The notes beneath the pieces were generated by a model. That model ran no database searches. It saw only the letters and a list, made by a program, of their open reading frames with translations, and had not been told where the DNA came from. A stretch of DNA of 21,291 nt from a virus: the IMG/VR virus record IMGVR_UViG_3300045970_000708, positions 1-21,291 of that record; one strand, given 5' to 3'. The translations under genes were made by a program, and so were the position numbers. Positions 1-21,291 of the stretch are shown one piece after another (position 1 is the stretch's first letter; each line of letters starts with the position of its first letter).

Positions 1-22
1 AAAACCTATTTAACGAAAGAAT

Positions 23-51
23 TTGATTTAATTGGTAAGCTAACTTACAAT
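23..51 (+). promoter_or_regulatory. sigma70-type promoter for the Cro/YdaS-like gene
   Basis: TTGATT at 23-28 and TACAAT at 46-51 are separated by 17 bases, the ideal spacing. TACAAT matches the -10 consensus at five of six positions and TTGATT keeps TTGA. A start six or seven bases downstream falls at 57-58, the first base of the ATG at 58. No ribosome binding site can be seen before that ATG, so a leaderless transcript is predicted, like lambda cI from PRM. This is read by eye and not measured. Confidence 0.6.
35..48. promoter_or_regulatory. operator-like inverted repeat within the promoter
   Basis: GTAAG (35-39) and CTTAC (44-48) form a 5-bp inverted repeat around CTAA. The site lies in the promoter spacer and touches the -10 element, where a bound repressor would block RNA polymerase. 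The most likely ligand is the Cro/YdaS-like protein encoded at 58, acting on its own promoter. Five-base arms are short, so chance is possible. Confidence 0.35.
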
Positions 52-57
52 CACCCC

Positions 58-255
58 ATGAACACAAAAGACTCCTCATTGATCGACGAACTGGGCGGAA
101 CGGTGGCTGTGGCCAAGCATTGCGGCGTCCGCTCGCAGGCCGTTTCGCAATGGCGAAAAAAAGGCATCCCCAGGCCCTGGAAGATAGTTTTGAAAAATCA
201 CGCCCAAGGCTTGACCAAGCCAGCCCAACCCACCCAACCCAACCCGCAGGCATGA
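58..255 (+). CDS. Cro/YdaS-like helix-turn-helix regulator
   Basis: This 65-residue protein is a small DNA-binding regulator of the Cro/YdaS type found in phage control regions. The segment LGGTVAVAKHCGVRSQAVSQ (residues about 12-31), followed by WRKKGIPRPWK, is the typical helix-turn-helix with the conserved W-x-x-x-G-I-P ending. The C-terminus is a proline-rich tail (KPAQPTQPNPQA). The ATG at 58 coincides with the predicted transcription start and has no Shine-Dalgarno sequence. Its stop overlaps the next start as ATGA (252-255), so the two proteins are probably made in step. In the family, such proteins repress a divergent or their own promoter; any divergent repressor gene would lie left of the window. 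The fold is a confident call, while the regulatory target is inferred. Confidence 0.8.
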   Translation: MNTKDSSLIDELGGTVAVAKHCGVRSQAVSQWRKKGIPRPWKIVLKNHAQGLTKPAQPTQPNPQA

Positions 256-467
256 CCATGGCCCGACCCAGACTGCCCGAAGCTGAACTGCACGAGCGCT
301 CCTTCCGCGTCCGCCTCAAGGATGAGGATGCCAACCTGCTTTCGGCCTTGGCAAGGAAGGCCGACGTGCCGCCTGCGGTCCTGCTGCGGGCGATGATCCG
401 CAAGCAACTCCCGATGTTCGCCCTGCTGCAACAGGTCGGCCAGACTGTAGCCGCCGAAGCCGACTGA
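252..467 (+). CDS. ribbon-helix-helix-like small protein
   Basis: This 71-residue protein has a short basic N-terminus, then RSFRVRLKDEDANLLSALAR (about 16-35), then ADVPPAVLLRAMIRKQL. A strand with alternating basic residues followed by two amphipathic helices is the pattern of ribbon-helix-helix (Arc/MetJ-type) DNA-binding proteins. The frame is open from 120, but the ATG at 252 is preferred because it overlaps the stop of the regulator gene as ATGA; a second ATG lies at 258. Together with the upstream gene it looks like a two-gene control module. A small mobilisation or toxin-antitoxin component is an alternative, but no toxin is visible next to it. Confidence 0.6.
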   Translation: MTMARPRLPEAELHERSFRVRLKDEDANLLSALARKADVPPAVLLRAMIRKQLPMFALLQQVGQTVAAEAD

Positions 468-482
468 GGCGAGGGGCGGCTA

Positions 483-677
483 ATGCAGGAAATCGAAATA
501 ACGCTTAGCAAGGCTGAAACGGAATTGCTAGGCACTGATAAAACCAAGGCCGAAGCAACGCTGGCCATGCTCGCCGAGGTCGCCCTGGCCGACATCCCCG
601 CGCAGATACTCAAGCCAGACCAAGTTACAAACCAATCAGCAAACCGGAACGGTAAGGATACCGACCGTGAAAGCTGA
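483..677 (+). CDS. small hypothetical protein
   Basis: I do not recognise this 64-residue protein. It starts with an acidic amphipathic stretch (MQEIEITLSKAETELL), continues with an alanine-rich helix (AEATLAMLAEVALADIPAQIL, residues about 23-43), and ends in a polar, probably disordered tail. A purine-rich GAGGCGAGGGG lies a few bases upstream of the ATG and supports this start. It sits 15 bases after the ribbon-helix-helix gene and is probably in the same transcript. The size and position fit an accessory early phage protein, but no function can be assigned. Confidence 0.5.
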   Translation: MQEIEITLSKAETELLGTDKTKAEATLAMLAEVALADIPAQILKPDQVTNQSANRNGKDTDRES

Positions 678-777
678 ACAGCCGGGACTGGACCGGCCCG
701 CTGGCTACCGTGCGGAGTGGGACGGTAGCAATCTAATGACACCAGAATCCAACCCCAAAGGCCCGCCCGGTTCCTAG
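667..777 (+). CDS. possible 36-residue peptide (GTG start)
   Basis: This short frame starts at a GTG that overlaps the end of the preceding gene by 11 bases. AAGGA stands 8 bases upstream, a good ribosome binding site. It encodes MKAEQPGLDRP at the N-terminus, then GYRAEWDGSN, and ends in PKGPPGS. The TAG stop (775-777) lies in the loop of the 760-790 hairpin. Nothing in it is recognisable. The start signal and coupling argue for translation; the short length and lack of any motif argue against. Confidence 0.35.
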   Translation: MKAEQPGLDRPAGYRAEWDGSNLMTPESNPKGPPGS

Positions 778-790
778 GGCCGGGCGGGCC
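760..790. terminator. GC-rich hairpin ending the left operon
   Basis: GGCCCGCCCGG (760-770) and CCGGGCGGGCC (780-790) are perfectly complementary over 11 bp with a 9-base loop. The stem is almost entirely G-C and sits just after the left operon. No T-run follows on the plus strand, so it is not a canonical intrinsic terminator. Rho-assisted termination, transcript end protection or attenuation are possible roles. Confidence 0.45.
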
Positions 791-918
791 GCAACGCAGG
801 CAGTACCCGGCAGATGCCGACCGGGCAAGGGCATGATCGGCATGGTGCGGACGAACCCGGGCCTTTATCTTAGGCTTCACCTTTCTCGGGCTGAGGGCCG
901 CACAAAACATTATCCATT

Positions 919-942
919 GCCCCCGCGCATAGGCGCGGGGGC
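919..942. other. second GC-rich hairpin before the AlpA-like gene
   Basis: GCCCCCGCGC (919-928) pairs perfectly with GCGCGGGGGC (933-942) across the loop ATAG. No T-run follows. It is the only clear structure in the stretch 791-977, where I see no convincing gene and no promoter I would defend. It is about 35 bases upstream of the TTG start at 978, so it could be a terminator for upstream transcripts or a leader structure for the AlpA-like gene. Confidence 0.4.
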
Positions 943-977
943 GCAATCGAATACACCTAACCTTTTAAGAGACACAC

Positions 978-1229
978 TTGGCATCCGTCACAGACATCAA
1001 GCCGCAGAAAGCGCCCCCCGCAGTGCAGCCGCCGGCATTGCCCGCCACCGGATTCGTCCGCATGGCCGATCTCGTCAACTTCGTCCCTGTCGACCCGGCA
1101 ACCATATGGCGCTGGATCAAGGAGAAGAAATTCCCCGCGCCGGTCAGCCTCGGCAACCGCACAACCGCCTGGCGGTGCGAAGACGTGCGCAAATGGATTT
1201 TGGAACACCCCGCAGAACAGGAAGAATAA
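978..1229 (+). CDS. AlpA-family regulator, candidate excisionase
   Basis: This 83-residue protein has an unstructured proline/alanine-rich N-terminus. A compact DNA-binding domain follows: GFVRMADLVNFVPVDPATIW (about 25-44), then RWIKEKKFPAPVSLGNRTTA (45-64), then WRCEDVRKWILEH. This is the AlpA/MerR-like winged-helix signature (site-specific contact helix, FPAPV wing, W-x-x-x-D-V-x-x-W). In P4-like elements AlpA/Cox proteins control integrase expression or act as excisionase. The frame opens with TTG at 978; an ATG at 1062 starts a version without the disordered tail and cannot be excluded. The gene converges on the integrase with 2 bases between stops, so it is transcribed separately from it. 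The family is clear; the excisionase role is inferred from context. Confidence 0.75.
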   Translation: MASVTDIKPQKAPPAVQPPALPATGFVRMADLVNFVPVDPATIWRWIKEKKFPAPVSLGNRTTAWRCEDVRKWILEHPAEQEE

Positions 1230-1231
1230 CC

Positions 1232-2506
1232 TCAGCCCTTTTCCCTCGGCTTGCCTATCGGCACCACCTTCCTGTCCCCTTCCAAACCGGCCAGCACGGC
1301 CGCCCACGCCTCCAGCGCCTCCCTTCTCTCCGCAAAATAATCGTACCGGTCGTAAATCCCCTCGACGCCCGCCGTCTTGTGGTTCAAGCACCTCTCCGCA
1401 ATGTGCGGCGGGATTTTAAGCGCCCCCAACTGCGAGCGCATGGTGCGGCGGAAATCATGCACGGTGAACGGCTCCAGGCCGTGCCTGACCTTGGCAAGCG
1501 CCTGGTTGATGGTGTTCTCGCAGACGTGCGGCAACATCCGGTCTTGCGCCTTGCGCGCAGGCAGGACGTATGCGCTCCCGCAAGCCAGCCGCTCCAGCTC
1601 GCGCAACAGTCCCACGGCCATGGCGGGCAACGGGATGGCAACATCCGCCCCGGTCTTGGTGCGGACGGCCGGCAAGTTCCAAACCCCGGCGTCCAGGTCG
1701 AACTCCGCCCACCGTGCCGCCGACAGCTCCATTTTGCGGACCCCCAGCAGCAACAGCAGCCGGATCGTCAATTCATTCTGGGGCGTGAACCCCTTGGCGT
1801 TTTTCATTGCCGCGAACAGCGTGGCGATCTCCTCCAGGCTCAACGCCCGCTCCCGCCCCTTCTCCTTCCCGCCCGCGTCGCCCGCGTCAAAGGCGCTCGC
1901 CGGGTTGGACTCCAGGTAATGCCGCTTGATGCCGTAGTCGAACAGGCGCACCAGCAGCCGCAGCGCGTCGTTTGCCATGGTCGGTGCGCCACGGGCGACG
2001 ATGGCTTGCAACACGCCATCGACGTGCATCGGCTTCACATCCCCCACCGGCAGCTTGCCGAGCGCGGGGCGGATGTCCTTCTCGATCCGGCTGCGGACGA
2101 TCTCCGGGTGTTTTAACCGCCCGTCGACCATGCGCATCAAATATTCATCGGCCAACTGGCCCACCGTCCGCATATTTTGAATGGCCTCTATCTTGGCGAC
2201 CGCCACCGCCTTGCGCTCCTGCTTCTCCCCTGCCGGGTCGCGGCCCGTGGCGACTTGTGCGCGAAACTCCCGCGAAGCCTTCCGAGCGGCCGCCAGCCCC
2301 ATCTCCGGGTACCCCCCGATATTGAGGGCGCGGGGCTTGCCGCCGATTTTGTAGCGGTAGCGCCAGACCGGTTTTTTATACTTGGGCTTGCCGTCATCGC
2401 CTTTCGGCCAGCGCAAGTACAGGCCGGGGCAAAGGTCATCAGCGAACCCCTCGAAGGGTTCCGCGGCAGCGACCAATGCCTTTATTTTGATGTCGGTGAG
2501 ATGCAC
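1232..2506 (-). CDS. int: P4-type tyrosine recombinase (integrase)
   Basis: This 424-residue site-specific recombinase would integrate and excise the element. Residues 1-95 form the arm-binding DUF4102-like domain (MHLTDIKIKAL, GLYLRW, WRYRYKIGGKPRALNIGGYP). Residues about 110-205 are the SAM-like core-binding domain, and 220-400 the catalytic domain. The catalytic set is intact: R257 (GVRKMEL), K284 (TKTG), H350 and R353 (VHDFRR), H376 (LNH) and nucleophile Y385 (GIYDRY). The start is GTG at 2506, because an in-frame TAG occurs six codons upstream. The length is normal for the family. Upstream lies the repeat-rich 2507-2806 segment, where P4-type integrases commonly have their attachment site. 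The closely spaced repeats there are candidates for arm sites bound by residues 1-95. Confidence 0.95.
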   Translation of the reverse strand: MHLTDIKIKALVAAAEPFEGFADDLCPGLYLRWPKGDDGKPKYKKPVWRYRYKIGGKPRALNIGGYPEMGLAAARKASREFRAQVATGRDPAGEKQERKAVAVAKIEAIQNMRTVGQLADEYLMRMVDGRLKHPEIVRSRIEKDIRPALGKLPVGDVKPMHVDGVLQAIVARGAPTMANDALRLLVRLFDYGIKRHYLESNPASAFDAGDAGGKEKGRERALSLEEIATLFAAMKNAKGFTPQNELTIRLLLLLGVRKMELSAARWAEFDLDAGVWNLPAVRTKTGADVAIPLPAMAVGLLRELERLACGSAYVLPARKAQDRMLPHVCENTINQALAKVRHGLEPFTVHDFRRTMRSQLGALKIPPHIAERCLNHKTAGVEGIYDRYDYFAERREALEAWAAVLAGLEGDRKVVPIGKPREKG

Positions 2507-2534
2507 TTCGGGCTTCCCGCGCTAGGTGGTGGGG

Positions 2535-2587
2535 GGGTGTACCCAAAACCCGGTACACAGTTTGGGGGTACACCCTTGGGTACACCC
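2535..2587. repeat. GGGTACACCC-type sites, left cluster (four copies)
   Basis: There is one inverted copy, GGGTGTACCC at 2535-2544, a partial copy GGTACAC at 2552-2558, and two exact copies GGGTACACCC at 2566-2575 and 2578-2587. The last two are offset by exactly 12 bases. Each site is itself a 4-2-4 interrupted palindrome (GGGT-AC-ACCC), as expected for a site bound by a protein dimer. Candidate ligands are the AlpA-like protein or the integrase. Confidence 0.6.
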
Positions 2588-2590
2588 TAA

Positions 2591-2693
2591 TCATGCGATA
2601 GTATGCGACAGTATGCGACAACATGCGACAAGAAGGCGTTGTTTTTTTTTGGCCGGGCGGGCGGCGTGCGACAATATGCGACGGTATGCGACA
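2591..2693. repeat. seven phased 10-bp repeats (consensus NNATGCGACA)
   Basis: Units begin at 2591, 2601, 2611 and 2621, and again at 2664, 2674 and 2684. They read TCATGCGATA, GTATGCGACA, GTATGCGACA, ACATGCGACA, then GCGTGCGACA, ATATGCGACG, GTATGCGACA. The period is exactly 10 bp inside each cluster, so all sites face one side of the helix. The 33 bases between the clusters contain a run of ten Ts. Contiguous 10-bp arm sites are known for lambda integrase (P'1-P'2-P'3), so integrase arm sites are the leading interpretation. Iterons or a repressor array are alternatives. Confidence 0.65.
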
Positions 2694-2695
2694 CT

Positions 2696-2724
2696 ACTCT
2701 ATATTCTGTATCTGAATATAGAGT
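2696..2724. other. perfect 11-7-11 inverted repeat, candidate recombination core
   Basis: ACTCTATATTC (2696-2706) and GAATATAGAGT (2714-2724) are perfect reverse complements around the 7-base spacer TGTATCT. Arms of about 11 bp around a 6-8 bp spacer are the standard geometry of a tyrosine recombinase core. The site lies directly after the second 10-bp repeat cluster. An AT-rich RNA hairpin or a repressor operator are alternatives. Confidence 0.45.
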
Positions 2725-2765
2725 GGCCTTATAAAATGGAGCTTACAGACAAATTTTCGGTGAGT

Positions 2766-2787
2766 GGGTACACCCTTAGGTACACTT
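2766..2787. repeat. GGGTACACCC-type sites, right pair
   Basis: GGGTACACCC at 2766-2775 and AGGTACACTT at 2778-2787 repeat the left pair with the same 12-base offset and the same TT between the units. The pair is on the opposite side of the 11-7-11 inverted repeat from the left cluster, so this site family brackets the candidate core. Confidence 0.55.
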
Positions 2788-2806
2788 TTTTTTTAGGTTT
2801 TTCGAC

Positions 2807-3037
2807 TCAAACAAATATCTTCGCCAGGATGCTCATCTGCGGGGCTTCGCCATCGATGGAGTCCCCCGTCACAAACACGTTTTTCCCCACGCTCACCGTG
2901 TCGCCCCGGACGGTCAGGGCTACCCCTCCATACAATTCAACCAGGCTGGTGCCGTTGCTGTTGATGGCGGCGACGGTGCCGATGAACCGGGGCTGCGCGG
3001 GGGCGGCTGATTTCAGCAGGACATACAGGTTAGCCAT
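2807..3037 (-). CDS. small conserved-type phage tail-end protein
   Basis: This 76-residue protein is the last gene of the late operon. It is rich in beta-strand patterns (FIGTVAAI, SLVELYGGVALTVRGDTVSV, KNVFVTGD), suggesting a small beta-barrel or OB-like fold. I do not recognise a named family. Its ATG lies inside the last codons of the tail hub gene, with an 8-base overlap (ATGGCTAA), so translation is probably coupled to that gene. Position after the hub suggests a baseplate, tail-tip accessory or lysis-adjacent role, but no membrane segment or catalytic motif is visible. No clear terminator follows within the next 60 bases. Confidence 0.7.
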   Translation of the reverse strand: MANLYVLLKSAAPAQPRFIGTVAAINSNGTSLVELYGGVALTVRGDTVSVGKNVFVTGDSIDGEAPQMSILAKIFV

Positions 3038-5375
3038 AGTGCCTCTCCACTTCCAAGGTTTGCATCACGTCCATGCCGCCCTCGCCGACAAGTGCGACCG
3101 AGACAGAGACCGAGCGCACCAGCCCGCGCCATGTCACTTTGTCTTGTAGTTCCAGCAATGCGCCTTTGGGGATCAGGCCGAACTCCGTGCCGATGGGCAG
3201 GGTGATGGTTTCCATCGCCTGCCTGCCGGTGTCGGCGAGTATCCTCGCGCCGCGCTGCCGTGCGGGCGTGGCGTGGGTGATGAGGCGGTCGATCACGGGG
3301 TCCGCATTCCACACGCCTCCAGAGCCGTCCCTTTGGACTTGCTGAAGAATTCCGTTGGCGGTGTCGCCGGAGACGACCACGCAATCATAAGCGGGCTTGG
3401 TCTCGCGCCTATGACCCCGGCTGGCCCAGTAGCCTCTGGGGATGGAGGCGTAAGGCGTCGCGTCCGCCCAGTCCCAAGGCAGGACGGGATAGTACGGGGC
3501 TAGGGAGAATCCAAGCCCGGCCTTGGACGAGGCCAGTGCCGCGCCGGGGGTTTCCGCCAATTTCTTCAAGGCCGCGACGGGTGTGCCCAGGAAGGACCAT
3601 TGGTTCGCCGGAATCAGCCAATCGTCCACCGTCGTGGTCACGTCCACGCCCAAAGGAGTTCCGTTGTAGATGAACAACTCCCCCAAGAGTTGGGAGAACA
3701 GCCGGTCTGACAGGTTGGCAAAGGCCAGCGGCGGGTAGAACGGGTCGTCGAACAAGGCGGTTCGGGACCGACCGTGGATCGTTGCACTGCTGCCTTCCGG
3801 CGTTTCGCTGCCTTCCGGGTCGTCTATGAAGAAATCCCACTCGTAGCCGTTGACCTCGGCCCGCACGATGACCGGCCCCTCGGAGGTCTGGGCGACCAGT
3901 TCCACCGCGTCCAGTTCGGCAAGCCCCGCCGAGAGTGTCCAGGCCCACGAGGCTTGCCCGTCGTCCACTGCCAGTGATTGGGCCGGTAGCGACGTGTGGT
4001 CGGACAGCCGGTAAAGCGCGAAAGTATTCTGCACGGTGTATGCCCTCCTATGGGGGATGATGCGAACGGGTTGGGAACGGTTGAAGACCAGCGCATTGAC
4101 AGGCCACGAACCGGGTATGAAGCACAGCAGGTTTGGGGTTCCGCGTGACGGGCGCGGCCGTTTGATGATGACGATCCGGCCGCCCTGCCTGAGTACCAAG
4201 CCCCGAACCAGCGGAAAGACCACGCGCACCGTCAGCCTTGCCCCAAGATAAATCGGCAATGCCGCGCTATGGCTAAGGGACACGGGCGCGAGTTGGCAGA
4301 CTAACGCCCGCCAGTTGCCGGCACTAGGCAGATGGACAAAGGCCAGCGCGGTTTTGGCACTGATCGGCGCGACCGGGTACAGTGTCAAGGCGGCATGGCA
4401 CTCGGCCCGCCCCATGCGGCTTTGATAGGGGAAGTCGTCCCTGCCTGTGATCGGGGCAACCGGATACAGGACGCACCCCGTCCGCGATCCGGCCTTGGGC
4501 AAAGTTGCATAGCCCGCTGCAAAACGGGCGGAAGCTGCTTTACCCGGCGCGTAGGTGATGGCATTGGCTTGGCGGACTTTATCGGGGAACCGCCAGTCCA
4601 TAGCCGCCCTGCCCGATGCCACGCGGGAATCCGGCTTGGCGGCCTGCAGGTTGCCAGTCGCGCCGTCCGGCACGTTGATGTCGAAAGTGCCGGTGTAGTC
4701 GAGGATGGGGTTAAGGTGTCCGACCAAGAAACCAATGCCGTCGGCTTGCCTCGCCCGCAGCCCGCATGGCAACAGCCAAGCCGACAAAACCGATTCGTGC
4801 AACTGGCCTGATGCCATCCCCCCCAAATAAGTCAGGCCGTCCAGGGCGGACGCATGGAGGGAGCTTGCCGCCAAGCTTCCGGCGAGGCTTAGGCTTCCGT
4901 CCAATGCGGCGGAATGCATCAACCCGGCCGCCAAGCCGCCAAGGGCCAGGCATCCATCCAAGGCGGCATGGCGTATCTGCGAACCTGCCAGCCCGCCCAT
5001 GCCGACCACGCCCGCCAGTGCCGCCGTGGGGTTGTTGGAGGTGTTGACCGGGTAGAAGGTCGGCGGCTCCGATTGGCCCGGCGTGGACAGGCGGCGGAAG
5101 GTGAGCAAACCGGACGCTGGCGGCGGCGGTGCGGCTTGCAAGCCGCCCGCTGTCAAGGTGCCGGCCAGTGCCGAGGTGTGCAGGGTTTGGCAGACTAGGC
5201 CGCCGGTCAAGCCTGCCACACCCGCGAGGGCCGCTTGCGGGAACCGGCTGGCCGCCAGCCCGCCCGCCAGCACCGTGCCTGCCAGCGTGGCGGAGTGGTC
5301 TAACGTCGGGTAAAACGTCAGCGGCTCGGACTGCCCAGGGGTGGACAGGCGGCGGAAAATGATGACGTTAGCCAT
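3030..5375 (-). CDS. tail hub-like protein with repetitive N-terminal region
   Basis: This 781-residue protein is built in two parts. Residues 1-210 contain two copies of FRRLSTPGQSEPxTFYP (7-23 and 93-109), each followed by short glycine/alanine/leucine-rich repeats of about 19 residues with the pattern H-x-A-L-x-G-x-L-x-x-G-G-L-A. Residues about 440-781 resemble phage baseplate or tail hub proteins: EVNGYEWDFFIDDPEGSETP, GRSRTALFDDPF, a helical LGTPVAALKKLAE, then VVVSGDTANG and a closing beta-rich domain (TLPIGTEFGLIPKGALLELQ). The start is ATG 5375; no Shine-Dalgarno is present and the 5386-5418 palindrome lies just upstream. It follows the fibre genes and overlaps the final small gene by 8 bases. 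The hub assignment is by pattern only; the N-terminal part may be a scaffold for fibre attachment. Confidence 0.65.
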   Translation of the reverse strand: MANVIIFRRLSTPGQSEPLTFYPTLDHSATLAGTVLAGGLAASRFPQAALAGVAGLTGGLVCQTLHTSALAGTLTAGGLQAAPPPPASGLLTFRRLSTPGQSEPPTFYPVNTSNNPTAALAGVVGMGGLAGSQIRHAALDGCLALGGLAAGLMHSAALDGSLSLAGSLAASSLHASALDGLTYLGGMASGQLHESVLSAWLLPCGLRARQADGIGFLVGHLNPILDYTGTFDINVPDGATGNLQAAKPDSRVASGRAAMDWRFPDKVRQANAITYAPGKAASARFAAGYATLPKAGSRTGCVLYPVAPITGRDDFPYQSRMGRAECHAALTLYPVAPISAKTALAFVHLPSAGNWRALVCQLAPVSLSHSAALPIYLGARLTVRVVFPLVRGLVLRQGGRIVIIKRPRPSRGTPNLLCFIPGSWPVNALVFNRSQPVRIIPHRRAYTVQNTFALYRLSDHTSLPAQSLAVDDGQASWAWTLSAGLAELDAVELVAQTSEGPVIVRAEVNGYEWDFFIDDPEGSETPEGSSATIHGRSRTALFDDPFYPPLAFANLSDRLFSQLLGELFIYNGTPLGVDVTTTVDDWLIPANQWSFLGTPVAALKKLAETPGAALASSKAGLGFSLAPYYPVLPWDWADATPYASIPRGYWASRGHRRETKPAYDCVVVSGDTANGILQQVQRDGSGGVWNADPVIDRLITHATPARQRGARILADTGRQAMETITLPIGTEFGLIPKGALLELQDKVTWRGLVRSVSVSVALVGEGGMDVMQTLEVERHYG
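4730..5357 (-). repeat. coding repeats: two cassettes of about 19-residue units
   Basis: Inside the 781-residue gene, residues 7-82 form one cassette (FRRLSTPGQSEPLTFYP plus three units) and residues 93-210 a second (FRRLSTPGQSEPPTFYP plus five units). Clear units are HSATLAGTVLAGGLAASRF, HSAALDGSLSLAGSLAASSL and HASALDGLTYLGGMASGQL. The last unit, from about residue 193, is degenerate. The layout suggests internal duplication of a whole cassette followed by unit-number drift. Confidence 0.7.
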
Positions 5376-5385
5376 GTGGATTTAT

Positions 5386-5418
5386 AGACCGACTCGGTTT
5401 TTAAAACCGAGTCGGTCT
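5386..5418. repeat. 33-bp palindromic element, intergenic copy
   Basis: A 16-bp perfect inverted repeat with a one-base centre: AGACCGACTCGGTTTT at 5386-5401 and its complement at 5403-5418. It fills most of the 42-base gap between two tail genes and its right end overlaps the TAA stop of the upstream gene by one base. No T-run follows on the minus strand, so a normal intrinsic terminator is unlikely. A copy with two base changes lies inside the tape measure gene at 12264-12296. Confidence 0.85.
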
Positions 5419-5846
5419 TAAGTCGGGAACTGCAACACCAGCGAGGTCGGCACGATCAGCGCGCCGATGGCATAGCTGGCTGCGTCGAACTGCCACGCGG
5501 CGAGCGACCCGTCGCCTAGCGGCACACTCAACACGCCGGAGTCCACGTCCATCACCCACGCCCCCGCGCCGTCTTGGAAGCGCACAAAGCTGTGGGCATA
5601 GGTGCTGGCCACCATGGCATAGGCCCCGGTGTTGAAGGTCAACACGCCGTTGGCGATGGAGGCCGCGCAGGGCTTCGCCAGGGTGAACGTCAATATCAGA
5701 GGGTTGCTGAGGGACACCGCCACGCCACGCGCCGGACAGGTGCCGGAATAGACCAGCGCCTGGCCGGGGTTGGCGTTCGCGTCCAGGGCGGCGGCAATGG
5801 AGGTCCAAAAGGCGTTTTCGACAGTGTGGGATGCGGCGACTCTCAT
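5418..5846 (-). CDS. small tail fibre-associated protein
   Basis: This 142-residue protein has an N-terminal helix (TVENAFWTSIAAALDANANP) followed by a beta-rich region: GQALVYSGTCPARG, LILTFTLAKPCAASIANGVL, then TFNTGAYAMVASTYAHSFV and VMDVDSGVLSVPLGDGSLA. The composition fits a small phage fibre, adaptor or tip protein, but I cannot name a family. The ATG at 5846 overlaps the TGA of the upstream LamG-type gene as ATGA, with GAGG about 10 bases upstream. The stop touches the 5386-5418 palindrome. Its location between a receptor-binding candidate and the tail hub suggests a connector between them. Confidence 0.6.
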   Translation of the reverse strand: MRVAASHTVENAFWTSIAAALDANANPGQALVYSGTCPARGVAVSLSNPLILTFTLAKPCAASIANGVLTFNTGAYAMVASTYAHSFVRFQDGAGAWVMDVDSGVLSVPLGDGSLAAWQFDAASYAIGALIVPTSLVLQFPT

Positions 5847-6811
5847 AGTGTTAGAACCTCAAGGTTGCTGGTGGCGGTCACGTCATAGTTGCCGGTCGGG
5901 TCGAAGGCGTTGGCATAGTAGCTCCGTGCCGGATTGATGCCGGTGAAGGCGTACGTCCCGTCACTGCCGGAAAGGGTCTGGGCGACGATGCGCTTGGTTT
6001 TTGCGTCGAACAGCGACACTATGCAGTTGCCGAGTCTCGTATAGGTGCTTGGCCCGGTTTGGACGCGGGTGTAGCTGGTTATTGTGCCGGGTCCGTTGAA
6101 GTCGGGGTTGTGGCGGGGCAGGATGAGTCCAGTGCCTTTATGTGCGTAGGCGTCGGTTTCAAAGGGGGCGGCGGGCGGGGTGAAGTCGCTGGTGTGCAGG
6201 CAGATGCCCGGATAAATCTGAATTTCCGCCAGATAACCTGTTAAATATGATGTCCCATCATTCCATCCGCCAATCCGGATGTTTGAATTTGTTGTGCCTG
6301 GTATGTTTACGCTGCCGGAATGCGGGGTTCCCACTGAAGCCCCGTTAAAAAATAGTTTAGTAGTCCCCGAACTTCTGCCGACTTCAAAATGGAACCAGCT
6401 GTTGGTGGTGACGGTATTGATTGCTGACACGATGCCGATAGGGACACTATTGCCCGCATAAAACCGCAATGTCCGGTCCGAGCGTGTTTCCAGCGCAAAA
6501 TCAACGGATGAAGTCCACGTTCCGATCTGGACGACGATCCCACTTTCTTGCGACGTGTCCATTCTGGCAAATCCCCTGAGTGTATAATCGCCAGTCCCGA
6601 AATTGGATATTCCAGCAGCCGGAATATCCAGATAATCCCCGGACCCGTCAAAATAAATGCTGGACCCGTTGAATTTATACTGAGCGGTTGAGAGTTTCGC
6701 ATTGCCGCCCACGGATACTGGATGCATCCGATCATCAATAATGGCAACGCTATTATTATCGCCATTGCCATGTATCGCCAAAGCGCAATATTTATAATTG
6801 GGGTCACTCAT
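5843..6811 (-). CDS. LamG/concanavalin A-like receptor-binding candidate
   Basis: This 322-residue protein has a concanavalin A-like (LamG) domain at about residues 40-215. Its features include YFDGSGDYLDIPA, the core pattern FGTGDYTLRGFARMD, a paired SWFHFEVGRSSGTTKLFFNG, and IRIGGWNDGTSYLTGYLAEI near its end. A C-terminal module of about 65 residues (NCIVSLFDAKTKRIVAQTLS, then GTYAFTGI) looks like a carboxypeptidase-regulatory/Ig-like domain. Such LamG domains bind glycans, so this is the best candidate for host recognition. The ATG at 6811 is chosen because it overlaps the previous stop as ATGA; an ATG at 6817 would add two residues. The central part of the gene is visibly richer in A and T than its neighbours, suggesting recent exchange. 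Confidence 0.75.
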   Translation of the reverse strand: MSDPNYKYCALAIHGNGDNNSVAIIDDRMHPVSVGGNAKLSTAQYKFNGSSIYFDGSGDYLDIPAAGISNFGTGDYTLRGFARMDTSQESGIVVQIGTWTSSVDFALETRSDRTLRFYAGNSVPIGIVSAINTVTTNSWFHFEVGRSSGTTKLFFNGASVGTPHSGSVNIPGTTNSNIRIGGWNDGTSYLTGYLAEIQIYPGICLHTSDFTPPAAPFETDAYAHKGTGLILPRHNPDFNGPGTITSYTRVQTGPSTYTRLGNCIVSLFDAKTKRIVAQTLSGSDGTYAFTGINPARSYYANAFDPTGNYDVTATSNLEVLTL

Positions 6812-7998
6812 GCCCATGGCCCGGTGATGTCAATCGCCTCGCGGCACTCGGTCGGGCTTGAGCCAGCGCCGATCTTAACCAGCAGCATCGTGCGCCCGGT
6901 CAAACCGGCCAGGCCGGAGGCCAGGTAATAGCCGTTAACGCCCACTGCTGGCAGATTTTCGATGATGTGGAAATGCCCCCGAGATTCCCCTCGCAATGGG
7001 TATTTCGTTGCTGCGGCATCGTATTCGGGCAGTATCACCGGCACGAAGTGCAGGCCATTGTCGGCAATCTGCACACCGACAAACGCATTGGTGTCCGCCC
7101 CGCTGCCATTATTGCCGACGCTCAAGCCGCCCGCCATGCTCAAGGCCCGCAAATACCGCGCACTGGACGCCGTGCCGTACAGCGACCGGGCCACTTTTAC
7201 CCCTACGCTAGTGCTTAATGAACTCCCCAGGTTGCAAGCCGCCAGCGTCCCCGTGTCCGTCCCCAAAGTGGCCGGGTTGGTGGCGGAATGGCCGCAGAGC
7301 ATGGCGGCATAGGCGTCGCTGGTGACATAGGAACTCAAATCGCCGAAGACATAATGGCTGTACATGGGCGTACTGCCCACGGTCTGGTTCCAGCCGATGA
7401 ACAAATGCAGGGTTTTCGAGTCCGCCACGGCGACCCAAGGCCGCGCCACGGAGTCCGAGCTACTGCTTTTCTTCCAATAGGCCGCAAACCAGCTTTCCGT
7501 GCCGGTGTTCACATCGGACATGGTGAGATAACCGGTCACACCCGAGTATTGCGCGTTGGTGTCGTCGATGCGCAGGGGTATTTGCGTGGAGCCGGTATCA
7601 GCCGACTTGTACACCGCGAGGTTTGTCCCGGTGTAGGGTTTCAGCCAGCCCGCCGGGGCGAATTTCGTGCTGATCGTCCCCGTCGCCGGTGTCACCGTGG
7701 CGGCATCAACGGCGATGATGAAATGGGTCGCGTCCACGATGGTTTTGACCGCGAACTCCCCGTTGTACCCGGCCTGTGAAGCGCCGGAAATCACCTGCGG
7801 GTCGCCCACGGCCAGCCCGTGGTTTGTGCTGGTGGTGACCGTCGCCACGCCCGCCGTCTGGGTGATCGACGCGACGGACTTGGTGTTGTAGCCGTCCTTG
7901 AGGATGGCATCCAGCAAGGCGATCATAGCGCCGACCGTGCCGGTGCAGGCCGGTGCGCCGGCCTGGCCGGACCAATAGAATTTAACGGGTGCTGTCAT
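6808..7998 (-). CDS. tail fibre/baseplate structural protein
   Basis: This 396-residue protein begins MTAPVKFYWSGQAGAPACTG, then AMIALLDAILKDGYN. This opening is one I associate with tail proteins of siphovirus prophages that sit next to fibre genes. A beta-rich module follows (SITQTAGVATVTTSTNHGLA, HFIIAVDAATVTPATGT, residues about 44-108), then a larger domain with WFAAYWKKS and HYVFGDLSSYVTSD, and a C-terminal HFHIIENLPAVGVNGYYLAS. No catalytic motif is visible. AAGG lies about 6 bases before the ATG, a good ribosome binding site. The gene is separated from the next upstream gene by a 100-base gap filled by a pair of REP-like elements. Exact structural role unknown. Confidence 0.65.
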   Translation of the reverse strand: MTAPVKFYWSGQAGAPACTGTVGAMIALLDAILKDGYNTKSVASITQTAGVATVTTSTNHGLAVGDPQVISGASQAGYNGEFAVKTIVDATHFIIAVDAATVTPATGTISTKFAPAGWLKPYTGTNLAVYKSADTGSTQIPLRIDDTNAQYSGVTGYLTMSDVNTGTESWFAAYWKKSSSSDSVARPWVAVADSKTLHLFIGWNQTVGSTPMYSHYVFGDLSSYVTSDAYAAMLCGHSATNPATLGTDTGTLAACNLGSSLSTSVGVKVARSLYGTASSARYLRALSMAGGLSVGNNGSGADTNAFVGVQIADNGLHFVPVILPEYDAAATKYPLRGESRGHFHIIENLPAVGVNGYYLASGLAGLTGRTMLLVKIGAGSSPTECREAIDITGPWA

Positions 7999-8016
7999 GG
8001 TTTGCCTTCAAATAAT

Positions 8017-8095
8017 GCATGTGGGAGGCCAGCCCTCTGGCCGATTTCAATATTCAAAAGGTCGTCCAGAGGGCTGGACTCCCAACGGGGCATGC
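8017..8095. repeat. pair of inverted REP-like elements
   Basis: Two arms of 23 bp, 8022-8044 and 8062-8084, are inverted copies matching at 21 of 23 positions around a 17-base AT-rich centre. Each arm also folds on its own: GGCCAG-CCCT-CTGGCC in one and GTCCAG-CCCT-CTGGAC in the other, with the loop CCCT and the head TGGGAG conserved. GCATG occurs outside both arms. The element fills the gap 7999-8098. It looks like a BIME-type REP pair, mobilised in other genomes by TnpA-REP (RAYT) proteins. Confidence 0.8.
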
Positions 8096-8098
8096 CTC

Positions 8099-11000
8099 CT
8101 ACGCGCTGGCATTGCCGATCACCTGCACTTGAAACTGGTCGTTGCTGGTCAGGCTGCTGCCGGGCAGCACCGTCACAATGGGCCACACGCCCCGGTTCGC
8201 GCCCACGGTGTCGAAGCGGAAGCACTCGCCGATGTTGCCGCCCTGCCCCAAGAACCCGGCGCGGACGGTGAAGTACGCCTTGCCGGTCAGCGGGTTGCCC
8301 GGGCTGTAGTCGGTGTTGATGGACACCGGCGTGGCGTTGACCTTGCCCAAGCCTTCGGAATAGCAGTTGTAGTTGGTCGTGCTCGCCATCACCATCACCC
8401 AACTGTCGGTCACTGCGCCGTCGTTCACCAGTTCAATCGGGAACAGAGCGGATTGGTATTGCATGATCGGCTCGTTGCCTATCCGCGTGTCCGACCACAC
8501 GCTGGTCCACGTCGCCTGGGTGAAGGCTACCGGGACCGACACCAGCATGTTGCCCAAGGGCAGGGCTTTCGATACATAAGCCCCCGCCGGGTAATCGTGC
8601 GACAGCGGACGCTCGAAGGTAATCAGGCCCGACAGGTCCACGTCCAACACGCGCATCCGGTCGAGGATTTGATGGTGCAGAGTTAACGGCTGCACATAGG
8701 CCGACAGGTTTAAATTCGCGCTGTAGGCGAACTGCACCCCGAGCAGCCCGTTTTCGTTGGTCTTGTGCTCCGTCCAAGTGGACGCGGACGCCGGCACGTT
8801 CAGCCCGTTGGCATCAGTCACCCGCACCCGGTACAGCCGGTTCCTGCCCGCCAGATACACCGCGCCTTGGGTGATCGGATTTTCCAAGGCCAGTGCGTCC
8901 TCGTGATGCACCACCGCGTCGTCGGCCTTGGCGTAGCACTGCGCCAGGCCGTTGCCGGGGAATGCCGAGGGGTTGATGCCGATCTCGGCCTTGTCCACCG
9001 GCAGGTAACTCACCGCCGTGGCATTCACCCGCAAAGTGTCGGCGAAGATGGGGCCGGGCTTCCAAATCTTGCCGTCGGACTCGCGGATGTTGGCCGCGTC
9101 GTACCACCATTGCGCGTCGTCGCCGGTCACCAGCGTGTGCCAGTCGCCAAAGCGCAGATGAAAAATGCCGGTGTTGGCGTTGACGATGCCGCTGACGTGG
9201 GTGGCAGCAAGAATGCCCGAGGTCGGCACGGTGACATTGACCGCCGCCCCGGCCACGGTGGTGGCGAGGATTTGCACGGACCCGGGGCTTAACGGCCTGC
9301 TGGGCGACATGAACACGCAGTCGGAGACTTGCACCCGGCCCATGGCCGTCAGGCAGGCGTACAGGCTGCGCGTCGGCGTGCCGGCATTCCAAATCGACAG
9401 CGTGGCCAGGCCGGTGGCCCCGTCCAGCGTGCCCGCGTCCGTCCCCGCGCCGGTGGCGTGGTCGATGTCAGTCAACAGCCGTCCGGCGTTGTCCTGATAG
9501 GTGCGCCCCGCCAGCGTGAACAGCGCGGTCGAGGGCACCAGCGGCTGGTTCAGGTCGGGCGTGATGTCCATGTACAGGGTGTCCGCCGTATGGTATTCCA
9601 ACTGCGCACTGCCGGTCCCGGTCAGGCGGTAGCGGACGGTGATGCCGCCTGCCAGCACGTCGATGGTCACAGACGAGGAGATGCTCGTTTTGGTGGAGAT
9701 TTCCCGCGAGGAAGCGGTGGAGCTTCCCGCCGTGTCCTTGCCCATGGCCACGCGCTGGTCGTGCGTCAGCACCCCCGTCTCAACCAGGGAAAAACTGGCA
9801 ATGGGCTTGTACACCGACTGGTCGGGATGGATTTTCACCTGCCCTGCCGCATAGTCGATCCATTCGGTGTTGGGCCGGTCGTGGAAATGGCCCAGGCCGT
9901 CGTCCTGCGCGAGGTAGGTCTTGTCCCCGGCTTGGTATTGCACCTCCACGCTGCCCGGATGCAGCCCGGTAACATCCAGCTCTATCGTGACGAAGCCGTC
10001 GCCGCCCACGTTCGGGTTGTCCACAGTATGGCTTAAGGGCGCGCCTTGGTCGTACGTCACGGTGAACAGCGTCCCCGCTGCGGGCAATGTGGTCGGGCGC
10101 ACGGTCAGCAACGGCCCGCCGCTCGCCAGATAGCGCACGCTGCCCGCCGCGTCGCCGGTCAGCAGCCCCTTGCTGTTGTCGGTGGCGCTGCGGGCGCTGC
10201 CGTCGTTCCAAATGAGGGTGAAGCTGCCTGGCACCCCGCCCGCGTTCGCCAGTTGGAAGCGGAATTCCGGCGCGGGCAGGGTTTCCCCGGCATGGTTGGC
10301 AGTGACGGAGGCGGAACCGGAAGCGATGACGATTTCCGTCCCCGCGTCCGCCAAATACACCAGCGTGAATTCGAGCGTGTTCGTGTCCCAGCGGAACTGC
10401 CCTACGCCGTGTGAGGAGTCGATGCCTTGCAGAATCCCGATGCCCCGGTCCCAAATCTTGTAGACCTTGCCGCCCGCGATATAGGACACCGACAGGCTTC
10501 CCGGCGACGGCACCCAGCCGAGCGTCAGCACATAGTTCTCGCGCCGCGACGCGGCGTCCACGCCGATGGAGGCGGAGTGCATGTACTGCAAGGGCGACCC
10601 GGCAGTCTGGAGGGTAAAGCTCTTGCTGCCGGAATAAGTCGGCGCACCCGCCACGCCGGTCACGATGCCGTTCACATAATTAAGGTTTGCCACCACGGTC
10701 GAACCGGACAGCAGCGAGCCGCGCCCGTTGTCCGTCAAGCCGCTAACGGTCAAGGTGCCGGGCAGGAAGGGCGTCCCCAGATACAGCGCCTCGCCGGGGG
10801 CCACGCTTGCGGACGTGGCAAACGAATAACTGCCGGACCCGGAGGCGATCAGCCCTTGGCTTTTGCCGCCGATGTCCATGTTCGGCAGGTTGACGCTGGT
10901 TTCCGCCGAGGGGATCAGCCGGTGGTAGATCGAACCCACCTGCACCGTGTTCGCCAAGGCCAGGGCTTCCGCCTGCAATGCCTTCACGCTGTACAGGGTC

Positions 11001-11674
11001 ACCGCGTCGGCCACCCGCGTGGTGCGGAATTCCGCCACGCCGGTCGGGCTGTCTTCCAGCGTCACCGCGCCGCCGTCATAGTCCTCGTCCAGCCGCTCGG
11101 CAAGCTGGATGGTGATGAAGTCGAACGTGTGCGCGTTGCCGCCGATGTACACCGTCCGCGTCTGCACGGCGACCTCGGTGGAGCGCACCAGTTGCACATG
11201 GGCCGAGGGCGTGCCGTAGCTTTTGGTCAGCGCGTAGGTTTCCCCCACGCCGGGCAAGTCCCCGCCCGTCGGCTGGTAGATTTGGATGGCCTTCTGGTTC
11301 GCCAGTTGCAGCCCGTACAGCTTGCCGTACCACTTGCCCGAGATCACCAGGTATTGTTCCAGCTTGGCCCGCGCCTCCGCCCAGCGGTCATAGGCCGAGG
11401 CAGTGTACAGCAGGCACACCGCCACCTCGGCGTCGGCGGGCGGCTTGGCAATGAACGCCCACGGCTTGTAATAGACCTCGATGCCGTCGGTGTACGCGGA
11501 CACATAGAACTTGTAGCCCGCCACATAACCGGACACCTTGTCCGCGTCTGCAATCGGCGGCACCAGGTTGCCCACCTGCCCGGAGGTGATGACACGGGAG
11601 GTGATCTGCCCGCCGAACGTGTCGTCGGGCCGCTGGCTTTCGGACTCGAAAAATACAATGTCGGTGTCTAGCAT
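8099..11674 (-). CDS. large tail-tip/baseplate protein
   Basis: At 1191 residues this is the longest protein here. It follows the tape measure region and precedes the fibre genes, the usual place for a large tail-tip or baseplate component. The N-terminal 240 residues are mixed alpha/beta (FESESQRPDDTFGG, YDRWAEARAKLEQYLVIS, TVYIGGNAHTFDFITIQL). The rest is dominated by repeated beta-strand and glycine/serine patterns, with several segments of the form YLADAGTEIVIASGSASV and FTVTYDQGAPLSHTV, suggesting many Ig-like or beta-sandwich domains. No peptidase or lysozyme motif is visible. The start ATG at 11674 has CGGAAC nearby and lies 33 bases after the preceding gene. Family not recognised by name; the structural role is inferred from size, composition and position. 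Confidence 0.65.
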   Translation of the reverse strand: MLDTDIVFFESESQRPDDTFGGQITSRVITSGQVGNLVPPIADADKVSGYVAGYKFYVSAYTDGIEVYYKPWAFIAKPPADAEVAVCLLYTASAYDRWAEARAKLEQYLVISGKWYGKLYGLQLANQKAIQIYQPTGGDLPGVGETYALTKSYGTPSAHVQLVRSTEVAVQTRTVYIGGNAHTFDFITIQLAERLDEDYDGGAVTLEDSPTGVAEFRTTRVADAVTLYSVKALQAEALALANTVQVGSIYHRLIPSAETSVNLPNMDIGGKSQGLIASGSGSYSFATSASVAPGEALYLGTPFLPGTLTVSGLTDNGRGSLLSGSTVVANLNYVNGIVTGVAGAPTYSGSKSFTLQTAGSPLQYMHSASIGVDAASRRENYVLTLGWVPSPGSLSVSYIAGGKVYKIWDRGIGILQGIDSSHGVGQFRWDTNTLEFTLVYLADAGTEIVIASGSASVTANHAGETLPAPEFRFQLANAGGVPGSFTLIWNDGSARSATDNSKGLLTGDAAGSVRYLASGGPLLTVRPTTLPAAGTLFTVTYDQGAPLSHTVDNPNVGGDGFVTIELDVTGLHPGSVEVQYQAGDKTYLAQDDGLGHFHDRPNTEWIDYAAGQVKIHPDQSVYKPIASFSLVETGVLTHDQRVAMGKDTAGSSTASSREISTKTSISSSVTIDVLAGGITVRYRLTGTGSAQLEYHTADTLYMDITPDLNQPLVPSTALFTLAGRTYQDNAGRLLTDIDHATGAGTDAGTLDGATGLATLSIWNAGTPTRSLYACLTAMGRVQVSDCVFMSPSRPLSPGSVQILATTVAGAAVNVTVPTSGILAATHVSGIVNANTGIFHLRFGDWHTLVTGDDAQWWYDAANIRESDGKIWKPGPIFADTLRVNATAVSYLPVDKAEIGINPSAFPGNGLAQCYAKADDAVVHHEDALALENPITQGAVYLAGRNRLYRVRVTDANGLNVPASASTWTEHKTNENGLLGVQFAYSANLNLSAYVQPLTLHHQILDRMRVLDVDLSGLITFERPLSHDYPAGAYVSKALPLGNMLVSVPVAFTQATWTSVWSDTRIGNEPIMQYQSALFPIELVNDGAVTDSWVMVMASTTNYNCYSEGLGKVNATPVSINTDYSPGNPLTGKAYFTVRAGFLGQGGNIGECFRFDTVGANRGVWPIVTVLPGSSLTSNDQFQVQVIGNASA

Positions 11675-11707
11675 GGCTGTTCCGTGGTTAGATTCATCGT
11701 GTCACCT

Positions 11708-12124
11708 TCACACCCGCAAAAACCTTAATGTCACCCAATACGGGTCGTCCGCCTCCGGCGGGTCGCGCCACAGCACCGGATGGGCTTCGATGGCAGGCCC
11801 GTCGGCATGGGAAAACTTAACCGTCAGGTTGCCCCGCCCGGTAAATTCCAGCGTCAGCGTGGGCGAGGGCATGGCATCGGCCCAGGCTTGCAGCGTGTCC
11901 AGTTGGCTGCGCGGCATTTGCCCCGGCCCTTCGTCGCTGGATAATGTCACCGTCTGCCCGCCGCTGCGGGTGGACTCCTGGATCAGCACCGACGAGGCCC
12001 CGTTTTGCGGCAGCAGCCATTTCACCACCTGCACCTTGGCCGCGCTGTCCTTGCCAAACTCGTCCAGCCAGGTGTAGCCGCTGGGGAGTGCTTCCGTGTG
12101 GGCGCCATTGACGAGGCTAATCAT
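11708..12124 (-). CDS. tail protein following the tape measure
   Basis: This 138-residue protein lies directly after the tape measure gene, where siphoviruses encode distal tail or minor tail proteins that link the tube to the tip. Visible elements are GYTWLDEFGKDSAAKVQVVK at the N-terminus, a central EGPGQMPRSQLDTLQAWADA, and the beta-strands TLTLEFTGRGNLTVKFSHA, ending in PYWVTLRFLRV. The ATG at 12124 overlaps the tape measure TGA as ATGA. A minor tail protein role is the best guess; no named family was recognised. Confidence 0.6.
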   Translation of the reverse strand: MISLVNGAHTEALPSGYTWLDEFGKDSAAKVQVVKWLLPQNGASSVLIQESTRSGGQTVTLSSDEGPGQMPRSQLDTLQAWADAMPSPTLTLEFTGRGNLTVKFSHADGPAIEAHPVLWRDPPEADDPYWVTLRFLRV

Positions 12125-15100
12125 GACACCTTCATTTGCCGCTTGACCGCCCGCAAGTCCTGCTCGAAACGGCTAGGCACATCCGCCGGCACCACGGTCC
12201 CGTTGGGCAGCGCCAGTTCCAGGCGGATGGTGGACGCCGGTGCGCTGGGCCTGGTCGGCGGGGAGACCGACTCGGTTTTTGCAACCGAGTCGGTCTTGAC
12301 TGCACCCATGGCGTTGTTGATATGGTTGCTTACGGCGGTTTTCAGGTCGGGTTGTAGCTGCCCATAGGTGTGCGTCCTTAACCCCTCGAATGATTTGAAC
12401 AGTTCGGCGTACAGGGCGTTTTGCCGGTTGGCGGTGCTGAGGTTGGCTGCGGTCGCGCCGGTGTCAACGGAGGAGCCGATGCCGCTTTTCCACGTCGTCG
12501 CCTTTTGGTTCACGTCCAGCACCTCCCGCATCTTCGCTTGCAAGTAAGCGTTGCCGGTCGCCTTGACCTTCTGCTCCAGCACGGCGGCCATGTCGGCGGT
12601 CATCGTCGTCAGCCCCTGCCCGCTGATCAGCTTGTCTATCCACTGGTCGAGTTCGCTGTTGATGCCGGACACATCGCCCGCCGCCCCGCCGGACGCGAAC
12701 TTGCGGGCGTTCAATGCCGCGAACAGCCCCGGCCCGTAATGGCCCACCGCCTCCTTTCTAACGACGAACTCGCCCGCCTCCAACAGCGCCGGCACCTTGT
12801 CGCCGCCGCCGTAGCCGGAAAGCGCACCGCCCCGCGCCAAGGCCGCGATGATGCCGCCGAAACGCCTGCCTTCGGCTGGCGCGGGTTCCGCACCTGCCGC
12901 CACGGTTTGGATGGTGATGGTCTTGGTTTCCGGGGCCACCAGACCGGCAATCACGCCCTGTGCCGTCGTCAGGCTGGCCTGGTCGATCTCCAACTTTAAC
13001 GACTTCGCCTGGGCCAGTTGCCGGTCCAAGGCTTCCAGCGCCGTGTTCATGTCGCCAAGCTTCTCCTTGGCGTGGTCCAGCGAGGGTTCCAGCGTCTTGG
13101 CGTTGGCCTCGTGCTGCTGGTTGATCTTGCCTAAGGTTTCCTGTTGAAGGTTGTAAAGCCCGTTAAGCTGATCCTCGCCTTTGCTAATGTCGCCCGTCTT
13201 GTACTGTGTGCGCTTGACGTTGGCCTCAGTGACCTGAGAAATTAACTGGGTGGCCTGTCCATACAGCCGGTTTAGTTCCTTTTCGTCGGCCTGTTCGCCC
13301 TTGGCGGCTTCGGCCTTGTATTTTGCAATCGCCGCGTCGCGTTCCAATTCTTGGGATTTGAGTTTTTCCCGCTCGGTCATGCCGAGCCGCCTGATTTCTA
13401 GGATTTGCTGTTCATGGCTCAGGGCCAAAGTTTTCAGCCCCTCCGTCCCGGCTTGGAATAGCTGCATCTCCCTTTGCCACTGTCCTTGAATCTCGTCCAC
13501 CACGGCGGCGTAAGCCTTCGCCAAATCGCCATAGGCGGCTTTGCGCGCCTCGACGGTGGCAAGGGCAAGCTGCTTCTTTTGCGACTCGCCTTGCGCGGCC
13601 TGGGCCATTTCCGTGGTGTAGGCCGCATTGATCGCATCCAGGCGCTGCGCCTCGTATCTTCGCACCTCCGCCAGCTTGGCGAGGTTCGTGGCCGTTTCCG
13701 CCAGGGCGCGTTGCTGCGCCTTGACGGTCTCGTTGGCGTCGGAGGCGTCGATGAGCGCAAGCCGCTGTGCCAGCGCCGCCGTCAGGCTGGCGGTCTGGCG
13801 GGCGTAATGCTCATCGATGAGCTTCGTGCCTTCCTTTAGCTTTTCGCCGTTGGCGGTGATGGATGCCGCCAATGCGGACGCGGCATCTTCGGCTGTCACC
13901 GCAGATTGCTTTAATGCGCCCAGCCTGGACGCGGCGTATTCGACGGACTTGCCATAGAGGTCCGCCGCTGCCTCGGCTTCCTTCATGCCCGTCATGTTCC
14001 CCGCAGCCCTGTCGGCCATTGCCATCGCGGCCCAATAGCGCTGGGCTTTGGCGGCACGGTCGGCATAGGCTGCGGCTTCCACCGCCGTCATTTCGCCCAG
14101 TTTCGCCGCGCTGTAGATGCTGGTATGGGCATATTCCTGGGTGGCTGCCAGAGTCTCGGTTATCTTCTGCCTGAGTTTTTCATGGTCGTCGGCATTGTTG
14201 CGCGTCAACTCCCTGACCTGGCTTTGCCGCTTTGCGTAATCGTCCAATGCCTCGGCGATTTTCTTGTAGCCAAAGGCCAATGCCGCGATTGCTGTGACCA
14301 GGGGGGCGAAGGCTGTGGTGACGGTGGTAGCCGCAGTGACTGCCTCCGCCGCCCATGCGGCGAAGGCGACTGCGGCGTTTTTGAGGCTGTTCGCCAGAGT
14401 GCCGGCCAATACCACGCCGAGCATTTCTAGCGAGGTTTTGATGGCGTCAAAATTGTCCGACAAAGCCTTGGCAAGGCTTGCGACCGCCCCCCCCGCCCCG
14501 GTCATGGCATTGGATATTTTCTCGGCCCATGCCTGCAATTCCCCGGACTTCGCCATTTCGGTGAAGGCGGCGTTGATCGCGTCCACCTTGGACTTCATGA
14601 AATCCAACGCGCCCGACCGGGCAATCGAGTCGAGGAATTGCGCCCAGTTGTCCGACAGGTTGGAAACCATGCCGGTCCAGGTCTTCATCTGTGCGCCCGC
14701 CGCACCCGCCGCCGACCGGCCCATCTCGTCGAGCAGCCCCTTGATCTCGATGCGGCCTATCTTTCCTGCCTCGGACATTTGCATGACCTCGGCACCGGTC
14801 TTGTTCATGACCTTCCCCAGCAAGTCCCACACCGGGACGCCGCGCTCGATGAGTTGGTTCGCGTCCTCGGCCTGAAGTTTTTGCTTGGTCCACGACTGCC
14901 CGACCGCCAGGATCATGCCCGCCAGGGTTTCCTGGCTGCCGTTCATCTTGGCGTTCTGGTCTACCAGCGTTTGCAGTGTGCCGCCCATGGGGTCCATCCC
15001 AAAGGCTTTCAGTTTGATGAACGCCTCGGACACGCCGCCCAGTTGCAGCGGGGTGTCCTTGGCGAATTGCTGAATCCATGCGAAGGCGCGGTCGCCCTCG

Positions 15101-15447
15101 GCGGCGGAACCCATCACGGTCTTCAGCGATATGTTCAGGCTCTCGAACTTGCCGCCGGTCTCGATGACGGAAACCATCCCCTCCTTGAACTTTTGCAGGG
15201 CGACGTAAACCGATGCCATGCCCGCGAATGAGGCAACGGCATCGCGGACGCTCGCCCCCAACCTGGCGGCCAGTTCATCCGCAAGGTTTGTGGAATTCTT
15301 CAGCCCTTGCTGCAATTTTTGCGTCGGGTCGGCAATCGGCTTGCCCGCCTGCGCACCGAGCTTGGCGAGGTCGGCGGACAGCCCTTCGACGTTCTTTGCG
15401 CCATCGACAATGGCGCGGATGCGCAGCAGGAGGTCTTGCTCGGTCAC
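12121..15447 (-). CDS. tape measure protein
   Basis: This 1108-residue protein sets tail length and fills the tube before DNA ejection. Residues about 80-290 are the phage tape measure N-terminal domain: ALQKFKEGMVSVIETGGKFE, LKTVMGSAAEGDRAFAWI, then FAKDTPLQLGGVSEAFIKL, and NQLIERGVPVWDLLGKVM. A hydrophobic alanine-rich region follows (about 340-400, including FAAWAAEAVTAATTVTTAF), as in many tape measures. Long helical and coiled-coil stretches occupy residues about 400-820. The start is GTG at 15447 with AAGG 7 bases upstream, and an in-frame TAA directly precedes it. The last 60 residues contain KTDSVAKTESV, encoded by a palindromic element (12264-12296). It is preceded by the tail chaperones, the canonical order. 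Confidence 0.93.
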   Translation of the reverse strand: MTEQDLLLRIRAIVDGAKNVEGLSADLAKLGAQAGKPIADPTQKLQQGLKNSTNLADELAARLGASVRDAVASFAGMASVYVALQKFKEGMVSVIETGGKFESLNISLKTVMGSAAEGDRAFAWIQQFAKDTPLQLGGVSEAFIKLKAFGMDPMGGTLQTLVDQNAKMNGSQETLAGMILAVGQSWTKQKLQAEDANQLIERGVPVWDLLGKVMNKTGAEVMQMSEAGKIGRIEIKGLLDEMGRSAAGAAGAQMKTWTGMVSNLSDNWAQFLDSIARSGALDFMKSKVDAINAAFTEMAKSGELQAWAEKISNAMTGAGGAVASLAKALSDNFDAIKTSLEMLGVVLAGTLANSLKNAAVAFAAWAAEAVTAATTVTTAFAPLVTAIAALAFGYKKIAEALDDYAKRQSQVRELTRNNADDHEKLRQKITETLAATQEYAHTSIYSAAKLGEMTAVEAAAYADRAAKAQRYWAAMAMADRAAGNMTGMKEAEAAADLYGKSVEYAASRLGALKQSAVTAEDAASALAASITANGEKLKEGTKLIDEHYARQTASLTAALAQRLALIDASDANETVKAQQRALAETATNLAKLAEVRRYEAQRLDAINAAYTTEMAQAAQGESQKKQLALATVEARKAAYGDLAKAYAAVVDEIQGQWQREMQLFQAGTEGLKTLALSHEQQILEIRRLGMTEREKLKSQELERDAAIAKYKAEAAKGEQADEKELNRLYGQATQLISQVTEANVKRTQYKTGDISKGEDQLNGLYNLQQETLGKINQQHEANAKTLEPSLDHAKEKLGDMNTALEALDRQLAQAKSLKLEIDQASLTTAQGVIAGLVAPETKTITIQTVAAGAEPAPAEGRRFGGIIAALARGGALSGYGGGDKVPALLEAGEFVVRKEAVGHYGPGLFAALNARKFASGGAAGDVSGINSELDQWIDKLISGQGLTTMTADMAAVLEQKVKATGNAYLQAKMREVLDVNQKATTWKSGIGSSVDTGATAANLSTANRQNALYAELFKSFEGLRTHTYGQLQPDLKTAVSNHINNAMGAVKTDSVAKTESVSPPTRPSAPASTIRLELALPNGTVVPADVPSRFEQDLRAVKRQMKVS
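12264..12296. repeat. 33-bp palindromic element inside the tape measure gene
   Basis: This is the second copy of the 5386-5418 element, matching it at 31 of 33 positions (GC replaces AA near the centre). It is read in frame without a stop and encodes K-T-D-S-V-A-K-T-E-S-V, a near repeat of five residues that results from the palindrome. The length of 33 bp equals 11 codons, so insertion preserves the frame. The site is a C-terminal linker rich in proline, serine and threonine. Confidence 0.85.
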
Positions 15448-15463
15448 TTAGTCACCTTTCAAG

Positions 15464-15492
15464 GGATAACACCCCTGGGAGGGGTGTCATCC
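15464..15492. repeat. 29-bp palindromic element (copy 1)
   Basis: GGATAACACCCCT (15464-15476) and AGGGGTGTCATCC (15480-15492) are complementary at 12 of 13 positions around GGG. The element lies 17 bases before the tape measure start and contains the TGA that ends the chaperone frameshift reading frame (15487-15489, minus strand). A perfect copy lies at 21170-21198. No T-run follows, so its action as a terminator is doubtful. Confidence 0.8.
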
Positions 15493-15744
15493 GTTCTGAT
15501 AATCCAAACACGCCAGAAAAAACGACCAGCCGTAATCGAACACCTGCCCGTGGCCGCGCTCGATCAGTCCGATGCAGCAGCGGTCGAGCTGGCGGAGGTG
15601 ACCGGCGGGGCCGGGATGTTCAGCCCGGTCAGCGCCAGGGCGCGGAAAAAGGGGGCGTTGAGTTCGCGGAACCCGGCCCACACCTCCTCGGCCTCGCTGA
15701 AGGTCAAATCCTCCCAGGCAAGCCCCTTGCCCAATTCGACGCAA
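15487..15744 (-). CDS. probable -1 frame extension of the tail assembly chaperone
   Basis: In the -1 frame relative to the chaperone gene, an open stretch runs from about 15744 to a stop at 15487. Its last 30 residues, after the chaperone stop, read like real protein: LIERGHGQVFDYGWSFFLAC, then LDYQNG. No usable start codon with a ribosome binding site lies near that segment. This matches the lambda G/GT arrangement, in which a fraction of ribosomes shift by -1 near the end of G to make a longer chaperone. A C5-T5 run at 15655-15646 is a possible slip site, although it is not a canonical X-XXY-YYZ heptamer in the zero frame. Only the region from about 15650 down is expected to be translated in this frame. 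The shift is inferred. Confidence 0.5.
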   Translation of the reverse strand: MRRIGQGACLGGFDLQRGRGGVGRVPRTQRPLFPRPGADRAEHPGPAGHLRQLDRCCIGLIERGHGQVFDYGWSFFLACLDYQNG

Positions 15745-15920
15745 TCGCCGAGGATGCCGAACAGATTGGCCAGGTTCGCGTCGTCCTTGATCAGCGTGAA
15801 AAAATCCAACGCCTTGAATTGATCGACGGCGGCCAGCGCCTTGCGCACGTCCCCCACCCGCAACTCGCGCAGCGTCACGCCGCGCTTGCCGCCCAAATCG
15901 ACTAGCTTGCCGTTCCTCAT
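15564..15920 (-). CDS. tail assembly chaperone (lambda gpG-like)
   Basis: This 118-residue protein lies between the tail tube and tape measure genes, the universal place for tail assembly chaperones, which bind the tape measure protein during tube polymerisation. It begins MRNGKLVDLGGKRGVTLREL, followed by RVGDVRKALAAVDQFKALDF; a mostly helical body of small size fits the family. Its ATG at 15920 overlaps the tail tube stop as ATGA, so the longer open frame to 16115 is not used. The C-terminus (IPAPPVTSASSTAAASD) is low-complexity and sits in the zone where a -1 frameshift would append the extension described separately. The position-based call is strong; sequence identity to a specific family is not claimed. 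Confidence 0.75.
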   Translation of the reverse strand: MRNGKLVDLGGKRGVTLRELRVGDVRKALAAVDQFKALDFFTLIKDDANLANLFGILGDCVELGKGLAWEDLTFSEAEEVWAGFRELNAPFFRALALTGLNIPAPPVTSASSTAAASD

Positions 15921-16981
15921 GCCGCCGCCACTATCCCGTGCCGCAGGGTGAACGGCGGCTTGCCGTTGGCGCGGCCCGAAAACGACAGGTCCACATGCTT
16001 GTCGGACATGAAGTCGATGGCCGAATCCGCCGTGATCAACGCCTCGGGGACTTCCAGTTCGATAAACGAACTGTCCGCCAGGTTGGTGCCGATCAGCCGC
16101 AACATGCACAGCCACTGGATGTTTTCCGCCGCGTCGATGGCGCTCCAGGTCAAGGCCGGGTAGGCACAGCCAAAATGCACCGTCTCGGCATCGGCAATCT
16201 CGCCGCCGGTCAATGCGGTCAAGGTACCGGATTGATAGTCGAAGTCATAGTCCGCGCCCTCGGCGAAGGTCACCGCCACGGCCACCACGCCCGCCAGCAA
16301 CGTGCCGGTCGGCCACGTCGTCGCCTTCGGCCCAAACACCTTGTAGTTGACCGTGTTCACATACCAGTTGTCGTCGGCCCCCTGTGAGGTCGGGTCGACC
16401 ACGCCGCTTAACAGCGTCTTGCCGGTGGCGGTGGATAGTTCTGAAGGTATTGCGCCCGCCCCCCACACCCCCGCCGCCTTCGGCCCGTAGAGCTTGTGGT
16501 CGGTGGTGTTGATGTAGTAATTGCCGTTGGTGCCCTCGGTGGTCGGGGCGACCGTCCCGGCAATCAAGGCCAGGTGGGCGGGGACGATGGACTTCACCGT
16601 CACCGACCCGGCGGTGACTAGGCGCTTGCCCACCTCCACGCCCTGGCCCAGTATCACCGTCACATGCTGGTCGGTAAGCGAGGCGGCGCTTTGGCTGCCG
16701 GTGGTCTGCGCACTCATCAGCGCGAATGCCAAAGCCGGGGCCTTGGTGCGGGTCAGCTTGATCTTAAGTTCGATGGGCTTGGGCTTGGCGACGGAGTTGG
16801 GGATCATGCCGTAGCTGCCCCTGTCCTTGGACGCGGGCGCGTCGATCAGGTCAGCCTTCTGGGTCAACTCCAGTTGGGCGATCCCCTCCACCTTGCGCCA
16901 GCCCTGCGGCGTCGCCTGGTTGCGCAGTTTTAGCTCCAGCGTCCCTTCCAGCAGCATGTCTTGGGTTTGTTCGTTTTCCAT
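15917..16981 (-). CDS. major tail tube protein with inserted YGPK modules
   Basis: This 354-residue protein is placed as the tail tube subunit, between the terminator and the chaperone. Residues 1-135 (LLEGTLELKLRNQATPQGWR, VEGIAQLELTQ, IELKIKLTRTKAPALAFALM) and 235-354 (FAEGADYDFDYQSGTLTALT, FIELEVPEALITADSAIDFM) together look like a tube fold. Between them, residues about 138-230, lie two copies of a G-x-x-x-x-Y-(I/V)-N-T-...-(Y/F)GPK module that is also found in the protein at 18929-19309. These may form a surface decoration on the tail. The ATG at 16981 is 131 bases inside the end of an overlapping upstream gene; AAGAGA lies upstream as a weak ribosome binding site. The stop is shared as ATGA with the chaperone gene. 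Confidence 0.75.
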   Translation of the reverse strand: MENEQTQDMLLEGTLELKLRNQATPQGWRKVEGIAQLELTQKADLIDAPASKDRGSYGMIPNSVAKPKPIELKIKLTRTKAPALAFALMSAQTTGSQSAASLTDQHVTVILGQGVEVGKRLVTAGSVTVKSIVPAHLALIAGTVAPTTEGTNGNYYINTTDHKLYGPKAAGVWGAGAIPSELSTATGKTLLSGVVDPTSQGADDNWYVNTVNYKVFGPKATTWPTGTLLAGVVAVAVTFAEGADYDFDYQSGTLTALTGGEIADAETVHFGCAYPALTWSAIDAAENIQWLCMLRLIGTNLADSSFIELEVPEALITADSAIDFMSDKHVDLSFSGRANGKPPFTLRHGIVAAA

Positions 16982-17168
16982 GGTTGTTCTCTTTTAAGTT
17001 GGGTGGGGGTTCGGGATTGTTTGGAACGGGTTCGGCATCGGGTCTGGGGCGGGGGCCAACGACACCGGCCCATCGCAACGCTGCCAACAGGGGTTCCGGC
17101 AATTCAGCCGGGTCGCCGGGTTGGTGCTTCACCCCGTCATGTTCGTGGGGCTTCAAAAAATGCCACAT
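16851..17168 (-). CDS. small hypothetical protein overlapping the tail tube gene
   Basis: This 105-residue frame has the best ribosome binding site of the region, AGGAGG four bases before its ATG at 17168, and starts 8 bases after the tail terminator gene. Residues about 8-38 (EHDGVKHQPGDPAELPEPLL, then AALRWAGVV) resemble small phage proteins with a pattern of basic residue, PGD, ELPE and an A-x-x-x-A-G ending. The rest (PRPRPDAEPVPNNPEPPP onward) is proline-rich and then runs 131 bases into the tail tube gene in another frame, where its composition looks like shadow coding. The N-terminal 60 residues are probably the conserved part. The tail tube frame has a TAA 15 bases before its ATG, so a direct frameshift fusion is unlikely. 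Confidence 0.6.
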   Translation of the reverse strand: MWHFLKPHEHDGVKHQPGDPAELPEPLLAALRWAGVVGPRPRPDAEPVPNNPEPPPNLKENNHGKRTNPRHAAGRDAGAKTAQPGDAAGLAQGGGDRPTGVDPEG

Positions 17169-17176
17169 GGCGCCTC

Positions 17177-17617
17177 CTATGGGGAAATCGTCACTTCAAA
17201 AATCAATTCGGCCTCGTAATGCGGGTGCTGCACACCGGCATCGGAAATCATTTGCGCGTTGCTCAGCCATTCCACCAACGGTGCCGCGCACAGCGGCTGC
17301 TTGTCCAGCGCCGCATAAATCAACTCGCCCAAAACGGTCACCCGCTCCAGGCCGATGCTCACGCCGTCGGTCACATCGTGTTCGATCACCCCGAACATCA
17401 GCGATATTTTTTGCTGCCTGGGCCGGTCCTTCCTGCGTTCGCGGGTTTCCAGCATCGGCGCGACGGCAATGTACGGGAACTCCTGCGCGGTCGGCTTCAG
17501 CTTCGCGCCGATGAAATAATTAGGCGTGGCCTCGGGGTACCAATCCGTCAATGCCGCCGTAATGCCCGCGTCGTTTTTCAGCCGGTCGCGGATCGCCGTC
17601 AGCGCGTCGAAAATCAT
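17177..17617 (-). CDS. tail terminator-like protein
   Basis: This 146-residue protein begins MIFDALTAIRDRLKNDAGIT, the opening of the gpU/DUF1834-like tail terminator and completion proteins of siphovirus and Mu-like phages. A short strand-rich core follows (FPYIAVAPMLETRER, KISLMFGVIEHDVTDGVSIG), then a helix (VLGELIYAALDK) and the closing HPHYEAELIFEVTI. Such proteins cap the finished tail tube and form the head joining surface. The start overlaps the preceding stop by one base (TGATG), showing translational coupling. The location just before the tail tube gene agrees with the call. Confidence 0.75.
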   Translation of the reverse strand: MIFDALTAIRDRLKNDAGITAALTDWYPEATPNYFIGAKLKPTAQEFPYIAVAPMLETRERRKDRPRQQKISLMFGVIEHDVTDGVSIGLERVTVLGELIYAALDKQPLCAAPLVEWLSNAQMISDAGVQHPHYEAELIFEVTISP

Positions 17618-18009
17618 CAGCCCCGCCCTATCTCGATGGAACCCGCCCCGCCGCCGGTCGGCAGGCTAATCCCCAACACGCGCCGGGTCAGTTGCGCGGT
17701 CAGTGCGCGGGCCTTGTCGGCATACGCCTTGTGCTTGCCCATCATCGCCGAGTCGTCGCCCCGCGCCGCTTCCAAGGCCGCGCTGGCGCTCGCCATGGCC
17801 CTGCCAATGCCGGTCAGCGCCGGGTTGGGTAGCGTCAGGGCGGCGATTTCCGCCACGGTCAGGCCCATGGCCAGCAACGCCACGCCAATCTGCTCGTCCG
17901 CGTCCTTGCAATGGTTGATCTTCACTTTCAAGGCCGGGTCCGTGCAGTCGGACGGGTTGACGTAGATGCCCTCGTAAACCGTGGGTGTCTCTGCGGGTGT
18001 CTCTGCCAT
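17617..18009 (-). CDS. hypothetical head-tail connector region protein
   Basis: This 130-residue protein lies between the gp10-like and terminator genes. The open frame extends upstream to 18207, but the ATG at 18009 is preferred: GGGAGG stands 5 bases before it and the start overlaps the upstream stop by one base (TGATG). Visible segments are VYEGIYVNPSDCTDPALKVK (about 11-30), a helix with GVALLAMGLTVAEIAALTL, then a long alanine-rich helical part with AMASASAALEAARGDDSAMM. The small size and position fit a connector or adaptor protein such as a gp36/DUF1320-type, but the sequence is not distinctive enough to name one. Confidence 0.6.
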   Translation of the reverse strand: MAETPAETPTVYEGIYVNPSDCTDPALKVKINHCKDADEQIGVALLAMGLTVAEIAALTLPNPALTGIGRAMASASAALEAARGDDSAMMGKHKAYADKARALTAQLTRRVLGISLPTGGGAGSIEIGRG

Positions 18010-18494
18010 CACGCCCTCCCAATTTTTTGGGACAGCAGCGAGAACACCGCCTCGCCCATGCGCTCCTTCCTCCCGTCCAAGTCGGCATAGAAGAACGGCA
18101 GCGCCCGCGAGCCCTTGTGGTGCGCCAGCTTGCGCAGCAGATAGCCGCCGCCGCCCGCCACCGGTATCTTCAAGGCCATGCGCCCCGGCTTCGGGTAAAT
18201 CGTCCAAGGCTGGTGGCCGGCGTAAATGCCGGTCCCCTCCTCTACATAGCGGGCGTAGGCCTTGTTGGCGTAAACCACCGCCCCGCCGCCTTGCGGGTGC
18301 CAGGAGATGGCCCCCTCCAAGCCCGCCGAGCCCAGGCTGGGCTTGAAGCTCCGGCCCGCGCCGATCCAGTCCAATATATCAGTGGTGTAGGACTCCGCCG
18401 CCGCGTTCGCCGCCTGTTGCGCGGTGCGTGCGTCCATCAGCGCCGCCAGCACCGATTCAACCTTGTCCAAGCCTTGCAGGGAAATGGTAATCAT
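18009..18494 (-). CDS. HK97 gp10-like tail completion / neck protein
   Basis: This 161-residue protein begins MITISLQGLDKVESVLAALM and contains the pattern of gp10-like tail completion proteins: an N-terminal helix, a hydrophobic-basic mid-part with NKAYARYVEEGTGIYAGHQP (about 77-96) and PKPGRMALKIP, and a closing segment KGSRALPFFYADLDGRKERM followed by a helix. The EEGT/G motif and the R-A-L-P-F-F-x-x-A-L type ending are what I rely on. Such proteins join head and tail. No strong ribosome binding site precedes the ATG at 18494, and a REP-like element lies in the 89-base gap upstream. Its stop is linked to the next start by TGATG. Confidence 0.72.
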   Translation of the reverse strand: MITISLQGLDKVESVLAALMDARTAQQAANAAAESYTTDILDWIGAGRSFKPSLGSAGLEGAISWHPQGGGAVVYANKAYARYVEEGTGIYAGHQPWTIYPKPGRMALKIPVAGGGGYLLRKLAHHKGSRALPFFYADLDGRKERMGEAVFSLLSQKIGRA

Positions 18495-18530
18495 GGGTTA
18501 ACCGTAATTGGGCGGATAGGCCGGAGCCGC

Positions 18531-18560
18531 GTGGGAGCCGAGCCCTCTCGGCGATTATTC
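18531..18560. repeat. single REP-like element
   Basis: GTGGGAG is followed by GCCGAG-CCCT-CTCGGC, a 6-bp stem (18537-18542 with 18547-18552) around the loop CCCT, and then GATTATTC. It shares the TGGGAG head, the CCCT loop and the GA end with the elements at 8022-8084, while the stem bases differ but still pair. It lies between the coiled-coil gene and the gp10-like gene. Confidence 0.75.
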
Positions 18561-18583
18561 GGCCACCGGCCCACCGCCTCTGT

Positions 18584-18916
18584 TTATTCGGCTGCCGGTT
18601 CAACCGGGGCTGGCGGCGCATCCGGGATCAGGCCGTCGATCTCGTCCAGGTGGCCTTGAATCTGGGCCACCTTGTCCAGCACCGCCTGCGGGATGTCCAG
18701 TCCTTCCAATGAGGCCTGCAATTCGACGATCTTGGCGACCGCGCCTTTTGTTTCAGCCTCGATCTTGACCAGCTTCTCGTCGACCTTGCCCAGTGCATCG
18801 ATGACTTCTTGAGTTTTTGACATGAGTTTGTCCTGTTGCTTTGCAATGGCGCCCAGTTGTTCGGAAACCCCGGCCCGTGGACGCATCCAGGCCGGGATGA
18901 TTTGAATCGGCTTCAT
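18584..18916 (-). CDS. small coiled-coil protein
   Basis: This 110-residue protein is largely a heptad-patterned helix: EQLGAIAKQQDKLMSKTQEV, then DALGKVDEKLVKIEAETKGA and VAKIVELQASLEGL (residues about 19-72), ending in a proline/acid-rich tail (DAPPAPVEPAAE). It probably forms a coiled-coil oligomer. Two starts are possible. ATG 18916 follows the previous stop by 12 bases but has no ribosome binding site. ATG 18823 has AGGA 7 bases upstream and would give 79 residues. I keep the longer frame because its extra codons have the base pattern of coding sequence. A head-accessory or decoration role is possible from location; the family is unknown. Confidence 0.6.
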   Translation of the reverse strand: MKPIQIIPAWMRPRAGVSEQLGAIAKQQDKLMSKTQEVIDALGKVDEKLVKIEAETKGAVAKIVELQASLEGLDIPQAVLDKVAQIQGHLDEIDGLIPDAPPAPVEPAAE

Positions 18917-18928
18917 CGGCGGGGGGTT

Positions 18929-19309
18929 TCAGACGCCGCCGACCAGCGAGGTGGGCGAACCCCAAGCCCCCGCCGCCTTCGGCCCGTAAATGGTGTGTGC
19001 CGTGGTGTCGATGTAGAAATCCCCGTTCGCGCCTACCCCGGCCCCCGGTGCGCCCGCGCCGTTCAGCACGGACTTGCCGTCCGCGCCCGCCGCGCCCGCC
19101 GCCCCGGCAATGCTGGTGCCGTTGCCCCAGCCGCTATTGGTCTTCGGCCCGTAGATCGTCTTGTTCGAGGTGCGGAAATAAATGTCGCCGATGGCGCCCA
19201 GCGTCGGGGCCGGTGCGCCGCTGCCGGTCAGGGTCCGCCCGATCACCGGGTCCGCCGCCCAATTGGCGACCAGTTGGGCGTTGCATGCTGCTAAAGTGGC
19301 CTGTGTCAT
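18929..19309 (-). CDS. YGPK-module protein, candidate capsid decoration
   Basis: This 126-residue protein lies directly after the capsid gene, where decoration proteins are often encoded. Residues about 25-67 and 79-123 are two copies of a module: GDIYFRTSNKTIYGPKT, followed by WGNGTSI, and GDFYIDTTAHTIYGPKAAG, followed by WGSPTSL. Between them is a short collagen-like G-x-x stretch (GAAGAAGADGKS). The modules occur in adhesin-like and phage surface proteins. The same module occurs twice inside the tail tube protein at 15917-16981. The ATG at 19309 is 3 bases after the capsid stop. Display on the capsid surface is an inference from position and modules. Confidence 0.65.
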   Translation of the reverse strand: MTQATLAACNAQLVANWAADPVIGRTLTGSGAPAPTLGAIGDIYFRTSNKTIYGPKTNSGWGNGTSIAGAAGAAGADGKSVLNGAGAPGAGVGANGDFYIDTTAHTIYGPKAAGAWGSPTSLVGGV

Positions 19310-19312
19310 AAA

Positions 19313-20314
19313 TCACCCGTTCGTCTTCAACGCCACCAGCCGCACATGCTTGCGGTCGTAGACGCGCAGCCAGTTAGTCGCCAGCGCCAGTTCCGCGTTG
19401 GTCGGCGCGGCCCCGGCCACGCTGCCGGAAGTCCACTTAACGCCCCTGGGGTGCAGGATGAACGAGCGCCGGTTGTACAGCGTGTCCATGCCCGAGCCGT
19501 TGCCCGCGTCCGGTTTGCGGAAGACTTCCGTCGGCACCTGCGGCGAACCCTCGCCATAACCTACCGCCCCCGCGCCGAACAGGTAGCTGGTATAGGTGAT
19601 GCGGTTGGAACCGGACACCGCCGGGCAGCCGTCGTCCACCACCACGGTCATGTTCAGGTACGTCCCCCAGCCGATGTTCTGCACGTTGGTGGGCAGGAAG
19701 CTGATCAGGTTCTGCCGCAGCAGTTCGGTGTACAGCGCCGAGTGGAAGGCGATGGCGGTCAATTGCGAACCGGCGTCGCCCATCGTCTGCCGCGCCAGCA
19801 GCACCGGCGTCGGGCCAATCCGCTCGGCGGGCGCTATCGCGTCGGCGCTGTCCGTCGCCACGCTGTGGATCATGTCGGAACTGTTGTTCGCCACGTTGGA
19901 TAAAAACACGCCCGTCAGCGAGGCGATCAGAATATGCTGCTGGTCCCTGGCCCAGAACCCGGCGACCGAGTCGGCGATCACGCGGGCCGGGTCGTCGCCC
20001 GCCAGTTCGGCGGCGATGTCCATCTCCGCCCAAGATTTGGCGCGGAAGTGCTTGACGCACACGTCCTGCGCGGCGGTCAAATTGTCCGGCGTGCTCAGTG
20101 CGGCGGGGTCGTCCGAACTCACGTCGGAGTCGCCGGTCAGGTCCTGCCAGAACGGCATGTTGAAGGTTTTGCCCCCGCCCTGCGCCAGCGCCGCGATGCG
20201 CGGGTCGCTGCCGAAGATGCCGGAACGGGCCAGGGCGGAGAGTTCCATCGTCTTCACCTGCACATACGGCGTGAAGACACTGGGAATGATTACGTCAGAA
20301 ATGCGTGTTGGCAT
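19313..20314 (-). CDS. major capsid protein
   Basis: This 333-residue protein has the features of a phage major capsid protein: MPTRISDVIIPSVFTPYVQV at the start, GGGKTFNMPFWQDLTGDSDV (about 47-66), the segment AQDVCVKHFRAKSWAEMDIA with AAELAGDDPARVIADSVAGF, then ISFLPTNVQNIGWGTYLNMT and VVVDDG near the axial domain, and NRRSFILHPRGVKWTSG at the C-terminus. The fold is presumably HK97-like. The frame opens with TTG at 20326, but ATG 20314 with GAGGA 5 bases upstream is chosen. It lies just downstream of the scaffold gene, the standard order, with a REP-like element between. Confidence 0.9.
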   Translation of the reverse strand: MPTRISDVIIPSVFTPYVQVKTMELSALARSGIFGSDPRIAALAQGGGKTFNMPFWQDLTGDSDVSSDDPAALSTPDNLTAAQDVCVKHFRAKSWAEMDIAAELAGDDPARVIADSVAGFWARDQQHILIASLTGVFLSNVANNSSDMIHSVATDSADAIAPAERIGPTPVLLARQTMGDAGSQLTAIAFHSALYTELLRQNLISFLPTNVQNIGWGTYLNMTVVVDDGCPAVSGSNRITYTSYLFGAGAVGYGEGSPQVPTEVFRKPDAGNGSGMDTLYNRRSFILHPRGVKWTSGSVAGAAPTNAELALATNWLRVYDRKHVRLVALKTNG

Positions 20315-20342
20315 GTCGGTCCTCAATTAATCATGATTTGAT

Positions 20343-20385
20343 CGTTCCCACGGTCCCCGTGGGAACGGCTCCCACGCGGGGCATG
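20343..20385. repeat. REP-like element between scaffold and capsid genes
   Basis: CGTTCCCACGG (20343-20353) and CCGTGGGAACG (20357-20367) form a perfect 11-bp stem with the loop TCC. On the minus strand it is preceded by CATGCCCCGCGTGGGAG, which matches CATGCCCCGTTGGGAG flanking the element at 8078-8095. It fills much of the 84-base gap between scaffold and capsid genes. Both genes keep their own start signals, so it may act as an mRNA stability or processing barrier. Confidence 0.75.
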
Positions 20386-20398
20386 GGTACGGTGTGGG

Positions 20399-21061
20399 TC
20401 AGCCCTTCGCCGCCAGCCGCAGCCGCTCGGCCCGCGCCGGGTCCGCCTTGGCTATCTGGCCCTGCTCGGTCAGGTTGAAATGCTCCTTGCCCCACGGGTT
20501 ACGTTCCGCCCCGCCCGCGCCCTGCGGCGCGCCGGAACCGGCCGGCCCAGCCTTCGCCAGGTACGGCTTCTGCGCCAACAGTTCGGCGACCGCCTCGGCC
20601 ACGGCCTTCCCGCCTATCGTCACCACGCCGTTCTCCACCTTCGCCTTGTTGCCCAACAGCGCCTGCACCACATCCGGGTCGACCGCATGCGTCGCCGCCA
20701 TGATCAAGGCCTGGCTGACCGTCAACCGCTCCGTCTCCGCCTTGGCCTGCGCCAGTTCGACGGTGCGCTGGTCCAGCAGCTTGGCCGACTCGCCCTTGGC
20801 CTTCGCCTGCTCGGTCTGGAATTCGTCAAACGTCGCATGGCCCGTGGCCTGTTTGAAGCGCTCGGCAAACTCGTTGGACTGTTTTTGCAGCGCCTTGGCG
20901 ATTTCCGCCTGGATGTCGGGCGCGGGGGGTGTTGCGGGAGGGGTGGGTGTCGGATTTGGGGTTGGGGGTGTGGCGGGCGGGGTTGCCCCGCCGCCGTCGC
21001 CCTCCGCCATCGACAGGTGCAGGAATAGCAAAAGGGTGATAAATGGGAATCGCTTCAGCAT
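20399..21061 (-). CDS. scaffold protein with a signal-like N-terminus
   Basis: This 220-residue protein precedes the capsid gene and has the make-up of a phage scaffold: a helical region with QKQSNEFAERFKQATGHATF, then RTVELAQAKAETERLTVSQA (residues about 52-120), a compact part VDPDVVQALLGNKAKVENGV, GKAVAEAVAELLAQKPYL, and a C-terminal flexible and helical tail that would contact the capsid. Residues about 24-48 are a proline-rich linker. The first 18 residues (MLKRFPFITLLLFLHLSM) look like a signal peptide or membrane anchor. ATG 21061 has ACGGAG 6 bases upstream; an internal ATG at 21010 lacks a ribosome binding site. That site is buried in an 11-bp stem (21068-21114). Gene order and domain pattern make the scaffold call good. 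Confidence 0.75.
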   Translation of the reverse strand: MLKRFPFITLLLFLHLSMAEGDGGGATPPATPPTPNPTPTPPATPPAPDIQAEIAKALQKQSNEFAERFKQATGHATFDEFQTEQAKAKGESAKLLDQRTVELAQAKAETERLTVSQALIMAATHAVDPDVVQALLGNKAKVENGVVTIGGKAVAEAVAELLAQKPYLAKAGPAGSGAPQGAGGAERNPWGKEHFNLTEQGQIAKADPARAERLRLAAKG

Positions 21062-21067
21062 GGAAGT

Positions 21068-21114
21068 CTCCGTTACAGGGTGTGGGGTATCGTGTCGATG
21101 CCACTGTAACGGAG
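21068..21114 (-). promoter_or_regulatory. hairpin burying the scaffold ribosome binding site
   Basis: On the minus strand, CTCCGTTACAG (21114-21104) pairs perfectly over 11 bp with CTGTAACGGAG (21078-21068), with a 25-base loop. The second arm ends in ACGGAG, the Shine-Dalgarno of the scaffold gene, whose ATG follows six bases later. When folded, ribosomes could not reach the site. This would allow control by temperature, by a bound protein or by translation of the upstream gene. Confidence 0.6.
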
Positions 21115-21169
21115 TTGCCTAAAGTTGGGAATGCCGTCCGGGGAAGGCAACAACCGGGGATGGCATCAC

Positions 21170-21198
21170 GGATAACACCCCTCCCAGGGGTGTTATCC
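21170..21198. repeat. 29-bp palindromic element (copy 2)
   Basis: GGATAACACCCCT (21170-21182) and AGGGGTGTTATCC (21186-21198) are perfectly complementary around CCC. It lies 5 bases after the stop of the partial gene at the right edge. The copy at 15464-15492 differs by one base in an arm plus the centre. No T-run follows on the minus strand. Confidence 0.85.
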
Positions 21199-21203
21199 TT
21201 AGG

Positions 21204-21291
21204 TCAATCCTCGAAATAACGGCAGGCGGGGGAACCGGCCTTGATGTCGGTTCCGGGCCCGCCGGTCCACTGAGCCCGTATCAGGTAGCAT
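21204..21291 (-). CDS. C-terminal end of an unknown late gene (partial)
   Basis: On the minus strand a reading frame enters from the right edge and ends with TGA at 21204-21206. Its 28 visible codons read CYLIRAQWTGGPGTDIKAGS then PACRYFED. Balanced composition and a stop just before a palindromic element suggest a true gene end. It would be the late gene before the scaffold. Too little is visible to name it. The stretch 21115-21169, between the palindrome and the scaffold hairpin, shows nothing recognisable. Confidence 0.45.
   Translation of the reverse strand, partial: CYLIRAQWTGGPGTDIKAGSPACRYFED

Follow-up and report, generated by a model that had tools for sequence, protein, structure and literature searches.

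Scaffolding proteins are needed in large yet transient amounts, and to our knowledge it is poorly understood how phages meter them outside P22. In P22, free scaffolding protein feeds back on its own synthesis after transcription, and we know of no leader hairpin established as the cause of that feedback. The locus studied here raises the question of whether a hairpin in the mRNA leader gates the translation of a phage scaffold gene, and how such a gate might be opened. The DNA is an IMG/VR virus record of 21,291 bases from an uncultured phage, and this entire stretch is termed the window. In mRNA sense the scaffold leader, which lies on the minus strand, reads CUCCGUUACAG-(25 nt)-CUGUAACGGAG-ACUUCC-AUG, and the gene and its leader comprise the following elements:

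20399..21061, minus strand: head scaffolding protein gene, 220 aa, start ATG at 21061-21059
21068..21071, minus strand: Shine-Dalgarno (SD) sequence GGAG of the scaffold gene, read from the sequence; predicted pairing probability 1.00
21068..21078, minus strand: 3' arm (SD arm) CUGUAACGGAG, from inverted repeat I3 and the MFE structure
21079..21103, minus strand: 25-nt interior, partly paired, with inner helices GUGG/CCAC and AUCG/CGAU in the MFE structure
21104..21114, minus strand: 5' arm (anti-SD arm) CUCCGUUACAG, from inverted repeat I3 and the MFE structure

An earlier note on this DNA had described a perfect 11-bp stem, the second arm of which holds the scaffold SD six bases before the ATG, and both observations are borne out. 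A repeat search of the window yields arms of 11 nt at 21068-21078 and 21104-21114 that are 100% complementary and separated by 25 nt (inverted repeat I3); GGAG forms part of the 3' arm, and the ATG at 21061 lies exactly six bases downstream. The MFE structure of the window leader is this SD hairpin. A 121-nt leader folds with z = -3.9, an equal stability being reached in 1 of 200 dinucleotide shuffles, and when the upstream sequence was shuffled 60 times, no version attained the predicted GGAG pairing of 1.00. A search for an intrinsic terminator at the hairpin found none, and the exact hairpin has no other copy in the viral contigs searched.

A perfect hairpin of this size is not rare in this genome, since 10 perfect stems are present in the record if stems of 11 bp or more with loops of up to 60 nt are counted, compared with about 0.8 per shuffled genome. 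We estimate the chance that such a stem covers the SD of one given gene at about 1-2% at the observed density and at about 0.1% at the density of the shuffles. Because the genome is hairpin-rich, the evidence from within the window alone is moderate. The arm sequence does not occur a second time within the window; the SD hairpin is therefore not one of the dispersed palindromes, and its origin as a copy of a dispersed repeat was ruled out.

One of these palindromes lies in the same intergenic region, upstream of the leader:

21170..21198, minus strand: near-perfect palindromic hairpin GGATAACACCCCTGGGAGGGGTGTTATCC, without a U tract

This palindrome, GGATAACACCCCT...AGGGGTGTTATCC, occurs in two copies of opposite orientation, one (21170-21198) preceding the scaffold gene and the other (15464-15494) the tape-measure gene; the pattern used found no copy in viral contigs, and the first copy was unmatched in phage records. 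A second dispersed palindrome, GACCGACTCGGTT...AACCGAGTCGGTC, of 14-15 bp, is located before a tail gene (5386-5422) and again within the tape-measure ORF, in its 3' part (12264-12299).

The gene behind the leader had been taken for a scaffold gene and likened to that of P22. The assignment is corroborated by matches to the head scaffolding families phrog_206 (6e-8), phrog_2303 and phrog_194, and by a C-terminal motif, NPWGKEHFNLTEQG, that is common to other scaffolds. The comparison with P22 fails on the coat protein, which is encoded downstream:

19313..20314, minus strand: major capsid protein gene, ATG at 20314, GAGGA before the start

This protein matches phrog_247 at 1e-107 and the Pfam Gp13-like family above its cut-off. 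Judged by these family matches, the coat is SPP1 gp13-like and the head is not P22-like, and homology to P22 was rejected. The two systems may nevertheless share a post-transcriptional control of scaffold synthesis, P22 belonging to another head lineage. The tail protein (8099-11674) was discarded as a guide to relatives: two records reached through it, LR797314 and phage S1, carry other head modules.

The position of the start codon also required attention. In the five nearest relatives from the first scans the scaffold start aligns with M18 of the window ORF, which compared with these five has 17 extra N-terminal residues, MLKRFPFITLLLFLHLS. By inspection, an SD is present only at the 21061 start, and M18 has none; some other relatives begin with a different extension of the MFK, MFR or MYK type. 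On these two grounds the start at 21061 was kept and a start at M18 rejected. The 17-residue extension (21008-21061) is hydrophobic and resembles a signal peptide, and the near relatives lack it.

Near relatives of the scaffold gene were collected in three scans of viral contigs with growing scaffold alignments, which left 28 distinct leaders after the removal of identical ones, the window not counted. Most of these 28, which stem from metagenomic phages and are not independent samples, are predicted to fold into a hairpin whose 3' arm contains the SD (mostly ACAGGA). The predicted stems (RNA) include CCUGUGCUGGAAA..UUUCCAUCGCACAGG in L148, UCCUGUGCCGG..CCGGCAACAGGA in L136, UCCUGUGCAAG..UUUGCAUAGGA in L156, UUCUGUAACCUGAU..AUCAGACACAGGA in L160 and UAUCCUGUC..GACAGGAUA in L164. 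The outer helix is alike in most relatives; the inner helix differs in sequence, yet is again complementary, and the loops are rich in U and A in many. Three leaders (L129, L141 and L166) form no SD hairpin, and in L046/L159, the scaffold relative with the best score, a tRNA-Met gene takes the place of the hairpin. In L046 this tRNA-Met (anticodon CAT) occupies 1658-1732, stopping about 25 nt short of the scaffold start.

Across the 28 leaders and the window, the mean pairing of the SD with upstream sequence is 0.79; shuffles with the SD left intact give 0.57 (sd 0.05, maximum 0.68). The burial is specific to the scaffold gene: mean SD pairing is 0.78 for the scaffold genes and 0.41 for 53 neighbouring genes at these loci (Mann-Whitney p = 9e-7), and further downstream, at the coat gene among others, SDs show no systematic burial. 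When only the interior of the hairpin is shuffled, the inner stem proves complementary beyond chance, with a Fisher p of 7e-7 for the medians of 13 clusters, which were made by hand according to sequence, and of 4e-5 if the worst member of each cluster is taken. Occlusion of the SD by a scaffold leader hairpin is a prediction that is computationally well supported, and the hairpin in the window is real and probably functional.

Nor does the burial of SDs extend to scaffold genes at large. In more distant clades, 85 distinct scaffold loci, the starts of which were set by a simple SD rule and in some cases will be misplaced, show an SD pairing of 0.28, no higher than the 0.34 expected by chance. 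Neither the method nor the mere fact of being a scaffold gene therefore accounts for the pairing in the near relatives.

To ask how the stems have changed, pairs were counted on a consistent subset of leaders (A7) and on a model-fitted alignment (A9), since MAFFT alignments of all leaders (A4, A6) misplace the inner stems. In A7, three pairs show two-sided changes, with CG/UA, CG/GC and GC/AU in the inner stem. In the wider alignment A9, which is biased towards its own structure and takes in the reverse strand of one site, two-sided change affects 6 pairs and 11 cells. Its covariation score is 0.131, compared with 0.020-0.060 when the structure is slid along the alignment, and exceeds a built-in shuffle control only moderately (14/500 for the score). 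The pairs of the outer helix show one-sided changes only, and these are compatible with G-U pairing (C-G to U-G, G-C to G-U); such intermediates fit pairing in RNA better than a site in DNA.

A covariance model (R1) built from six of the relative leaders matches further scaffold start sites, namely L131 (5e-12), L138 (9e-9) and L142 (0.004), and more weakly some others with E of about 0.05-0.8; its sole other match below E = 1 is the L148 start site itself, read on the opposite strand. On the window hairpin the best score is 3.4 bits without the helices of the model, and the hairpin thus goes undetected. It follows that what the window hairpin has in common with those of the relatives is place and form, without conservation of sequence, and it is not counted as a member of model R1. 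Conservation of the stem, which the earlier note had named as a test, came out in favour of that note in so far as SD-burying hairpins recur upstream of the scaffold gene in the near relatives. Being unmatched by the model, and lacking a motif that most relatives carry in the 5' arm, the window hairpin could be an independent structure.

This motif, TAnnCTGT, resembles a -10 element and is found at the 5' edge of the 5' arm in most relatives, mostly 46-48 nt before the ATG; the invariant TA..CT..T seen in alignment A6 partly reflects the pattern by which its rows were chosen. The leading TA is often unpaired. In L130, L142 and L143 the motif is kept though, by inspection, it is unpaired with their SD (CCGGAG), which pairs elsewhere, and this suggests a second role for the motif, possibly that of a -10 box. 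A -35 signal does not accompany TAnnCTGT in the relatives (mean best match 2.39, versus 2.81 in shuffled sequence), and a canonical sigma-70 promoter over their 5' arm was accordingly rejected. The 5' arm of the window does not contain TAnnCTGT, and a promoter search at a threshold of 9/12 detected nothing at the hairpin. At a lower threshold a weak site can be proposed:

21103..21131, minus strand: weak sigma-70-like site, inferred; TTCCCA at 21131-21126, 17 nt, TACAGT at 21108-21103

With 8/12 matches it is the only one of this quality in the 145-nt intergenic region, 9% of shuffles have one as well, and its TACAGT overlaps the 5' arm. If RNA is cut 7 nt after the motif, the predicted cost of opening the SD drops from a median of 6.4 to 2.1 kcal/mol in the relatives, and if the RNA of the window is cut 7 nt after the weak TACAGT, from 9.9 to 3.4 kcal/mol.

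By inspection, CCGG/CCGG covers part of the SD in the leaders of L130, L142 and L143, and an exclusive alternative, CGGAC/GUCCG, would loop the SD out; a two-state leader is possible in these three.

The reading that we prefer, with a probability of roughly 0.55, is that the SD-burying hairpin limits translation of the scaffold gene from read-through mRNA and that an internal transcription start relieves this limit. On a read-through transcript the 5' arm would be made first and would pair with the SD as soon as the latter emerges, so that little scaffolding protein is produced. Efficient synthesis would depend on mRNA that lacks the 5' arm or has it opened, and the favoured release would be a transcription start inside the hairpin, at the -10-like element over the 5' arm, in the manner of T4 gene e. 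Such a start would couple scaffold synthesis to late transcription. We infer that the hairpin reduces scaffold translation and that relief comes from an internal start rather than from a bound protein. By this route, suggested by the -10-like motif of the relatives, a control of scaffold timing is plausible.

Precedents for such a gate come from phage T4, where the SD or the AUG of genes e, soc, 49 and I-TevI is buried in a helix; long early transcripts of gene e are blocked and late ones without the 5' strand are translated, which makes an approximately 100-fold difference (PMC3014915). The locus analysed here resembles this set in that the SD or start codon lies in a leader helix kept by relatives, and the -10-like motif of the relatives is found where gene e has a promoter over the 5' strand (PMC3014915). 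Pairing of the SD in the long transcript, on which a gate of the gene e type depends, is predicted here as well. The differences are that another phage group and a scaffold class of gene are concerned, that there is no sequence relation, and that the window lacks the motif of its relatives.

Several other explanations deserve attention. Free scaffolding protein might bind and stabilise the hairpin and thereby stop its own translation when not engaged in assembly. Such an operator would explain why the scaffold gene in particular has its SD buried in a hairpin, could make use of the U/A-rich loops of many relatives, and has phage precedents in T4 gp32 and gp43, the autoregulation of which also involves structured RNA at the ribosome binding site and proceeds through protein binding (PMC3014915). 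It is nevertheless unlikely: a protein site should leave a conserved loop or bulge sequence, and there is none, the inner stems changing completely between relatives; the head is SPP1-like rather than P22-like; and a stem of -20 kcal/mol occludes the SD without any protein. Less probable again is the broader proposal of a feedback RNA operator that meters shell assembly at the ribosome, with a fast-evolving RNA tracking the scaffold in the SPP1-type clade. Ranking below both is a hairpin that does not switch and simply fixes scaffold translation at a low level relative to coat. Recurrence throughout the clade with varied stability would be expected if only average strength mattered, and the lack of systematic SD burial at the downstream genes, that of the coat among them, agrees with it; yet in many members opening the SD would cost 6-13 kcal/mol, enough to all but silence translation. 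Since each capsid requires numerous copies of the protein, this would be odd unless the block is somehow relieved. The earlier note had also considered temperature control. Across the homologues, hairpin stability is predicted at anything from -4.2 to -20.4 kcal/mol, and an RNA thermometer is unlikely because such stability is not of a marginal and conserved kind.

Two further readings deny the RNA hairpin a role. The inverted repeat may act in DNA, as a promoter or the operator of a regulator, with the hairpin being incidental; the -10-like motif is indeed kept where it is unpaired with the SD, at a nearly constant spacing from the ATG. We regard this as very unlikely, given that a -35 signal is absent, that the G-U compatible changes of the outer helix matter for RNA and break the symmetry of DNA, that the inner stem has been re-formed from different sequences, and that a promoter leaves the choice of the SD as partner unexplained. 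The least probable view is that, whatever holds in the relatives, the window hairpin belongs by chance to the perfect hairpins that abound in this genome and serves no function; the excess of such stems in the genome and the missing covariance-model match might be cited for it. This hairpin, however, sits exactly on the SD of a gene whose relatives have buried SDs too, and its arms are not copied from the dispersed palindromes.

Taken with their predicted folds, the hairpins of the clade point to a conserved, putative control of when scaffold is made. They render the question of metering directly testable, and they offer natural stem variants with predicted opening costs of about 2.5 to 13 kcal/mol.

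The SD hairpin was also compared with Rfam, where no family matched it in the window or in seven near-relative loci tested, and membership of an Rfam family was rejected. The closest counterpart by gene class is GP20-b (RF03003), a curated cis-regulatory RNA, sub-threshold matches to which lead the same class of gene as the scaffold hairpin. GP20-b differs in consisting of two short hairpins with a GGCGUAAAAG-type sequence, and at the distant scaffold genes SD burial does not exceed chance. Its model is unmatched by the near relatives tested and by the window, where positions 20900-21291 gave no match at E up to 5. The sub-threshold matches lie upstream of Phage_scaffold-type genes in L007, L058, L090, L116 and L122, which suggests that the GP20-b family is wider than its model. 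The distant clades, some with GP20-b-like leaders, suggest that lineages of one gene may use different leader RNAs.

Two further RNA features were noted in these genomes. L164 encodes a C4 antisense RNA at 749-830 on the plus strand, as in some temperate phages, with a score above the Rfam gathering threshold. In the window, a perfect 11-bp hairpin, CGTTCCCACGG/CCGTGGGAACG, is situated at 20343-20367 between the scaffold and capsid genes, upstream of the capsid SD and without covering it.
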